Below, piece after piece: positions 1 to 64,000 of a stretch of 64,000 nucleotides of DNA. Under the pieces are notes generated by a model, which did no database searches, had not been told where the DNA came from, and saw nothing but the letters and a program-made list of their open reading frames with translations. Where the stretch lies: positions 1,949,001 to 2,013,000 of the forward strand of contig NZ_CP041186.1 in assembly GCF_006517175.1 (NCBI RefSeq), in the 5' to 3' direction. Within the stretch, counting starts at the first letter, position 1, and every line of letters begins with the position of its first letter. The position numbers and the translations under genes were made by a program. The DNA is from Persicimonas caeni (GTDB taxonomy: Bacteria; Myxococcota_A; Bradymonadia; Bradymonadales; Bradymonadaceae).

Positions 1-176
1 TGTGGGCGACCGGCACGGGCAGCGACGTGATGAAGCCCATCGCAGTGCCCATGGTCGGCGGCATGGTGTCGAGCGTGCTGCTGGTGTTGTTCGTCATCCC
101 GGTGATCTTCGACCTGATGAAGCGGCGGGCACTGCGCAAGAAGAAGCTCACCTATAGCGCGCTAAGCCACGGATAA
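1..176 (+). CDS. C-terminal end of a CusA/CzcA-type RND efflux pump (partial)
   Basis: The 57 codons read from base 3 to a TAA at 174-176 are the end of an inner-membrane heavy-metal RND transporter; the start lies outside the window. The segment has the usual last transmembrane helix, with GSDVMKPIAVPMVGGM followed by a hydrophobic run ending in VIPVIFDL and a basic KRRALRKKKL tail. In this family the pump works with a periplasmic adaptor and a TolC-type channel to export metal cations. It differs from the full pump at 35389-38499 (which has ATVVIGGMITSTL at this point), so the genome carries at least two such systems. The metal cannot be told from this fragment. Confidence 0.85.
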   Translation, partial: WATGTGSDVMKPIAVPMVGGMVSSVLLVLFVIPVIFDLMKRRALRKKKLTYSALSHG

Positions 177-197
177 CCCCCAATCTCGCTTCCCACA

Positions 198-252
198 CAC
201 GGTGTCTGACACCATTTCACGCCCTCCTCATAGATGGGTGTCAGACACCGTT
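198..252. repeat. Pair of inverted GTGTC-palindromes (REP/BIME-like)
   Basis: Two copies of a 13-bp palindrome, GGTGTCTGACACC at 201-213 and GGTGTCAGACACC at 237-249, lie in opposite orientation 23 bp apart, each with a CGGTG/CACCG shoulder on one side only. Related copies occur at 1617-1635 and 9935-9967. The transposase at 493-1455 lies between the first pair and the 1617 copy. This matches how REP-type palindromes accompany their dedicated Y1 transposases. The rest of 177-492 shows no gene. Confidence 0.65.
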
Positions 253-492
253 CCAAATAGGTTTTATGGGGGTCTGCGCGAGATTGCCGTCGCATTTCAG
301 ACTTCAATTCAGCGCAATATCCCACCGATTCGTGACGCGCAGGACCAACGACTGCATTCCGCCGCGCACTTTTCGGCCATTCTTTGTAGCAATCTTGATC
401 TTGGGCGCACGGATGACGCACTTCGGCACACTCGCGCTCTAAAACGCACGAGTTGGCGGGGTACGATGGCTGGCACAGCGTGTGGGGTAAGC

Positions 493-1455
493 TTAGTTGA
501 GTGACTGCGGCGGCACTCGACGGATCTCGTGGCTGCCGCCCACGCAGAACTGGTGGCCCGGTGGGATGGTGCCGTCGGGGAATTCGATCTCGGTCTTGCC
601 TTTGCGCCACTTTCGCACTGCCTTTCGGTAGCCACTGACGAGCAGGCGCCTGCTCTCACGGTACGCCTGGCGCTGCTTGCAGTCGCCGCCGTGGCATAGC
701 GGTCGAGGCGCCTTCTTGGGGTCTTTAGGGCGTTCGTTCCACTTCACGCTGAGCACCTTCTGGGGCCCAGGACATGGTCGTTTTCGCTTTTTGGCCAACT
801 CACCTGCGTGCTGGTGGCACGTCTCGACGATCTTCTGGTGATACGCCTCGTCATCGAGGTCTTTCCACTGCGGGAGCTTTGCCATCTCGAGCGTGTAGCG
901 CTCAGTGGCCATCTCGATGAGCTCGGCTTCGGTCTTGCCTTCGTTCTTCTTTTTTCGCTTCTCTGCCCAGTACGTCTTGCGATTGACCACCTCGCCCACC
1001 ATCGGCTTGCCGCTCTTGTGGATATCCCACGAGCACAACCCCGGCCACAGCTTCGGGTGACTCACCAGGCCCGACTCGCTGGGGTTGCACACGATATAGC
1101 GCAACCGGTCGACCATCGCCTCGTCGTCCATCACCTTGGTCGCCGTGTAGCGGCGCTCCCAAAAGGTGCCAGTGCGGTTGCGCAAAGCGTTGATTTTCTT
1201 GGCCAGCTGGCTCTGAAAGTCGCGCATGAACAGGTGCAGCTGCAGCTTCTTCGAGCGCGCCAGCATGTGGAAGTGGTTGGACATGAAGCAAAACGCGAAG
1301 ATCTCGACGCTGTAGCGCCACGCGTACTTGGCCAACAGCCCCAGGATGATGGCGTTGACCTGCTCCTCGGGCAGAAGCGCGTACATCTGGTGCAGGGTGC
1401 GATTGCTCAACTCGTAGATGACATCCTTTTCCTGATTTCGCAGCGGGTGTCCCAT
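493..1455 (-). CDS. REP-associated tyrosine transposase (Y1/IS200-like)
   Basis: The 320-aa protein is a single-strand HUH endonuclease of the Transposase_17/RAYT family. The metal-binding HUH motif is seen as NHFHML (His61, His63), preceded by FCFMS. The likely catalytic Tyr120 lies in RLRYIVCNPSESGLV, the equivalent of the family's YIxLNPxRAGLV. The C-terminal half (from about residue 150) is basic and Lys/Arg-rich, longer than in IS200 TnpA but usual for RAYTs. These enzymes act on short palindromes near their gene and are usually domesticated, single-copy and without classical inverted ends. GTGTC-palindromes on both sides (198-252 and 1617-1635) fit that role. The start is the first Met, 15 residues before the YELSNRT segment typical of the N-terminus. 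Confidence 0.88.
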   Translation of the reverse strand: MGHPLRNQEKDVIYELSNRTLHQMYALLPEEQVNAIILGLLAKYAWRYSVEIFAFCFMSNHFHMLARSKKLQLHLFMRDFQSQLAKKINALRNRTGTFWERRYTATKVMDDEAMVDRLRYIVCNPSESGLVSHPKLWPGLCSWDIHKSGKPMVGEVVNRKTYWAEKRKKKNEGKTEAELIEMATERYTLEMAKLPQWKDLDDEAYHQKIVETCHQHAGELAKKRKRPCPGPQKVLSVKWNERPKDPKKAPRPLCHGGDCKQRQAYRESRRLLVSGYRKAVRKWRKGKTEIEFPDGTIPPGHQFCVGGSHEIRRVPPQSLN

Positions 1456-1960
1456 GGGTGCCGTGCTCCGTAAGAGATGAAGGTTCGTCTACAGCCCTCA
1501 TTACGGTTTTCGGCAAAAGGGGGCGATTCGTTGCGTGTTCGGGCGAGATTTCTTGGCGAACCAAGGGAAGCGATCGCGCACAAGATCGCGCTCAGATGCG
1601 CATGAAACCTTACCCACACGGTGCCTGACACCGTGTTCGGGAGGGGGGAAGATCGGGGGCAAATTTCTGTTCGTGTCGACCAGCGTTTAAGGCGGCGAGC
1701 ACCATGTTCCTCGATTTAGGCGAGCCGAACCGAGGGCAAGGCCCATTCGCTCGACACAAACATCACCCATTGTTCTATGGCCACATCGCCAGACCGCCCC
1801 CTGGTTATTTCATGTCGCGTACACACTCGGAGTACGAAAAAACCGCCGTGAAATTGCTTTGCGCCTAGTCACGGCATAATCTGGGAGGTGTAGAGAGTAC
1901 GCTTGCGCGTCATGACGACGCGGCTCTTTTGCAATCTTCGATTTTGGCTGAGGCATATCC
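1456..1960. other. Intergenic region between the transposase and a lipoprotein gene
   Basis: No coding region is supported in these 505 bases. Apart from the palindrome at 1617-1635, the only signal is a weak possible promoter for the lipoprotein gene: TTGCTT at 1854 and CATAAT at 1875, with a short 15-bp spacing. Confidence 0.5.
1617..1635. repeat. GTGTC-palindrome downstream copy
   Basis: CACGGTG and CACCGTG form a 7-bp inverted repeat around CCTGA. It is the same motif as at 198-252, with one change (GTGCC for GTGTC). It lies 160 bp beyond the transposase start, so the transposase is bracketed by copies of the motif. Confidence 0.6.
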
Positions 1961-2788
1961 ATGGTTGCTCAATCATCGTTGCGTCAATTCCTCGTCCTGC
2001 TCGTCGTGGCCCTGTCTCTGATCGTGGTGGGGTGCACCGAGGAGTCGACCTCCAGCGGTGGCGACACCTTCTCGATTGGGGAGTCCGGGGCCCCCGAGGG
2101 CGCCTGCACCGACATCCAAGGCTCTTGCCCCGCCGACCAGTCGGTGTGCAGTGACTACCTGCTCGAATGCGTCGAGTGCACCAACGACAGCCACTGCCCG
2201 GCCGGCAAGCCCAGCTGCGACCCGGTCGACGGCGAGTGCCGCGAGTGCACCTCGAGCAGTGACTGCCCGGCCTCCGAGCCCATCTGCGACGCCCTCGACG
2301 GCGAGTGCCGCGCGGCATGTAGCTCCGACGCCGACTGCGAGAACGAAGACCTGCCCAAATGCGACACGGCCTCGGGCGTCTGCTACGCCTGCAAGCAAAA
2401 CGCCGACTGCCCCGCCGACAAGCCCATCTGCGACGCCAACGGCGCCTGCTCCGAGTGCGCTTCGAACAACGACTGCCCCGCCGGCGAGCCCGTGTGCGTA
2501 CCCGGCAAAGGTGAGTGTGAAGAGTGTACCAGCGCCTCCCAGTGCGGCGCCGCGGCCCCCTACTGCGTCGACTTCGACTGCGTCCAATGTGTCTCGAACG
2601 CCGATTGCCCGGCCTCCGAGCCCATCTGCGACACCGGGGAGTTCGAGTGCACGACCTGCCAGTCGGACGACGACTGCGGCGGCGACACGCCCTACTGTGA
2701 CGACGGCGAGGGCTGCTTCGCCTGCACCGAAGACGAACATTGCGCCGCGGGCGAAAGCTGCAAAGACGGCGTCTGCGAGCCAGAATGA
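1961..2788 (+). CDS. Cys-rich repeat lipoprotein
   Basis: This 275-aa protein begins with a hydrophobic signal ending in a lipobox (IVVGC, Cys about 26), so it should be lipid-anchored outside the inner membrane. The mature part is built from about eight modules of 20-27 residues with the pattern DCPxxxPxCDxxxGECxEC. All Cys positions are regularly spaced, suggesting disulfide-linked small modules. Proteins of this layout are common among the surface proteins of Myxococcota-like bacteria; none has a known reaction. Transcription probably ends at the hairpin at 2813-2849. The start follows GAGG by 7 bases. A reverse-strand arginine-rich reading frame is only the complement of the Cys codons. 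Confidence 0.85.
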   Translation: MVAQSSLRQFLVLLVVALSLIVVGCTEESTSSGGDTFSIGESGAPEGACTDIQGSCPADQSVCSDYLLECVECTNDSHCPAGKPSCDPVDGECRECTSSSDCPASEPICDALDGECRAACSSDADCENEDLPKCDTASGVCYACKQNADCPADKPICDANGACSECASNNDCPAGEPVCVPGKGECEECTSASQCGAAAPYCVDFDCVQCVSNADCPASEPICDTGEFECTTCQSDDDCGGDTPYCDDGEGCFACTEDEHCAAGESCKDGVCEPE

Positions 2789-2812
2789 TCATCACGCGCT
2801 CCACTGAATAAA

Positions 2813-2849
2813 AAACCCGCCCGGCTTCGACAGCCGGGCGGGTTTCTTT
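2813..2849. terminator. Bidirectional intrinsic terminator
   Basis: AAACCCGCCCGGC and GCCGGGCGGGTTT form a perfect 13-bp stem with a 7-base loop. It sits between converging genes ending at 2788 (+) and 2909 (-). Read on the minus strand the stem is followed by a run of six T; on the plus strand by TTTCTTT. Confidence 0.92.
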
Positions 2850-2908
2850 GTGTGGACTCGAGTCGGATGACGTCGGCTCGAATCACGCCGACGAGTCAAC
2901 TCACGGCG

Positions 2909-5488
2909 TCAATGACACTGCCAGAACGCGGTGTCTGCAAAGACGTACATGATTCCGCAATCGCCCAGGTTCATGTAGACGAAGCCCTCGTCGAACTGCA
3001 GCACGAAGTTGCCGAAATACTCCTCGCCCTGCAGCCAAAGCGGTCCGCCACCGCCGCCCCAGGCATTCGTCGAGTAGATGGCGTCGCGTACGCGCCGCAA
3101 GTCGGCGTCTCCGTCGTAAGGGACGGTAAAGGCGGCGAAGGGCACCTCGACTTCGTGAATCGCAAAGCCGCGCGCCGACTCGTCGCCAACCGGCAACTCA
3201 CCTTCGAATTCACCCGCCGCGTCACGCCCCACCGCCACGACTTGCGTGTCATCGTTATGCGCCGTCCACGCCTCGTTGTAGCCCGGACTGCGAACGTACA
3301 GCGACAGCGCACGCACCTCTTCGTTGAAGGCCGAGGCCAGCTTCGGCACCGTATCCAAGTCGAGGGTGAGCATATGCTGCATGGGGCTGTCGGCGTCGTC
3401 GTTCTTGAGCGGCCAAGTCTCCGCCGTTACGCCGAATGGCCGCCCGCCGATGCGGTTGAGCGTGTCTCCCTCCGGCTCCTCGTCGAGCCGCTCGAACACG
3501 TAGATGGTCGTCGGCGTCTCGTCGGGGTGCGCCTCGAAGGCCGCCTTGGCCAGCCGGCGAATCTTGTCGGCGGGCCCGCTGTCGGCAGCCGTAGTCCCGC
3601 CCGCTTCGGCGAGGAGCGTCTCGTAGGTCTCGTCCCCCAGATGGCGCTTGATGGCGTTGTGAAACTCGGGCGAATCACTCGCCGCCAGCGCCGGGCCGAG
3701 GTACGGGCGAATCTCGTCGCGCAGCTCGTTCAACAGCGGGCTGACCCAGTTGTAGTCGTCACTCGGCGGCAGTCCGTTTCGCCCGATGAGCCCGAACGCC
3801 TGATCGAAGAGCTCGTCATGCGGTAACGCCTTCAGCGCCGCCAGCGCGCGATGCCAGTTGACGTCTTTGGCGAAGTCCTCGCTGACCCGTGCGATGGCGC
3901 GCTCTTGGGGCATATTGGCCAAGGCCGCGCGATAGTCTTCGGCGACATAATATCCCAAGTCGTGCTCGCGCACGCCCTCTTCGTCCTCAAAATCGACCAG
4001 CGATACGAACCGGTCGTAATCCGCGTCCTGGGCTTCGTCGGCGTCGGCGAGGATCGCCATGACCGCGCGCCGATACGCGTCACGCGCCGGGGCTTGGTCG
4101 CTCGCATCGAACGCCTCGGCGATGGGCGCGAGCGCGTCCGGGCCGAGCATCGCCAGGCCGAAGGCGACCTTGTTCATCGAGCCAAAACTCGAGTAATTGC
4201 CTCCGGCGATGACATCGACGGTCTCGAAGGCCCTTTGGCGAAGCTTCGCGTTATCGGGGTAAGCCTTCAGCGCCGGAAACGCCTCGTTCTTTCCGTAGTC
4301 GCTATCGAAAGCCTCGAAAAAACGCTGCACCGATTGGTCTTCGTCGAAGGCGTGCAGCGCCTCGATGAGCTTCGGCAGGCTCGGATACCCGTCGCGCTTG
4401 GTGGGGTTGTCCAGCGTCTTGAAGGCGATCAACTCCAGCGCCTCCTCGGGGGCGTCCTCGCCGCGCGCGATGGCCGCGTGCACCGCCGCGATGGCCGCGA
4501 ATTCGGCCTGCGCCGTGCGATTCTTCTCGGCGAGGTCTTTGGCCACTTGCATCAGGTCGGCCGGAGCGTCGTCGCGCGCTGCCACGAGGTCCCAAGCGCG
4601 CACGCGGTCTGCGTTATAGACGCTTACCTCCGAGATAAGCCACTCGAGCTGCTCGAGATCGGCGATCGACCACGCCTCGAGGGTTTTGTGGAAGCTCGGG
4701 GCGTAGTCATCCATGAAGACCGCATCGAGCACGGCCTGCGCCCATTGCTCCTCATCGATAAAGTTCGACAGAAAGCGCCGCTTCGCCTCGGGACCGTGGC
4801 CGTCCTGCCGGCCGATCTCGAGCTTGGTCAGCTCCCCGTCGACCACATCCCAGGCGTACCAGGGAAGGCTCTTCCACACGTGGGTCGTCGCCAGCGACTC
4901 GGCGGTCTCCTCGGGCAACTCGTCGCGCGAGATCTTGCCGAAGCGACGGCGCACCAACTGCAGGCCCTTTTGCACCTCGGGAGCGAACTCCCCAGCGCGC
5001 GCCTCGACCACCTCGGCGTCGGCCGCGTACGCGTGCATCGCCATGGTGTCGAGCGCCTCGGGCCAAAACGACACGAGCCTCGGCGACTCGTACGCCGGCT
5101 GCTCGTAGCCGCCGTCGTAGTAATCGTCGTAGCCGTCCTCGTAATAATCGTCGTAGTAGGCGTCTTCGTCGCCCGGCTCGTCGGCCGTCGCCGACGCGTC
5201 GACCTGCTCGTCGTAGTGCTCGACGTGCGCCAAAAAGTCGACCAGATCTTCGGTGGAAGCGACCTGCAAGCCCTCCTCGCCGGCCAACTCGCTCCAGATC
5301 GCCGGGTCGTTCCACGCGTCGTAGTGACCCTGACGAATCATCTCCCAAAGCGCCGCCTTGCGCTCGCCCCACCCCACTCCAAACTCTTCGAGGACGTTCA
5401 TCTTTGCGTAGCCGTCGCGTTCCTTCTTGATTTTGCGAACGGCAGCTTCGACACGGTCGGGTTCGATTCCGAAGATCGCTTCACTCAC
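2909..5488 (-). CDS. Large protein with helical repeats and a C-terminal DUF1963/YwqG-like domain
   Basis: The 859-aa protein has no signal peptide. Residues about 105-135 are a striking Asp/Tyr/Gly-rich stretch (DDYYEDGYDDYYDGGY). The middle (about 200-640) is Ala/Leu/Asp-rich and probably alpha-helical, reminiscent of HEAT-type solenoids. The last 200 residues contain NRIGGRPFGV and a tail rich in LGDCGIMYVF, which resemble the GGxP...WP and GDxGxxY signatures of DUF1963 (YwqG family), a domain of unknown biochemical role. It ends 60 bp from the shared terminator at 2813-2849. No enzymatic function can be assigned. The start codon is followed by an acidic, soluble N-terminus. Confidence 0.75.
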   Translation of the reverse strand: MSEAIFGIEPDRVEAAVRKIKKERDGYAKMNVLEEFGVGWGERKAALWEMIRQGHYDAWNDPAIWSELAGEEGLQVASTEDLVDFLAHVEHYDEQVDASATADEPGDEDAYYDDYYEDGYDDYYDGGYEQPAYESPRLVSFWPEALDTMAMHAYAADAEVVEARAGEFAPEVQKGLQLVRRRFGKISRDELPEETAESLATTHVWKSLPWYAWDVVDGELTKLEIGRQDGHGPEAKRRFLSNFIDEEQWAQAVLDAVFMDDYAPSFHKTLEAWSIADLEQLEWLISEVSVYNADRVRAWDLVAARDDAPADLMQVAKDLAEKNRTAQAEFAAIAAVHAAIARGEDAPEEALELIAFKTLDNPTKRDGYPSLPKLIEALHAFDEDQSVQRFFEAFDSDYGKNEAFPALKAYPDNAKLRQRAFETVDVIAGGNYSSFGSMNKVAFGLAMLGPDALAPIAEAFDASDQAPARDAYRRAVMAILADADEAQDADYDRFVSLVDFEDEEGVREHDLGYYVAEDYRAALANMPQERAIARVSEDFAKDVNWHRALAALKALPHDELFDQAFGLIGRNGLPPSDDYNWVSPLLNELRDEIRPYLGPALAASDSPEFHNAIKRHLGDETYETLLAEAGGTTAADSGPADKIRRLAKAAFEAHPDETPTTIYVFERLDEEPEGDTLNRIGGRPFGVTAETWPLKNDDADSPMQHMLTLDLDTVPKLASAFNEEVRALSLYVRSPGYNEAWTAHNDDTQVVAVGRDAAGEFEGELPVGDESARGFAIHEVEVPFAAFTVPYDGDADLRRVRDAIYSTNAWGGGGGPLWLQGEEYFGNFVLQFDEGFVYMNLGDCGIMYVFADTAFWQCH

Positions 5489-5585
5489 GGTAAGCTCCTG
5501 GGGATTTGAGACAGGATGTATGGAGACGGTGCCCGCAAGTTAAAGCGACCGTGTTACTCGTTGTCAACAGCCCGGTTGTCTGCAC

Positions 5586-6311
5586 TTAGATGCGGAAGAA
5601 GAACTGCGGGCCGAAATCGAAGTGAAAGAACGTGTCGTGGCCGCCGTAGGCCGGCCCGAGCATGGTGCTAAAGGGGCCGCGCTCCTTGAGTTCGTCGGCC
5701 AGAAGGCGCAGGAACAGCGCGTGTTTGGCCTCGAAACCCTCGGTGGCGTCCCAGTGGTCTTCGAGGCGAATGGAGAATGCGGTGGCGATGCGCGCCACCT
5801 TTTCGCCGCCCTCCTCGCCGCCCTCCCCAGTGGCCTCGAAGTCGAACCCGGCGACGTCGATCGCGTGGCCGAAGGCGTGCTCGCTGAGCTTTTTTCCGCG
5901 GTTGCCGACGGTTCTGCAGGTGTGGCCGCCGGCGTGGACGATGCGCGCCGGCGGGCGGCCGTAGACCAGGGTCGCCAGCTCGCCGACCATCTTTTCGAAG
6001 CGTATCAGCCGCTTGCGAAAGTCCTTGTTCACCTCGATGGGGCGATTGTAAGGAATCACCTCGCCGGAGTACTCGACCAGCTCGATCTCCGGACACTCGA
6101 CGTCCCCGTCGACCTCGCGCGGCAGGTCGTGCAGCGGGTAGTCGCGGTCGCCGAGCTCGCGGGCTCGCGCCCTCGCCTCAAGCTCTGCGGTCGTAGGCTG
6201 ACTCTTGGTTGCCTTGTCGTGCTCCCCGTCGGCAAAGGTGGCCGGCGGCGCCATCACCAATCCCACGAAGCTCAGCAAAGCGATGACAATCAAGCGATAA
6301 TTCGGGCACAT
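5586..6311 (-). CDS. Exported extensin-like peptidase (LAS-type zinc fold)
   Basis: The 241-aa protein starts with a clear signal peptide (hydrophobic residues 7-22, likely cleaved after ATFA). The rest matches the bacterial Extensin-like C-terminal family: HAGGHTCR, LSEHAFGHAIDVAGF and a final HDTFFHFD. The His and Asp in SEHAxGxAID and the last His are the expected zinc ligands of the LAS/D-Ala-D-Ala carboxypeptidase superfamily, which suggests peptidoglycan or periplasmic peptide cleavage. An inserted EGGEEGGEK loop precedes the final helices. It is separate from its neighbours: 97 bp to the gene upstream and 43 bp to the downstream ABC-F gene. Confidence 0.8.
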   Translation of the reverse strand: MCPNYRLIVIALLSFVGLVMAPPATFADGEHDKATKSQPTTAELEARARARELGDRDYPLHDLPREVDGDVECPEIELVEYSGEVIPYNRPIEVNKDFRKRLIRFEKMVGELATLVYGRPPARIVHAGGHTCRTVGNRGKKLSEHAFGHAIDVAGFDFEATGEGGEEGGEKVARIATAFSIRLEDHWDATEGFEAKHALFLRLLADELKERGPFSTMLGPAYGGHDTFFHFDFGPQFFFRI

Positions 6312-6354
6312 AACGTCTCCTCCGGAGCGAGACTCCCTCGGATAATAATTCGTC

Positions 6355-7875
6355 TCACAGACTACCGGTGTGTGAGCCGAGATACAAAAGATCTCGGTCC
6401 TCGATTGTCCATCGCTCGTCTGTCACGGCGCGGGCGAAGGCCTCGTCGTGCGACACCAGCAACAGTGCCCCCTCGAATTGTGCCAGGGCAGCCTCGAGGC
6501 GCTCGATCGAATCGATGTCGAGGTGATTGGTGGGCTCGTCGAGCACGGCGAGCGCGCACTCTTGGCCGAGGCCGCGGGCGAGCATGAGCTTGCGCGCTTC
6601 TCCGGGCGAGAGCGTCGTGCCTCCGAGAAGCCTGTCCGGGTCGACACCGAGCGCGTCGACACGCTGCATGACCTCGCCCAGCCTGTTGTGGGGCAGCGCT
6701 CGAACGTCGTCGAGCAGCGCCCTAGCCTCGGCTCCATCGAGGTGCTGGGGCAAGTAGAGCACCTCGGCCGCCGCCAACCCATCTGCGGCGAGCAGGCTTC
6801 GGATCAGCGTCGTTTTGCCGCTGCCGTTGGGAGCGTCGAGCCAGACGCGCTGGCCGCGCACGAGGACAAAGTCGAGCGCGTCGAAGACCGTGACGGCGCC
6901 AAATCCGACCTTCCCGCACGCACATCGCACGACCACCGACTTGCGACTGGAGGCCGACTCCACACGAAGTACGCCGCCGCGCTCGTCCGCCCATTCGTGC
7001 TCCTCCAACCGCGCCTTCACCTGCGCAAGGCGCGAGCCCGTCGCCCCCGCGTCGCCCGAAAGCGAAGCGGCTGCCCGCGTCGCCCTTCTTTTGCGGGCCA
7101 TGCTACGCGCGTCCGAGTCCCGGATCCCCTGGGAGCGACTGCTCGTCGAGCGGGACGTCTCGGCACGGCTGGCCCGGGCGCGCTGCTCGGCGAGTTGACC
7201 TTCGAGCTTCTTTCGCCGGCGTTGCAAAGACTCGAACTCGGCCTGACGCCGCGCGAACTCCTCGTCGCGCACTTCTCGAGCCCGGGTAAAGCCACCTTCG
7301 TAGCTATCCAAGCGACCACGATCGAGCCACAACACCTGCTCGCATATCCGATCGAGAAATGCGCGATCGTGAGAGACGACCAGCCCCACACCATCGAACT
7401 GCTCGAGCGCCCCGACGAGCACCGCCTTGCCAGCCCGATCGAGGTGGTTGGTCGGCTCGTCGAGCAAGGCCAATTGCGGGCGCTCCACGAGCGCCGCCGC
7501 GATCTGCCATCGCTTGCGAATGCCCGGCGAGAGCTCGTCCCATCGGTAAAAGTCCTCGGGGTCGAGCTCCAGAAGCGACATCCATCGCATCGCCTCCCCC
7601 GTCCAACTCGTGGCAAACCGCTCGATCTGGTCGGTCGACGCGTCGACACGCTGCGGACACCACGCCACGGTCGCCCCCGCGGGCTCGATATGCAGGGTAC
7701 CGGCCGTCGGTGTAAGCCGCCCGCGAATCAGGTCGAGCAACGTGCTTTTGCCGACTCCGTTGGGGCCCACCAAACCGGTCCATCCGCCGGTGAGATGAAA
7801 ATGGAGGTCTTCGAACAGGTCAGAGCGACCTTCATAAGCGAACCCGAGGCTCGCCGCGCGCAGAGTTATCATCAC
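6355..7875 (-). CDS. ABC-F family ATPase
   Basis: The 506-aa protein has two ABC ATPase domains and no membrane segment. Domain 1 has Walker A GPNGVGKST, signature LSPGIRKR and Walker B LALLDEPTNHLD. Domain 2 has APNGSGKTT, LSPGEARK and LAVLDEPTNHLD. DEPTNHLD in both domains is diagnostic of ABC-F proteins, which bind the ribosomal E site and ease stalled or drug-blocked translation. The inter-domain linker (about residues 210-300) is long, Arg/Lys/Ser-rich and coiled-coil, as expected for the P-site-tRNA interaction motif. It is shorter than Uup or EttA and closer in size to resistance-type ABC-Fs; drug resistance is possible but unproven. Two adjacent ATG codons can start it. Confidence 0.88.
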   Translation of the reverse strand: MMITLRAASLGFAYEGRSDLFEDLHFHLTGGWTGLVGPNGVGKSTLLDLIRGRLTPTAGTLHIEPAGATVAWCPQRVDASTDQIERFATSWTGEAMRWMSLLELDPEDFYRWDELSPGIRKRWQIAAALVERPQLALLDEPTNHLDRAGKAVLVGALEQFDGVGLVVSHDRAFLDRICEQVLWLDRGRLDSYEGGFTRAREVRDEEFARRQAEFESLQRRRKKLEGQLAEQRARASRAETSRSTSSRSQGIRDSDARSMARKRRATRAAASLSGDAGATGSRLAQVKARLEEHEWADERGGVLRVESASSRKSVVVRCACGKVGFGAVTVFDALDFVLVRGQRVWLDAPNGSGKTTLIRSLLAADGLAAAEVLYLPQHLDGAEARALLDDVRALPHNRLGEVMQRVDALGVDPDRLLGGTTLSPGEARKLMLARGLGQECALAVLDEPTNHLDIDSIERLEAALAQFEGALLLVSHDEAFARAVTDERWTIEDRDLLYLGSHTGSL

Positions 7876-8047
7876 AACTATCCCGTCAATGAGTGACGTT
7901 GCAGGGCTTTGGGATTAGTTGTGCAACTCCATGAGACGCTCTTGGTTGGGGGAAGGTTCGGAGCCGGCCGCCTGAAGCGCAGCGAACTCCAGACGCAAGC
8001 CTAACGCGGCGCGCACGAAAGTCAATCGAGGACACGACTCCCCGACG

Positions 8048-9847
8048 CTACGTCGCCAGGCGATGGGCGGCGTCGATGAGCGCCAGGTGCGAGAACCCCT
8101 GCGGAAAGTTGCCCAGAAAATCGACGTCGCCGCAGGTGACCTCCTCGGCGAGCAGGCCGAGGTCGTTGGTGCGCTCGACGAGATCGCCGAAGAGTTCGCG
8201 CGCTTCGTCTCGACGGCCGCAGGTCGCCAGCGCCGACACGAGCCAGAAACTACACAGCACAAACGCGCCCTCCTCTCCGGGCAAGCCGTCGGAGGTGCGG
8301 TACCGCTGCACGAGCCCCTGCTCCATCAGCTCGTCTTGGATGCAGTCGATCGTCGAATGCACGCGCGGATCGTCCGGCTCGAGAAAGCCCACCAATGGGA
8401 TGAGCAGCGTGCTGGCGTCGAGCGCGTCGCCGTCGAAGGTCTGGGTGAACGCCCCCATCTCGGCGTTGAACCCGCGCTCCTCGATCGCCTCGCGAATCTC
8501 CTGGCGAGCGTCTCGCCATTTGTCGACGTTCCCGTCGAGCCAGCCGCGCTCGTTCAGCCGCAGCGCACGGTCGAGGGCCACCCAGCACATCAGCTTCGAG
8601 TGAACGAGGTGGCGAGGCTCGCTGCGCATCTCCCAAATGCCGTGGTCGGGCTCGTGCCAGCGCTCGGCGGCCTGGTCGGCCAACAAGCCGAGCACCGGCT
8701 TGAGGTCCGGGTGAGGCTCGCGCATCTCCGTCTGGCAGATATAACCCGCGTCGAGAATCTGGCCGAAGCGGTCGAGCTGGAGTTGGTCGACCGCGGAGTT
8801 TCCGATGCGCACCGGTTGCGAGCCTTCGTAGCCCTCCAGGTGATCCAAACACTGCTCGGGAAGCTCGGTGGTGCCGTCGACGCGGTAGATATTCTGCATC
8901 TGGTTTTCCCCAGACAGGCACAAGTCTTCGAGCCAATCCCAAAAGGCCATCGCCTCGTCGTGGTAACCCAGGTGCTGCAACGACTCGAGGATGAGCCCCG
9001 CGTCGCGCAACCAGACGTACCGGTAGTCCCAGTTACGTACACCGCCGATCTCTTCGGGCAGCGAGGTCGTGGGGGCTGCGATCACAGCCCCGGTGGGCGC
9101 GTAGGTCAACAACTTGAGCACAAGCGCGCTGCGCCTGACAGCCCCGGCGCAGGGACCTTCGTAGGCGCACTTGTCCATCCACCCACGCCAATAATCGACA
9201 GTCTCATCGAGCCGGCGACGCGCCTCCGCACCACCGAAAGGTTGGGGACGGTTCGTCTCGTCACTGTAAGCGACGCTCACCCAGACCTCGTCGCCCTCCC
9301 CCACCACGCACCGGGCGCGAAGCTTGCCGGCCGCGGCCTCTTCGAAGTTCACCGAGCCGTCCACGACGACCGATTCATCGGCGGCCGTCAACATGATGCC
9401 GTCCGCGCGACGCTCGACCTGCGCCGCTGTCCGCCCCCAATCGAAGGTCGGCGCGATAAGAACGTCGACTTCGACGCGGCCCCGCACGCCCTCCAAGCGC
9501 CGAACAATTCGGCGACAATCGTCCTCGCCGCCCTGCTCCTCAGGCGCATGAACGGGCATGAAGTCGGTGAGCACGACCTCGCCGGCTTCGGTGGTAAACC
9601 GCGTCTCGAGGACATTAGTCCCGTCGACGTATCGGCGCGTCGTCGAGTAGGAATCACAGGGCTGGACGCAAAAGAAGCCGCCGTCATCGGCGTCGAGCAG
9701 TCGATGAAAAACGGGAGAGCTGTCGAAGCGCGGCCAACAGCACCAGTCGATGGAGCCGTCGGCGGCAACCAGGGCGGCCGACTTCATGTCTCCGATGATC
9801 CCGTACTCGGTGATCGGGCAGTAACGGCGCGATCGAGCGGACGTCAT
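8048..9847 (-). CDS. GH15 family glycoside hydrolase (glucoamylase/trehalase-like)
   Basis: The 599-aa cytosolic protein carries the bacterial GH15 pattern: N-terminal PITEYGIIGDMKSAALV and DGSIDWCCWPRFDSSPVF, central WDYRYVWLRDAGL, and C-terminal LGNFPQGFSHLALIDAAH with an upstream LAEEVTCGD that should include the catalytic base. GH15 enzymes invert alpha-glucosidic bonds, releasing glucose from glucans; some bacterial members are trehalases. Family alignment favours the ATG at 9847, just before the conserved block; an in-frame start at 9931 would add 28 unconserved residues. With the GH13 pair at 19.8-23.1 kb and PFK at 43.4 kb it points to storage-sugar use. Substrate not determinable here. 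Confidence 0.88.
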   Translation of the reverse strand: MTSARSRRYCPITEYGIIGDMKSAALVAADGSIDWCCWPRFDSSPVFHRLLDADDGGFFCVQPCDSYSTTRRYVDGTNVLETRFTTEAGEVVLTDFMPVHAPEEQGGEDDCRRIVRRLEGVRGRVEVDVLIAPTFDWGRTAAQVERRADGIMLTAADESVVVDGSVNFEEAAAGKLRARCVVGEGDEVWVSVAYSDETNRPQPFGGAEARRRLDETVDYWRGWMDKCAYEGPCAGAVRRSALVLKLLTYAPTGAVIAAPTTSLPEEIGGVRNWDYRYVWLRDAGLILESLQHLGYHDEAMAFWDWLEDLCLSGENQMQNIYRVDGTTELPEQCLDHLEGYEGSQPVRIGNSAVDQLQLDRFGQILDAGYICQTEMREPHPDLKPVLGLLADQAAERWHEPDHGIWEMRSEPRHLVHSKLMCWVALDRALRLNERGWLDGNVDKWRDARQEIREAIEERGFNAEMGAFTQTFDGDALDASTLLIPLVGFLEPDDPRVHSTIDCIQDELMEQGLVQRYRTSDGLPGEEGAFVLCSFWLVSALATCGRRDEARELFGDLVERTNDLGLLAEEVTCGDVDFLGNFPQGFSHLALIDAAHRLAT

Positions 9848-10350
9848 AAGGCAACCTGGCTCGAGAAGAGTGGGTGTCGATGTAAAGCTTGCCCCCAGCC
9901 CAGCGTCTTCAACCCGCCCACCTGCCGACACATGAAGGTATCAGACTCATGATGGTATCAGACACCGTGTCGATCTGGCTGGCCATGTCACAAAGCAGCT
10001 AAACATTCGACACCAGCGTGTCGATGTGCTTGACGGCAGCAACTTACTCACATGCAACTGTGAGAAACTGTGAGTTGGGAACCAACGCAGTCTTCACTAG
10101 GGTCCAACTCGTCAACCAAACTGGCTGCGCGGCCGACTCTGTACGAGGTGGCGTAGCCGACTACATACCCCAAACCCTATCGCATCTGGCCCATCCCCTC
10201 TCTTGCCAGACTTTGCACACCCCCATGCCGGCGGCGCTCGGAGTCAAGCGCGGCCGGCTCTTTTCTTTCTTGGAAAAGAACCCATCCTGTAGGCCTTATC
10301 AGCCCGCAACCATAACGGTGACTCGAAGGGGGAATCGACCGGAGGAGGGT
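9848..10350. other. Intergenic region with no supported gene
   Basis: Between the GH15 gene and the kinase gene I see only the palindrome at 9935-9967. Open frames here lack a ribosome-binding site and have atypical composition. The segment probably holds the GH15 promoter, reading leftward, but no convincing -35/-10 pair stands out. Confidence 0.5.
9935..9967. repeat. GTGTC-palindrome, remote copies
   Basis: GGTATCAGACACC at 9954-9966 followed by GTGTC is one base away from the palindromes near the transposase at 493-1455. A decayed half-copy (GGTATCAGACT) precedes it. This indicates that the element family is dispersed away from its transposase gene. Confidence 0.5.
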
Positions 10351-13300
10351 TCAGCGGTGCGCCTCGGCCGCAGCCAGCGCCTCGGCGACGCTGATCACCT
10401 CGAGGCGCTTGTCTCGGTGCTCTTCGGGCACGGCCGCGGCCAACTCGCGCAGCTTGTCGCCCCAGTCGCGGCGGCCGGCGGGGGCGGCGTCGAGCAACAG
10501 CCCCAAGATCTGGATGGCGATGCGGGGCGCCGAGCAGCTGTGGGCAAACCGGGCGAGCTTGTCGGCTTCGAAGGGATCGGCCTCCTCGCCGCATCGCAGG
10601 GCGAGGGCGCGCATTAGCGCGTCACCGCGTCGGTTGCCCGCGTGCTCGAAGCCCGTATAGGCCTCACGCGCGAACTCGAAGGCCCGGGCTTCGTCGCCCT
10701 GTCGGAACGCGGCGGCGGCGTCGACCATGTCGAGCAGGCCACACAGGTCCGGGGAGCCGAGCATATCGAACGCCTCGTGGAGCCCGTCGGCCGGCTCCAG
10801 CGGCAAACCGAGCCGGTAGCGAAGGCTGCGCAACAGGTAATGGCACCACGCCTGGTCTCGGTGGCGGTGCAGCCTCTCAGAGCGGGCGAGCGCAGCCTCG
10901 GCATGTTCGAGCGCGGCCTCATACTCCAGACCATCCATCAATGCGATCACCGCGCTGATAATCGAGGCGAGCTTGGCCGATGGCCGCTCCTTGATGCGCG
11001 CGGCGCGCAGGTGCAAATCGGAAGCCCTGGCATAGTCGCCCCTGTAATAGGCCAGGCTCGCCTGCCAACCGGTCAAGCTCCCACGGGCTTCGCGCCCGGG
11101 CTTCTCACGCGTCACCCACGCCTCGATCTCGTCGAGGACCTGCGCGGACAGCTCCAGCGAACACCGGATGGCCACGCGTGCGCGGTACATCTGACGGCGA
11201 AGCTCCAAACCGTTGTCGCCAAACGCCGGCAACGCGTCGAGCTCGTCGAGCACGCTGCGGTCGGGGCGCTGAGAAGCCACGCGGGCGACCTCGACGAGGG
11301 CCTGCAGGCGTTCCAAGCCAGGCACCCCCCGATCGATGGCGCGGTCGATGGCGTACAGCAACTCCTCGATGCGCGGGGTCTCCTCGGAGGCCAGCGCCGC
11401 CTTCGTCCAGTCGGCGAACAATACGTAGGCGGCGTCCGCATCGTTGCTGCCCTGACAGGCGCTCATAGCCTCGCGAAGCGCGGCGATGGCCAGGCCGGTC
11501 TCGCCGCGGCGGTCGTGATAGGCGGCAGCCGCGCGGCCCTCGGCGACGACCTCGGCGTCCTCGCCGGCGCGAAGCAAGTGCAGCAGTCGGCCGGGGGTGC
11601 CGGGCTTCAGCCCCTGGGCCAGCCGTCGGTGCATATTCTCGACCCTCGCCTGCGACAGGGGGCTGGCCGCCAGCGCGTCGATCTTGATGACGATCCTGCC
11701 GTCGTCGGTCCGCGAGGCCACGCCACGCTCGACGAGTTCGTCGAGCTGGGCCTCGACCGACGCCAGCGACCGCTTCATCAACGGCGCGAGGTGCTCGGCC
11801 CGCGCGTGGGACCCGGCGAGCTGACACCAGACGGCCAAGGTCTGCAGTTGGGGCTCGCCGTCGAAGATGCCCATCGAGGAGGAGGCCGGCTGCAGCTGGA
11901 AGCCGCGGCGCAAACGCTCGAGCTGTTGGGCGGGCACGACGACCCGCTCACCGCGAAAATGCGCCAGGCCGTGGCGTACCCACAGGTTGATCTGGCGCAC
12001 GATCGTGCGGGGCACCCCGCCGGTGCGAAGCCACAACTGACGAGCCGCCTCGCTGCGAAGCCGAAAGATCGGCTCGGGCCCGTCGAAGAGCTCGGTGAGC
12101 TGCTCTATCGACAGCGCCTGCAGCTCCAAGCCTCCCTCGACGGGCTCGTGCCGGGCGAAGATGAGCCCGCCTCGATGGCGCTCTCCCTCGAGAAGCTGTC
12201 GACTCGCCTCGTCGAGCTGCTCGAAGTTGTCGGCGACGAGGAGCTTGCCCTCATCGAGCGCGGCCGCGAGCGCCTGGCGAAGCTGCTCACGGTCGCCCCG
12301 CCCCCGGTCGTCTTGGCGCACCAGCGGCGTCAGGCTGTCGAAAGGGGCTTCCGCGGCGATCAACGAGATGACCCGGTGGCCGCGTTGACGCAGCACCCGC
12401 GACACCTCGTCGAGGCAGCGACTCTTGCCCATGCCGCGCTGGCCGGCGATATCGACCGACTCACCGCGCTCGATGGCGGCGACGGCTCGGCCGACGACGT
12501 CGTGCGGGTCGAGATACAACGGTCGGTGCGGGGTCAGCGAGACCGGTTGGTCGCTGTCGAGCGCGGCGACCAGCTCGCCCAGGTACTGCACGCGCCGATC
12601 GGCGGCCGTCGACAGAAGCCCTTCGACCGCCTGCGCGAGCTTCGGCGACAAGCCGAAGGCCTCGGCGTCGATGCGCGGGGGCGGCCCTTTGACCCGCGCG
12701 CTGACTAGTTTGGACAGCGAGTCCGTCGGGTGCGGGAACGAGTCCGTCAGGACCTGATAGAGCATCACCCCGAGCGCGTAATAGTCGGAGTGGAAGGTCG
12801 CCGGACGCCCGCGCAGCTGCTCGGGGGCCATGTAGGCAGGCGTGCCCTGAGTGCGCGAGAGCTGCTCCTCGCAGCTCAGGCCCGACACCCAACTGCCGGT
12901 GCCGAAATCGAGCAGGGTGACCCGCCCGTCGGCGTCGACCAGCACATTTTGCGGCTTGAGATCGCCGTGCACGATCCCGGCGCCGTGCACGCAGGTGAGC
13001 AGCTCGATCAACGAGATGATGATGGTGTTTCGGTTGGCGTCCCAATGCTCGGCGGGCCCGGGAAATGGCACCCCGGAGGCAAAGGGCATGACCAGATAAG
13101 GTCCGTCGGCGTCGCGCCCCTCATCGAGCAGGCGCACGACGCCGGGAAGGTTGAGCCGGCGCAACACCGCCGCCTCTCGCCAAGCGCGCGTGGCGCGCAT
13201 CCCGGCGTCGGCGTCGAAGACTTTGACGGCCACTTCGTTTCCGGTGACCGCGTCAGTGGCCCGATAGACCACGCCAAACGCGCCGGAGCCGACTCGCTCG

Positions 13301-13368
13301 CGGATCTCGTAGCGCCCCCCAATGCGCCAACTCGATCCCAGTAACGATGTGTCGGCACTCATGGCCAA
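10351..13368 (-). CDS. Ser/Thr protein kinase with ATPase and TPR-like C-terminal regions
   Basis: The 1005-aa protein starts with a Hanks-type kinase domain (about 18-275): glycine loop VGSGAFGVVY, Lys49 in AVKV, catalytic loop HGDLKPQN (Asp136), DFG at 154-156 and MAPEQL. The Arg of the usual HRD is Gly, so this is a non-RD kinase. Residues about 290-560 contain GQRGMGKSR, a Walker-A-like loop of a STAND/AAA-type ATPase. The rest is Ala/Leu/Arg-rich helices of TPR type. Such fusions are thought to couple phosphorylation to ATP-driven assembly or partner binding. It has the same layout as the kinase at 52525-56145, with different sequence. It lacks any transmembrane segment. Residue 3 is also a Met and could be the start. 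Confidence 0.88.
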   Translation of the reverse strand: MAMSADTSLLGSSWRIGGRYEIRERVGSGAFGVVYRATDAVTGNEVAVKVFDADAGMRATRAWREAAVLRRLNLPGVVRLLDEGRDADGPYLVMPFASGVPFPGPAEHWDANRNTIIISLIELLTCVHGAGIVHGDLKPQNVLVDADGRVTLLDFGTGSWVSGLSCEEQLSRTQGTPAYMAPEQLRGRPATFHSDYYALGVMLYQVLTDSFPHPTDSLSKLVSARVKGPPPRIDAEAFGLSPKLAQAVEGLLSTAADRRVQYLGELVAALDSDQPVSLTPHRPLYLDPHDVVGRAVAAIERGESVDIAGQRGMGKSRCLDEVSRVLRQRGHRVISLIAAEAPFDSLTPLVRQDDRGRGDREQLRQALAAALDEGKLLVADNFEQLDEASRQLLEGERHRGGLIFARHEPVEGGLELQALSIEQLTELFDGPEPIFRLRSEAARQLWLRTGGVPRTIVRQINLWVRHGLAHFRGERVVVPAQQLERLRRGFQLQPASSSMGIFDGEPQLQTLAVWCQLAGSHARAEHLAPLMKRSLASVEAQLDELVERGVASRTDDGRIVIKIDALAASPLSQARVENMHRRLAQGLKPGTPGRLLHLLRAGEDAEVVAEGRAAAAYHDRRGETGLAIAALREAMSACQGSNDADAAYVLFADWTKAALASEETPRIEELLYAIDRAIDRGVPGLERLQALVEVARVASQRPDRSVLDELDALPAFGDNGLELRRQMYRARVAIRCSLELSAQVLDEIEAWVTREKPGREARGSLTGWQASLAYYRGDYARASDLHLRAARIKERPSAKLASIISAVIALMDGLEYEAALEHAEAALARSERLHRHRDQAWCHYLLRSLRYRLGLPLEPADGLHEAFDMLGSPDLCGLLDMVDAAAAFRQGDEARAFEFAREAYTGFEHAGNRRGDALMRALALRCGEEADPFEADKLARFAHSCSAPRIAIQILGLLLDAAPAGRRDWGDKLRELAAAVPEEHRDKRLEVISVAEALAAAEAHR

Positions 13369-13386
13369 GCCTTTCGCGACAAATGC

Positions 13387-13695
13387 TTAGTGCCAAGACT
13401 GGTAGGTCTCGCTGACCTGCCAAGAGGTGGTGTTCTCGCCCAGCTCACCGTTCTGCATGACCCACTCGTAAAACTCTTCGGAGTTGTTCACTTCGGACAT
13501 CTGGTGAGGCGAAAAGGTCACGTCCGGGCCGTAGGGCAACGGAAACGGAATTCCGTCTTTCAACACAAAATAGGCGCTCTGCTCACCGCCACCGCCCTCG
13601 TACCACGCAAACCCGACGCGCTGGTCACCCGACCCGTCGTTCAGACGAAGCTCGTACGGACCCGAATCGATTTCTTTCAACGTTCCCATCACCAT
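13387..13695 (-). CDS. Small hypothetical protein
   Basis: The 102-aa soluble protein is unrecognised. It is rich in Gly, Glu and aromatic residues (AWYEGGGGEQSAYFVL, and YEWVMQNGEL near the end) and has no signal peptide. I place the start at 13695 because GAGGTG lies 4 bases upstream; an ATG at 13689 is also in frame. It ends 18 bp before the kinase gene start on the same strand, so the two may be co-transcribed, which makes it a candidate partner or substrate of that kinase (inference only). Confidence 0.65.
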   Translation of the reverse strand: MVMGTLKEIDSGPYELRLNDGSGDQRVGFAWYEGGGGEQSAYFVLKDGIPFPLPYGPDVTFSPHQMSEVNNSEEFYEWVMQNGELGENTTSWQVSETYQSWH

Positions 13696-13853
13696 ACAAC
13701 ACCTCAACAATCAGAAATAAAATGACACACTCCCCCAACCGCATTTGGTTGCAGATGGTGTTTCACGCGGCGACCGCCCTTTCGCACGGGGAGTGGTCCG
13801 ACAGGGTACGCGGTGGGTCTGCCGGCGTAAAGAAAATCCAAAAATGAAGGCGA

Positions 13854-15011
13854 TCAAATCGTGGCGACCTCGGCCAGCACGTCGGCGGGGGCGCGGCTGA
13901 GCGGGTGGGTGAAGAGTGCAAGATCTTGCTGGCGGGTGCGGAACAGATCGACGATGAAGTTCATGCGGTCGCTCAGCTCGGTCCAGTCGACCGCCGCGCT
14001 CCCGTCGGTGGTGTCGTGAGTGCGATCCCAGTTCAGCAGCGCCTCGAGACGAGCGCGAAACTCGGCCGATGGCTCGTCGAAACGCGCCAGGTGGGACGGA
14101 TAGGCCGCGGTGGGCGAACTCCACGGGACATCGTCGCTGATGTCGAGCTCCTCGTCGCCCACATCGAGCGACATGAGCAGTTGGGTGCCCATCACCTGCG
14201 TCAATCGTCCCTCGATCAACGCCGCGCGGGCGAGTCGATAGGCGTGTCTGCGGTGAGCGTCGGTCTGGCGGCCCAGCCGGCGCCCGACGGTGTCTTGCAG
14301 CCAGCACCCGGCTCCCCACAGGCGCACCAACGGCGTCGCCATCGCTCTCCAGACGCGGTTGATCCCCTCGAGCTCGAGCAACGCGTCGAGCATGCAGTCG
14401 ATGCGGGTCTGCTCCTGCAAGCCCACAAAGCAGTTGGCCACGTAGATTCGCTCGGCGCGGGCGTCCGGACAGGCGGCATACGCCGCCAAGAAGTACTCGC
14501 TGAACGCCCAGATCATCGCCTGCTGCCCGTCGGGATGCTCGTCGACCGACCGAGGGTCGAGGTCGAGCGCGTCTTGCAGATACGCCGGGACCTCGCCGGG
14601 CGCGTCTTCGGCGAGCTTGTGGTGCTCCTGTTGCGCCGCCGTGTCGGCGGGCTCCATCAACGCGAGAAAGGCCGAGAAGACCGGCGCGATATCCATGAAG
14701 ATGAGCCCGTTCCCCCGACCCAAGAGCGCGGTAATTCGCTCGCCGAATCGGGGCGTGAGCGCGAGCCAGCCCATCCCGTCGTGGCGCATCATTTCGCCGG
14801 CCTGCGCCGACGCCCACGCTCCGAAGCCGGGCCACACCAAGTTCTGGCGCCCCAGCAACTCGGCCATGCGCATCGACAATCGCCAGTAGTTGTGTGTGAT
14901 GAGATAATTGCGAAAGATCGGATCGCTCAGCTCCCCGATCTGCTCCCACGAAGCGTCCCTCGAAAAGCGCTCCAATTGGTCCACAATGCCATTCGACTCG
15001 CCGCCGAACAT
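13854..15011 (-). CDS. Hypothetical alpha-helical protein
   Basis: The 385-aa protein has no recognised domain. It is Ala/Leu/Arg-rich and predicted mostly helical, with Trp-rich motifs (NYWRLSMRMAELL, WPGFGAWASAQAG). A more distal in-frame ATG at 15185 exists, but GAGGAGG lies 5 bases before the ATG at 15011, so that start is chosen; it also keeps the divergent gap to the glutathione peroxidase gene free for promoters. No signal peptide or obvious membrane span is seen. I can give no function. Confidence 0.65.
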   Translation of the reverse strand: MFGGESNGIVDQLERFSRDASWEQIGELSDPIFRNYLITHNYWRLSMRMAELLGRQNLVWPGFGAWASAQAGEMMRHDGMGWLALTPRFGERITALLGRGNGLIFMDIAPVFSAFLALMEPADTAAQQEHHKLAEDAPGEVPAYLQDALDLDPRSVDEHPDGQQAMIWAFSEYFLAAYAACPDARAERIYVANCFVGLQEQTRIDCMLDALLELEGINRVWRAMATPLVRLWGAGCWLQDTVGRRLGRQTDAHRRHAYRLARAALIEGRLTQVMGTQLLMSLDVGDEELDISDDVPWSSPTAAYPSHLARFDEPSAEFRARLEALLNWDRTHDTTDGSAAVDWTELSDRMNFIVDLFRTRQQDLALFTHPLSRAPADVLAEVATI

Positions 15012-15220
15012 GATGGCCTCCTCGCCCAGATTTGGTCGAAACCGCCGGGGAGAATCCCAACCGAACACGTCGGTGTCAACATCACCGAATGTCCGCAAAC
15101 GTTGCCCCCATGGACACGGCTCGACGAGTCCATTAGTGGAAAGTGTCACAAACGCGCTCGACGCCGCATCCCAACGAATAGCCAACTCCTGTGCCGCTCC
15201 TCCAACCCACGGAAACGACT

Positions 15221-15709
15221 ATGGCAAAGCTCGACTACACGACCACCATCACGACCATCGACGGCGAAGAGAAGACCCTCGAGGAGTACGAAGGTAAGGT
15301 CTTGCTTATCGTCAACACCGCCAGCGAGTGTGGATTCACGCCGCAATTCGACGGGCTCGAAGCGCTGTGGCAAAATTTCGGCGACGAGGGGTTGGTGGTG
15401 CTCGGCTTTCCTTGCAACCAATTTGGCAAGCAGGACCCCGGCAGTAACGATGAGATCGCCGACTTTTGCCGGGTCAACTACGGGGTCACCTTCCCGATGC
15501 ACGAGCGCATCGAGGTCAACGGCTCGAATACCCACCCGCTCTTCGAACAACTCAAGAAGGCCGCGCGCGGCCTGCTCAACACGAGCGCTATCAAGTGGAA
15601 TTTCACCAAGTTTTTGGTCGCCAAAGATGGCACGATTCTCGAGCGCTATGCCCCCAAGACGAAACCCGAAGATCTCGAGGCCGATATCGCCGAGCAGTTG
15701 CGCGGCTAA
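15221..15709 (+). CDS. Glutathione peroxidase family protein
   Basis: The 162-aa thioredoxin-fold protein reduces hydrogen or organic peroxides. The peroxidatic Cys37 lies in NTASECGFTPQ (Cys type, not selenocysteine), followed by GFPCNQFG (Cys65) and WNFTKFLV, completing the family's Cys-Gln-Trp-Asn centre. Length is typical of bacterial GPx, which generally use thioredoxin rather than glutathione as reductant. The ATG at 15221 gives the family N-terminus; an in-frame upstream start at 15191 would add ten unrelated residues. It is cytosolic (no signal) and stands as a single gene divergent from the 13854-15011 gene. Confidence 0.93.
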   Translation: MAKLDYTTTITTIDGEEKTLEEYEGKVLLIVNTASECGFTPQFDGLEALWQNFGDEGLVVLGFPCNQFGKQDPGSNDEIADFCRVNYGVTFPMHERIEVNGSNTHPLFEQLKKAARGLLNTSAIKWNFTKFLVAKDGTILERYAPKTKPEDLEADIAEQLRG

Positions 15710-15745
15710 GGACACGCAGCACAATCATAAAAATCCCATTAATAA

Positions 15746-15774
15746 TTGACAGATCAACTAGGTACGGCTACTTT
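15746..15774 (+). promoter_or_regulatory. Candidate sigma70 promoter for the Cys-repeat lipoprotein gene
   Basis: A consensus -35 box TTGACA (15746-15751) is followed after 17 bp by TACTTT (15769-15774). It sits in an AT-richer stretch 116 bp before the ATG at 15890. An inverted TTAGTTG/CAACTAA pair follows at 15782-15828 and could be a leader hairpin or operator. Confidence 0.4.
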
Positions 15775-15889
15775 CCGCACGCTTAGTTGTCTCGCATAGG
15801 TCACACCTGCGACGACAAACCAACTAACTTGCGACGACATATGTCGCGCTTTGCGCGCCCCCTGGGGGGCTTTTGGAGGAGTAACACGA

Positions 15890-17986
15890 ATGAACTGGTT
15901 CAAGTGGAAGAGCGTGCTGATCTGCACCATGCTTGTATGGGCAGTCGGCTGTACGGAGTCGAACACGGGCGAGCAACCACTCGTCGACGCTGGAAGCGAC
16001 GTGGGCGAAGATATCGGAACCGACGCCGACGCCGGTACGGACACGGGCGAGGATGTCGGTGAGGACGTCGGTGAAGATGTCGGCGAAGACGTCGGTGAAG
16101 ATGTCGGCGAGGACGTCGACGCCGCGCCCAGCTGTGTCGAGGACATGTGCGGGGTGTGCGACGACGACCCGACCAACGATTGTGTCCAGGATTGCAACGG
16201 CGATTGGGGCGGCAGCGCCACCGAAGACATGTGCGGCACCTGCGACGACGACCCCTCGAACGACTGCGTTCAGGACTGCGCGGGCACCTGGGGCGGCAGC
16301 GCTACGGCCGACAACTGCGGCGTGTGTGACGACGATCCGTCGAACGATTGCGTCGAAGACTGCGCGGGCACCTGGGGCGGCAGCGCCGTGGTCGACGACT
16401 GCGGTACCTGCGACGACGATCCGACCAACGACTGCGACTGCGCGGGCACGCCGGGCGGAAGCGCCACCGAAGACATGTGCGGCACCTGCGACGAAGATCC
16501 GAGCAACGACTGCGTTCAGGACTGCAACGGCGTGTGGGGCGGCGACGCCACGCTCGACGGCTGCGGCACCTGCGACAACGACCCGAGCAACGACTGCGTC
16601 AACGACTGCAACGGCGTGCCTGGCGGCCCGGCCGAGCTCGACATGTGCGGCACCTGCGACGACGATCCGTCGAACGACTGTGAGCAGGACTGCGCAGGCA
16701 CCTGGGGCGGCAGCGCCGTCGAGGACATGTGCGGCACCTGCGACGACGACCCGAGCAACGACTGCGCCCAAGACTGCGCGGGCACCTGGGGCGGCAGCGC
16801 CGTCGAGGACATGTGCGGCACCTGCGACGACGACCCGAACAACGACTGCGTGCAGGACTGCAACGGCGACTGGGGCGGCAGCGCCACCACCGACGTGTGC
16901 GGACGCTGCGTGGACGGCAACACCGGCAAGACCGCATGCCCGACCGTCGAGCTGAGCCCGGTCGCCGACGCGACCCTCAAGTCGTCCGCCGGCGACACGA
17001 ACTACGGCTCGGACACCTCGCTCGAGATCCGGCCCACCAGCTACAGCGACTCCGACGTGCTGATGCGCTTCGACCTGTCGAGCCTGCCCCAGGACATCGC
17101 CATTCAGGGCGTCCAACTGCAGGCGCTGGCTTATGACGGCTTCGCCTACGGCGGCGACGGCAACGTCTACACCCACTTCGTTGCCGACGACACTTGGGAC
17201 GAGTCGACGGTGACTTGGAACAACCAGCCCACCGCCGACGCCACCCGCTCGGGTCACTGGTGGCTGTGGTACGGCTACAGCAACCCGACCGAGAAACTCG
17301 GTGTCAACGCCGACCCGGCGCTGGCGGCTATCGTCGAGCAAGAGTACGAAGGCGACGGCCTGCTCAGCGTGCTGCTCAGCTCGCCGGGCTACCGCACCTC
17401 GTACCGCTCGCGCGAGTACTCCGACTCGGCCAAGCATCCCAAGCTCGTGGTCGGCTACCTTCCTCTGACGACCGAGACCCTCGAGCCCAGCGCCGACGCC
17501 TGGGTCGACAGCTCTTCGACCAACCGCGGCAGCGAGCAGAGCCTGTACGTGCGCTCGAGCAACCGTGGCGAGGTCTACCTGCGCTTCGACCTGAGCGCGC
17601 TGCCTGCCGGCGCCCAGATCGTCGAGGCTCGCCTGACGATGATCGCCTACGACGGGTTCGCCTACGGCGGCGACGGCAATGTCTACACCCGCTTGGTCAG
17701 CGACGACTCGTGGACCGAAGGCGGCATCAACGGCACCAACAAGCCTGCAGCCGCCGCCGATAACCTGGGCTACTGGTGGTTGTGGTACAACCACAGCATG
17801 ACCAACGAGCAGACCGGCTCGTTCAGCACCGTCGAGCTGCGCGACGCGGTGCAGACCGAATCCGAAGGCGACAGCCAAATCTCGGTGCGCCTGCACAGCT
17901 CCGGCTACGACACCACCTACTACTCTCGTGAGTATTCGGACGCCGCCAAGCGTCCCAAGCTCGAGCTGCAGTACGTCCTTCCCTGA
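15890..17986 (+). CDS. Lipoprotein with acidic stalk, nine Cys repeats and two DNRLRE-type domains
   Basis: The 698-aa protein starts at the ATG at 15890 behind GGAGGA (an upstream in-frame start is not needed). A signal ends in a lipobox (WAVGC). Next come six exact GEDV/GEDVG units (codons 53-76) forming an acidic stalk, then nine 26-28-residue modules of type DMCGTCDDDPSNDC and DCAGTWGGSA, each with four to six Cys. The last 350 residues are two similar beta domains, each with LRFDLSSLP-like and FAYGGDGNVYT motifs and ending in YSREYSDSAKHPKL: the DNRLRE/CBM96-like fold seen in surface and polysaccharide-binding proteins. Probably surface-exposed, with adhesive or glycan-binding function inferred from the domains. 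Two terminators follow. Confidence 0.85.
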   Translation: MNWFKWKSVLICTMLVWAVGCTESNTGEQPLVDAGSDVGEDIGTDADAGTDTGEDVGEDVGEDVGEDVGEDVGEDVDAAPSCVEDMCGVCDDDPTNDCVQDCNGDWGGSATEDMCGTCDDDPSNDCVQDCAGTWGGSATADNCGVCDDDPSNDCVEDCAGTWGGSAVVDDCGTCDDDPTNDCDCAGTPGGSATEDMCGTCDEDPSNDCVQDCNGVWGGDATLDGCGTCDNDPSNDCVNDCNGVPGGPAELDMCGTCDDDPSNDCEQDCAGTWGGSAVEDMCGTCDDDPSNDCAQDCAGTWGGSAVEDMCGTCDDDPNNDCVQDCNGDWGGSATTDVCGRCVDGNTGKTACPTVELSPVADATLKSSAGDTNYGSDTSLEIRPTSYSDSDVLMRFDLSSLPQDIAIQGVQLQALAYDGFAYGGDGNVYTHFVADDTWDESTVTWNNQPTADATRSGHWWLWYGYSNPTEKLGVNADPALAAIVEQEYEGDGLLSVLLSSPGYRTSYRSREYSDSAKHPKLVVGYLPLTTETLEPSADAWVDSSSTNRGSEQSLYVRSSNRGEVYLRFDLSALPAGAQIVEARLTMIAYDGFAYGGDGNVYTRLVSDDSWTEGGINGTNKPAAAADNLGYWWLWYNHSMTNEQTGSFSTVELRDAVQTESEGDSQISVRLHSSGYDTTYYSREYSDAAKRPKLELQYVLP
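16046..16895 (+). repeat. Coding tandem repeats (12-bp and about 84-bp units)
   Basis: Six consecutive 12-bp units encoding Gly-Glu-Asp-Val run from 16046 to 16117. They are followed from about 16142 by nine units of 78-84 bp encoding the Cys-rich modules. One unit (near 16435) is shortened by two codons in the DCNDCAG part. The units differ mainly at third codon positions, which argues for selection on the protein. Confidence 0.8.
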
Positions 17987-17993
17987 CCCAAAG

Positions 17994-18023
17994 CGCCCCG
18001 GGACCGAGGTTCCGGGGCGTTTT
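17994..18023 (+). terminator. Intrinsic terminator 1
   Basis: CGCCCCGGA and TCCGGGGCG form a 9-bp stem followed by TTTT, 7 bp after the lipoprotein stop codon. Confidence 0.85.
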
Positions 18024-18042
18024 GACACGCAGCAGTCTCACG

Positions 18043-18076
18043 ATCACTCAGACGACCGTCTGGGTGATTTTTTTTA
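18043..18076 (+). terminator. Intrinsic terminator 2 (tandem)
   Basis: ATCACTCAGAC and GTCTGGGTGAT form an 11-bp stem (one T-G pair) with a GACC loop, followed by eight T. It comes only 20 bp after the first terminator, giving a double stop before the glutamate-synthase-like gene. Confidence 0.85.
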
Positions 18077-18211
18077 TCGCGCTTGCGGGGTTTCGGTGGG
18101 GGTGCGTGCAAAGCATGACGACTCACTGAAATATGTTACAGTGAACCGGTCCATCGATTCATTGCTACGTCGGATCGTGCGGTATCACTGCCGCCAAGGA
18201 AGTCATCGGGT

Positions 18212-19768
18212 ATGGGAATTGGCACGTGGATCTTGATCGGCCTCGGCGGCTTCTTGCTGCTGGTGGCTCTGTACGACCTATTTCAACGAAAGCACGCCAT
18301 CTTGCGCAACTTTCCGGTCATCGGACACTTGCGCTATATCCTCGAATCGGTCGGCCCGGAGCTTCGCCAGTACATCGTCACCGACAACGACTCCGAGCGG
18401 CCCTTCAACCGCGATGAGCGTCGCTGGGTCTACGCGTCGTCCAAAAAGCAGAACAATTATTTCGGGTTCGGCTCGGACAACAGCATCGACCTGCTGCCCA
18501 ATTACCTGGTCATCAAGCACTCGGCGTTTCCGTTCGCCGGCCACGACCAGACCCACTGTGACCCGACGGTGGCGATCCCCTGCTCGAAGGTGTGGGGGGC
18601 GGCGCGCGGACGCGCCAAGGCGTTTCGGCCCGACACCACCGTCTACATCTCGGCGATGAGCTTCGGCTCGCTGAGCGCGGCGGCGGTCGAGTCCCTCAAC
18701 AAAGGGGCGGCGATGGCCAAATGCCTGCACAACACCGGTGAAGGCTCCATTTCGAAGCACCACGACCACGGAGCCGACCTCGTCTGGCAGATCGGCACCG
18801 GCTATTTCGGCTGCCGCGACGCCCACGGCAACTTCTGCCTCGACGAGCTCCTCGAGCGCGTGGAGCGCTTTCCGGTGCGCGCCCTCGAGATCAAGCTGAG
18901 CCAAGGCGCCAAGCCCGGCCACGGCGGAGTGCTGCCCGCCGAGAAGATCACCCCTGAGATTGCCAAGATCCGCGGCATCCCCATGGGCAAAGACTGCCTG
19001 AGCCCCGCCGGTCACTCCGCCTTTTCGAATACCGACGAGCTGCTCGATTTCGTCGAGATGCTCGCCGACGCCACCGGCTTGCCGGTTGGCATCAAGTCGG
19101 CCGTCGGGGACCTGGGCTTTTGGGTCGAGCTGGCCGACATGATGCAAGACGGTGAGCGTGGGGTCGACTTTATCACCATCGACGGCGGCGAAGGCGGCAC
19201 CGGCGCCGCCCCGTTGGCCTTCGCCGATCACGTCTCGTACCCCTTCAAGACCGCGTTTCCACGCGTGTATCGCATCTTCGCCGAGCGCGGGCTCGCCGAC
19301 GACGTCGTCTTTGTGGGCTCGGGCAAGCTCGGCTTTCCGCAGACGGCGCTCTTCGCCTATGCGATGGGCTGCGACATGGTCGCCGTCGCCCGCGAGGCGA
19401 TGCTGTCGATTGGCTGCATCCAAGCGCAGCGCTGCCACACCGGGCACTGCCCGGCGGGGGTGGCCACCCAGAACAAGTGGTTGATGCGCGGCCTCGACCC
19501 GACGCTCAAGTCGGCGCGCTTCGCCAACTACGTGGCGACTCTGCAGTCGGAGATCCTCGACCTGACCCATGCCTGCGGCCTGCCCCACCCTGCCCTGGTC
19601 ACCCTCGACCACTTCGACGTGCTCGACGACAACTTCAGCGCCCACTCGGCGCGCGATGTCTTCAGCTACGAGCCGAGCTGGGGCCTTCCTCCCCGGCACG
19701 AACAAGAGCGGATCTGGCAAGAGGCCGGCCACACCACCGGCCTGGCCGAACGTAGCGCGGCGGAGTAA
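18212..19768 (+). CDS. FMN-binding glutamate synthase family protein
   Basis: The 518-aa protein has one N-terminal membrane helix (residues 4-22) followed by the FMN/glutamate-synthase central domain. Diagnostic blocks are KPGHGGVLPAEKI, DGGEGGTGAAPLAF and GCIQAQRCHTGHCPAGVATQ; the three Cys of that last block match those holding a 3Fe-4S cluster in GltB. It lacks the glutaminase and GXGXG beta-roll domains of true GltB, as usual for this stand-alone family, whose physiological reaction is poorly defined. Glutamate synthesis from 2-oxoglutarate with an external ammonia source is the usual suggestion. It is a single gene, isolated by two upstream terminators and converging with the GH13 gene. 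Confidence 0.88.
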   Translation: MGIGTWILIGLGGFLLLVALYDLFQRKHAILRNFPVIGHLRYILESVGPELRQYIVTDNDSERPFNRDERRWVYASSKKQNNYFGFGSDNSIDLLPNYLVIKHSAFPFAGHDQTHCDPTVAIPCSKVWGAARGRAKAFRPDTTVYISAMSFGSLSAAAVESLNKGAAMAKCLHNTGEGSISKHHDHGADLVWQIGTGYFGCRDAHGNFCLDELLERVERFPVRALEIKLSQGAKPGHGGVLPAEKITPEIAKIRGIPMGKDCLSPAGHSAFSNTDELLDFVEMLADATGLPVGIKSAVGDLGFWVELADMMQDGERGVDFITIDGGEGGTGAAPLAFADHVSYPFKTAFPRVYRIFAERGLADDVVFVGSGKLGFPQTALFAYAMGCDMVAVAREAMLSIGCIQAQRCHTGHCPAGVATQNKWLMRGLDPTLKSARFANYVATLQSEILDLTHACGLPHPALVTLDHFDVLDDNFSAHSARDVFSYEPSWGLPPRHEQERIWQEAGHTTGLAERSAAE

Positions 19769-19795
19769 ATCACGAGGTACGGTTTCCGGTCACGG

Positions 19796-21442
19796 CTACG
19801 GCTCGATCGTCGATGCCGGGTGCTCGGCCGGCGCATGCGGAAGCCGCGCGATCACCCCCTCGTCGGCCGCCAACTCCAATTCACCGTCGACCACGCGCCC
19901 CTGCGGATCGGACTCGACGGTGGATACCACCACTTCTGCCCCCGCAAACCGGCTGTCAGGCCGGAAGGTCTGCGGCTCACCGCGGAAGTTGAGCACGACC
20001 AAGAACGCCTCGTCCTCGAAGCAGCGCACGTAGCCGAAGAGCGGCGGCTTGGCGTCGACCGGCCAGTAGTCGCCCACGGCCAACGCCGGCTCGCTCCGAC
20101 GAAGCGAGATGAGCCGTCGATACAGGCTCAAGGTCGAGTCGGGCTCGTCGCGCTCGCGCTCCACGTTGCAGGTCTCGAAGTCGGGCGCCACGGGCAGCCA
20201 CGGCTCGGCGTCGGTGAAGCCGGCGTTGGCGTCGGCCGACCATTGCATCGGGGTGCGCTCCGGATCGCGGCCCAGGCCCATGCCGGGGCTTCGCAGCTCG
20301 CGCGGATCGACGACTTGGTCGGGCGCGATATCGACGTCGACCATGCCGAGCTCGTCGCCGTAGTACATCGTCGGGGTGCCTCGAAGCGTCATCAACAACA
20401 TCGCCGCCAGCCGAGCCTGGGCGCGCCCGATGCGCGTGGCGATGCGGCTCTGGTCGTGGTTTCCGAGCACCCAGTTGGGCCAACCATCCTCGGGCAGTGA
20501 TGCCTCGTAGCGGTCGACGATGCTGCGAATATGCGCGGCGTCCCAAGGCGCTCCCACGAGCTGGAAGTTGAACGGCAGGTGCGCCTCGGACTCCTCTTCG
20601 CCGTAGTAGGTCACCAACTGGTCGATGGGCAGATACAGCTCGCCGATCATGACGCGCTCGTCGTACTCGTCCATCACCTGGCGCATGCCGACGACCACGT
20701 CGTGCACCTCGGGCTGGTCGGCCGAGTAGACAGGCAGATACTCGTCGTAGGGCGACTCCTCGCCGGGCCGATAGTCGGGGTTGGGAGGGTTGTTGCGCAT
20801 GTGCTCGTCTTTGATCATGTGCCACATCACATCGACCCGAAAGCCATCGACGTCCTTGTCGAGCCAAAAGCGCATCACGTCGAACATCGCCTCGCACACC
20901 GCGTCGTTTCGCCAGTTCAGGTCGGGCTGCTCGGCCAGAAACGCGTGGTAGTAGTATTGGCCGGTCGGCTCGTGGAACTCCCAGGCCGACCCGGCGAACT
21001 CACTGACCCAATTGTTGGGTGGGCCGCCGTCGGGCCCCGGGTCGGACCAGATATACCAGTCGCGCTTGGGGCTCTCTTTGGATAATGCCGACTCGACGAA
21101 CCAGGGATGCTGGTCGGAGGTGTGGTTGGGCACCAGGTCGAGGATCACTCGAAGGCCGCGCCCGTGAGCGTCTTCGAGAAGCCGGTCGAAGTCGTGCATC
21201 TGCCCGAAGATCGCGTCGACGTCGGTGTAATCGGCGATGTCGTAGCCGAAATCCTTCATCGGCGAGGGGAAAAACGGTGAGATCCACACCGCGTCGACGC
21301 CGAGCCACTCGAGGTAGTCGAGGCGTCGGCGAATCCCCTCGAGGTCGCCGCACCCGTCGCCGCTGGCGTCCTGAAAAGAGCGCGGGTAGACCTGATAGAT
21401 GATGCCGCGCTGCCACCAAAGGTAGTCGTCCTTCCAGCTCAT
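19796..21442 (-). CDS. GH13 alpha-glucosidase (oligo-1,6-glucosidase/alpha-amylase type)
   Basis: The 548-aa cytosolic enzyme has all GH13 signatures: region I DLVPNHTS, region II GFRVDVMWH (nucleophile Asp in FRVD), region III IGELYLP (acid/base Glu) and region IV GNHDQSR. N-terminal WWQRGIIYQVYPRSFQD is typical of the oligo-1,6-glucosidase/alpha-glucosidase group that splits short malto- or isomalto-oligosaccharides. The start at 21442 overlaps the stop of the upstream GH13 gene (ATGA at 21439-21442), showing translational coupling; a more upstream in-frame start would overlap that gene by 55 bp. Substrate preference cannot be read from sequence alone. Confidence 0.9.
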   Translation of the reverse strand: MSWKDDYLWWQRGIIYQVYPRSFQDASGDGCGDLEGIRRRLDYLEWLGVDAVWISPFFPSPMKDFGYDIADYTDVDAIFGQMHDFDRLLEDAHGRGLRVILDLVPNHTSDQHPWFVESALSKESPKRDWYIWSDPGPDGGPPNNWVSEFAGSAWEFHEPTGQYYYHAFLAEQPDLNWRNDAVCEAMFDVMRFWLDKDVDGFRVDVMWHMIKDEHMRNNPPNPDYRPGEESPYDEYLPVYSADQPEVHDVVVGMRQVMDEYDERVMIGELYLPIDQLVTYYGEEESEAHLPFNFQLVGAPWDAAHIRSIVDRYEASLPEDGWPNWVLGNHDQSRIATRIGRAQARLAAMLLMTLRGTPTMYYGDELGMVDVDIAPDQVVDPRELRSPGMGLGRDPERTPMQWSADANAGFTDAEPWLPVAPDFETCNVERERDEPDSTLSLYRRLISLRRSEPALAVGDYWPVDAKPPLFGYVRCFEDEAFLVVLNFRGEPQTFRPDSRFAGAEVVVSTVESDPQGRVVDGELELAADEGVIARLPHAPAEHPASTIEP

Positions 21443-23094
21443 GCTTCCACCTTGCCGGTATGCGCGAGGGTGTATTGAGAGCGGCGAAACCATCGGTAGC
21501 CGTAGGGCCCGACCTCGAGGCAGTCGTCATCGAGCTCCCAGCGGTCGTACTCTTGATCGGCAAAGAGCTCGAGCAGATGCTCGCGCTCCTCGCAGTCGAG
21601 GCCCAAATCGACCTCGATGGCCTCGCCGCACAGGTTGTGCACGGCGATGGCGAAACGCTCGCCCTCCTGGGCCCGATGAGCGAAGATGCGCGGGTCGCCG
21701 GTGTCGATAAGGACGGGCTCGCCCTCGCCGAACTCCGGGGTGTCGAGGCGCTGGTGGATGGCGCGGATCATCCAGCTCAGAAACGAGTCGCGGTCGCGGC
21801 GCTGGTCGGTGACGTTTCGCTCCTTGTAGCCCCACTTGCCCTCGCTGATAATCGGGCGCACCAACTCGTCGACGTCGCGCTGGCTGAACGCGCCGTTGGG
21901 CTCGTCGGACCACTGCATGGCGGTGCGCACCGCATCGCGCCCCTTCTCGTCGAGCTTCTCGCCCATGGCGATCTCGTCGCCGTAATAGAGGACCGGGGTG
22001 CCCGGAAGCGTCAGCAAAAGACTGTAGGCCAACTCCATGCGCGGCCGGTCGTCTTCGAGCATCGGCGCCACCCGCCGGCGGATGCCTCGCCCGAAGATTC
22101 GCATCTCGTCTTCGGGGGCGAATTTCTCCATGACGTCCTCGAACTCGTCTTTGGCCAGCCGCTCCAAGTCGAGCTCGTCGTGGTTGCGCAAGAAGTTCGC
22201 CCACTGACCGGCGTGGTGCACGTTGGGCAGCACCTCGAGCGCCTTGGCAATGGGCTTCCCCTCCTCGCGCGCGAGCGCCAGAAACAGGTAGTTGCAAAGG
22301 TAGAAGTTGAGCAGCACGTTGAATTCGTCGCCCTCGCCGAAATACGGCTCGAGCTCGTCGGGATTGACGTCGACCTCGGCGAAGATCATCGCCTTGAGGC
22401 TCTGATCCTCGACGAACGTGCGAAGCTCCTGCAGATACTCGTGAGGGTCGCGCTCGAAACGGATGGACCCCTTCCGGCGGATCATGTGCGGGGCGGCGTC
22501 GAAACGAAACCCGGAGACCCCTTGGCGCAACCAGAAGCGCAAGATCTTTTGGATCTCGTGGCGCACCTCCGGGTTGGCGAAGTTCAGGTCGGCTTCGTGC
22601 GCATAAAACGTGTGGTAGTAGTACTGCCCCGACGCTTCATCCTCGCACCAATTGCCCGACTGCTGCTCGCCGAAGATCAGCTTCTCTTCGCCGTGCGCGT
22701 CCGGGTCATCGGTCCAGATATAATAGTCGCGGTACTTCGAGTCGGGGTCTTCGAGCGCCTTTTGAAACCACGGGTGGTCGATCGAGGTGTGGTTGAACGG
22801 CAGGTCGAGCACCACGTGAATGCCGCGTTCCTCAGTCTCCTCGAGGAAATGCGAGAAGTCGCCAAAATCCCCCAGCTCCTCGTTGAGCTTGTAGTAGTCG
22901 CGCACATCGTAGCCGTTGTCGCGACCGGGCGTGTCGTAGATGGGCAGCAACCACAGACAGTTGATGCCCAGCCCATTGAGGTAATCGAGACAGTTGGTCA
23001 GGCCTTTGAAATCACCGATGCCATCGCTGTTGGAATCCATGTAGGCTTTGACGTCGAGCGAGTAAATGACGCTATTCTTGTACCAATGCCGCAT
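21439..23094 (-). CDS. GH13 enzyme of trehalose-synthase (TreS)-like type
   Basis: The 551-aa protein resembles maltose alpha-D-glucosyltransferase/trehalose synthase: HWYKNSVIYSLDVKAYMDSN, LDLPFNHTS, GFRFDAAPHM (nucleophile Asp), FAEVDVNPDEL (Glu) and LRNHDELDLERL. TreS interconverts maltose and trehalose; close relatives are alpha-amylases. It lacks the C-terminal maltokinase that some TreS carry. The ATG at 23094 follows GAAGG by 4 bases and gives the family N-terminus; an ORF extension to 23184 adds 30 unrelated residues. First gene of a two-gene unit with the coupled downstream alpha-glucosidase. Together they could turn maltose into trehalose and glucose. Confidence 0.82.
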   Translation of the reverse strand: MRHWYKNSVIYSLDVKAYMDSNSDGIGDFKGLTNCLDYLNGLGINCLWLLPIYDTPGRDNGYDVRDYYKLNEELGDFGDFSHFLEETEERGIHVVLDLPFNHTSIDHPWFQKALEDPDSKYRDYYIWTDDPDAHGEEKLIFGEQQSGNWCEDEASGQYYYHTFYAHEADLNFANPEVRHEIQKILRFWLRQGVSGFRFDAAPHMIRRKGSIRFERDPHEYLQELRTFVEDQSLKAMIFAEVDVNPDELEPYFGEGDEFNVLLNFYLCNYLFLALAREEGKPIAKALEVLPNVHHAGQWANFLRNHDELDLERLAKDEFEDVMEKFAPEDEMRIFGRGIRRRVAPMLEDDRPRMELAYSLLLTLPGTPVLYYGDEIAMGEKLDEKGRDAVRTAMQWSDEPNGAFSQRDVDELVRPIISEGKWGYKERNVTDQRRDRDSFLSWMIRAIHQRLDTPEFGEGEPVLIDTGDPRIFAHRAQEGERFAIAVHNLCGEAIEVDLGLDCEEREHLLELFADQEYDRWELDDDCLEVGPYGYRWFRRSQYTLAHTGKVEA

Positions 23095-23196
23095 CGGTGC
23101 CTTCGGGTAAGCTGAGGGTTTGTTGCCTCCTACCAAACAATTGTCTTTGAAGGTGCCCACCGCTTTAGCTGCAGCAAGCCACACGTGGCCGTGCAG

Positions 23197-23928
23197 CTAC
23201 TCAGCCTCTTGCGGCTCGGCGTGTTTCTTCCAGTTCTCCCAAACGCTGACCGCCAACCAGCAGAACACCGCCCAGCCCGCCCCGATCGCCCAACCACCGA
23301 TCACATCGGTCGGGTAATGCACCCCCATCGCCACCCGGGTCAGGCCCACCAAAAAAGTCAGAAAGAACGAGGTCGCGATGACGTACAGCGCCAAGCGGCG
23401 ACGCGTGGCGAAGCGCGCAATCAAAATGCCGAGGGTCAGATAGACGACCGCCGCGGTGGTCGCGTGGCCGCTGGGAAAGCTCGAGGTGCTCAAGTCGTAG
23501 ATCTCGGGGATCATCGTCGGCCGGGGGCGCATAAAGACGTCCTTGAGCAGCATCACCAGCGCCGTGCCGCCCGCCAACGAGAGGAACACATCGAGCGCGT
23601 GGCTGTAATAGCGCGCGAGCAGCAGGTAGCCGATCACGAGCATGCTCAGCACAAAAGCGACAGGAAAACTGCCCAGCGCCGTCAGGTCGGCGGCCACGCC
23701 TTCCATCCAAGCCGGACCGATCAACTCGGCGTGATTCGGCCCCTGGCGCAACGCGGTCAAGATCGCCTGGTCGAAGCCCGACGTGTCTCGATCACTGACT
23801 GCGTCGGCGAGTTCGACAAAGCCCAGACCCACCAAGATGACAACGATCAGCGCACCGGCGGCGCGTATCTCCGGGCGGCTCAAGAACGCTCGGATGTCGA
23901 GGTGTTCGACCGGGTTCAAGTGGTCCAT
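23197..23928 (-). CDS. PAP2-family membrane phosphatase
   Basis: The 243-aa protein has about six hydrophobic helices and the three phosphatase motifs of the PAP2 superfamily: KDVFMRPRP, SSFPSGHATT and TRVAMGVHYPTDVIGG, giving the Lys/Arg, His and Arg/His/Asp catalytic residues. Family members dephosphorylate undecaprenyl pyrophosphate or phosphatidic acid on the outer face of the inner membrane. The ATG at 23928 is chosen as the start because the 54 codons before it are Arg-rich and non-conserved. It lies 102 bp upstream of the TreS-like start on the same strand, so it is probably an independent unit or loosely linked to the sugar genes. Confidence 0.85.
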   Translation of the reverse strand: MDHLNPVEHLDIRAFLSRPEIRAAGALIVVILVGLGFVELADAVSDRDTSGFDQAILTALRQGPNHAELIGPAWMEGVAADLTALGSFPVAFVLSMLVIGYLLLARYYSHALDVFLSLAGGTALVMLLKDVFMRPRPTMIPEIYDLSTSSFPSGHATTAAVVYLTLGILIARFATRRRLALYVIATSFFLTFLVGLTRVAMGVHYPTDVIGGWAIGAGWAVFCWLAVSVWENWKKHAEPQEAE

Positions 23929-24127
23929 AAGGTGAATTCTGGGGGAGACGCGATCAGGATTACGAGTGCGGCACAGTCGTCGAAAGCTGCGGGTGCGAAT
24001 ATAGACACCAGTTCCGGGGTCCTCTTCCCTGCGCGTCCTTCGACTTCCCCGCGCGCCCTTCGACCTTGACTTCTGGCCCCACTCACGCACTCTATTTCGC
24101 CCGACTCAAATTTCTATGGGAGCTGAA

Positions 24128-24871
24128 ATGGATCGATCGACTGCGAAATGGCTGACCATCCACCTCATCGTGACCCTCTTGGCTGTTGCTGGGTGCAGTG
24201 ACGACGAAGACCCCGGTGACTCCGTGACGGACACCGGCGTCGATGCTGCACAAGACGTCGCACAAGATACGGCCGACGACGTCGAGCAAGACGCCGCACA
24301 AGATGTCGCTCAGGACACAACCGACGACGTCGCGCAGGACGTCGCCGAGGACGTCGCTCGAGATGCGGCCGACGACGTCGAACAAGACGCGACCGCCGAT
24401 GCAGGCGACACAGGCCAGGACACGAGCCAAGACACCGGCCAAGACACAGCGCAAGACACGACCGCGACGGCCGACGCCGACACCTGCGCCACGGCCATCG
24501 ACGCGACCGCCGGCGGCACCTGGGACAACCAGTCGACGAGCGACGCCACCGACGATTACGACTCGCCGATCACCGCCTCGAACTGCCCGAGCGGCGCGGT
24601 CAGCGGCAAAGACGAGGTCTACTCGCTGTCGCCCACGGCCACGACGACCTACGAGGTGACCGTGACGCCCGTGGGCAGCACCTTCGACCCGTTTTTGTAC
24701 GTGCGCACCGACTGCAGCCAGGATGCTTGCCTCGCCGGCACGGTGTTCAACGGCCCGGGTCAGTCCGAAACCGTGACCTTCGACGTGCAGGGCGGGCAGA
24801 CGGCCTTCGTCATCGTCGACGGCGAGCTCGGCACCGAGGGCGACTACGCTCTGACGGTCGCCATACAGTGA
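24128..24871 (+). CDS. Lipoprotein with Asp/Gln repeat stalk and PPC-like domain
   Basis: The 247-aa protein starts at 24128 with GGGAG 7 bases upstream. A signal ends in a lipobox (AVAGC). Residues about 40-115 are degenerate 4-6-residue units such as DVAQD and DVEQD, an acidic linker. The last 100 residues (YEVTVTPVGSTFDPFLYV through AFVIVDGELG) form a beta domain like the bacterial pre-peptidase C-terminal (PPC) fold found in secreted proteases and surface proteins. No catalytic domain is present, so it may act as a surface binding or display protein. It follows the style of the other lipoproteins in this window. Confidence 0.75.
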   Translation: MDRSTAKWLTIHLIVTLLAVAGCSDDEDPGDSVTDTGVDAAQDVAQDTADDVEQDAAQDVAQDTTDDVAQDVAEDVARDAADDVEQDATADAGDTGQDTSQDTGQDTAQDTTATADADTCATAIDATAGGTWDNQSTSDATDDYDSPITASNCPSGAVSGKDEVYSLSPTATTTYEVTVTPVGSTFDPFLYVRTDCSQDACLAGTVFNGPGQSETVTFDVQGGQTAFVIVDGELGTEGDYALTVAIQ

Positions 24872-24952
24872 CCGCTCGGCTCGGGCGTTTAGGTTTGGAC
24901 GATGCGTGATGTGCGGACGCATGGCCCACCTCGCCCGATACGCTGGAGCTTG

Positions 24953-26014
24953 ATGACCGACCACTCCGAGCCAGACAAGAAGCCCGAAGAGCGAGACCTG
25001 CCTCCAGCGCCGATGGGCGAAGACGCTCGCGCGCCCTCCGGGGCGCCGGCGTCGGGTTGGGCGGTGCGCGATCGGTTTGCATGGGCCGAAATCCACCGCC
25101 GTCTCCTGGCCGCAGCCGACGAAGAGATTGCCAGCAGCCCACGGTCGCTCTTCTTCAGCGCACTTACCGCCGGCTTTGCCATCGTGCTGACCTTCTTGGG
25201 GCTCGCGGTCGGCAAGACGCATTTTCCCGACAATCCTTTTCTGGCCAGCCTGCTCTACCCCATCGGCTTTGTCTACATCATCGTCGGCCGCTACCAACTC
25301 TACACCGAGAACACGCTGCCTCCAGTCAAGCTGGTGATGACCCGTCTGGCCAGCATTCCGCTGCTGTTGCGGCTGTGGGGGATTGTCTTGGCGGGCAACC
25401 TCGCCGGCGCTGCGCTGGGATCGCTCGTTTTGGCCCACACAAAGGTTCTGCCTGCCGGTGCGGCCAGCACCACCAAACACTTTGTCGCCGAGGCCGTCGC
25501 CTTGGGGTGGTGGGACGTCTTTTTCAAAGCCATCTTCGCTGGCTGGCTCGTCGCCGGTGTGGTCTGGCTGGGGACGGCGGCGCGCGATACCATCTCGCGG
25601 CTTTTCATCGTCTACCTGGTCTTCTACACCATCTCGGTCACCGGCCTCTTCCACATCATCTCGGTGAGTTCGGAGGCCTTCTTCGTCCTCTTTTCGCAGG
25701 GTGGCGCAGGCTTACTTGCGGTATTGGGCGACTTCCTGTTGCCCGTGCTGCTCGGAAATACTGTCGGCGGCGTGGCAGTCTTTGCGTTCATGGCCGACGC
25801 CCAAGCCGAGGAGCAACGCTTTCCGGAGATGCGTGAGCTGAGCCTCTTCGAGCTCTTCTTTAGCTGGAAAGGCGGGCGACCGTTGAGCCATCCACGCCCG
25901 CGCCCGCCTTGGCCTAGCGAAGAAGACTGGCCTAGCGAAGAAGACTGGCCTAGCGAAGAAGATACGCCTCCCCGGACCCGATCGCCATCCGGTTTGGGCG
26001 GCGAATTGCGCTGA
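24953..26014 (+). CDS. Formate/nitrite transporter (FNT) family channel
   Basis: The 353-aa inner-membrane protein has a soluble 60-residue N-terminus and about six to seven hydrophobic helices with FNT-type segments: LAVGKTHFPDNPF, GRYQLYTENTL, AGNLAGAALG and GNTVGGVAVFAF. FNT proteins are pentameric channels for formate, nitrite, hydrosulfide or lactate; this one is closest in look to the YfdC-like branch, whose substrate is unclear. The C-terminus carries three exact repeats of WPSEED encoded by 18-bp units (25910-25963), a likely flexible tail. The start at 24953 is preceded by GGAG. It lies 81 bp after the preceding lipoprotein gene and might share its transcript. Confidence 0.85.
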   Translation: MTDHSEPDKKPEERDLPPAPMGEDARAPSGAPASGWAVRDRFAWAEIHRRLLAAADEEIASSPRSLFFSALTAGFAIVLTFLGLAVGKTHFPDNPFLASLLYPIGFVYIIVGRYQLYTENTLPPVKLVMTRLASIPLLLRLWGIVLAGNLAGAALGSLVLAHTKVLPAGAASTTKHFVAEAVALGWWDVFFKAIFAGWLVAGVVWLGTAARDTISRLFIVYLVFYTISVTGLFHIISVSSEAFFVLFSQGGAGLLAVLGDFLLPVLLGNTVGGVAVFAFMADAQAEEQRFPEMRELSLFELFFSWKGGRPLSHPRPRPPWPSEEDWPSEEDWPSEEDTPPRTRSPSGLGGELR

Positions 26015-26248
26015 TTGACTCCCCTGCGCCGTCACGGGCTTGTCACATCAACCGAAAACCGGCACAATCGTGCTACGTATTCTACAGATTGGATCAACTG
26101 AGGGCACCCCACCCGAAACGCGTGTGGACGGGAGTAGTCAGAGGGTTGTGGTACGGCGCAGCCTGTTTGCGTCGGGGCTCGGAGTCGTTGGTATCTCACG
26201 TGCGTGGCGATCCGGTCTCAACGATGCCTGGGGTCTTGGAGTGTTGCG

Positions 26249-26977
26249 ATGCCACGACCAAATGTCGACACACCGGTGGAGACTACTGTGAGCGTCTTGC
26301 GCGCTGCGGCAGACTGGGCCCGGGAGTATGCCCAACAACTCGAGCGAGTCTTCGGCGACGACTACGACGGGGCGACCATGGCCCGCGCGCTCGCCGAGCA
26401 ACTCGAATCAGCCGAGCAGACTTACAAGCGAGCCCGCCGCGAAGACACCACCCTGGACGATCCCGTCCAAACAGTACTCGCCGACATACGAGAGTTCATC
26501 GGCGAGGTGCTCGAGCAGATTCGAGAGGCGTTCGAAGATGCCGACAACCGCGACGCGATGGTGAACGATTTTGCCCCCCAACCGCCTGACTCGGTGCGCT
26601 CGTTCGAGCACGCCAAGCGCGCCCTCGCCCAACTCGCCGCAGCCGTCGAGCACTACGAGGAGCGGATGCGACAGGCTCGAATCGACGTCGGCGAGTTGCA
26701 GCACAAGCTCGTGCTGACCTTCGGCGCGCTCGAAGAGGCGGCCGAAAAACCCGCCACCGAAAACGAGCAAACGCGCGCTGCTCGACGAGAGCGTGACCAA
26801 CTTCGCCAAGAGGCGGTCGACTTCGTGCGCAACCTGCAACTCGCCGCCGAGGCGGTCCAGCTCTCCCAACGCGACCCGCTCGAGGACCTGCACGCACTCT
26901 TCGCCAAGCACGGCCCTCCCGCCCCTGCGCTACTCGGCCGCACGGCCTCCTTGCGTCGGTTTTCTCACGAGCGATAG
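26249..26977 (+). CDS. Hypothetical coiled-coil protein
   Basis: The 242-aa soluble protein is almost entirely helical and rich in Glu, Ala, Arg and Gln, with heptad-like stretches (residues 60-95 and 115-215). No motif points to a function. The ATG at 26249 is 8 bases after GGAG; an earlier in-frame start at 26204 is less likely. No signal peptide. It is similar in length and style, but not in sequence as far as I can align by eye, to the helical proteins at 39245-40069 and 56225-56974. Confidence 0.7.
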   Translation: MPRPNVDTPVETTVSVLRAAADWAREYAQQLERVFGDDYDGATMARALAEQLESAEQTYKRARREDTTLDDPVQTVLADIREFIGEVLEQIREAFEDADNRDAMVNDFAPQPPDSVRSFEHAKRALAQLAAAVEHYEERMRQARIDVGELQHKLVLTFGALEEAAEKPATENEQTRAARRERDQLRQEAVDFVRNLQLAAEAVQLSQRDPLEDLHALFAKHGPPAPALLGRTASLRRFSHER

Positions 26978-27226
26978 GCCACCGACAGGCGCGCCGCTCG
27001 CCTCAGCGAAGCGGCGCGCTGTGGAGCCCCCCAAAGCGTCGCTTGTCTGTGTTGTCCTGCGTCTTTCTCCCCCCAAAAAGTTGACCGCCCCCCCTCGGCT
27101 TGGGTATAGCGTTTCGCAACCAAATCCGAACGTTCTCCCGGCCTCCCCAACAGGCCGCTGATACGCAGAAAAAGCGGGGACGCGCCCACTCTAGCTGTAA
27201 CCGACGTGGCGAAACGCCTACCTTCT

Positions 27227-29788
27227 ATGGCCCGATTCACCGAGTATTTTATCCCCGACGAACTTGCCGACGAAAACGGCATCGAACGCAGACGCGCGCA
27301 GATCGGCGTCAAGACCGCCTACACCGTAGTGTTCTGGGCGTTTTTGGCCGCAGTCATCTCCGGATCGGGTGGATCGATCCACGCGGCGATTGGGCTGGTG
27401 CTGTGCGGCACGACCGTAGCCACCGCGCCGTTCGTGTTGCGCTCGACAGGCCGGATGGACATCGCCGGTCATCTCATCGTCACCCCGATTTACATTTTGC
27501 TCTTCTGGCTGATCCACCAAAACGGTGGGCTCTTGGCGCCGGCGATCGTCTGGCCGGCTATGATTCCACTGCTGGCGACCCTCTTTCAGGGCCGACGCAC
27601 CGGCAAAGTGTGGCTCTGGGTCATCATCGCGAGTTGGGTGGCCGTGTTGATCGGTGCCCTGACCGGCTACGACTATCCCACCCAGCTTCCGCCGAAGGTC
27701 GCCACCGTCCAACGAGGCATCAGCCTGGTCGGCTTGGCGGTGACCGCGTTCGTGGTACTTCGACTCAAAGACGACCTGCAGACCTGGCTCACCGAGGAGT
27801 TGCGCCACAAGGAGGCCGAGACGCGCGCGGTGCTCGAGACGGCCCCTGACGGCATCGTCACCGTCGACCTCGACGGCACGGTCCTCACCGCCAACGAGGC
27901 GGCCGCGCGTATCTTCGAGCGCGACCCCGAGGCCATGCTCGGCCAAGACATCCGCCAGTTGGTCTCCTCGCTCGACTCCGAGGCGCTCGCCCATGCGCAC
28001 GCCTCCGAAGTCTTCGGCGAATCCACCGAGCACACCGGCCGGCGCGGCGACGAGGCGTTCCCCGCCGAAATCGCCTTCGGCAGCCTCGAAGACCGCACCA
28101 TCTTGGTGCTTCGCGACATCACCGAGCGCAAACGCGCCGAGCAAGAGATCCGCGACGCGCGCGACGCAGCGATCGAGGCCAATCAGGCCAAGAGCGCCTT
28201 CTTGGCGAATATGAGCCACGAGCTTCGCACCCCGCTCAACGCCGTCATCGGCTACTCGGAGATGATCAAAGAAGAGATCGAGTTCATGCGCGAAGACGGC
28301 GCCGAGGGCGCCGAGGCTGCTGCCAACTTCTTGCCCGACCTGACGCGCATCCGCTCGGCCGGCACCCACCTTTTGGCGCTGATCAACGATATCCTCGACC
28401 TGTCGAAGATCGAGGCGGGCAAGATGACCATCCACGTCGAGATGTTCGAGATCGCCGAGTTGGTCGAAGATATCCGAAGCACCATCGTGCCGCTGGCCGA
28501 CAAGAACAACAACACGTTGACCGTCGAGGTGAGCGACGAACTTCGTTACATGAACTCGGACGCCACCAAGGTGCGCCAGATCTTGTTCAACCTGCTGAGC
28601 AACGCGTGCAAGTTCACCAGCGACGGCACCATCACCATGCGGGTTCGGCCCGACGAGGCCTACGACAAGGTCGTCTGCGAGATCGAGGACACCGGCGTGG
28701 GCATGAGCCAAGAGCAACTCGCCAAGATCTTCGAGGCGTTCACGCAAGCCGACGCCTCGACCACCCGCGAGTTCGGTGGCACCGGCCTCGGATTGACCAT
28801 CACCCGGCACTTCTGCGCGCTGCTCGAAGGGGAAATCGACGTCGAGTCGACCCTGGGCGAAGGCAGCACCTTCACGGTGCGACTCGCGGCGAATTTGGGC
28901 GCCGGCGACCTCGAGCAACCCGACGCTGACGTCCCCCAAACCCTCGAGGAGATATCGCGCCCGGCCGATCCCGACAGCCAAACGGTGCTCGTCATCGACG
29001 ACGATGCGACCATGCGCGACCTGCTTCGCCGCGTGCTCGAGCGCGAGGGGTTCGCCGTGGCCTCCGCCGCCAGCGGCTCTGAAGGCCTCTTGCTGGCCGA
29101 GCAACTCCAGCCCGACGTGATCACACTCGATGTGATGATGCCGTCGATGGACGGCTGGACGCTGCTCTCCAAGCTCAAAGAGCACCCCGAATTGGCCGAT
29201 ATCCCGGTGATCATGGTCACCATGGTCGCCGAGAGCGCCCGCGGCTACGCACTGGGCGCCGATCACTATATGGTCAAGCCGGTCGACCGAAAGCGACTCG
29301 TCGACATCCTGCACTCCTACCGCACCTCGAGCGATCAGGCTGGCCATGCCTTGCTCGTCGAGGACGACGAACCGACCCGCAATTTGCTCCGTCGCACGCT
29401 CGAGGGCGACGGATGGGCGGTCGTCGAAGCCGAAAACGGCCAAGAGGGCCTCGACCGCCTCGCAACCATCGACCCCGATCTGGTGCTGCTCGACCTGATG
29501 ATGCCCCAGATGGACGGCTTCGAATTCCTGCACGAGTTCCGAAGCCGAGACGCGTACTGCAATGTCCCCGTCATCGTGGTGACCGCCAAGGAGCTTACCG
29601 AGGACGAGGAGGAGCGCTTGCGCCGCGGCACCAGCGAAATCCTCTCCAAGGGAGGCTCGCGCGGACTCGGTGACGGACAAGATCAATTGATCACTCAGAT
29701 ACGACGGCACGTGCGTCGAGCCGTCAAAAGTCGACAAAGACCCGCTAACACCCCGGCATCGAAAAGGAATCCCGCGCTCACCGAGTAG
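27227..29788 (+). CDS. Membrane hybrid histidine kinase with PAS and two receiver domains
   Basis: The 853-aa sensor has six hydrophobic helices (about 20-185), then a PAS domain (about 205-300), a HisKA dimerisation domain with phosphoacceptor His331 in MSHELRTPLNAV, and an HATPase_c domain with N, G1 and G2 boxes (LLSNACKF, DTGVGM, GGTGLGL). Two REC domains follow: phosphoacceptor Asp635 in TLDVMMPS and Asp756 in LLDLMMPQ. Both look intact, so a multistep phosphorelay is possible; no Hpt or output domain is encoded nearby. The start could be the ATG at 27227 or a GTG at 27206; neither has a strong ribosome-binding site. The signal sensed is unknown. Confidence 0.9.
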   Translation: MARFTEYFIPDELADENGIERRRAQIGVKTAYTVVFWAFLAAVISGSGGSIHAAIGLVLCGTTVATAPFVLRSTGRMDIAGHLIVTPIYILLFWLIHQNGGLLAPAIVWPAMIPLLATLFQGRRTGKVWLWVIIASWVAVLIGALTGYDYPTQLPPKVATVQRGISLVGLAVTAFVVLRLKDDLQTWLTEELRHKEAETRAVLETAPDGIVTVDLDGTVLTANEAAARIFERDPEAMLGQDIRQLVSSLDSEALAHAHASEVFGESTEHTGRRGDEAFPAEIAFGSLEDRTILVLRDITERKRAEQEIRDARDAAIEANQAKSAFLANMSHELRTPLNAVIGYSEMIKEEIEFMREDGAEGAEAAANFLPDLTRIRSAGTHLLALINDILDLSKIEAGKMTIHVEMFEIAELVEDIRSTIVPLADKNNNTLTVEVSDELRYMNSDATKVRQILFNLLSNACKFTSDGTITMRVRPDEAYDKVVCEIEDTGVGMSQEQLAKIFEAFTQADASTTREFGGTGLGLTITRHFCALLEGEIDVESTLGEGSTFTVRLAANLGAGDLEQPDADVPQTLEEISRPADPDSQTVLVIDDDATMRDLLRRVLEREGFAVASAASGSEGLLLAEQLQPDVITLDVMMPSMDGWTLLSKLKEHPELADIPVIMVTMVAESARGYALGADHYMVKPVDRKRLVDILHSYRTSSDQAGHALLVEDDEPTRNLLRRTLEGDGWAVVEAENGQEGLDRLATIDPDLVLLDLMMPQMDGFEFLHEFRSRDAYCNVPVIVVTAKELTEDEEERLRRGTSEILSKGGSRGLGDGQDQLITQIRRHVRRAVKSRQRPANTPASKRNPALTE

Positions 29789-29906
29789 CGTCGCCCAAAA
29801 TAGGCTGAGAACCTGATTGCATGCGGCTGACAGGTGATTTAAAGTCAGCTCGAAAACGCAATCCTGCGATTAAAAACTTGGCCGAATTTGACTGGGAGAT
29901 TTGTCG

Positions 29907-31664
29907 ATGAAGTACGTCGAATCTGTTCGTACTCCTTCTTGGCTTTCACTCGCGTTGACGGGACTGTTGTGCCTGAGCGCCTGTGGTGACGAGAGCGCCC
30001 CTCAACCAGACGACACGACCACGGAGACCGCTCAATCCGCGCTGGCGAACGCCTCGACTACCGCCGATCATTCGTATCTGCGCCGAACGCTGGCCGACGG
30101 CGCCGAGTTCCACGCCACCAACGGCATGGAGATGGGTCCCGACGGCAACCTGTATGTCGCCAGCGTGCTCGGCCGCGAGATCGGCGTGGTCAACCCGCGA
30201 AGTGGCAAGATCCTCGACCGCATCGGCATCGAGCGCGGCGTCGACTCGCCCGACGACCTCGAATTCGGTCCTGACGGCTCGCTGTACTGGACCTCGTTCT
30301 TGACCGGCGAGGTCGGACGCCTCAAGCCCGACGGCACCAAAGTGACCGTCGCCCAGCTCGGCCCGGGCGTTAACGCCATCGCCATGTCGCCCGACGGGCG
30401 CCTCTTCGTCACCCGCGTCTTCCTGGGCGACGAACTCTACGAGCTCGACCCCGATGGAAACGCCCCGCCCCAGCTGGTCACCTCCGGCATGGGTGGCTTG
30501 AACTCGATGGAGTTCGGCCCCGACGGCCACCTGTACGGCCCGCTGTGGTTCGCCGGCTCAGTTGCACGCATTGACGTCGACAATGGCACCGTCACCCCGA
30601 TCTTCGGTGGCCTGCAAGTCCCCGCGGCGGTCAAATTCAACTCCCAAGGTCTCCTGCACGTCGTCGATCAGGCTGCCGGCGAAGTCGTCACCTACGACCT
30701 GAACACCGGTACCACACAGGTCGTCGCCCAGGTCGACGAAGCAGGCGCCGACAACCTGGCAATCGACGCCCGCGGCGACATCTACCTGACCAACGCCCAC
30801 GACGGCTGGGTGCGCAAGGTGCTGCCCAACGGCAAGACCCGCAGCCTGACCGACGAAGGTATGGTCGCCCCCGGCGGCGTCGCCGTGCTCCCCTACGACG
30901 GCGGCACCTCGGTCTTCACCTCCGACGCCCTGTCGGTCAAAGCCTACGACGTCCAGACCGGCCAAATGACCCTCGAGGCGCACTCGGTCATCGGCGTATC
31001 GCCGCTCGCCACGCCCATCTCGGCGACCGCCGACAACGGCCGGCTGCTGACGACCTCCTGGTTCGCCAACGTCGTCCAGACGTGGGACCCGGCGCTGCAC
31101 ACCGTCGTCGAGAGTCACCAAGACTTCGCCGTGCCGCTCAACGCCGTGCGCTATAACGGTGACCTCGTGGTCGCCGAACTCGCCACCCACCGCGTGGTGC
31201 GCCGCCCGGCTGGCACTAACGCCAAGGTCCCGATGGCCGGCGTGCCCGTGCCCACCGGCCTGGCCACCGACGGTGACTCGCTTTGGGTCGCCGACTGGGC
31301 CACCGGCCGCGTGCTGCGCATCGCCCAGGGCGGCCAGGCACTGGCGACTCCCGAACTGGTCGCCGCCGGCCTCTCCTTCCCCGAGGGGATGACCCTCGAC
31401 AACGACGGCACCCTGCTCGTCGTCGAGACCGGCACCGACAAGCTCACCCGCATCGACCCGGCCACCGGCCAGAAGACCGTCGTCGAAGACGGCCTCGACA
31501 TCGGCATGCAGGGCCCGGCGACCATGCCGCCGACCTACATCTTCAACGACGTCGACGTCGACGATTGCGGCAACATCTACGTGAGCGTCGACACCGACAA
31601 CACCATCGAGAAGCTCGCGCCTCTCGGCGCCGGCGCTCCGGGCTGCACCAACGGCTCGAAGTAA
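29907..31664 (+). CDS. Beta-propeller lipoprotein (SMP-30/NHL-like)
   Basis: The 585-aa protein starts at 29907 behind GGGAG. A signal ends in LLCLSAC, a lipobox. The mature part has about ten repeats of 40-50 residues of type MxMGPDGNLYVAS, LEFGPDGSLYWTS, LAIDARGDIYLTN and VDVDDCGNIYVS, the hallmark of a six- to ten-bladed propeller of the NHL/SMP-30/Gluconolactonase superfamily. The DxxGNxY motifs often bind calcium or sugar lactones, but no catalytic site is certain. Probably an outer-membrane-anchored binding or lactonase-like protein. The hairpin at 31695-31730 ends the transcript. Confidence 0.8.
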   Translation: MKYVESVRTPSWLSLALTGLLCLSACGDESAPQPDDTTTETAQSALANASTTADHSYLRRTLADGAEFHATNGMEMGPDGNLYVASVLGREIGVVNPRSGKILDRIGIERGVDSPDDLEFGPDGSLYWTSFLTGEVGRLKPDGTKVTVAQLGPGVNAIAMSPDGRLFVTRVFLGDELYELDPDGNAPPQLVTSGMGGLNSMEFGPDGHLYGPLWFAGSVARIDVDNGTVTPIFGGLQVPAAVKFNSQGLLHVVDQAAGEVVTYDLNTGTTQVVAQVDEAGADNLAIDARGDIYLTNAHDGWVRKVLPNGKTRSLTDEGMVAPGGVAVLPYDGGTSVFTSDALSVKAYDVQTGQMTLEAHSVIGVSPLATPISATADNGRLLTTSWFANVVQTWDPALHTVVESHQDFAVPLNAVRYNGDLVVAELATHRVVRRPAGTNAKVPMAGVPVPTGLATDGDSLWVADWATGRVLRIAQGGQALATPELVAAGLSFPEGMTLDNDGTLLVVETGTDKLTRIDPATGQKTVVEDGLDIGMQGPATMPPTYIFNDVDVDDCGNIYVSVDTDNTIEKLAPLGAGAPGCTNGSK

Positions 31665-31694
31665 TCGATTGCACCCAAATCGATTGTACCGAAC

Positions 31695-31730
31695 AAGCCC
31701 GTCCAGGCTGAAATCTGGGCGGGCTTGTTT
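31695..31730 (+). terminator. Intrinsic terminator
   Basis: AAGCCCGTCCAG and CTGGGCGGGCTT form a 12-bp stem (one T-G pair), followed by GTTTG. It lies 31 bp after the beta-propeller gene and before the metal-efflux cluster. Confidence 0.85.
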
Positions 31731-31813
31731 GCGTAGGCGACCTTGTTGCAGGTGGTCGGTTCTGTTAGCGTCGTCCTCGACACAATCGACCGCCTGAAGC
31801 TTTGCCGGCGACT

Positions 31814-32203
31814 ATGGACATCGTGAAAGACAATCTACGACTTCGAGCCTTCTGGCTGCGCCTCTTCGGCGTAGCGTTGATGGTGCTCGCCGTCGGGATG
31901 ACCATGTCCACGAGCACGCCAGCTTCAGCCTCCACGCTCGCATCCTACGACGCCGAGAAGGCCAACTCCGCAGATCCCTGCGAGAGCGAATGCCCCGGCG
32001 AACTCCCCGACGGTGAGTGTCCCGACAACTGCGCCCATTGCGGTTGTTGCAGCGCGGTCGCGTTCTCGCTTTTGCCCACCACCATCGCGGTGAGCGCCGC
32101 TCCCGACCCTGCAGGAGCCGACTCACCGCCCTATCCGTCCGTCGTCCCCAGCGACGTCACGCACGGCATTTTCAAGCCACCGCAGCACAGCTCTGTCTAC
32201 TGA
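31814..32203 (+). CDS. Small exported Cys-rich protein preceding a metal-efflux operon
   Basis: The 129-aa protein has a signal or membrane segment (residues 14-31) and a mature part with a dense Cys cluster (CESECPGELPDGECPDNC and CGCC; eight Cys in about 30 residues) suited to metal binding. It ends in GIFKPPQHSSVY, and short exported proteins with an IFxPP-type tail commonly precede Czc/Cus RND genes. The start is the ATG at 31814 (weak ribosome-binding site; a TTG at 31802 is also in frame). It is likely the first gene of the efflux cluster, perhaps a periplasmic sensor or chaperone of the metal. I know of no name for it. Confidence 0.65.
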   Translation: MDIVKDNLRLRAFWLRLFGVALMVLAVGMTMSTSTPASASTLASYDAEKANSADPCESECPGELPDGECPDNCAHCGCCSAVAFSLLPTTIAVSAAPDPAGADSPPYPSVVPSDVTHGIFKPPQHSSVY

Positions 32204-32397
32204 AAATCTGGCCACTGAAACCTGGCCACTGAAACCTGGTAAGACGCCCTGCACATCCGGCTCGATGAGTTTGATGCGCCACGGAATTCGTCTGCGCGAC
32301 GCAGCGTGAGGCGACTCGACCGTGCGGCGTCTGGACGCCTGGAAGAACAAGCTTCCACGCGATCCCATACCTCTAAAAACACGAAAGTGGACAAGCG

Positions 32398-33756
32398 ATG
32401 TTTGACACGATTCGCCCGGGATCCGGTGCGATCTCGGGTTGTAAGCACGTAGAGACGAGTGCGCGCCCCAAACGACAGTTCTTGAGCATTATTGCCTTCA
32501 CCGCGACCGTATGCGTGGCGGCAAGTACCGCCGATGCCCAGCAACGTGACGAAGAGCCGACGGGCGAACCGGTCACGTTGACCGAGCTATTCGAGTTCGC
32601 CGAAGAGAGCGCTCCCGACATCCAGCAGGCGCGCGAGCGCCTCGGGCTCGGCGACGCGGCCATCGAGGGGGCCGAGAGGTTCCAGCCATTCAACCCCGAA
32701 ATCGAGGGCGAGTTTGGCGTCGGACTCGATGACGTGGGGCTCAGCCGCGCCGAGATCACGCTCACGCAGCGCCTCGAAATCGCCGGTGAGCGCGGGCTTC
32801 GCATCGATGCGGCCCGACAGCAGAAAGAGGCCCTCCAGGCCGAGCTCGCCCGGGCCCGCTGGGACGTCCACCAGCAGGTCCACCGCCTCTATCGCCAGGG
32901 CCTGGTCGACACCGACGAGGTCGAGATCGAGCGCGACGTCCTCGACTTCACCCAGGCCCTCTTCGAAGTCGCCGAGCAGCGCTTCGAGGCCGGCGAAGAG
33001 CCGCGCACCTCGGTGATCGTGGCCCGCGCGGAGGTCGCCCAAGCACGCCAGCGGCTGCTGCAAGCCCAGGTCCGAGCCCTTCGCACGCGCCGCGATCTGG
33101 GCGCAGTCGTCGGGTGGACCAAACAGGCCGCCCCGCAGCCGACCGGTGAGCCCGAGAAGGCCAAGCCTGTCCCTGCCAAAGAGCGACTCGTCGAGAAGGC
33201 TATCGCACAAGATCCGCAGCTCGCCGTGCTCCGCGCACGCCTCGAGCAAGCCCGCGCAGACCTCGCCCTCGAAGAGCGCGAAGTGTGGCCCGCGCCCCTG
33301 ATTGGAGTGGGTTACGAGCGTGAAAACTTGGCGAGCACCGACGTCGAAAACAAGCTGCGCCTCGTCGTCGGAGTGCCCCTGCCGCTGTGGGATCGCAACC
33401 AGGGAGAGATCGCTGCCGCAAAGACGCGCACCGACATTCTTCGCCAGGCGATTGAGGATCGAAAGAAAGTCCTCGGGAACCTCGTTGTGAAGCAGGCCGC
33501 GTCCGTCCAAGCCGCGTACGGGCAGACTCAGATCTATCAGGAAGAAGTGCTCCCCGCGCTCGAGACCCAACTGGACCTGCTCCAGGAGGGCTTCAAGCTC
33601 GGTGAGTTGAGCCTGCTCGACGTGATGAACGCTCGCGACCGTCTGTTGGCCGTGCAACGGCAATATCTGGCCGCGCTCGATGAATACTACGCCGCCGTCA
33701 GCGAACTCGAAGCGCTTTTGGGAACGGCGATTTGGCAAGCAAACGGCGACGAATAG
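32398..33756 (+). CDS. TolC/CusC-family outer-membrane efflux channel
   Basis: The 452-aa protein is the outer-membrane component of the tripartite pump. After an N-terminal signal (hydrophobic residues 28-43, likely cut after ADA) come two long Glu/Arg/Ala-rich coiled regions with the OEP pattern. The family's GVPLPLWDRNQGEIAAAK motif is seen at about residue 325, and near the C-terminus is GELSLLDVMNARDRLLAVQR. The N-terminus is unusually long for a signal. It lies 11 bp upstream of the adaptor gene, in one operon. Confidence 0.87.
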   Translation: MFDTIRPGSGAISGCKHVETSARPKRQFLSIIAFTATVCVAASTADAQQRDEEPTGEPVTLTELFEFAEESAPDIQQARERLGLGDAAIEGAERFQPFNPEIEGEFGVGLDDVGLSRAEITLTQRLEIAGERGLRIDAARQQKEALQAELARARWDVHQQVHRLYRQGLVDTDEVEIERDVLDFTQALFEVAEQRFEAGEEPRTSVIVARAEVAQARQRLLQAQVRALRTRRDLGAVVGWTKQAAPQPTGEPEKAKPVPAKERLVEKAIAQDPQLAVLRARLEQARADLALEEREVWPAPLIGVGYERENLASTDVENKLRLVVGVPLPLWDRNQGEIAAAKTRTDILRQAIEDRKKVLGNLVVKQAASVQAAYGQTQIYQEEVLPALETQLDLLQEGFKLGELSLLDVMNARDRLLAVQRQYLAALDEYYAAVSELEALLGTAIWQANGDE

Positions 33757-33766
33757 GAGAACTCCA

Positions 33767-35377
33767 ATGCAATACACGATGATGAAGCGCTGCCTGATGT
33801 GGACATTGTGGGCCCTGTTGGCCGCGAGCACATTCGGCTGCGAGTCGAAACAACCTGCGGACACCAAAGAACAACCTGCAAACACCAAAGAAGGTGAGAC
33901 CAAGACCGCCGAGCACTCGCCCGACAACGGCGAATGGTGCAAGGGCCACGGCCTCCCCGAGTCCCACTGCACCAAGTGTCACCCCGAGCTCATCGACAAA
34001 TTCAAGGCCAAGGGCGACTGGTGCAAAGAGCACGGCTTCCCCGAGTCCGCCTGTCCCACCTGCAACCCGATGGACCCGCCCGGCGCTACTGAGACTGCCG
34101 AGCATTCCCCAACCAACGGCGAATGGTGCAAGGGCCACGGCCTCCCCGAGTCCCACTGCACCAAATGCCACCCCGAGCTCATCGACAAGTTCAAGGCCAA
34201 GGGCGACTGGTGCAAAGAGCACGGCTTCCCCGAGTCCGCCTGCCCCACCTGCAACCCGATGGACCCGCCCGGCGCTACTGAGACTGCCGGTATCGCGCCC
34301 ATCCCCGGGATCGAACCGGGCACCCAGATCATCTTCAAGCAAGACGATCACGAGCAGGCCGTCGGCATCGAGACGGTCCCGGCCAAGAAGGTGCCCGTCG
34401 GCCTCGGCACCCGCGCCCCGGCGCGTATCGAGTTCGACCGCAATCAGCTCGCCGACGTGCGCGCGGCGGTGCCCGGCATCGTGCGCGAGGTGTTGGTCGA
34501 CCTCGGCCAAGAGGTCGACGAGGGCACGCCCCTCTTCGTGCTGGAGAGCGCACGGGTGGGCGAAGTTCAGGCGAAGGTCCGCGCGGCCTCCGAGGAGTTG
34601 AAGACCGCCCGCGCCAACCTCGAGCGGCAGAAGAAACTATTCGAAAAGGGACTCTCCGCGGAGCGCAAAGTCGAAGTCGCCGAGCGTGACTTCCAGGAGG
34701 CCAAGGCCCGCGTCAGCTCGCTCAGAAGCTCGCTGCGCCTCGCCGGGGGCTCCGGAAGCTCGAGCACCGGTCGCTACACCATCCGCGCGCCCATCGCCGG
34801 CACCATCGTCGACCGCCCCGGCGTGGTCGGCGCGTTCGCCACCGAGGAGACCTCGCTGGCCACCGTCGCCGACACCTCCAAAATGTGGGCGATGCTCGAC
34901 GTCGCCGAGGGCGACAGCTTCGCCCTCGAGAACGGCCAGCCGGTCACCCTCGCCGTCGACGGCGCCACCGGTCGCAAGTTCGACGGTCAGGTCACCTGGA
35001 TCTCCCCGCAAGTCGACCCGCGCACCCGCACTGTCAAAGTGCGCGCCGAGATCGACAACGCCGACGGCAAGCTGCGCGCCAACCAATTCGCGCGCGCCGA
35101 GATCGGCATCGCCCCCGACAAAAAGGGCGTGGTCGTGCCCAAAGAGGCCATCCAGAGCCTCGAGGACGGCACGGTCGTCTTTGTTCGAAAGAAGCAGGGC
35201 CAATACGAGCCGCGCATCGTCGAAGCAGGCCGCAGCGACGGCGACGTCGTCCAGGTGCGCGGCAACCTTCGGGTCGGCGAGCCGGTGGTCACCACCGGTG
35301 CGTTCATCCTGAAGACCGAATTGAGCAGGGACAGCATCGGCGCAGGCTGCTGTGAAGTGCCCGGCCAGTCTGACTAA
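33767..35377 (+). CDS. Periplasmic adaptor (CusB/HlyD type) with duplicated Cys/His module
   Basis: The 536-aa membrane-fusion protein starts at 33767 with AGGAG and overlaps nothing; an in-frame start upstream would lie inside the TolC gene. A lipobox (TFGC) anchors it. Residues 49-174 are two near-identical 63-residue copies, each with two modules of type WCKGHGLPESHCTKC and WCKEHGFPESACPTC: four Cys/His modules before the usual adaptor. The rest has lipoyl/coiled-coil and beta-barrel regions (VPGIVREVLVDLGQEVDEGT, RAPIAGTIVDRPG) linking the pump to the channel. The extra modules probably bind metal before delivery. Two CTKCH also fit the c-heme motif, though spacing and context favour metal. 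Confidence 0.88.
   Translation: MQYTMMKRCLMWTLWALLAASTFGCESKQPADTKEQPANTKEGETKTAEHSPDNGEWCKGHGLPESHCTKCHPELIDKFKAKGDWCKEHGFPESACPTCNPMDPPGATETAEHSPTNGEWCKGHGLPESHCTKCHPELIDKFKAKGDWCKEHGFPESACPTCNPMDPPGATETAGIAPIPGIEPGTQIIFKQDDHEQAVGIETVPAKKVPVGLGTRAPARIEFDRNQLADVRAAVPGIVREVLVDLGQEVDEGTPLFVLESARVGEVQAKVRAASEELKTARANLERQKKLFEKGLSAERKVEVAERDFQEAKARVSSLRSSLRLAGGSGSSSTGRYTIRAPIAGTIVDRPGVVGAFATEETSLATVADTSKMWAMLDVAEGDSFALENGQPVTLAVDGATGRKFDGQVTWISPQVDPRTRTVKVRAEIDNADGKLRANQFARAEIGIAPDKKGVVVPKEAIQSLEDGTVVFVRKKQGQYEPRIVEAGRSDGDVVQVRGNLRVGEPVVTTGAFILKTELSRDSIGAGCCEVPGQSD
33911..34288 (+). repeat. Tandem duplication of 189 bp inside the adaptor gene
   Basis: Two copies, 33911-34099 and 34100-34288, differ at only about ten positions, mostly in the first 20 bases and at third codon positions. 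The identity at DNA level indicates a recent duplication or gene conversion. Confidence 0.85.
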
Positions 35378-35388
35378 GGGGGGAATCT

Positions 35389-38498
<3,110 letters not shown>

Positions 38499-38499
<1 letters not shown>

Positions 38500-38619
38500 C
38501 GGATGGACTAATGGCGCTAGTCGCGGATGAGGTGATGATAGGCGAATCGCCGAGCGAATCTGAGTGATGATGGGCGGATGCGGTGGTTGGTTCGATGACG
38601 GTGGTCGTAGCAACACGGA
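38499..38619 (+). repeat. Dispersed repeat family C, copy 1
   Basis: About 120 bp starting inside the TAG stop of the RND gene. It is nearly identical to 38889-39008 over the first 91 bp (differences near GGACT/GAACT and TAGTC/TAATC), with weaker similarity to the end. Two inverted relatives lie at 39010-39083 and 40320-40393. Shared cores are GTGATGATAGGCGAAT and AGTGATGATGGGCGGATG. Confidence 0.75.
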
Positions 38620-38753
38620 TGCCAGCCGGCTTCGATTCTGGACGCTTGTTGCAGCGACCGTGAAGAACCGTATCGCCTCGTGAAAAGTGATCATATAGAG
38701 CGAATAGCGTGAAAAACCATCAGTACATTCACGGAAGACTTTCGCGATATTTG

Positions 38754-38880
38754 TTCGGTGCGGGGGCATCTTGCCCTCGCCTGCGAGAGCTCGAAGCACT
38801 CGCACCGATAGCGCGCGACTTGTTCGGTGCGGGGGCATCTTGCCCTCGCCTGCGAGAGCTGGAAGCACTCGCACCGAAAG
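38754..38880 (+). repeat. 69-bp structured repeat, two copies (array 1)
   Basis: Two units with a 69-bp period start at 38754 and 38823. Each opens TTCGGTGCG and closes CGCACCGA, which pair, and encloses hairpins GGGCA-TCT-TGCCC and CTCG-CCTG-CGAG. The same unit in reverse orientation forms the array at 52228-52519. A short open frame across the copies reads the same peptide twice but has no ribosome-binding site. The whole array sits between the two direct copies of repeat family C. Confidence 0.8.
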
Positions 38881-38888
38881 ACGAAGGC

Positions 38889-39008
38889 GCGGATGAACTA
38901 ATGGCGCTAATCGCGGACGAGGTGATGATAGGCGAATCGCCGAGCGAATCTGAGTGATGATGGGCGGATGCGGTGGTTGCTTCGATGGAGCTCGTCGTAG
39001 CAACGCGG
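38889..39008 (+). repeat. Dispersed repeat family C, copy 2
   Basis: Direct copy of 38499-38619 (see there). With 39010-39083 it forms a close inverted pair, so the two copies could fold into one long hairpin. Confidence 0.75.
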
Positions 39009-39009
39009 C

Positions 39010-39083
39010 CATCCGCGCCATCATCACCCAAATCCGTGCCGGAATTCGCCTATCATCACCCTATCCGCGCTCAGCTCCATCCG
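39010..39083 (-). repeat. Dispersed repeat family C, copy 3 (inverted)
   Basis: The reverse complement matches the family core (GGATGGAGCTGAGCGCGGAT, GTGATGATAGGCGAAT, GTGATGATGG) but has CCGGCACGGATTTGG where copies 1-2 have CGCCGAGCGAATCTG. Copy 4 shares this variant, so the family has two subtypes. The stretch 39084-39244 before the next gene shows nothing further. Confidence 0.7.
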
Positions 39084-39244
39084 ATGCATCTGATAAATCC
39101 GCGAAATCCGCCCCCCGGTCTTCCACGTCCCCCACACGTCTGCTATCGTGGGCCTACTTCAAACAAATGCCGCGGCGAGTTGGCGGGAGCCTCACCTAGC
39201 GATCACCCGCCCTCGAGCTGCGCCTCGACCGATGGAGAGCACCG

Positions 39245-40069
39245 ATGCGTCAGGTCCCGCAGAATGAATTCTTCTCGTCGTACAAGCTTCCCCCGTCGCG
39301 CTTTGGCTGGGCGGCCAGGCGCGCCAAGACGGCCGCTCAGGAGCAAGGCGAGCCGGCGTCGATCGTCGGTTGCGCCGACGAGATCGTCCAGATGTGCAAG
39401 CGCCACACCGACATGCGCCGCCAACGCATGTTGGCCAAGCGGACCAAGGTCGACCCGGCCGTAGCTGCCAGCGACAACGACCTGGACCGCTGCTTCTCGA
39501 ATTTCGTGGAGCGCATCGAGATGGAGCTCGACGACTGGGGCCCCGACTCGCCTCGCGGGCAGGCCGCCGGGCGCATGCTCGACGGCCCGCTGCACATGGA
39601 GGTCTTCTCGGTCACCAACGCCACCCGCGAGGAGCAAGAGGCGATCACCCGCGTCATCCTCAACGACCTCGCCGCCCACCACACCGCCGACATCCAGACA
39701 TGCGGCCTCGAGGCGCTCTTCGAGCTGCTCGAGGAGAAGTTCGCGACCTTCTGTGAGCAGATGAGCGTGCAGGCCGAGCGCGCAGCCGTGCCGACCTACG
39801 CCCAACTCCAGGAGTTGGAGGCCGAGATCCAGGCGAAGGTCGTCGAGCTCGTCAATCGGGTCAATGGACGGTATCCGACGGCGTCCCGGGCCGACCTCGT
39901 CGGGCGCTCGGCGGTGTTGGGGCCGTTCGCCATCCAAAACGACCGCGCCGCCGCGTTCTACAAACAGAACCGAAACGCGGGCGTGCTGCCCGACATCGAC
40001 CCGGACACCGGCGAGAACGTCACCGACCCCGTCCCCACCGACGACGACCACGAGCCCGAACCCGCCTGA
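39245..40069 (+). CDS. Hypothetical helical protein bracketed by inverted repeats
   Basis: The 274-aa soluble protein starts at 39245 after GGAGAGCACC. It is mostly helical with acidic heptads (residues 90-115 and 135-205), and ends in an acidic, Pro-rich tail (DPVPTDDDHEPEPA). No known motif; residues RTKVDPAVAAS and TREEQEAITRVIL have no recognised match. It is flanked by copies of repeat family C in inverted orientation (38889-39008 plus; 40320-40393 minus). Whether the protein and repeats travel together is unknown. Similar in type to the helical proteins at 26249-26977 and 56225-56974. Confidence 0.65.
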   Translation: MRQVPQNEFFSSYKLPPSRFGWAARRAKTAAQEQGEPASIVGCADEIVQMCKRHTDMRRQRMLAKRTKVDPAVAASDNDLDRCFSNFVERIEMELDDWGPDSPRGQAAGRMLDGPLHMEVFSVTNATREEQEAITRVILNDLAAHHTADIQTCGLEALFELLEEKFATFCEQMSVQAERAAVPTYAQLQELEAEIQAKVVELVNRVNGRYPTASRADLVGRSAVLGPFAIQNDRAAAFYKQNRNAGVLPDIDPDTGENVTDPVPTDDDHEPEPA

Positions 40070-40093
40070 GCCGATAGCACCGGCGTCCAAATC

Positions 40094-40147
40094 GTTCCAG
40101 AACGCCCTACCGAGGGGGGGTCCCCCCCTCCAAAAGCGTTCTGGAAC
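40094..40147. repeat. Perfect palindromic element
   Basis: GTTCCAGAACGC (40094-40105) and GCGTTCTGGAAC (40136-40147) are perfect 12-bp inverted repeats. The centre, GAGGGGGGG-TCCCCCCCTC, is itself almost palindromic. Without a T-run it is not a typical terminator, though it lies 24 bp after the helical ORF. Confidence 0.75.
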
Positions 40148-40167
40148 CCGAATTTTGTCGCAGCGAC

Positions 40168-40246
40168 GCACCAAGAAAGGGTTTGCTAACGCCGCCGCGC
40201 GCCTTCGAAAGCGCCCGGAGAACGTTCGCAAACCCTTTTTTGGTGC
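40168..40246. repeat. Long inverted repeat with GCAAACCCTT arms
   Basis: GCACCAAGAAAGGGTTTGCTAACG and CGTTCGCAAACCCTTTTTTGGTGC pair over about 22 of 24 positions around a 31-base loop. It directly follows the palindrome at 40094-40147. Confidence 0.7.
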
Positions 40247-40319
40247 TCGAATGACGGCCTCGCGGCGTTTCGAAACGTTCGAACAAGGGGGGCAAGACAG
40301 CGCCGATGGGCGCCGATAG

Positions 40320-40393
40320 GCGCCATCATCACCCAAATCCGTGCCGGAATTCGCCTATCATCATCCTATCCGCGCTCAGCGCCATCCGATTCA
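40320..40393 (-). repeat. Dispersed repeat family C, copy 4 (inverted)
   Basis: Same subtype as copy 3, including the CCATCCGAT...CATCTGAT tail. It ends about 18 bp before the stop of the cytochrome c'-like gene. Confidence 0.7.
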
Positions 40394-40410
40394 TCTGATA
40401 CATCCCCCGA

Positions 40411-40977
40411 CTATTTGCCGGCTTCGGAGGAGCCGAACTTCAGGTTGGGGTAGGGATTGTACTCGGGGATACGCACGTCGATGAACGCGTGCTTCGTCTC
40501 GGCGTGGCAGCTATTGCAGCCGTCGACCACCGCCTTGTACTGCTTCTCGAACTCTTCCTGGTTCTTGGCGGCGACCGCCTCTTCGATCCCCTCGAGACGG
40601 TTGGTGACGTGCATGTTGACCCGGTCGACCACGTCGACGCCGGCTTCCTGCGGGTCCGACTCCTCCAAGATTTCGACGAGCTCTTCGATCTCGTGGGTCT
40701 GATATTTGACCATCTCGGCGTCGTTGGCCTTGCCGGCAAACCAAATCGCCGACCAGCGCCGCTGCAGCTCGTACATCTTATTGCCCAGATGCACGTCGTG
40801 GTGCTCATCTTCGCCCTCGGCCGCATGCTCGCCGTGCTCGCCATCGGTGCCCGGCTCGGCCTGTTGTTGCGCGGGGCCGACTGCCTTGGCGCCCTCGGAT
40901 TCTTGCGTCTCTTTGTCGCAACCGAAGGCCAGTAAGGCGAGCGCCACCAACAGCACGGGCAGCGTGTAGTTCTTCAT
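40411..40977 (-). CDS. Cytochrome c'-like monoheme lipoprotein
   Basis: The 188-aa protein begins with MKNYTLPVLL and a lipobox ending in Cys20, so it is a periplasmic lipoprotein. An acidic His/Glu linker (41-64) precedes a four-helix region (65-150) and a C-terminal CNSCH heme-binding motif (154-158) followed by HAFIDVRIP. A helical bundle with a C-terminal CXXCH is the layout of class II c-type cytochromes (c'), which bind NO or carry electrons. A further upstream ATG (41004) is possible. The closest neighbour is the large lipoprotein gene, 101 bp upstream on the same strand, perhaps in one transcript. Confidence 0.75.
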   Translation of the reverse strand: MKNYTLPVLLVALALLAFGCDKETQESEGAKAVGPAQQQAEPGTDGEHGEHAAEGEDEHHDVHLGNKMYELQRRWSAIWFAGKANDAEMVKYQTHEIEELVEILEESDPQEAGVDVVDRVNMHVTNRLEGIEEAVAAKNQEEFEKQYKAVVDGCNSCHAETKHAFIDVRIPEYNPYPNLKFGSSEAGK

Positions 40978-41078
40978 AACGTTGTCGGCCTTGAATCGGT
41001 CCATCACTTCCGAATCCTGTCGATGTTTGGGTGGTCTTATTTTGCTATGCCGTACCACAAACGAAGCATAAGGACATC

Positions 41079-43157
41079 TTAACGCTCGTCGTAGAAATAC
41101 CCGAGGATGCCGTCCATCCCCTGCGGCGCGCCCTCGTGGGTCCACGACAACGCGTTGGTCGTGGGCATCGCCTCGCCCCGGGGCTCGCCGGCCGTGCCGC
41201 GGCCCTCTTCTTCGTCTTTGGCGCTATAGACCGGGTGATGACCCACCGCCAGCACACCGTTGGGCGTGCCCCACACGTCGGTGATCTCGGTGACGCCACC
41301 GCCCTCGCCGGTCTCCCAGTCCCACTCGCCGGTGACGAGCGTGCTGTAGACGATATCGCTCAAATCTGCGTTGTAGGCGCGCACGAACCGGTTCCACTGC
41401 CCGATGCCCTCGCCCACGCCCGGCATCTTCTGGAAGGCGTCGTTCGTCGTGATCGTGCGCCGGCCGCGACAACTCACGTATACCCGCCCGTCGAGGTCGA
41501 CGCGCACGCGGTTGCAGCGGGTGGTGTTCAGGTCTTGCCAGCCCGCGTTGGGGTTGGGCTGCCCCTCCAGGTGCGGCTTGTCCGCCCCGAAAGTCGGCGC
41601 GTCCTCGCGGGCGCCCTCGTTGAGCTCGGCGACGTAGGTCGCGTTCGTCAATGTTCCGTCGGCCAGGGCGAGTTTGCCGAGCCACGAGATATGGATATTG
41701 CCGTTCGTGCCGGTGAATTGGCGCTGGAAGCCGGTGAAGTCGGGGTTGGCCGCGATGTCCGCGCCATTCCACAGGTTATAGGTGTTGTTGCCGTGGGCGC
41801 GCGCTAACACCACGACCTTGTCGCCGGCGTAGTCGATGGCCACCCCGTCGACGTATTGGTCGGGCGAGGAGTTCTGGTCGGTCTCGGTGTAGAGGCGCGA
41901 CCACCACTTGAGCTCGCCGTCGGACTCCATGGCCACCAGGGCCGGCTCGAAGTCGGGGTTGCCGCCGGGAAGCTTCGACTGGGTGCTGTAGCCGAAGTAG
42001 ATATCGCCCGTGCGCCGGTCGATGGCGATGCCGCCGCGCCTCTGGGTCGGCTTGTCGCTCGTGCGATAGCCGGTGTACCCGGGCCCGCCGGGGCAATCGC
42101 CGCCGGGCACGCACGGCCCCGAGAAGTAGTAGTCGTCGGGGAACGCCCCCTGGCGCGTCTCGCCGTTGCCGTCGTCGGCGACGAGCTCGTAGTCCTCCTG
42201 GGTTTTGGAGCGAAGCGAGCCCATACGTCCCGCCTTGAGGACGACCGCGCTCTCGTTGATCGTGCCGTCGAAGGTGTCCGCGGGCCCGTAGAATTCGCCG
42301 TCGGCGTGCCAATGCGCCGGCCAGTGATTGACGACGTCGGGCTCGCCGTCGGCGGTCAGCCGGCGAATGTCGGCCCAGTCGAAGTCGTACTCCGCGCCGC
42401 GCCCGTAGACGACCTTGCCGTCGGAGCCGACGTCCCACGGCTGGATCTCCTGGAACGCCGACACGCCCTCGAAGCCCGACGCGCGCCGCGGCTCGCAGAC
42501 GATATCGCGCGACCACGCCACGTCCGTGGGCACGCCGTCGACGAAATTGCCGTCGAGCTTGGCGATGTAGTAGCCCATCTGGGAGGTGTCGCCCACCTCT
42601 CGGTTACCCGAGATGTAGATATCGCCCGTCGCGGTGCCCGGGACCTCGGTGGAGCGAATGCGAAAGACGTCGGCCGCCGTCCCCTGCGGAAAGTGCACCA
42701 CGCGCAGCACCTCGGTGAGGTCGGCGCTGACGTGGGCGAGGAACGCGACCTGACCGTCGGCCGACGAGTTCATCCCGCCGGTGCCCAGCTCGATCGTCTC
42801 GGTCCCCGCGGGGATCCAATCGGTATTGTCGCTCGCCCCGCCCAGCAAAAACGTCCCGTCGGAGAGGCGGTGAATGGCGTTGAGCTTCTCGTGGCCCACC
42901 CCGCCCAGGTAGCTGACCGAGTCGTCGGAGCCCACCGGCGAGTTGTCGGCCGTACCGGCGTCGTGTTGTGTACCGGCGTCGTGCTGTGTACCGGCGTCGT
43001 GTCCCGTGCTCCCGTCGGGCGAGCTCGACGCGTCGCCATCCTCGCCAAGGCCGCCGCCGTTGCTCGACGAGTCCGAGCACCCCGTGAGCGCGAGGCTTGC
43101 GACGGCGAGGAGGCAGAAGAGTCGGCGGGTACGGGGTCCGGGATTCTTGTATTTCAT
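41079..43157 (-). CDS. Large hypothetical lipoprotein with propeller-like repeats
   Basis: The 692-aa protein has an N-terminal signal with lipobox ALTGC and a linker of three DAGTQH-type units encoded by nearly identical 18-bp repeats. The body contains repeated LxxDGxFLLGG, ISGN, GDIYFGY and GRVYVSC elements like the blades of a secreted beta-propeller (SBBP-like). Two Cys pairs may be disulfides (CVPGGDC, CEPRR). AGGAG stands 9 bases before the ATG at 43157. A structured ~200-bp repeat (43187-43389) lies just upstream, in the region expected to hold its promoter. Function unknown; a surface binding or matrix role is plausible. Confidence 0.75.
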   Translation of the reverse strand: MKYKNPGPRTRRLFCLLAVASLALTGCSDSSSNGGGLGEDGDASSSPDGSTGHDAGTQHDAGTQHDAGTADNSPVGSDDSVSYLGGVGHEKLNAIHRLSDGTFLLGGASDNTDWIPAGTETIELGTGGMNSSADGQVAFLAHVSADLTEVLRVVHFPQGTAADVFRIRSTEVPGTATGDIYISGNREVGDTSQMGYYIAKLDGNFVDGVPTDVAWSRDIVCEPRRASGFEGVSAFQEIQPWDVGSDGKVVYGRGAEYDFDWADIRRLTADGEPDVVNHWPAHWHADGEFYGPADTFDGTINESAVVLKAGRMGSLRSKTQEDYELVADDGNGETRQGAFPDDYYFSGPCVPGGDCPGGPGYTGYRTSDKPTQRRGGIAIDRRTGDIYFGYSTQSKLPGGNPDFEPALVAMESDGELKWWSRLYTETDQNSSPDQYVDGVAIDYAGDKVVVLARAHGNNTYNLWNGADIAANPDFTGFQRQFTGTNGNIHISWLGKLALADGTLTNATYVAELNEGAREDAPTFGADKPHLEGQPNPNAGWQDLNTTRCNRVRVDLDGRVYVSCRGRRTITTNDAFQKMPGVGEGIGQWNRFVRAYNADLSDIVYSTLVTGEWDWETGEGGGVTEITDVWGTPNGVLAVGHHPVYSAKDEEEGRGTAGEPRGEAMPTTNALSWTHEGAPQGMDGILGYFYDER

Positions 43158-43186
43158 TTTGGATTGCTCCTGTTGGTATTTGTGGT

Positions 43187-43389
43187 GGCCTTGCAGAGGT
43201 GTGGCCTCAACCCCTCCGCCCTTCGGGCACCTCCCCTACGGCAGACTGCGCCGTGGGGAGGAAATGGTTGCCTCAACAAACACATGTGATGATTGGGGCA
43301 ACCATTCGCCCCCCACGGCCGATGTTGCAGGCCGAAGGGGGGCAGCCGCCGCAAGCGGCGGGGGGTTGATGCCCCAACTCTGCAAGGCC
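43187..43389. repeat. ~205-bp multi-hairpin intergenic element, copy 1 (family B)
   Basis: The ends pair perfectly: GGCCTTGCAGA (43187) with TCTGCAAGGCC (to 43389). Inside are AACCCCTCCGCC paired loosely with GGCGGGGGGTT, hairpin CCTCCCC-T-ACGGC with GCCGT-GGGGAGG, hairpin AATGGTTGCC with GGCAACCATT, and hairpin CCGC-CGCAAG-CGG. Copy 2 at 62254-62465 has the same plan with different bases in two stems. No T-run and no ORF with a ribosome-binding site. Confidence 0.85.
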
Positions 43390-43404
43390 TACAATATCCC
43401 CCCC

Positions 43405-44547
43405 TCAAAACGGCTGATCCTGACTCACCGTCAAATCCTGACTGATCGCAAACAACTCATCATCCCGGCTGACCAACCGCGGCCCGTGGCCGACGACCTC
43501 GCCCAGGGGCATCGGCACCACCTGACGGCCGCGCAGGCTCATCGCCACGTCGTCGACCCCGTCGGGCAGCTCGGTCTCGCCGAGCACGACCTTGACCGCC
43601 CCACGGGCAAAGCGCGCCGCCAAGATATTGTCGAACGCCGAGGGCGGGCCCCCGCGGGCCAGGTGGCCGATGACGTTGTTGCGCACGCTCATCGGGTGGC
43701 CCAGCACCTCGTGGATGCGCTCGCTCTGGGCGATATACTTGGCCAGATGCTCCCCGTAGCGCTCGTCGCCGCTCGCCTTTTTGACCCCCTCGGCCATCAC
43801 GATGATGAAGTAGCGGTAGTCGCCCTCGAGCGCGGCCACGCAGCGGCCGACGACCGCTCTCGGGTCGTAGGTCTCGGCGATCTCCGGAATCAGGATGGTC
43901 GAGGCGCCCGCGGCGATGCCGGCCGACAGGGCCAGCCAACCGCTGGCGTTGCCCATGACCTCCAGGATGACCGCGCGGCGGTGGCTCTCGACGGTGTCGC
44001 GGATCTTGCGCAACGCGTCGACCGTGTTGCCCACGGCGGTGTCGTAGCCGATGGTGTAGTCGGTGCCGTAGATATCGTTGTCGATGGTCGCCGGGATGCC
44101 CACCACCTTGAGCGAACGGCCGAATTTGGCCCGGTAGGCCTCGGCGATGGCGTGGGCGCCGCGATACGAGCCGTCGCCGCCGATGACGACCAACCCGGAG
44201 ACCTCGAGCTGATACAGGTTGACCGCGGCGACGTCCAAGAACGCCTCGCGCGCCTCGCGACGCTCCTCGGCGTCGGGCGCGTCGGGGTCGGCCGGCAACA
44301 GCTCGGGCACCCGCCCGGTGCCGATGCAGGTGCCCCCACGATTCAGGATGTCGCGCAACTCACGGCGCTGCACGTCGACGTCCATGCTCGCCTCCAGACG
44401 CCCGGCGAGCCCGCGAAAGCCGTTGTTGAACAGGATGATCTCGTGGTCGGGGTCGCGCCGCTTCGTCGAGCGGAACACCCCTCGAATGGCCGCATTCATG
44501 CCGGGGGCGTCCCCGCCGCTGGTCACGATCGCGATTTTTTTGCCCAT
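43405..44547 (-). CDS. pfkA: ATP-dependent 6-phosphofructokinase
   Basis: The 380-aa enzyme phosphorylates fructose 6-phosphate, the committed step of glycolysis. Signatures: TSGGDAPGMNAAIR (10-22), GGDGSYRGA (123-131; the Gly after Asp marks ATP rather than pyrophosphate use), and PATIDNDIYGTDYTIGYDTA with catalytic Asp156 and Asp158. MAEGVKKASGDERYG and HLARGGPPSAFD complete the active site. It is slightly longer than the E. coli enzyme (320 aa), with inserts around residues 85-105. Single gene on the minus strand. Confidence 0.95.
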   Translation of the reverse strand: MGKKIAIVTSGGDAPGMNAAIRGVFRSTKRRDPDHEIILFNNGFRGLAGRLEASMDVDVQRRELRDILNRGGTCIGTGRVPELLPADPDAPDAEERREAREAFLDVAAVNLYQLEVSGLVVIGGDGSYRGAHAIAEAYRAKFGRSLKVVGIPATIDNDIYGTDYTIGYDTAVGNTVDALRKIRDTVESHRRAVILEVMGNASGWLALSAGIAAGASTILIPEIAETYDPRAVVGRCVAALEGDYRYFIIVMAEGVKKASGDERYGEHLAKYIAQSERIHEVLGHPMSVRNNVIGHLARGGPPSAFDNILAARFARGAVKVVLGETELPDGVDDVAMSLRGRQVVPMPLGEVVGHGPRLVSRDDELFAISQDLTVSQDQPF

Positions 44548-44666
44548 CGTACTGCCTCGGTTTGTTCTTCAGTTATGCGCCGTCTCGGCGAACCGGAACG
44601 CGCACCCTAACCAAAGCAGCGCCGAGATTGCAATCCGGCGACGGAAGTGACAGGACCAAGGGCAGT

Positions 44667-46079
44667 CTAGCCGAGCAACACCTCGGGGGAGATCAGGTGT
44701 AGGTTTGCTTGCTCGCCCTGCATGGCATCGAGTTCTGGGGTGAAGCCGGATTTCGATACAACCAAGTAGTGTGTCTCGGGCGCATCGCCACCGTAACTTG
44801 TCTCCCTAGTGTCTCGCTCGAGGTCTCGAAGCACATTGGCTCCGACCTCCGAATTCCACCACTTGCACTCCCCGAAAACCACCGTCTCGTCGAGAAGTTT
44901 GGCGACGACGTCGATGTCGTAGTTGGCGCCCCAGATTTTGCCAGTCTCTCGAGAGGCGGCCGGAAGTATGTCGCGACCGTACGAAGCGACAAACTGGTGG
45001 GCAATCCACTCGAAGATTTCGCCCATATAACTATCGAAATACGGTTGAATGGCGTGGTCATACACCTCGCTTGCGTACCCGGTTGCCAGGGCCGAGCTGT
45101 TCGGCAAGCCAAAACGGTACCAGAAGGCTAAGTACGGGTCGGCAATGTAGTATCGCCGATTACGCGCTTTCGGCGAAGCGTCCAACGAACGGGTGATACG
45201 TATCAATCGCAGCGCTTCGAGCTTGGCGATATAGGGCGCCAACGCGCTTGCGCTGGTAATGTCTCGAACACGCCCGAGAATATCACCTGTCGTCGTGCAG
45301 CCACTACCGATGGCCTCGAGGATGGTCGCGTAACGTGTGGGAGAAGTAAGCTCGGCACGAAGCACGTTGAACGCCTCGTTGTGCAGCGGGGCGCCTGACT
45401 GCAGTACCACGTCCTCAATGTTTTCGCGCAAGCTACGGCTCGGCTCGCACAACTGCAGATAATAGGGCATGCCCCCGAAGACGCCGTAAGCCGCCAACCG
45501 CTCCTCGGGTGACCAGTTTGGGAAGAATCGCGACGCCTCGCGGTACGTCAGCGGGGGCAAGTCGAGCTCATACGTCTGCCGTCCACGTAGCGGATTCCGC
45601 TCTCCAAGGAGCTCTTCCATGAAAGCAATCTGTGAACCGCACAGAATCAAGTTGAAGGGGATACCTCGTTGACTCAGTTGATCGAACACCTTCTGAACAA
45701 TGGAAGGCAGCGCATCTACGGTCTCACATAGGTAGGGAAATTCGTCGAGCACAAGCGTCAGCCCCGACCTTTCGGAGGCGAGACGTCCAATATATGTGAG
45801 CAGTGCCTCCCAATGCTCGACACCATCGAGGATGGGATCGGGCGCGTCGAGCACGCGCGCCACTTCCTCTTTGAGCAACTTGAGGTTCATCGACCCGAGC
45901 ACCTGCGTTGCCTGATAGTAAATGGCGTCCCGGTCGGCGGTCGCCCGAGCGAGCAACGTCGATTTACCGACACGTCTGCGCCCGTAGACAATAAGCAGCG
46001 AAGGACGCTCGCGATCGAGTTCCTCTCGAAGCGACGCCAACTCTTGCTCGCGGCCAATAAAAGAGGATGTGCTCGACAT
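44667..46079 (-). CDS. DUF234/archaeal-type ATPase with a C-terminal nuclease-like domain
   Basis: The 470-aa protein belongs to the AAA/STAND-like ATPases known best from archaea. Walker A is YGRRRVGKSTLL (32-43), Walker B TLVLDEFPYL (about 117-126), and a sensor/arginine region follows in SQIAFMEELLGERNPLRGRQ. Residues about 300-360 are a winged-helix segment. The C-terminus is a DUF234 domain with NYDIDVVAKLL and FGECKWWN, the D...ExK pattern of PD-(D/E)XK nucleases. The start at 46079 follows GAGGG; a longer frame to 46148 is not needed. It is less GC-rich in feel than its neighbours and preceded by an AT-rich triple repeat, so transfer is possible. Role unknown; such proteins occur beside mobile or defence genes. 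Confidence 0.82.
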   Translation of the reverse strand: MSSTSSFIGREQELASLREELDRERPSLLIVYGRRRVGKSTLLARATADRDAIYYQATQVLGSMNLKLLKEEVARVLDAPDPILDGVEHWEALLTYIGRLASERSGLTLVLDEFPYLCETVDALPSIVQKVFDQLSQRGIPFNLILCGSQIAFMEELLGERNPLRGRQTYELDLPPLTYREASRFFPNWSPEERLAAYGVFGGMPYYLQLCEPSRSLRENIEDVVLQSGAPLHNEAFNVLRAELTSPTRYATILEAIGSGCTTTGDILGRVRDITSASALAPYIAKLEALRLIRITRSLDASPKARNRRYYIADPYLAFWYRFGLPNSSALATGYASEVYDHAIQPYFDSYMGEIFEWIAHQFVASYGRDILPAASRETGKIWGANYDIDVVAKLLDETVVFGECKWWNSEVGANVLRDLERDTRETSYGGDAPETHYLVVSKSGFTPELDAMQGEQANLHLISPEVLLG

Positions 46080-46096
46080 TCTACCCTCGCAAATCG

Positions 46097-46239
46097 AGAT
46101 TATGATAACCCAGATTATAGTAATGCAGATTATTAAATCAGCAAGCAAGCAGAAGTGTAATTTCCTCCCCCTTCGCCCCCTTCGCTTCTTTTGCCTCCTT
46201 TACTTCCTTCGCTTCCTTCACGGTTCTTCTTGATCCTTC
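46097..46239. other. AT-rich triple repeat and pyrimidine tract upstream of the ATPase gene
   Basis: AGATTAT occurs at 46097, 46112 and 46127, exactly 15 bp apart, just upstream of the ATPase start (on the minus strand, ATAATCT three times). It is among the most AT-rich stretches of the window. Next to it (46161-46238) runs an almost pure C/T tract made of CTTCG, CCTCC and TTCCTTCG units. The promoter of the ATPase gene and perhaps its operator should lie here. Open frames through the tract (KEAKE-type) are rejected. Confidence 0.5.
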
Positions 46240-46335
46240 CCACCTCGCCTCTATCTTGTTGCGCCGCATCACCCGACCCCAGCCCGGGTCGCCTAAACGA
46301 GCCCTATTGGAAGTCTCCACAGCAGTCATATATCC

Positions 46336-49083
46336 ATGCCCAACGCATCACCCGAGCCCTCGTCCCCCCGAAAGCAAGCGCACCGAGAGCAAGCCCACCA
46401 AGACTGGCACGCCAAGCCCGCCGACACCGTCCTCGACTCTTTGGAGACGAGCGCCGACGGCCTCTCGAACGAGGAAGCCCAGGCGCGGCTGGAGGCTTAC
46501 GGGCCGAACCGGCTGCCCGAGCCGGAGAAGCGCAGCGCGCTGGTGCGCTTTTTGCGCCACTTCCACAATATCCTCATCTACGTGCTGTTGGGCTCGGCGG
46601 CCATCACTGCGCTGTTGGGGCACTTCATCGACACGGGGGTCATCCTCGCGGTGGTGATCGCCAACGCTGTCATCGGATTCATCCAGGAGGGCAAGGCCGA
46701 GGAGGCGATGTCGGCGATTCGCAAGATGCTCGCCTTGCGCGCCTCGGTGATGCGCGACGGCCGACGCCAGGCCGTGGCCGGCGACGCGCTGGTCCCCGGC
46801 GATATCGTGTTGCTGGAGGCGGGCGACAAGGTGCCGGCCGACCTGCGTCTGCTCGAGGCGCGCGGCCTCAAGATTCAGGAGGCGATTCTGACCGGCGAGT
46901 CCGTGCCGGTGGACAAGCAGGCCGGGGCCGTGGCGGCCGACGCGGCGCTGGGCGACCGGGCGTCGATGGCGTTCAGCGGGACGGTGGTCACCAGCGGGCA
47001 AGCCCGCGGCGTGGTCGTGGCGACGGGGTCGCAGACCGAGATCGGGCGCATCAGCGGGATGTTGTCGACCGTCGAGGAGCTCACCACTCCGCTGGTCGAG
47101 CAAATCGACTCCTTCGGGCGCTGGCTCACCCTGTTTATCCTGCTCGTCGCCGGCTTGCTGCTCGCCTACGGCTTTTTCGTGGCGCACTTCGACTTCGCCG
47201 AGATGTTCATGGCCGTCGTGGGGCTGTCGGTGGCGGCCATCCCCGAGGGTCTGCCCGCCGTGCTCACGATCACGTTGGCGGTGGGCGTGCGCGGCATGGC
47301 CAAGCGCAACGCGATCGTGCGCCGGCTTCCGGCCATCGAGACGCTCGGGTCGGTGTCGGTGATTTGCTCCGACAAGACCGGCACGCTCACCCGTAACGAG
47401 ATGATGGCCGCCTCGCTGGCCACCCAGGCGCACACCTTCGATATCCAGGGCACCGGCTACGAGCCGCGCGGGGCCATCCACCTCGAAGACGTGCCCGTCG
47501 ACGCCGGCGAGCACGGCGTGCTCGAGGCGATGGGTCGCACGGCGGTGTTGTGCAACGATGCGTTTTTGCACGAGAAGGACGACGGCTGGCGGGCCGAGGG
47601 CGACCCGATGGAGGGGGCGCTGCTGGCGCTGGCGGGCAAGATCGGCTTCGACATCGGCGCCGAGCGCGCCCGCTGGACCCGCACCGACGCGATCCCGTTC
47701 GACGCCAAGCACCGCTTCATGGCCACGTTGGACCACGACCACGAGAACAACGCCTTCATCTCGGTCAAGGGCGCGCCCGAGCAGATCTTGTCGATGTGCG
47801 CCGAGCAGCGCACCGCCGAGGGCGGCCGCGAGCGGCTCGACCGCGACTTCTGGCACGACAAGGCCGAGCAGATCGCCGCTCAGGGCCAGCGCGTGCTGGC
47901 GTTTGCCGTCAAGCCGGTCGACCCGTCACACACCGTGCTCGAATTCGACGACGTCGACGATTTGATCTTGCTGGGCCTGGTCGGACTCATCGACCCGCCG
48001 CGCCCCGAGGCGATCGAAGCGGTGGAGGCGTGTCGCAAGGCGGGCATTCGGGTCAAAATGATCACCGGCGACCACAAGGGCACCGCGGCCGCCATCGGCC
48101 GCCAGATCGGCCTGCAGAATACCGACGAGGTGCTCACCGGCACCGACCTCGACTCCATGGACGACACCGCCCTGGCCCGCGCGGTGCTCGAGACCGACGT
48201 CTTCGCGCGCACCAACCCCCAACACAAATTGCGCCTGGTCGAGGCGCTGCAGTCCCACGGGATGACCGTGGCGATGACCGGCGACGGGGTCAACGACGCC
48301 CCCGCGCTCAAACGCGCCGATGCGGGCGTGGCCATGGGGATTACGGGCAGCGAGGCGGCCAAGGAAGCCGCCGAGTTCGTCTTGGCCGACGACAACTTCG
48401 CCTCCATCGTCGCCGCCGTGCGCGAGGGACGCACCGTCTACGACAATATCAAGAAGGTCATCAGCTGGACGCTCCCCACCAACGGCGGCGAGGCGATGGT
48501 CATCATCGCCGCGCTGCTCTTCGGCATGACGCTACCGATCACCCCGATCCAGATCTTGTGGATCAACATGATCACCGCCACCACGCTGGGGCTCGCACTG
48601 GCCTTCGAGCCGACCGAGCCCAACACGATGAAGAGGCCGCCGCGGCCGCGCAAACAGCCGCTGTTGACCGGGTCTCTGGCCTGGCACGTGGTCCTCGTTT
48701 CGCTCCTATTTTTGTTCGGCGTCTTCGGCATGTACCGCTACGCCATCGACCGCGGCTATTCGATCGAATTGGCGCGCACCATCGCGATGAACACGCTGGT
48801 GGTCATGGAGATCTTCCACCTCTTCTTCATTCGCAATATCTACGGCACCTCGCTCAACTGGCAGACGGTCCAAGGCACCAAGACGGTCTGGATCACGGTC
48901 ATCGCGGTCACCATCGCCCAATTCGCCGTCACCTACCTGCCGCCGCTGCAAAAGATCTTCGCCACCGAGCCCGTCCCCTTCCTCGACGGCTTGCTCATCG
49001 TCGCGGTGGGTGTCGCGCTCTTTGCGGTCATCGAGACGGAGAAGCAAATTCGGCTGCGCGCGGGCGACGTCCGAACGTCATGA
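46336..49083 (+). CDS. P-type cation-transporting ATPase (P2-like)
   Basis: The 915-aa pump has an N-terminal cation-ATPase domain (about 15-80), an actuator with ILTGESVPVDK, M4 PEGLPAVLTITLAVG (with a Glu usually needed for ion binding), phosphorylation motif CSDKTGTLTRN (Asp346), nucleotide-binding KGAPE, and hinge TGDGVNDAPALKRADAGVAMG. In M6 the segment reads NMITATTLGLALAF and lacks the Asp of calcium pumps (NxxTDxLP), so the ion is not simply calcium; K+/Na+ or other monovalent transport is possible. Full length for the family. ATG at 46336 has no clear ribosome-binding site. It converges with a K+ channel gene 65 bp downstream, a pairing that suggests cation homeostasis. Confidence 0.88.
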   Translation: MPNASPEPSSPRKQAHREQAHQDWHAKPADTVLDSLETSADGLSNEEAQARLEAYGPNRLPEPEKRSALVRFLRHFHNILIYVLLGSAAITALLGHFIDTGVILAVVIANAVIGFIQEGKAEEAMSAIRKMLALRASVMRDGRRQAVAGDALVPGDIVLLEAGDKVPADLRLLEARGLKIQEAILTGESVPVDKQAGAVAADAALGDRASMAFSGTVVTSGQARGVVVATGSQTEIGRISGMLSTVEELTTPLVEQIDSFGRWLTLFILLVAGLLLAYGFFVAHFDFAEMFMAVVGLSVAAIPEGLPAVLTITLAVGVRGMAKRNAIVRRLPAIETLGSVSVICSDKTGTLTRNEMMAASLATQAHTFDIQGTGYEPRGAIHLEDVPVDAGEHGVLEAMGRTAVLCNDAFLHEKDDGWRAEGDPMEGALLALAGKIGFDIGAERARWTRTDAIPFDAKHRFMATLDHDHENNAFISVKGAPEQILSMCAEQRTAEGGRERLDRDFWHDKAEQIAAQGQRVLAFAVKPVDPSHTVLEFDDVDDLILLGLVGLIDPPRPEAIEAVEACRKAGIRVKMITGDHKGTAAAIGRQIGLQNTDEVLTGTDLDSMDDTALARAVLETDVFARTNPQHKLRLVEALQSHGMTVAMTGDGVNDAPALKRADAGVAMGITGSEAAKEAAEFVLADDNFASIVAAVREGRTVYDNIKKVISWTLPTNGGEAMVIIAALLFGMTLPITPIQILWINMITATTLGLALAFEPTEPNTMKRPPRPRKQPLLTGSLAWHVVLVSLLFLFGVFGMYRYAIDRGYSIELARTIAMNTLVVMEIFHLFFIRNIYGTSLNWQTVQGTKTVWITVIAVTIAQFAVTYLPPLQKIFATEPVPFLDGLLIVAVGVALFAVIETEKQIRLRAGDVRTS

Positions 49084-49148
49084 GCCACCGAAAGGTGACT
49101 CAACGGCTGGCATGGTGACGCATCGAAGTAGGCGCCTGCCCCCATCGC

Positions 49149-50849
49149 CTACCCGTAGAGTTCGTTGAACCGCTGGGCCTGCTCGCTCGAGCCGATGAGC
49201 AATATTTCCATGCCCTCCTCGAGCTCGATGCTCGGCGAGAAGCGCGAGATCGTCTCGTCGTCGCGTTTGAGCGCCACCACGCTCATGCCCGTCATCGCGC
49301 CGATGCCGCTTTCGGCCAGCGTCTTTCCCCGCAGTGACGGGGGGACCTGGCGGGCGAACAGGTCGACTCCTTCGCCGAGCACGATGAGCTTCTTGCCGCG
49401 AAGGATCGAGGTGATCGCGTCGACGCCGAGGGTGGCGTAGCTCAACACGAAGTCCGCCCCGGCGCGGTACATCGCCTCCAGGTTGCGCCCGTGGGTGATG
49501 CGGCTGACGATGCGAAGCTCGTCGTTGAGGCGGCGACAATAGGAGGTCAGGTAGATGTTGACCGCGTCGTCATTGGTCGTCAGCAGCACCGACGGCGCCT
49601 GGTCGATCCCCGCCTCTTTGAGCAAGGAGTAGTCGGAAGCGTCGCCGCAGTAGACCTGGTCGCACAGCTCGCGCAGCAGCTTGCAGCGCGACGAGTCGCG
49701 CTCGACGAGGTGGACGGGCACGTTCTTTTTTCGCAACGAGCGCACCGCCGCCTCGCCGACGGTTCCACCGCCGATGACGAGCACGGGGTTGGGGTTGACG
49801 TCGTAGTTGGCGAGCACCGAGTCGAGTTGTTCGAGCTGTTCTTCCTCACCGATGACCACGGGCACGCTCGCCTCGGTCAGCTCCCGGTTGGGGTCGGCCG
49901 ACTGCAGCGGACCGCGCTCCCACACACCCACGATGCTCACGCCAGTCTCCTCGCGAAGCCGCGTCTCGCGGATGGTCTTGCCGGCCAGCGGCGTGTTGTG
50001 CACCGGCAGCTCGGCGATCTTGAGGTCGCCGTACTCGCCGAGCGGATGCAGCCCCGCGCGCTGGGCGTTGATGCGATTGGCGAGTTGCTCGCCGAGCCAA
50101 CGCTTCAACGGGAGCACGTGGGTCACGCCGCTGAGCTCGAGGATGTCGACGGCGTTCTCGTCGGCCGACACCGCCGCGATGGGCACATCCGGGGCGACCT
50201 CGCGCACCGTCAGAGTAATATTCGTGTTGACGATATCGTCGTGATTGGCCACGACCAGCCGCGCCGCATTTGCCCGCGCGTTCGTGTAGGTCTGGTGGCT
50301 GTCGATCTCCCCGATAAGTGTCGAGAGCCCTTCGATATACCACTCCGAGGCAGTCGTCGGGTCCGGCTCGATGAGCACGTAGGGGATGTCCTCGCGCTCG
50401 AGCCACTCGGTCAGCTGGGGCGAGATGGCGTCGCGTGCGCAGATGATGACGTGGCCGCGGGTGTCGGGCGGCAGCTCTCGCGGGGCACGCGTGCGGATCT
50501 GGGCCTCGAGCCACGGCGCATAGAAGAACCGGATGAACGCAAACGGCAGCACGATGAGCAGCATGACGATGCCGGTCACCAACACCACCACGCTGAACGC
50601 GCGGCCGATATCTGACTGGAAGGTGATATCGCCGAAGCCGAGGGTGCTCATCACCGTCAGCGTCCAATAAAGCCCGGTGATCCAGGAGTGCTCTTCACCC
50701 TCGACGTACAGCATGATGAAGTGGAACAACACCGTGAACACGATGATGACGACCACGAGCAGCCCGATGAACTTCATCAACAGCGGCAGGTTTCGCCTCA
50801 GCTCCTTATTCTCCAAGAAGTGAGATAACTGGGTGCTAATCGTCTTCAT
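49149..50849 (-). CDS. K+ channel with duplicated RCK (TrkA_N/TrkA_C) regions
   Basis: The 566-aa protein has two transmembrane helices (about 26-48 and 86-108) around a pore loop with selectivity-filter STLGFGD (68-74), a GFG variant of the GYGD filter. Two cytosolic RCK units follow: HVIICARDAISPQL near 133 and VLVIGGGTVGEAAVRSL near 335 (Rossmann GxGxxG type), each with a TrkA_C-like tail, the last ending in IELEEGMEILLIG. RCK domains bind Ca2+, NAD(H), c-di-AMP or ADP to gate channels. Start at 50849 with GAGG; a longer frame to 50903 is not supported. It belongs with the P-type ATPase at 46336-49083 in context. Confidence 0.87.
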   Translation of the reverse strand: MKTISTQLSHFLENKELRRNLPLLMKFIGLLVVVIIVFTVLFHFIMLYVEGEEHSWITGLYWTLTVMSTLGFGDITFQSDIGRAFSVVVLVTGIVMLLIVLPFAFIRFFYAPWLEAQIRTRAPRELPPDTRGHVIICARDAISPQLTEWLEREDIPYVLIEPDPTTASEWYIEGLSTLIGEIDSHQTYTNARANAARLVVANHDDIVNTNITLTVREVAPDVPIAAVSADENAVDILELSGVTHVLPLKRWLGEQLANRINAQRAGLHPLGEYGDLKIAELPVHNTPLAGKTIRETRLREETGVSIVGVWERGPLQSADPNRELTEASVPVVIGEEEQLEQLDSVLANYDVNPNPVLVIGGGTVGEAAVRSLRKKNVPVHLVERDSSRCKLLRELCDQVYCGDASDYSLLKEAGIDQAPSVLLTTNDDAVNIYLTSYCRRLNDELRIVSRITHGRNLEAMYRAGADFVLSYATLGVDAITSILRGKKLIVLGEGVDLFARQVPPSLRGKTLAESGIGAMTGMSVVALKRDDETISRFSPSIELEEGMEILLIGSSEQAQRFNELYG

Positions 50850-50978
50850 AAGCCTTCCTCGCGCAAACGTTGCTGACCGTCCGCCCTTCAATAATAATTC
50901 CACCTCGATAGTGCACGTAGCTTTTCTGCACGGCGTGCGCTCTGCAGAGCCGAATCACTACGCACAGGAGTTCGAACG

Positions 50979-51569
50979 GTGTCCGCCCCCCATACTTTCG
51001 CCCAACGCTACCTCGGCACATTTCTGCGCCCCGGCCGCACCTTCGAGGCGCTGAGTGAGCACCGCGCGCTGCGCTCGGCCATCGGTGCCGTCCTGTCGGC
51101 GGCGATGGTCTACAGCGCCTTCGTGCTGTGGATGTACGCCACCGGCCACCAGCCGTCGTTCACCGGCAACCCCATCCCAGCCGAACACTATTATCTGTGG
51201 CAGGCCATCTTCTTGCCGCCCTGGCTTCTGGTCGCCTGGGCGGCGTACGCCTCGGCCGCCCACGGCCTGTCGCGCCTCTTCGGCTCGACGGCTACGTGGC
51301 CGGCGACCGCCGCCCCGCTCGGCTTCGCGCTGGCCGTCCCGCTGACCTGGAGCTACCTCATCCCCGAAATGCTCGTCTTCGGCCTCGCCGGCCACGGCGC
51401 GCTCGTCACGGCCATGCGCATCACAGGCCCGCTGACCTTGATCTGGTGGAGCGTGCTGACCTGGAAGGCGCTGCGCTCGACCCACGAACAGTCGCGTCTT
51501 GCGAGCGCGGCCATCACCTTCGTGGCGCTCCTCGCGCTCATCGCGGTGACGGCGGTATTGGTGCGCTAG
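50979..51569 (+). CDS. Yip1-like membrane protein
   Basis: The 196-aa protein has an N-terminal amphipathic part (AQRYLGTFLRPGRTFEALS) and about five hydrophobic helices separated by short loops, typical of bacterial Yip1-domain proteins of unknown function. The GTG start at 50979 follows AGGAG by 8 bases. It faces the K+ channel gene head-to-head over 129 bp, so both promoters should lie in 50850-50978. No enzymatic residues stand out. Confidence 0.65.
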   Translation: MSAPHTFAQRYLGTFLRPGRTFEALSEHRALRSAIGAVLSAAMVYSAFVLWMYATGHQPSFTGNPIPAEHYYLWQAIFLPPWLLVAWAAYASAAHGLSRLFGSTATWPATAAPLGFALAVPLTWSYLIPEMLVFGLAGHGALVTAMRITGPLTLIWWSVLTWKALRSTHEQSRLASAAITFVALLALIAVTAVLVR

Positions 51570-51606
51570 TGGCTTCTCTGCAAGGCGTCCGTGTTGGCTG
51601 CTCGAG

Positions 51607-52155
51607 TTACCCGCCGCGGCGCTCCTGAAACACCGTGGGCGTTGTTTGGAAGGTCTCGTCACCGACGGTGACGTAGACGACGCCCTCATTGCGCAGCACG
51701 TCCCACTTGCTGTTGCGCGTCAGCGCGGCGGCGACTGCGTCGATAAACGCCGGGTCGAAGGCGACCACGGTGACCTCGTCGCCCCGGTACACGTCGCCCG
51801 ACTCCAACTCGGCAACCAGTGGCTCGGGGCTCTTGTGGGTATAAACGACCACTTGGTCCGCTTGCTTGGTCACTTTGTGCAGCAGGTCGCCGGAGGGATG
51901 GCCGATCTCGATCCACAGGTCGATGCCTCCCATCTGGTTTGGGGCAGACAACCCCGGATCCTCCGGAGTCGAGATTCCGCGCCCGAAAGCCAGATCGTCA
52001 CGGTATTCCAAGGCCATCGCCAAGACGCGCGTGACCAGATAGGCGTCGGATTCCGACGGGTGCTGCGCCGGGCGCAACTCCAAAGTCTCGTACACCCCGC
52101 GCTCGACATCGGAGAGGTTGATTTCGAAGCGGTACATCGTGGCAGACAACGCCAT
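51607..52155 (-). CDS. yaeQ: YaeQ family protein
   Basis: The 182-aa protein matches YaeQ: MALSATMYRFEINLSDVERG at the start, LRPAQHPSESDAYLVTRVLA, GGIDLWIEIGHPS and KQADQVVVYTH. The family has a PD-(D/E)XK-like fold (acidic GxxDxWIEIG and a Lys after it), but nuclease activity and role are not established; E. coli YaeQ was once proposed to compensate for loss of RfaH. Length is typical. It converges with the Yip1-like gene and stands alone. Confidence 0.92.
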   Translation of the reverse strand: MALSATMYRFEINLSDVERGVYETLELRPAQHPSESDAYLVTRVLAMALEYRDDLAFGRGISTPEDPGLSAPNQMGGIDLWIEIGHPSGDLLHKVTKQADQVVVYTHKSPEPLVAELESGDVYRGDEVTVVAFDPAFIDAVAAALTRNSKWDVLRNEGVVYVTVGDETFQTTPTVFQERRGG

Positions 52156-52227
52156 AAGATAACTCGTCGCCGGATTTGTTAGCCAAAGCTTTCAACGCCG
52201 CAAAGTACCATCCCCCACGGCGCGCCA

Positions 52228-52519
52228 CCAGCGCTCGATGACGAGGGCAAGATGCCCACGCACCGAACATATCGCCCTCTTTCGGTGCGAGTGCTTCCAG
52301 CTCTCGTGGACGAGGGCAAGATGCCCACGCACCGAACACATCGCGCGCTTTCGGTGCGAGTGCTTCCAGCGCTCGCTTACGAGGGCAAGATGCCCACGCA
52401 CCGAACATATCGCGCGCTTTCGGTGCGAGTGCTTCCAGCGCTCGTGGACGAGGGCAAGATGCCCACGCACCGAACACGTGGACGAGGGCAAGATGCCCAC
52501 GCACCGAACACATCGCGCG
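52228..52519 (-). repeat. 69-bp structured repeat array 2 (about four and a half units)
   Basis: Units start TTCGGTGCG at 52281, 52350 and 52419, each 69 bp apart and ending CGCACCGAA; partial units sit at both ends. In each the CTCG/CGAG stem is kept while the four-base loop varies: ATGA, TGGA, CTTA, TGGA. The GGGCA-TCT-TGCCC hairpin is invariant. It is the reverse orientation of 38754-38880. It ends 5 bp before the stop of the 1206-aa kinase gene, so it lies in that gene's 3' region and could act in its mRNA. Confidence 0.85.
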
Positions 52520-52524
52520 CTCAG

Positions 52525-55500
52525 TTATTCGAGCTCTCGCCAGAGCCTCGCCTCGAGCTCGGCGAGCTTTTGGGCGCGGGCGGGATGGCCCCTTTCGACA
52601 CAGATTGCGGCTCCTTGCTGGGCAATCCAGGGGAAGTCGCGGGTGCGATAGTCGTAGGTGTCGATGCCCTGCTCGGCGGCCTCGATATGGCGGTGCCAGC
52701 CGTCGTCGTCGCCGCGTGCGGCGGCCGCGATGGCGAGGCACAGCGAGACCTGCGGGCGGCGCGAGACGTAGCCCTGCTCGGCGAGGCGCGTCCACAGGAC
52801 TTTGCATTCGCGCTCGACGACGTCCCATTGCCGCGCGCCGATGGCGGCCAGGGCGACGTTGAACCGGGCGATGACCGCCGAGCGCGAGCCGTTGCGTCGC
52901 CAGCGTGCGGCCGCCTCTTCGTAGCAGCGCACGGCCTCGTCCCAATCGCCCTCGACCCGCGCCAACTCGCCGAGCAGATTATAGCCCGAGCCCTCGAGCC
53001 CGCGATTGCGCGTCGCCCTCGCCTCGCGCAGCAAATACTCGGTGATCTCGCGTACCCGCTCGTATTCGCCCTCCTCGAACCAACACCAGGCGATATTCCA
53101 GTCGCATTGGAGCGCTGCGCGATGCGCGCCGGCGGCCTCCAGAAGCTCGCGGCCGCGGGTGAAGACCTCGCGGGCGCGTTCGTACTCGTTGAGCTGCCAC
53201 AGGTAGAAGCCGCGCTTGCGCAGACAGCCGGCCAAGAGCTTGTCGTCGTCGAGCTCCTCGACGAGCCGTTCGGCGCGCAGGACGAACTCGAGGGCGTCTC
53301 GATATTCGCCGCGCGTGTTGGCCAAGCCGGCGAATTGCGCCAGAGTCGCCGCCTCGATCTCCTTGGCCTTGGGCCCGGTGTGGTTCTGAGTCCATGCGTG
53401 GGCTCGCTCGGTGAGCGTGCGGCTGTCGTCGGGCTTGCCGTGGTTGAGGAGCGCGGCCGCGCGGGTCACCCAGTTTTCGGCGCGACGCCAGTCGTCGTCG
53501 GCGGCGCCGGCGGCGTCGAGCACCTCGACCTGACGCTCGAGCATGGCGAGCTCGCGGGCGAAGTCGCCGCGCCCGGCGGCCGCCCCGGCGGCTCGGCGCA
53601 GGGGCTCGTAGGCGTTCAGCGGGCGTCCGGCCTCGACCCAGTGTTCGGCGCGGCGCTCGGCGGCCAGCTCGTTGCGCTCGTCGTATAGCCCTTCGAGCAT
53701 CCGCGCGCAGCGGCGGTGGTGGTCTTCGAGCCTTCCCGCCTCGGCGGCGATGCGTCGCAGGCTCTCGGCGAGCAGGCCGTGCGCGAAGGTCCAGCCCGCC
53801 TCGCGGGGGGCGGCCAGGCCGGCCTCGATCATGCGGTCGACCAGGTAGACCGGCACGTTCCAACCCGCGTCGGCGCAGACCGCGTCCCACTCGCGATGGT
53901 CGACCGACTTGCCCAACGTCGCCGCCAACTCGAGCGCCTGCAGCCCGTCGTCGCCCCGGCGGTTCCGGTCGCGAAGCAGCCGCTCGATGCGGCGTCGCCA
54001 CAGCCGGTGCAGGTCGGCGGGCACGGCCTCGTCGAGGTCGCCCACAAACCGAACGCGCCCCGCCGCCTTCGTGACATGATTCTGGCCGACATGATCTTGG
54101 GCGACATGATCCTGGCCGACATGATCTTGGGCGACCTGCCCCTGCTCGACCCAATCGCGCACGATCTGCACGGCGAAGAGCGGGTGCCCCTCGGTGCCGT
54201 CGGCCAACCTCTCGACCAACGTCTCCTCGAACGGGAGCATGCAGCGGATGAGCTCGGCGTGATCTTCGCGGGCGAGCGGGGTGACCTGCAGCGTCGAGGC
54301 GCACAGCTCGCGCAGCTCGTCGGCGAGCTCGGGGGTTTCGTCGAGTTCGTCGTCGCGGCTGGTCATCACCACGAGCACCGGCGCCTCCACGTGCTGCGCC
54401 TCGCTGCACAGGTGGCGCACGAACGACACGGTGCGCGCGTCGCGCAGCACGTCGTCGAGCCACAACACCACCGGACGTCGCCGCGCCAGGGCGCCGACGA
54501 TGCGGGCGAGCGCCCGGTTGCTCTCGTTGGCCCCGTAGAACCCGAACGACGCGGCGTCGTCGGGCGGCTCGACCGACCCGGCCAGATGGAGCAGCCCGGC
54601 GGCGTCGATGAGGCGCTCCTGGCTGTCGAAGCCCAAATGACCGAGCTCCTCGGCCATGCGCTCCATGGCTTCGGACCACTCGAGCCCCGAGCACTGAAAC
54701 CAGCGCACCAGCGCCGAGGCGAGCCCGTCGGCCGGGGCGCTCGGCCGCGAGTGGGTCACCTGAATCGGCTCGGCCGCCCCGGTCTCGTGGGCGCGCTCGG
54801 CGAGCCAGTCGATGAGCCTGCTCTTGCCGCAGCCGGCCGCCCCGTGCACGAGCACAGCCTGCGGCCGCTGCTGCCCAGCAGCCTGCCGCAGCGCCTCCCA
54901 CAGGCATCGGCGCTCGTCGACCCGGTCGACGAACGGCAACTTGCGCAGCCCGAACAGGTTCATCCCCATCGGGGCCGCGGGCCGTCTTTGGCGCGTCTCG
55001 TCGTCGCGCCAGCTCGGCGGGACGGTCGGCGCCTGGGTGGGACTCGAGAATTCGTCGCGCGACGCGGCGAGCTTGGCGTCCGCGGCCCACTCGAGCATCT
55101 CGGTGGGCGCTCCCTCGGGCTCGACGACTGTCCGGTCGACCTCGAGGTCGACGAGGGTCTGGTCGACCTCGCTCGACGGGATGGGGAGGTCGGCCTGTGC
55201 TCGCAAAGGCGAAGGGGCCCCGCCTCGGGACGGGCTGTTGTCGAGAGTCATGTCATCGAAAGCCCTATCTTGGAGAGCAAGAAGCGCGCGGCGCGCATCG
55301 GCCGCCCGTTGCGGCCGCCTGTTGGGCGGCGTCTGCAGCAACCAACGCAGCCACGCCTCCAGGCCGTCGGGGGCCGCAAACCGCGGCAAAAACGGTGCGA
55401 GCCGGCCCGACAGGTGCGCGTGCAAGATCTCGCGGCTCGACGGCCCTCGGTGCGCCGCCGACCCGCAGGCGACGACCCACAACAGACAGCCGGTCGCGTA

Positions 55501-56145
55501 CAGGTCGGTCCACGGCCCCTGGCGGTGGGGCTTGGCCAAGATTTGCTCGGGGGCCATGTACTTGGGGGTACCGTAGGTCGTCTCGGCGCGTTGCTGCGCC
55601 TCACGGTCGCGGTCGACCCGAAACAACTCGGCGATGCCAAAGTCGACGAGCGCGATGTCGCCGGGCGACTCACCAGCGCGCACCAACACGTTGGAGGGCT
55701 TGAGGTCGCGGTGCAGTACGCGGCGAGCGTGGGCGTGAGCGAGCGCGTCCAGAAGCGCCAGGGCGAAGTCGCGAAAGTCGGGCCACTCCCACCGGCGCGA
55801 CGCCCGACGCACGGTCACTCCGTCGACATACTCCATGGCAAACCAGGGCATGCCCGTGCTCATCGCCACATTCGGCGTCTTGTTCGATTCGGTGTTCGGC
55901 TCGTCGACAAACCCAAAATCGTAGATGGTCGCAATACTCGGATGGTCGAGCTGGGCGAGCGCGTAGATCTCGCGGCGGAACGCCACGCGATACCGCTCGT
56001 CGCGCGCCCGGTCCTTGGTCAACAACTTGACCGCCGCCCGTTCGCCGTTGGCATGCCGGGCCAAATAGACCTCGCCCATGCCGCCCGCCCCGATGGGCTC
56101 GAGCAGTTGAAATGGGCCGCAATCGATGTCCGTAGGAATCGCCAT
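52525..56145 (-). CDS. Ser/Thr protein kinase with ATPase and TPR-like regions
   Basis: The 1206-aa protein has an N-terminal Hanks kinase domain (about 10-290): IGAGGMGEVYLAR, Lys40 in AAVK, HRDLKPSN (Asp147), DFG (168-170), TYGTPKYMAPEQ. Residues about 300-420 are a Pro/Asp-rich linker. A STAND/AAA-type ATPase follows, with Walker A HGAAGCGKSR (about 430). About residues 670-695 is a tandem of five-residue units DHVAQ/DHVGQ encoded by 15-bp repeats (54065-54140). The C-terminal half is TPR-like helices. It has no membrane span. Compared with the kinase at 10351-13368 it keeps the Arg of HRD. Its product likely phosphorylates substrates in a signalling complex; the partners are unknown. The 69-bp repeat array lies right after its stop codon. 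Confidence 0.9.
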   Translation of the reverse strand: MAIPTDIDCGPFQLLEPIGAGGMGEVYLARHANGERAAVKLLTKDRARDERYRVAFRREIYALAQLDHPSIATIYDFGFVDEPNTESNKTPNVAMSTGMPWFAMEYVDGVTVRRASRRWEWPDFRDFALALLDALAHAHARRVLHRDLKPSNVLVRAGESPGDIALVDFGIAELFRVDRDREAQQRAETTYGTPKYMAPEQILAKPHRQGPWTDLYATGCLLWVVACGSAAHRGPSSREILHAHLSGRLAPFLPRFAAPDGLEAWLRWLLQTPPNRRPQRAADARRALLALQDRAFDDMTLDNSPSRGGAPSPLRAQADLPIPSSEVDQTLVDLEVDRTVVEPEGAPTEMLEWAADAKLAASRDEFSSPTQAPTVPPSWRDDETRQRRPAAPMGMNLFGLRKLPFVDRVDERRCLWEALRQAAGQQRPQAVLVHGAAGCGKSRLIDWLAERAHETGAAEPIQVTHSRPSAPADGLASALVRWFQCSGLEWSEAMERMAEELGHLGFDSQERLIDAAGLLHLAGSVEPPDDAASFGFYGANESNRALARIVGALARRRPVVLWLDDVLRDARTVSFVRHLCSEAQHVEAPVLVVMTSRDDELDETPELADELRELCASTLQVTPLAREDHAELIRCMLPFEETLVERLADGTEGHPLFAVQIVRDWVEQGQVAQDHVGQDHVAQDHVGQNHVTKAAGRVRFVGDLDEAVPADLHRLWRRRIERLLRDRNRRGDDGLQALELAATLGKSVDHREWDAVCADAGWNVPVYLVDRMIEAGLAAPREAGWTFAHGLLAESLRRIAAEAGRLEDHHRRCARMLEGLYDERNELAAERRAEHWVEAGRPLNAYEPLRRAAGAAAGRGDFARELAMLERQVEVLDAAGAADDDWRRAENWVTRAAALLNHGKPDDSRTLTERAHAWTQNHTGPKAKEIEAATLAQFAGLANTRGEYRDALEFVLRAERLVEELDDDKLLAGCLRKRGFYLWQLNEYERAREVFTRGRELLEAAGAHRAALQCDWNIAWCWFEEGEYERVREITEYLLREARATRNRGLEGSGYNLLGELARVEGDWDEAVRCYEEAAARWRRNGSRSAVIARFNVALAAIGARQWDVVERECKVLWTRLAEQGYVSRRPQVSLCLAIAAAARGDDDGWHRHIEAAEQGIDTYDYRTRDFPWIAQQGAAICVERGHPARAQKLAELEARLWRELE

Positions 56146-56224
56146 GATGCAAATCTCGCCGATCTCAATAGCTGTGGCAGCATAGCCGTGTGTGTAGGGG
56201 ATGGCCAGAAGGTGGGTGTGTACG

Positions 56225-56974
56225 TCAGGCCTCGACCGCGTCTGCGGAGCGGCTCGGGGCGTCGAGTCCGGCGGCGCGGCGAGTCGTCGGGCGCACCCGC
56301 TTGGCCAGTTCGTCGTGGCCCGCCATGATGAACAGCGAGCTGAGCTGGCCGGCGACCCCGCGGTAGATGCGCTCCCAGCGCGCCACGGCCGCGTCGCGCT
56401 CGAGCATCGCCCGCTCGGTCTCGCGGCGCTCGATGCCGAGTGTGTCGAGCGCGACGGCGAGGTCGTCGCGGACTCGACTCACCTCCTCGTGCATCGCCGC
56501 CGAGTCGAACGTGGCCCCAAAATGGCCCGATTGGCGGACGGGATACTCCTCCAGGCGGTGGAGGACATTATCCAACTCGGCGAGCAACCGGTCGGGCTGA
56601 CGAGGGGTCACAGAGGGCAGCCCGTACTTGCTCGGCCCCCCTTCGCCGAGCGTCGAGCGCGTGTGGTCGCGCGCATCCATCACAAGCTTGCGCGCCTCGG
56701 CCACGCACACGTCTCGCCGGGCCCGCGCGACTTCGTCCTGGGCGCACTCGCTCGCGTAGCGCATGTCGAGCTCCTCCATCTCGTCGGTCACGCTCAACAA
56801 TAACAAGACGCCGGCCTGGGTCATCGGCACGAGCTGCGCGCCATCGAACCCCGCCAGCCCGTCGAGCTCCCCGGCCAACTCGGCGACCACCTTCGGGGCG
56901 TGCACCTCCCCGGCGTCGGCGACCACGCGCGCCTGCTTGGTGCGATTGATAATCTGAATGCTCTGGGCAGACAT
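56225..56974 (-). CDS. Hypothetical helical protein
   Basis: The 249-aa soluble protein is mainly alpha-helical (Asp/Glu/Arg-rich heptads at 75-160 and 170-215). The ATG at 56974 lies 6 bases after GAGGAGGG, a strong site; a further in-frame ATG at 57004 is not used. The last 40 residues (RRAAGLDAPSRSADAVEA) are low-complexity. It lies 79 bp upstream of the kinase gene on the same strand, so a shared transcript is possible. No known motif. Confidence 0.65.
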   Translation of the reverse strand: MSAQSIQIINRTKQARVVADAGEVHAPKVVAELAGELDGLAGFDGAQLVPMTQAGVLLLLSVTDEMEELDMRYASECAQDEVARARRDVCVAEARKLVMDARDHTRSTLGEGGPSKYGLPSVTPRQPDRLLAELDNVLHRLEEYPVRQSGHFGATFDSAAMHEEVSRVRDDLAVALDTLGIERRETERAMLERDAAVARWERIYRGVAGQLSSLFIMAGHDELAKRVRPTTRRAAGLDAPSRSADAVEA

Positions 56975-57156
56975 CACTTCCCTCCTCGGATCGACATCGT
57001 TCAACAGCGGTAAGAAAGGTCCTCACTCACCACGCTCGTCGGATCTCGCACGCCCCAAGGCGCCGAACATCCCCTCCGATCAAGTGTGAAATCGTGCTCT
57101 CGATGCTATCCGGCGGCCTCCCTCGGCACAAGGAGCCGTTTCTTGCTATTGGAGCG

Positions 57157-57402
57157 GCTGCGAAGGTGTCCGAGAAAAATCTCTGGGCTTTGCAGCTGTT
57201 ACGAAGGGCTCCGAGAAATCTCTGTGGCCTTTGTAGCCGTTTCGACGGCGAGCGATGATGATTTGTGGGCGTTGCAGCGGTTGCGAATGGGGCCGAGGAA
57301 AATCTCTGGGCTTTGCAGCGGCTGCGAAGGTGTCCGAGGAAAATCTCTGGGCTTTGCAGCGGCTGCGAAGGTGTCCGAGGAAAATCTCTGGGCTTTGTAG
57401 CG
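57157..57402. repeat. Six-copy 41-bp tandem repeat
   Basis: Six units with an exact 41-bp period start at 57157, 57198, 57239, 57280, 57321 and 57362. The last three are almost identical (GCTGCGAAGGTGTCCGAGG then AAAATCTCTGGGCTTTGCAG); the third is most divergent (GTTTCGACGG...GATGATTTG). The period is not a multiple of 3, so it is not one coding repeat. The block ends 24 bp before the stop of the 472-aa lipoprotein gene (57426). The rest of 56975-57425 holds nothing else. Confidence 0.85.
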
Positions 57403-57425
57403 CGTTGCAGGCAAGCAGCGCCGGA

Positions 57426-58844
57426 CTACTCGAGGCTGTACGCCGCCAGGACGGCGAAGCGATGGTCGTTCCAGACGTTGCCGATGACGGCCCAGATCAG
57501 CTCGCGTTCGTCGTCCCAGAAGAGGCCTCGGACGCGGCTGAAGGTGCGTTGACCCTCGGGCGCCCACGAGATGGAGTCGTCGAGCGGGAAGTCGGAGCGA
57601 TGCGCGGTGCACTCCCACGGTTCGCGTTCCCCGGCGAGGACTTCGGCGAGTTCGGCGGGGTCGTACACGTAGAGGCTCTGGTGGTAGCGCGCCGGGGGCA
57701 TCGATTGGTTCCACGGCTCGTCTTCGTGGCCGCCGCGGTTTCCGCCGCCGGAGTCCGGCGAGTAGAAGGTCACCGGGTCGAGCACGGTGAAGAAGGCGCC
57801 GCTGCCGCCGTCGCCCTGGGCGCGGTAGTCGAGCGCGCCGCGGCCCTGGCTGACGGGGAAGACGAGGCCTTTGAAGTCGTCGTGGTCGACCCAGGCGGCC
57901 GGGCCGACGTCGCCGGCCTGCCAAAATCCATCCGTCTCATCGGCGTCTCGCCAGATCGGAAGCTGATGGATCGTCTCGCCGGCTTCGTCGACCGGGTATT
58001 GGTAGTCGGGGTCGCGGCGAGCGGGGTGCGAGGTCGGGTGGTCGAGCAGGACGTAGTCGACCTGGGTGTCGGCGAGGTCGAAGGCGGCCAGCGCCGGGCC
58101 GAGCGGCGAGCCGAGGACGTCGTAGCCGCCGCGGCCGATACCGATGGTGCGCCCGTCGGTGTGCTGGTCGGCGAAGGCCTGCGGGATGCGCGTAAAGCCG
58201 GCGGCAAACGCCTGCTGGACGTGGAAGTTGCCGTTTTCGTCGAGGGACGGGTCTTCGATATGGAGCAGGGTCTCGTCGCCGGTCTCCAGGTTGAAGATGG
58301 TGGCCCACTTGGGCTCGAAGCCGCTGCGGTAGGACTTGCGCCCGCTGGCCAGCACGCGATCCTCGTCGAGCCAATGCACGCCGCTCGGCGAGACCTTCTC
58401 GACAGTGGCGAGCGGCTGACCATTGCGGCCGGGGACGAGCTCCGGCCAGGTGTCGGTCGGCCCGGTGCCCATCGTGTCCGGCTCGGTGTACTCGATGATA
58501 CGCCCGCTGACGCCGTGATTGGCGATCCACTTGCCATTGAGGCGGTCGATGGAGCCGGACATGTAACGGGTGTTGTCGCCGTCGATACTTGCTTGCGGCA
58601 CGCGGAAGCCGCCGACGAGGCGCAAGTTGGCGGCGCTGACGAGGGTGCGCGAGGCGTCATCGGCGTCGGGAGCGTCGGCGTCGGGATTGTCGAGCGTATC
58701 GGCGGTATCTGCCGCGTCGGCCGAGAGTTCGCCGGCGTCTTCGGCGTGCTTGTCGGAATCGGAGGCGTCGCAGCCAATGAGCGCGAGAGCGACGAGCGTG
58801 GCGAGGCTCGCTCGGAGAACGAATCGATGAGAGGGGCTGTTCAT
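57426..58844 (-). CDS. Hypothetical secreted lipoprotein
   Basis: The 472-aa protein has a signal with lipobox LIGC (Cys about 25) and an Asp/Ala-rich linker (30-70). The body has aromatic- and Asp-rich blocks (WDDERELIWAVIGNVWNDHRF, HYQSLYVYDP) and no recognised catalytic pattern; its repetitive HxxP and GxxGxxY elements could be a beta-propeller, but I am not sure. No transmembrane span apart from the signal. It is flanked downstream by the 41-bp repeat array. Confidence 0.65.
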   Translation of the reverse strand: MNSPSHRFVLRASLATLVALALIGCDASDSDKHAEDAGELSADAADTADTLDNPDADAPDADDASRTLVSAANLRLVGGFRVPQASIDGDNTRYMSGSIDRLNGKWIANHGVSGRIIEYTEPDTMGTGPTDTWPELVPGRNGQPLATVEKVSPSGVHWLDEDRVLASGRKSYRSGFEPKWATIFNLETGDETLLHIEDPSLDENGNFHVQQAFAAGFTRIPQAFADQHTDGRTIGIGRGGYDVLGSPLGPALAAFDLADTQVDYVLLDHPTSHPARRDPDYQYPVDEAGETIHQLPIWRDADETDGFWQAGDVGPAAWVDHDDFKGLVFPVSQGRGALDYRAQGDGGSGAFFTVLDPVTFYSPDSGGGNRGGHEDEPWNQSMPPARYHQSLYVYDPAELAEVLAGEREPWECTAHRSDFPLDDSISWAPEGQRTFSRVRGLFWDDERELIWAVIGNVWNDHRFAVLAAYSLE

Positions 58845-59032
58845 GCGTTTGTATCGGTGCTGGCGTTGTTTGCTTGGGGTTTGCTCGAACGCCTAGCACG
58901 CGACACATCGCTTGGGGAAGGGAGACAGGGGCGAGGCGTGCGCCTCGCAGTCTTGACCTGCGCCCCGGCCATGCCTTGATTCAAGCTATGTCGACGACCG
59001 CATTTGCGTAATTGCACCGTTCCGGGGGAGAG

Positions 59033-61336
59033 ATGAGCCGACAGCGACGATTGAGAGGTTTCGTGGTCACGTCGATCGCCGTGTTGGCCACGTTGTGGGC
59101 GGCAGGATGCGGGTTCGCAGAAGATGGCGCACCCGGCGAGGGCGAATCGACTCGCACGGCTCGAGTGGGCGCGGCGGCCGCGGGGAGTTCGACAGGCTGT
59201 CGAGGCGACGCGCTCTACCAGATCAGCGTCGACGGCGAACGGGGGCGCACCGTCGAGGTGGGCGACCTGTTGAGTGACGAGGTCTTCGCGCAGTCGGGCC
59301 CTCAGAACTTCGAGCCTTTCGTGCGCGACCTGCCCGTATGCATCGTCATTCGCGACAGCAGCGACATCACCATCAATATCGAGGATATCGTCGGCGACAA
59401 TATCTTCGTGTGGGCGTTGGGACAGACGGACGTGAGCAACCTCAAAGGCGGACGAGCGCCGTGGTCGGCGGGGCGGCGAGCGAGCAGCGATACGCGGTTC
59501 GCGCTGCGACTGCCCGTCGAAATCGTCGTCGAGAATAGTTCGGACATCAACGTGAATATCGAGGACGTCTTCGGGGACAATATCGTGGCCTGGACGCGCG
59601 GCGACGCGCTTGTAAGTAACTTGAGGGGCGGCATGCTGCCCCACTCCAAATCGGACGCGCTGCAGGATTCGCGTCTCGACCTCGAGGTGCCCGTCGACAT
59701 CGACGTGCGCCGCAGCGAGGGCGTGGTGGTCGACATCGAGGACGTCGTGGGCGACGTCATCTTCAGTTGGTCGGAGGGCGATGCCGACCTGAGCAACCTG
59801 CGAGGCGCGGCAGGCCCGACGAGAGCCGGGCACCGTCCACGGGGCGCACAGGCGAGTATCGCGGTGCCCGTCGACATCGACGTGCGTCGCAGTGAGCAGG
59901 TCGTGCTCGATATTGAGGATATCTTCGGCGACGTCGACGTGGTCAGCTCCGACGAGTCGCTGAATGTCTCGAATCTTCGAGGCAGGCGGCGAGCGGCCGG
60001 TGATCGGTCCGTTGCGGTGCACCTGCCGGTCGACATCCGCATCGACGACAGCCGAGGGGTGACCGTCGATATCGAGGACATCTTCGGGGACAACGACATT
60101 CTCCTGCTCGACGGTCCTACCGAGGAGCGACAGGTGCGCGTGGAGGTGCCAGTGGGCATAAGCGTCCATCGGAGCAATGACGTCCAGGTCGCCATCGCCG
60201 AGATTCTCAGCAACAACCGATTCGTGCTCTCCGAAGGGACCGACGAGGTCGAGTTGGACAGCCCGGGCCGCTACGAGCGTCCCGGTGGCGAACTCGTCCT
60301 GCGGCCACAGGTGGAGCGAGACGTCACCCGGAGCAGCGCGGTCGACATCTCGATCGAAAAGCTCTTTGTGGGCAACACCGCCGGTGGCCCCGTGCAGGTG
60401 ACGACGAGTGCTGCCCCGGCGCCGACTTATCTAGGCGCGCAGCCGGCTCAATCGGGCGGCTTCGACATCGTCATCGCCCCTGGTGCGCGCCTCGTGGCTG
60501 ACCCGCAGGCGCTGGCCGCGGTCGAGCGGGCTGCTCAGCAGTGGGAAGACATGATCGACGAGCCCATTACAGTGACCATCGACGTGAAGATGAGCGACTG
60601 GCTCCCCCATTGGGCTATCGCCCAGGCGCACTCGCCGCAGTCCGAGGTTTCGTACGACTTGGTGCGAACGGCGCTGTTCAACGACGCCAATGACGAGGTC
60701 CAGGAGACAAGCGGCTTCGACGACGCGGTGACGACCCGGCTGCCGAGCCGCCTGCAGGCGACTTTGCCATCGGGCGTGCAGATGACCGACAAAGTCACGT
60801 TGACGGCAGCCAACGCCAAGGCGCTCGGCTTCGAGGACCCCAACGCCGGGGAAGCCGACGCCGCCATCGTGCTCAACGCCAACGTCGCGTTCGACGTCGA
60901 CAACTCCGACGGCGTCACGGCCGGCACGACCGACCTGGAGACGGCCGCGGCCCACGAAATCGGCCACGCTCTGGGCTTTGTCTCGGCGGTCGACGCGATC
61001 AACCGCGGTGAGACGGCCGTGTCGCCGAGCACGCTCGACCTGTATCGATTCGAAGCCGGCGGCGCGAACGACCCGTCGACGATCGACGAGTTCGGCGACT
61101 TCCCGCGCTTCTTCGTCCCCGGTCGCGACGCCAACTTCGACGCGATCGACCAACACTACGCCATGTCGACCGGCGCCGACGGCCACCAGGCGCGCCACTG
61201 GAAGGCGCCCCGGCGCGGCCAGGCAGCCATCGGCATCATGGGACCGCATCTCGACGCGGACCGTGTGATTACGGTGTCCTGCGCCGATATGCGGGCGCTC
61301 GATTTGATTGGTTATGAGGTCGACGGGTGTCGTTGA
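59033..61336 (+). CDS. Exported zincin metalloprotease with IED/GDN repeat region
   Basis: The 767-aa protein starts at the ATG at 59033 behind GGGGGAGAG. A signal ends in a lipobox-like AAGC. Residues about 95-450 consist of seven or eight repeats of roughly 45 residues, each with a D/N-I-E-D-I/V-F/V-GDN pattern (VNIEDVFGDN, VDIEDIFGDN) preceded by DVRRSEGVVV-like segments. The last 300 residues are a protease domain with zinc motif HEIGHALGF (His641, His645) and a downstream Met/His region, like the family described for secreted reprolysin/astacin-type enzymes. The repeats have no clear known fold; the Asp/Asn-rich motif suggests metal or calcium binding. Probably an exported or surface enzyme. 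Confidence 0.78.
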   Translation: MSRQRRLRGFVVTSIAVLATLWAAGCGFAEDGAPGEGESTRTARVGAAAAGSSTGCRGDALYQISVDGERGRTVEVGDLLSDEVFAQSGPQNFEPFVRDLPVCIVIRDSSDITINIEDIVGDNIFVWALGQTDVSNLKGGRAPWSAGRRASSDTRFALRLPVEIVVENSSDINVNIEDVFGDNIVAWTRGDALVSNLRGGMLPHSKSDALQDSRLDLEVPVDIDVRRSEGVVVDIEDVVGDVIFSWSEGDADLSNLRGAAGPTRAGHRPRGAQASIAVPVDIDVRRSEQVVLDIEDIFGDVDVVSSDESLNVSNLRGRRRAAGDRSVAVHLPVDIRIDDSRGVTVDIEDIFGDNDILLLDGPTEERQVRVEVPVGISVHRSNDVQVAIAEILSNNRFVLSEGTDEVELDSPGRYERPGGELVLRPQVERDVTRSSAVDISIEKLFVGNTAGGPVQVTTSAAPAPTYLGAQPAQSGGFDIVIAPGARLVADPQALAAVERAAQQWEDMIDEPITVTIDVKMSDWLPHWAIAQAHSPQSEVSYDLVRTALFNDANDEVQETSGFDDAVTTRLPSRLQATLPSGVQMTDKVTLTAANAKALGFEDPNAGEADAAIVLNANVAFDVDNSDGVTAGTTDLETAAAHEIGHALGFVSAVDAINRGETAVSPSTLDLYRFEAGGANDPSTIDEFGDFPRFFVPGRDANFDAIDQHYAMSTGADGHQARHWKAPRRGQAAIGIMGPHLDADRVITVSCADMRALDLIGYEVDGCR

Positions 61337-61351
61337 GGGGGCGGGAATGGC

Positions 61352-62137
61352 TCAAAAAAGCCGGCGCATCAACCGCTCGAGGAACTCGTCGCCGAGCGTG
61401 TCGCCGGACATCTGCCGGCGTGCGTCGGCGAGGTCGGCCTCGACGCGCTCGACCCACGCGAGCAGCTCCGTTTGCAGCCCGGCCCAGCGGGCGCGCAGCT
61501 GCACGTGTTGGCCGAGGAAGGGCTCGATCAGCGCGTCCATCGAGGCGATGACCGCGCGTATCGTCGAGTCGTCGGGGCTCTCCTCGAAGGTCTGTTGGGC
61601 GTCACCGAGCGCGTCGACCACGGTGGGAACGAGGTGTCGAATCTCGGCGGTCACCACGACCAGGTGTGCGGCGAGTTGGCGAGCGCGCGTGGGCCCGTTG
61701 TCGAGGAGCGGCTCGAGGTGGGTGACCGGGGAGTCGAGGGCGGCGCGCACCTCTTCGTCGAGCAGGCTCAACTGCGCGCGGGCGCTGCCGACGCTCGAGC
61801 GAATCTGGCTCATGGCCTCGTTCTCGAGCCACACCTGCTGCAAAAAGCCGAACAAGTCACCGACGAGCACGGCAGCCTCGTCGGTGCGCTCGTCCAGCCG
61901 GCGATCGAGGGCCGCGCGCCGCTCGACGGCCATCTGCGAGATGACCTCAGGCGCCGCCTCGCGCGCCTGCACCACGAGCGCCCAGCCCGTGGCGATCGTC
62001 GCCGCCAGAAGCGTCGCAGACACGACGAGGGCGACGAGCAGGCGGCGCCGGCCGCGTCGGCGCTCGGCCAACTCGCCCTCGCGACGCGCCGCGGCGAGCG
62101 CTTCGTTCGAGGGGGTTTGTTCGGGGTGTAGCGACAT
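61352..62137 (-). CDS. Hypothetical membrane-anchored helical protein
   Basis: The 261-aa protein has a soluble basic N-terminus (1-33), one transmembrane helix (34-55) and a long helical part with heptad pattern (about 70-250) outside or inside the membrane. No known domain is seen; the layout resembles the signal-sensing end of chemoreceptors but it lacks HAMP and MCP motifs. It converges with the protease gene over 15 bp. Structured repeat copy 2 (62254-62465) lies upstream. Confidence 0.7.
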   Translation of the reverse strand: MSLHPEQTPSNEALAAARREGELAERRRGRRRLLVALVVSATLLAATIATGWALVVQAREAAPEVISQMAVERRAALDRRLDERTDEAAVLVGDLFGFLQQVWLENEAMSQIRSSVGSARAQLSLLDEEVRAALDSPVTHLEPLLDNGPTRARQLAAHLVVVTAEIRHLVPTVVDALGDAQQTFEESPDDSTIRAVIASMDALIEPFLGQHVQLRARWAGLQTELLAWVERVEADLADARRQMSGDTLGDEFLERLMRRLF

Positions 62138-62253
62138 GGGTATTTGGCGAAATGGGTGTTCTTGGCTTGTGGCTTGGAGCTAGAACACGTGGCCGGGTGG
62201 ATTCATTCGATGGTTTTGTCGGGTTGGGCAGGGGGCTGGTGTCCAACAGTGGT

Positions 62254-62465
62254 GGCCTTGCAGGTGCGTGGCCTCAACCCCTCCGCCTCGCTTCGCTTCG
62301 GCACCTCCCCTTCGGGCTGAAAGGCGCCCGAGGGGAGGGAATGGTTGCCTCACTAGACATTTGTGGGTGTCAAGGCAGCCATTTGCCCCCCGCGGCCGCT
62401 AGTTCAGGCCGAAGGGGGGCAGGCGCGATGCGCCGGAGGGGATTGAGGGTGCAAATCGGCAAGGC
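62254..62465. repeat. ~205-bp multi-hairpin intergenic element, copy 2 (family B)
   Basis: Same plan and orientation as 43187-43389. Stem CCTCCCC-T-TCGGGC with GCCCGA-GGGGAGG keeps base pairing although the bases differ from copy 1 (ACGGC/GCCGT), and GGCGC-GAT-GCGCC replaces CCGC...GCGG. AATGGTTGCC pairs with GGCAGCCATT (one G-T pair). End pairing is partly lost (GGCCTTGCAG against TCGGCAAGGC). Both copies lie in same-strand intergenic gaps upstream of a minus-strand gene. The rest of 62138-62586 holds nothing else. Confidence 0.85.
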
Positions 62466-62586
62466 AACCAGACTTGCACATGCAAAAACTACCGATACTT
62501 TCGTCTGAGCGGGTTTCTTTCGGTGGGGACGAGAGGATTGACCCTCCGACCTCCTCCCGATGCATAAGGCGAATGATTTGACTTCG

Positions 62587-63552
62587 TCACCACTCATCGC
62601 TCGTTCCGGATCTCGAGTTGAGAGCCTTTCGAATAAGCGTCGGCCAGTCCTCGGAATCTTGAATGCCCACCCGCTCGAGTATCGAAAGGGCCTCAATTTG
62701 AACGTTTCGGTCGGCCCGAAAAAGAACCTGCCATGCCGCTTCGTGCTGGACCTGCGGCTCCCCGTCGTACAAAAGTGCTAGGAGGAGCACTTTCTCGAGC
62801 AACCTTAGGTAGAAGCACGATGCCCCCGAACGCTTGGGTATAGTGCTGTTCTCCGGGAGACGCGCAACCTCGAGCAGCCGCTCGGCAGCGGAACGCCGAA
62901 CCGGCGTCTCGTCGCTCCGATCCCACCTGTCGGCGGATGCGTCAAACAATGCCGCGCGCAGAACAGCGGCAAGGCTGTGGAGTTTGGGACGCCTGGCGGA
63001 GGTTGCCTTGGCGATCAAGCTCTGGCGTTCCTCATAGTCCAGCGAAGCATCGTACAGCCGCACGGCAAACTCGGTCTGCCGGTCGTCCTCCACGTCGGCG
63101 AGTACCGCCTCGAACGACGTTGTCCCCGAGTCATTCGATGTGCGTCGCACCGTTTCGATCCATAAGGCCAAGCCTGTCCTCCCCAAGATTTCAAGCGCAT
63201 CCACCGCCTGATGCATGACGACCTCGTCGTCGACTTCCACGATACGGGACCTAGCAAACTCACTGACCTCGTCGCTCGGGTCGTGGATCTGTGCGAGGAG
63301 CAAGACCTTCTCGAACAGGTCGAAGGAGCGTCCCGCTGCCGGAAAACGAGCGTCGAACTCGCCCCTGCGCGCCTGGTCGGCGAGGCCGGAGAATAACTCT
63401 GCAGCCGCCAGTCGCACTTCGCTCGAATCGTCCGTCAGCGACGCTTTCGTGAGCGCGGCGAGCGAGTGCAGACGCGGCGCCGCCTTCCTGGCCAGACACG
63501 CTACGGCGTCCAAGCGCGAGCTGTCGGAAAGAAACCGTTCAAGGCGTCTCAA
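62587..63552 (-). CDS. Hypothetical HEAT-like helical protein
   Basis: The 321-aa protein has repeated helical pairs with conserved Ala/Leu/Glu spacing (AVACLARKAAPRLHSLAALTK, EVRLAAAELFSGLA, VQHEAAWQVLFRAD), as in HEAT or armadillo solenoids. It has no signal or membrane span. No ATG fits; a TTG at 63552 is preceded by GGAAGAAG, and the frame is closed upstream within 16 codons. It directly follows the VRR-NUC gene (72 bp gap) on the same strand and is the second gene of that unit, which makes it a candidate immunity or partner protein of the nuclease. Confidence 0.65.
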   Translation of the reverse strand: MRRLERFLSDSSRLDAVACLARKAAPRLHSLAALTKASLTDDSSEVRLAAAELFSGLADQARRGEFDARFPAAGRSFDLFEKVLLLAQIHDPSDEVSEFARSRIVEVDDEVVMHQAVDALEILGRTGLALWIETVRRTSNDSGTTSFEAVLADVEDDRQTEFAVRLYDASLDYEERQSLIAKATSARRPKLHSLAAVLRAALFDASADRWDRSDETPVRRSAAERLLEVARLPENSTIPKRSGASCFYLRLLEKVLLLALLYDGEPQVQHEAAWQVLFRADRNVQIEALSILERVGIQDSEDWPTLIRKALNSRSGTSDEW

Positions 63553-63624
63553 CCGGAACTTCTTCCAAACGGTGCTCCCTTGTCCTCTTGCATCTCATAC
63601 AGGTGGCACTAATTGAACGCATTT

Positions 63625-64000
63625 TCACTCAGGCTTGGCGCGATGCAGCTTCAGCATTTCGAATGGTAGCTGCATGAATTTCGCGTTTCCCGCTATCCAG
63701 TCTTTCTGGTCTAGGCTCAAGCTATCATTTGAAGATTTTACTTCAACGAACTTGTAATTGTGATCGGAGAAGACGAAGAGATCGGGCCAACCGCAATATC
63801 GGCCCCAATAGTCCTCGACAAGATACTTGAGGATAGAGATGAGCTGGGCGTTGGGCAGGACCGCTACCAGTTGACGAGCCGCCTCAACGTCATGGTCCGC
63901 GTACGCCCAAAGATACATCCTAAGTCTCGCGCTTACCTCCAACCAGTAATCGAAGAGCCAGAGGATGTCTTGGGCACTCTCGCGAATCTCATCAAAATGT
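63625..64000 (-). CDS. VRR-NUC nuclease domain, C-terminal part of a larger protein (partial)
   Basis: The frame is open from the window edge to the stop at 63625-63627 and gives 124 residues without a start codon in the window (a TTG at 63942 is internal). The last 60 residues are a VRR-NUC domain: GWPDLFVF, KFVEVK and SLDQKDWIAG; the GxPD, ExK and Q of this PD-(D/E)XK family are all present. VRR-NUC domains cut DNA in repair nucleases, restriction-type enzymes and toxins. Preceding residues (ESAQDILWLFDYW) look helical. What the remaining upstream part holds is unseen. The gene is less GC-rich than most neighbours. Confidence 0.85.
   Translation of the reverse strand, partial: HFDEIRESAQDILWLFDYWLEVSARLRMYLWAYADHDVEAARQLVAVLPNAQLISILKYLVEDYWGRYCGWPDLFVFSDHNYKFVEVKSSNDSLSLDQKDWIAGNAKFMQLPFEMLKLHRAKPE

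Follow-up and report, generated by a model that had tools for sequence, protein, structure and literature searches.

Inverted intergenic repeats of Persicimonas caeni look like a hairpin-containing variant of the BoxC triple-helix repeats of E. coli

Two elements in a 64,000-nucleotide stretch of the Persicimonas caeni genome (the window; NZ_CP041186.1, positions 1,949,001 to 2,013,000) are members of a large, patchy family of short intergenic DNA repeats that occurs in unrelated bacteria. The changes among the copies preserve two hairpins and, as judged from the sequences, apparently also a three-stranded fold. The repeats look like a hairpin-containing and apparently new variant of the BoxC triple-helix repeats of E. 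coli.

A first-pass annotation of the window had described one element present twice with shared orientation and plan. This was borne out by blastn, which aligned the two copies with 76% identity over 219 bp (E value 3e-35); both elements exist where they had been placed but are slightly longer than claimed, their limits in Table 1 being approximate. In each element one arm is duplicated, imperfectly and in inverted orientation; copy 1 matched its own reverse complement at 72%. Both copies are thus inverted pairs of an arm of ~90 nt: the left arm (A) in plus orientation is separated by a short spacer from its relative on the right (B), which has minus orientation. An arm consists of GGCCTTGC-N(10-12)-CCTCAA, the core, and then AATGGTTG; the core runs from CCCCTCC (a) through hairpin 1, an A, CCTCCCC (b), and an upper stem with a bulged T to GGGGAGG (c). 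The right arm has a GC-only form of the core stem, GCCCCCC/GGGGGGC. The stem change that the annotation had reported, ACGGC/GCCGT in copy 1 versus TCGGGC/GCCCGA in copy 2, is real, and the bulged T adjoins CCTCCCC/GGGGAGG in both copies; the second change, also confirmed, lies in hairpin 1 of the right arm (CCGCCGC..GCGGCGG in copy 1, GGCGC..GCGCC in copy 2). Copy 1 is flanked by genes at 41079-43157 and 43405-44547, copy 2 by genes at 61352-62137 and 62587-63552, all on the minus strand. Copy 1 follows, at 10 bp, the stop codon of the gene at 43405-44547, which from its own sequence we take to be phosphofructokinase-like. The arm symmetry, the genome-wide and cross-phylum family, and the mirror relation described below go beyond the first-pass annotation.

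Table 1. Parts of the two repeat copies in the window (positions within the 64,000-nucleotide stretch)
Feature	Position	Strand	Remark
Element copy 1 (subfamily I)	43184-43394	.	two arms, A (+) and B (-), with spacer between
Copy 1, A arm, outer end GGCCTTGCAG to AATGGTTG	43186-43270	+	arm model matches
Copy 1, a box (third-strand box) CCCCTCC, left unpaired when the two hairpins form	43211-43217	+	
Copy 1, hairpin 1, GCCCTTCGGGC	43218-43228	+	covariation
Copy 1, hairpin 2 including upper stem with bulged T	43230-43261	+	
Copy 1, b box CCTCCCC	43230-43236	+	
Copy 1, c box GGGGAGG	43255-43261	+	
Copy 1, inter-arm spacer, part of the central AATGGTTGCC..GGCAACCATT palindrome	43271-43298	.	
Copy 1, B arm of the GC-only type with stem GCCCCCC/GGGGGGC and junction T	43299-43390	-	
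Element copy 2 (subfamily I)	62249-62471	.	
Copy 2, A arm	62253-62347	+	
Copy 2, a box	62278-62284	+	
Copy 2, hairpin 1	62285-62302	+	
Copy 2, junction A	62303	+	
Copy 2, b box	62304-62310	+	
Copy 2, c box	62332-62338	+	
Copy 2, B arm	62376-62467	-	

The strict core pattern matched 82 units in the 8.05-Mb genome, and the reversed control pattern matched none. The window accounts for only 2 sites of this family, which numbers at least 82 core units. Blastn with copy 1 as query recovered ~20 elements of its subfamily, and an arm profile found ~37 arms in the regions fetched; the covariance model R1 (RNAalifold) kept only 7 pairs and therefore detected mainly subfamily I. The 82 units include a second subfamily with the ends AATCCCTTGCTTGTTG and a different spacer. 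Terminal inverted repeats are present, and subfamilies with differing ends have CCTTGC in common. In subfamily I a type A arm is joined with a type B arm, and 11 of the 14 unit pairs in the genome that are less than 300 bp apart have the plus-then-minus order seen in the window.

All 34 clusters examined, with genes called by a codon-score caller made for this analysis, were intergenic and none lay inside a gene: 9 are located between two stops, 5 between two starts, and 18 between a stop and a start. The distance from the core to the nearest stop codon was commonly 2-43 nt, with a median of about 35 nt. The description as a GC-rich intergenic element of a general bacterial kind was right, and the setting between same-strand genes holds for both window copies; elsewhere, however, copies also occur between convergent and divergent genes, so same-strand context is no rule. 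In one element an insertion sequence with the ends CCCACTCGATTCGGATC and a long transposase-like frame is located in the loop of a B-arm hairpin (L053:4590-6945; C1 about 4773590-4775945), flanked by an apparent 5-bp duplication, CTTCG. Insertion sequences targeting REP sequences are known. This sole gene-bearing copy (C1:4773367-4775995) was considered as an autonomous parent of the family and rejected, as it is merely interrupted by an unrelated insertion sequence.

Selection on structure, proposed earlier from base changes that keep pairing in two copies, was supported by the many additional ones. In 80 strict units, the six outer positions of hairpin 1 were paired in 85% of cases, compared to 58% (SD 3.7) with shuffled 3' arms (0 of 2000 shuffles), a comparison of related copies whose events are not independent and which comprise 18 distinct 5' and 14 distinct 3' arms. 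Several positions of hairpin 1 in these units showed four kinds of standard pair. Natural sequences also folded more stably than chimeras of two copies, with -6.0 versus -3.2 kcal/mol for hairpin 1 and -12.6 versus -10.0 kcal/mol for hairpin 2. Counting of outer pairs in the upper stem of hairpin 2 gave no signal because of the bulge, and chimera folding was used instead. The observations named in advance as speaking against selection, namely, no further copies or stems broken as often as kept, were looked for; more copies were found, and hairpin 1 was kept far above shuffled halves.

The a box CCCCTCC mirrors the b box CCTCCCC, and a structure-only detector gave the first hint that a follows b in other variants. 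To test this, we scanned viral contigs with patterns fixing only the closing bases of hairpin 1, the junction A, b, and c, and then read off a. Among the arms fetched in this way by b and c only, a was TCCCTCA in 50 of 59 with b GCTCCCT and TCCCCCA in 12 of 21 with b GCCCCCT. The commonest form of a was CCCCTCC for b CCTCCCC (19 of 45), CCCCTCT for b TCTCCCC (9 of 42), and TCCCTCC for b CCTCCCT. The remaining arms had other forms of a (CTCATCC for CCTTCCC, CCTCTCC for CCTCCCC) or unrelated hairpins; the frequent forms CTCATCC and CCTCTCC contain one invalid triplet each.

Triplets were scored as valid for a purine-motif triplex on the opposite strand if they were G·G-C, A·A-T, T·A-T, or T·C-G, the last of which counts as a valid purine-motif triplet. 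When each of six b classes, which were chosen by us and are lineages rather than independent events, was combined with its commonest a, 41 of 42 triplets were valid, the best score of 720 permutations and reached by the observed pairing only. In the direct register, the same six classes gave 25 valid triplets of 42, and plain mirror identity amounted to 38 of 42, reached by 1 of 720 permutations. For 38 distinct types, the triplet score was 5.55, compared to 4.49 after shuffling (0 of 20000). In the A arms, CCTCCCC, GGGGAGG, and GGAGGGG form, at the level of sequence, 7 of 7 triplets in class II order (pyrimidine, purine, antiparallel third strand), whereas the register of the GC-only B arms is ambiguous and these arms therefore neither support nor refute a triplex. 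The first-pass annotation had left open whether RNA or a DNA hairpin is selected. Its claim of selected structure stands, but a DNA intrastrand triplex of the BoxC kind fits better than a hairpin alone, because the dimer is symmetric, the copies occur in convergent, tandem, and divergent settings, and covariation in mirror register links an unpaired box to a helix.

Among 284 genomes of the phylum, many of them incomplete, the strict core pattern was present in 16 with a patchy distribution, and sister species of one genus contained 120, 83, 14, 4, and 0 units. A scan of named genomes with a related pattern gave at least 120 stretches, for which the chance expectation, estimated with uniform bases, is far below one. 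Among the matches listed, most belonged to Oscillospiraceae and other Clostridia, and others to Brevundimonas, Patescibacteria, Flavobacteriales (Bacteroidota), Synergistaceae (Synergistota), Casimicrobiaceae (Proteobacteria), and Omnitrophica. The phage collection contained no match to the element, and plasmids a single one of 29 nt, in Deinococcus aquaticus. Contigs classed as viral in IMG/VR (L364 and L628) contain between seven and nine related arms over about 12 kb and are either prophage-borne or host DNA. In one genome (G011, L338-L341) the units are arranged in tandem in one orientation with a period of about 103-105 bp and form no inverted pairs. In another genus of the family (G008; L069, L072, L075, L077) short direct repeats of the type CCGACCACTTTGCCGATCCGCAACTTC surround the B-type arm and resemble the outer ends of the window elements.

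To our knowledge, bacterial intrastrand-triplex repeats have been recognized since the 1990s without a function, their triplex being inferred from sequence and test-tube data. In these repeats, described as BoxC, PIT element, or TM (intrastrand triplex motif), a pyrimidine block, a purine block, and a third-strand block follow on one strand; E. coli K-12 has 23 TM copies, all of them in intergenic DNA, and each of its five close inverted pairs combines type A with type B (Holder et al. 2015, PMC4666352). TM forms a stable triplex in vitro, has no link to transposons and no known enzyme, and goes along with increased local sequence variation between strains, while in vivo footprinting of BoxC showed no stable triplex (PMC4666352). 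The element described here resembles these repeats in the order of pyrimidine, purine, and third-strand blocks on one strand (read on the minus strand of the arm), in being G/C-rich, intergenic, and patchily distributed in many unrelated bacteria with no known enzyme, and in the pairing of one type A and one type B unit in inverted orientation.

It differs from them in the connection to the third strand. Published triplex finders use loops of 1-6 nt (ITxF) or 0-10 nt (the older finder of Hoyne et al.) (PMC4666352), and BoxC/TM have a loop of 1-6 nt, whereas the third strand of our element is tied by the covarying hairpin 1, for which the pattern range is 4-34 nt plus the closing pair and the A, outside the 1-6 nt definition. 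The stem is GGGGAGG instead of the BoxC stem GGGNGAGGG and, unlike in BoxC, the hairpin-2 side is extended as well, giving elements of ~205-260 bp with terminal repeats. The E. coli BoxC consensus CCCTCNCCCN3-6GGGNGAGGGN3GGGNGAGGG had 0 matches in this genome, whereas a sister genome of the same family (G001) contains 17 classical BoxC copies, CCCTCTCCCTCTGGGAGAGGGCTGGGGTGAGGG, and the present element is absent there. As the hairpin-1 loop exceeds the published lengths and the BoxC pattern does not occur here, the element is better regarded as a variant of the BoxC kind than as a member in the strict definition. Searches of open-access papers with the core sequences yielded no earlier description, which may exist elsewhere.

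These features suggest a model in which the intergenic element, an inverted heterodimer of an A arm and a B arm, would be non-autonomous, and its module, once single-stranded, could adopt two hairpins together with an intrastrand triple helix. In the purine strand CCTCCCC would pair with GGGGAGG, and GGAGGGG would lie antiparallel in the groove, with hairpin 1 as the connecting loop. Strand separation at replication would let the dimer snap back, as assumed for BoxC/PIT/TM repeats, and the structured single strand could be a substrate for copying or moving of the repeat and for local rearrangement. We lean slightly towards this model as a whole, that is, a triplex-capable selfish repeat working like BoxC/PIT/TM. 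From the sequences, the triplex is predicted to form in the cell, and the element is probably essentially selfish rather than a regulator. Evidence for mobility comes from two copies 1.56 kb apart (C1:579491 and 581055), which are identical at 263 of 266 positions and whose flanks diverge after 9 bp on the left side and directly at the edge on the right side. This indicates that the element moves or is copied and that the copied stretch ends where the element ends; the uneven unit counts within one genus, from 120 down to 0, point the same way to mobility or copying. The analysis revealed neither a target-site duplication nor an empty site nor an enzyme. Spread probably proceeds via single-stranded DNA, and we prefer replication-linked copying.

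Mobilization could instead be due to a Y1 transposase (IS200-type, RAYT, or TIRYT) that recognizes the hairpins of a REP/REPIN-like family and acts in trans, which we consider unlikely. REP dimers are likewise hairpin units arranged as inverted heterodimers in intergenic regions, often just after stop codons (PMC3733652), and like REP, BIME, and REPIN sequences with RAYT (PMC3116915, PMC3733652, PMC6006769) our element forms inverted hairpin dimers that are intergenic, patchy, and of high copy number. Unlike these, it has two hairpins per unit and no flanking RAYT gene was found; the conserved GTAG/GTGG foot (GT[AG]G) of REP/REPIN is absent, the conserved foot on the opposite strand being GGTG plus a variable stem base. 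The TIRYT-associated TIR families with GGGGWSAS (PMC3733652) share double-palindromic G-rich repeats in dimers or clusters, but the consensus differs (GGGGAGGTG) and we found no Y1 gene with the repeat at its borders. Among the 58 nearest genomes, with kinship ignored, a full-length Y1 gene (E<1e-14) was present in 9 of 10 element-bearing but only 6 of 48 element-free ones. This correlation was not repeated in families f22 and f27, where the four strongest element-bearing genomes have no full-length Y1. Elsewhere, no Y1 reached E<=0.001 in 13 of 30 genomes bearing the element, and one of these 13 has 182 units. One Clostridia Y1 gene has such an element inside it (RAYT-like, frame broken; metagenome-assembled genome, L250:1468-2147), but in this genome and in its relatives the scanned Y1 loci have no arm within about 1.5-2.5 kb, and a search for a RAYT/IS200 link with PF01797 in the own genome, relatives, the 30 element-bearing genomes, and a second clade revealed no positional association. 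The genome itself contains a 1.2-kb multi-copy element encoding a Y1 transposase of 320-330 amino acids, at 493-1455 (-) of the window and in about 19 other places; its ends, one of which has a ACACGGTGTCAGACACCGTGT hairpin, bear no relation to the repeat.

Less probable still is a transcribed RNA element, such as a terminator, 3'-end stabilizer, or regulator, whose hairpins are selected in RNA. The stem-preserving changes are compatible with this reading, pyrimidine-motif triplexes can form in RNA (PMC4666352), and the frequent location close behind stop codons, many copies ending within a few tens of nucleotides past the stop at the median distance given above, would suit a role in the transcript too. 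Against it speak the symmetry of the dimer, its occurrence between divergent as well as convergent genes, the absence of a T-run, and the absence of promoter and terminator activity of BoxC in published tests (PMC4666352). A search of Rfam at gathering and relaxed thresholds gave no credible match for the element or its relatives in 15 loci, with chance-like matches below threshold. Very improbable is a classical MITE, i.e., a deleted relative of a DDE insertion sequence recognized by its ends GGCCTTGC / AATCCCTTGC, since apart from the terminal inverted repeats and the CCTTGC shared by subfamilies with different ends, no full-length parent bearing these ends was found among the strict arms, no target-site duplication was recognized, and the core is common to phyla whose elements have other ends.

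Returning to the triplex-capable selfish repeat, covariation of triplets in mirror register can be read only if the stem lacks mirror symmetry, so that this second, hairpin-looped class with an asymmetric stem allows an evolutionary test: evolution itself tests the triplex. A more far-reaching proposal, which we put forward tentatively and rather doubt, is a cross-phylum superfamily of mobile repeats united by selection in favour of a DNA triple helix whose third strand is looped by a hairpin. Compensatory changes would then act on base triplets, and a putative, specific enzyme working on single strands would recognize the fold. As the family is countable and patchy in sister species, comparing carriers with non-carriers offers a way to the spreading enzyme. 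The BoxC-type fold may be what lets such repeats spread or destabilize DNA.
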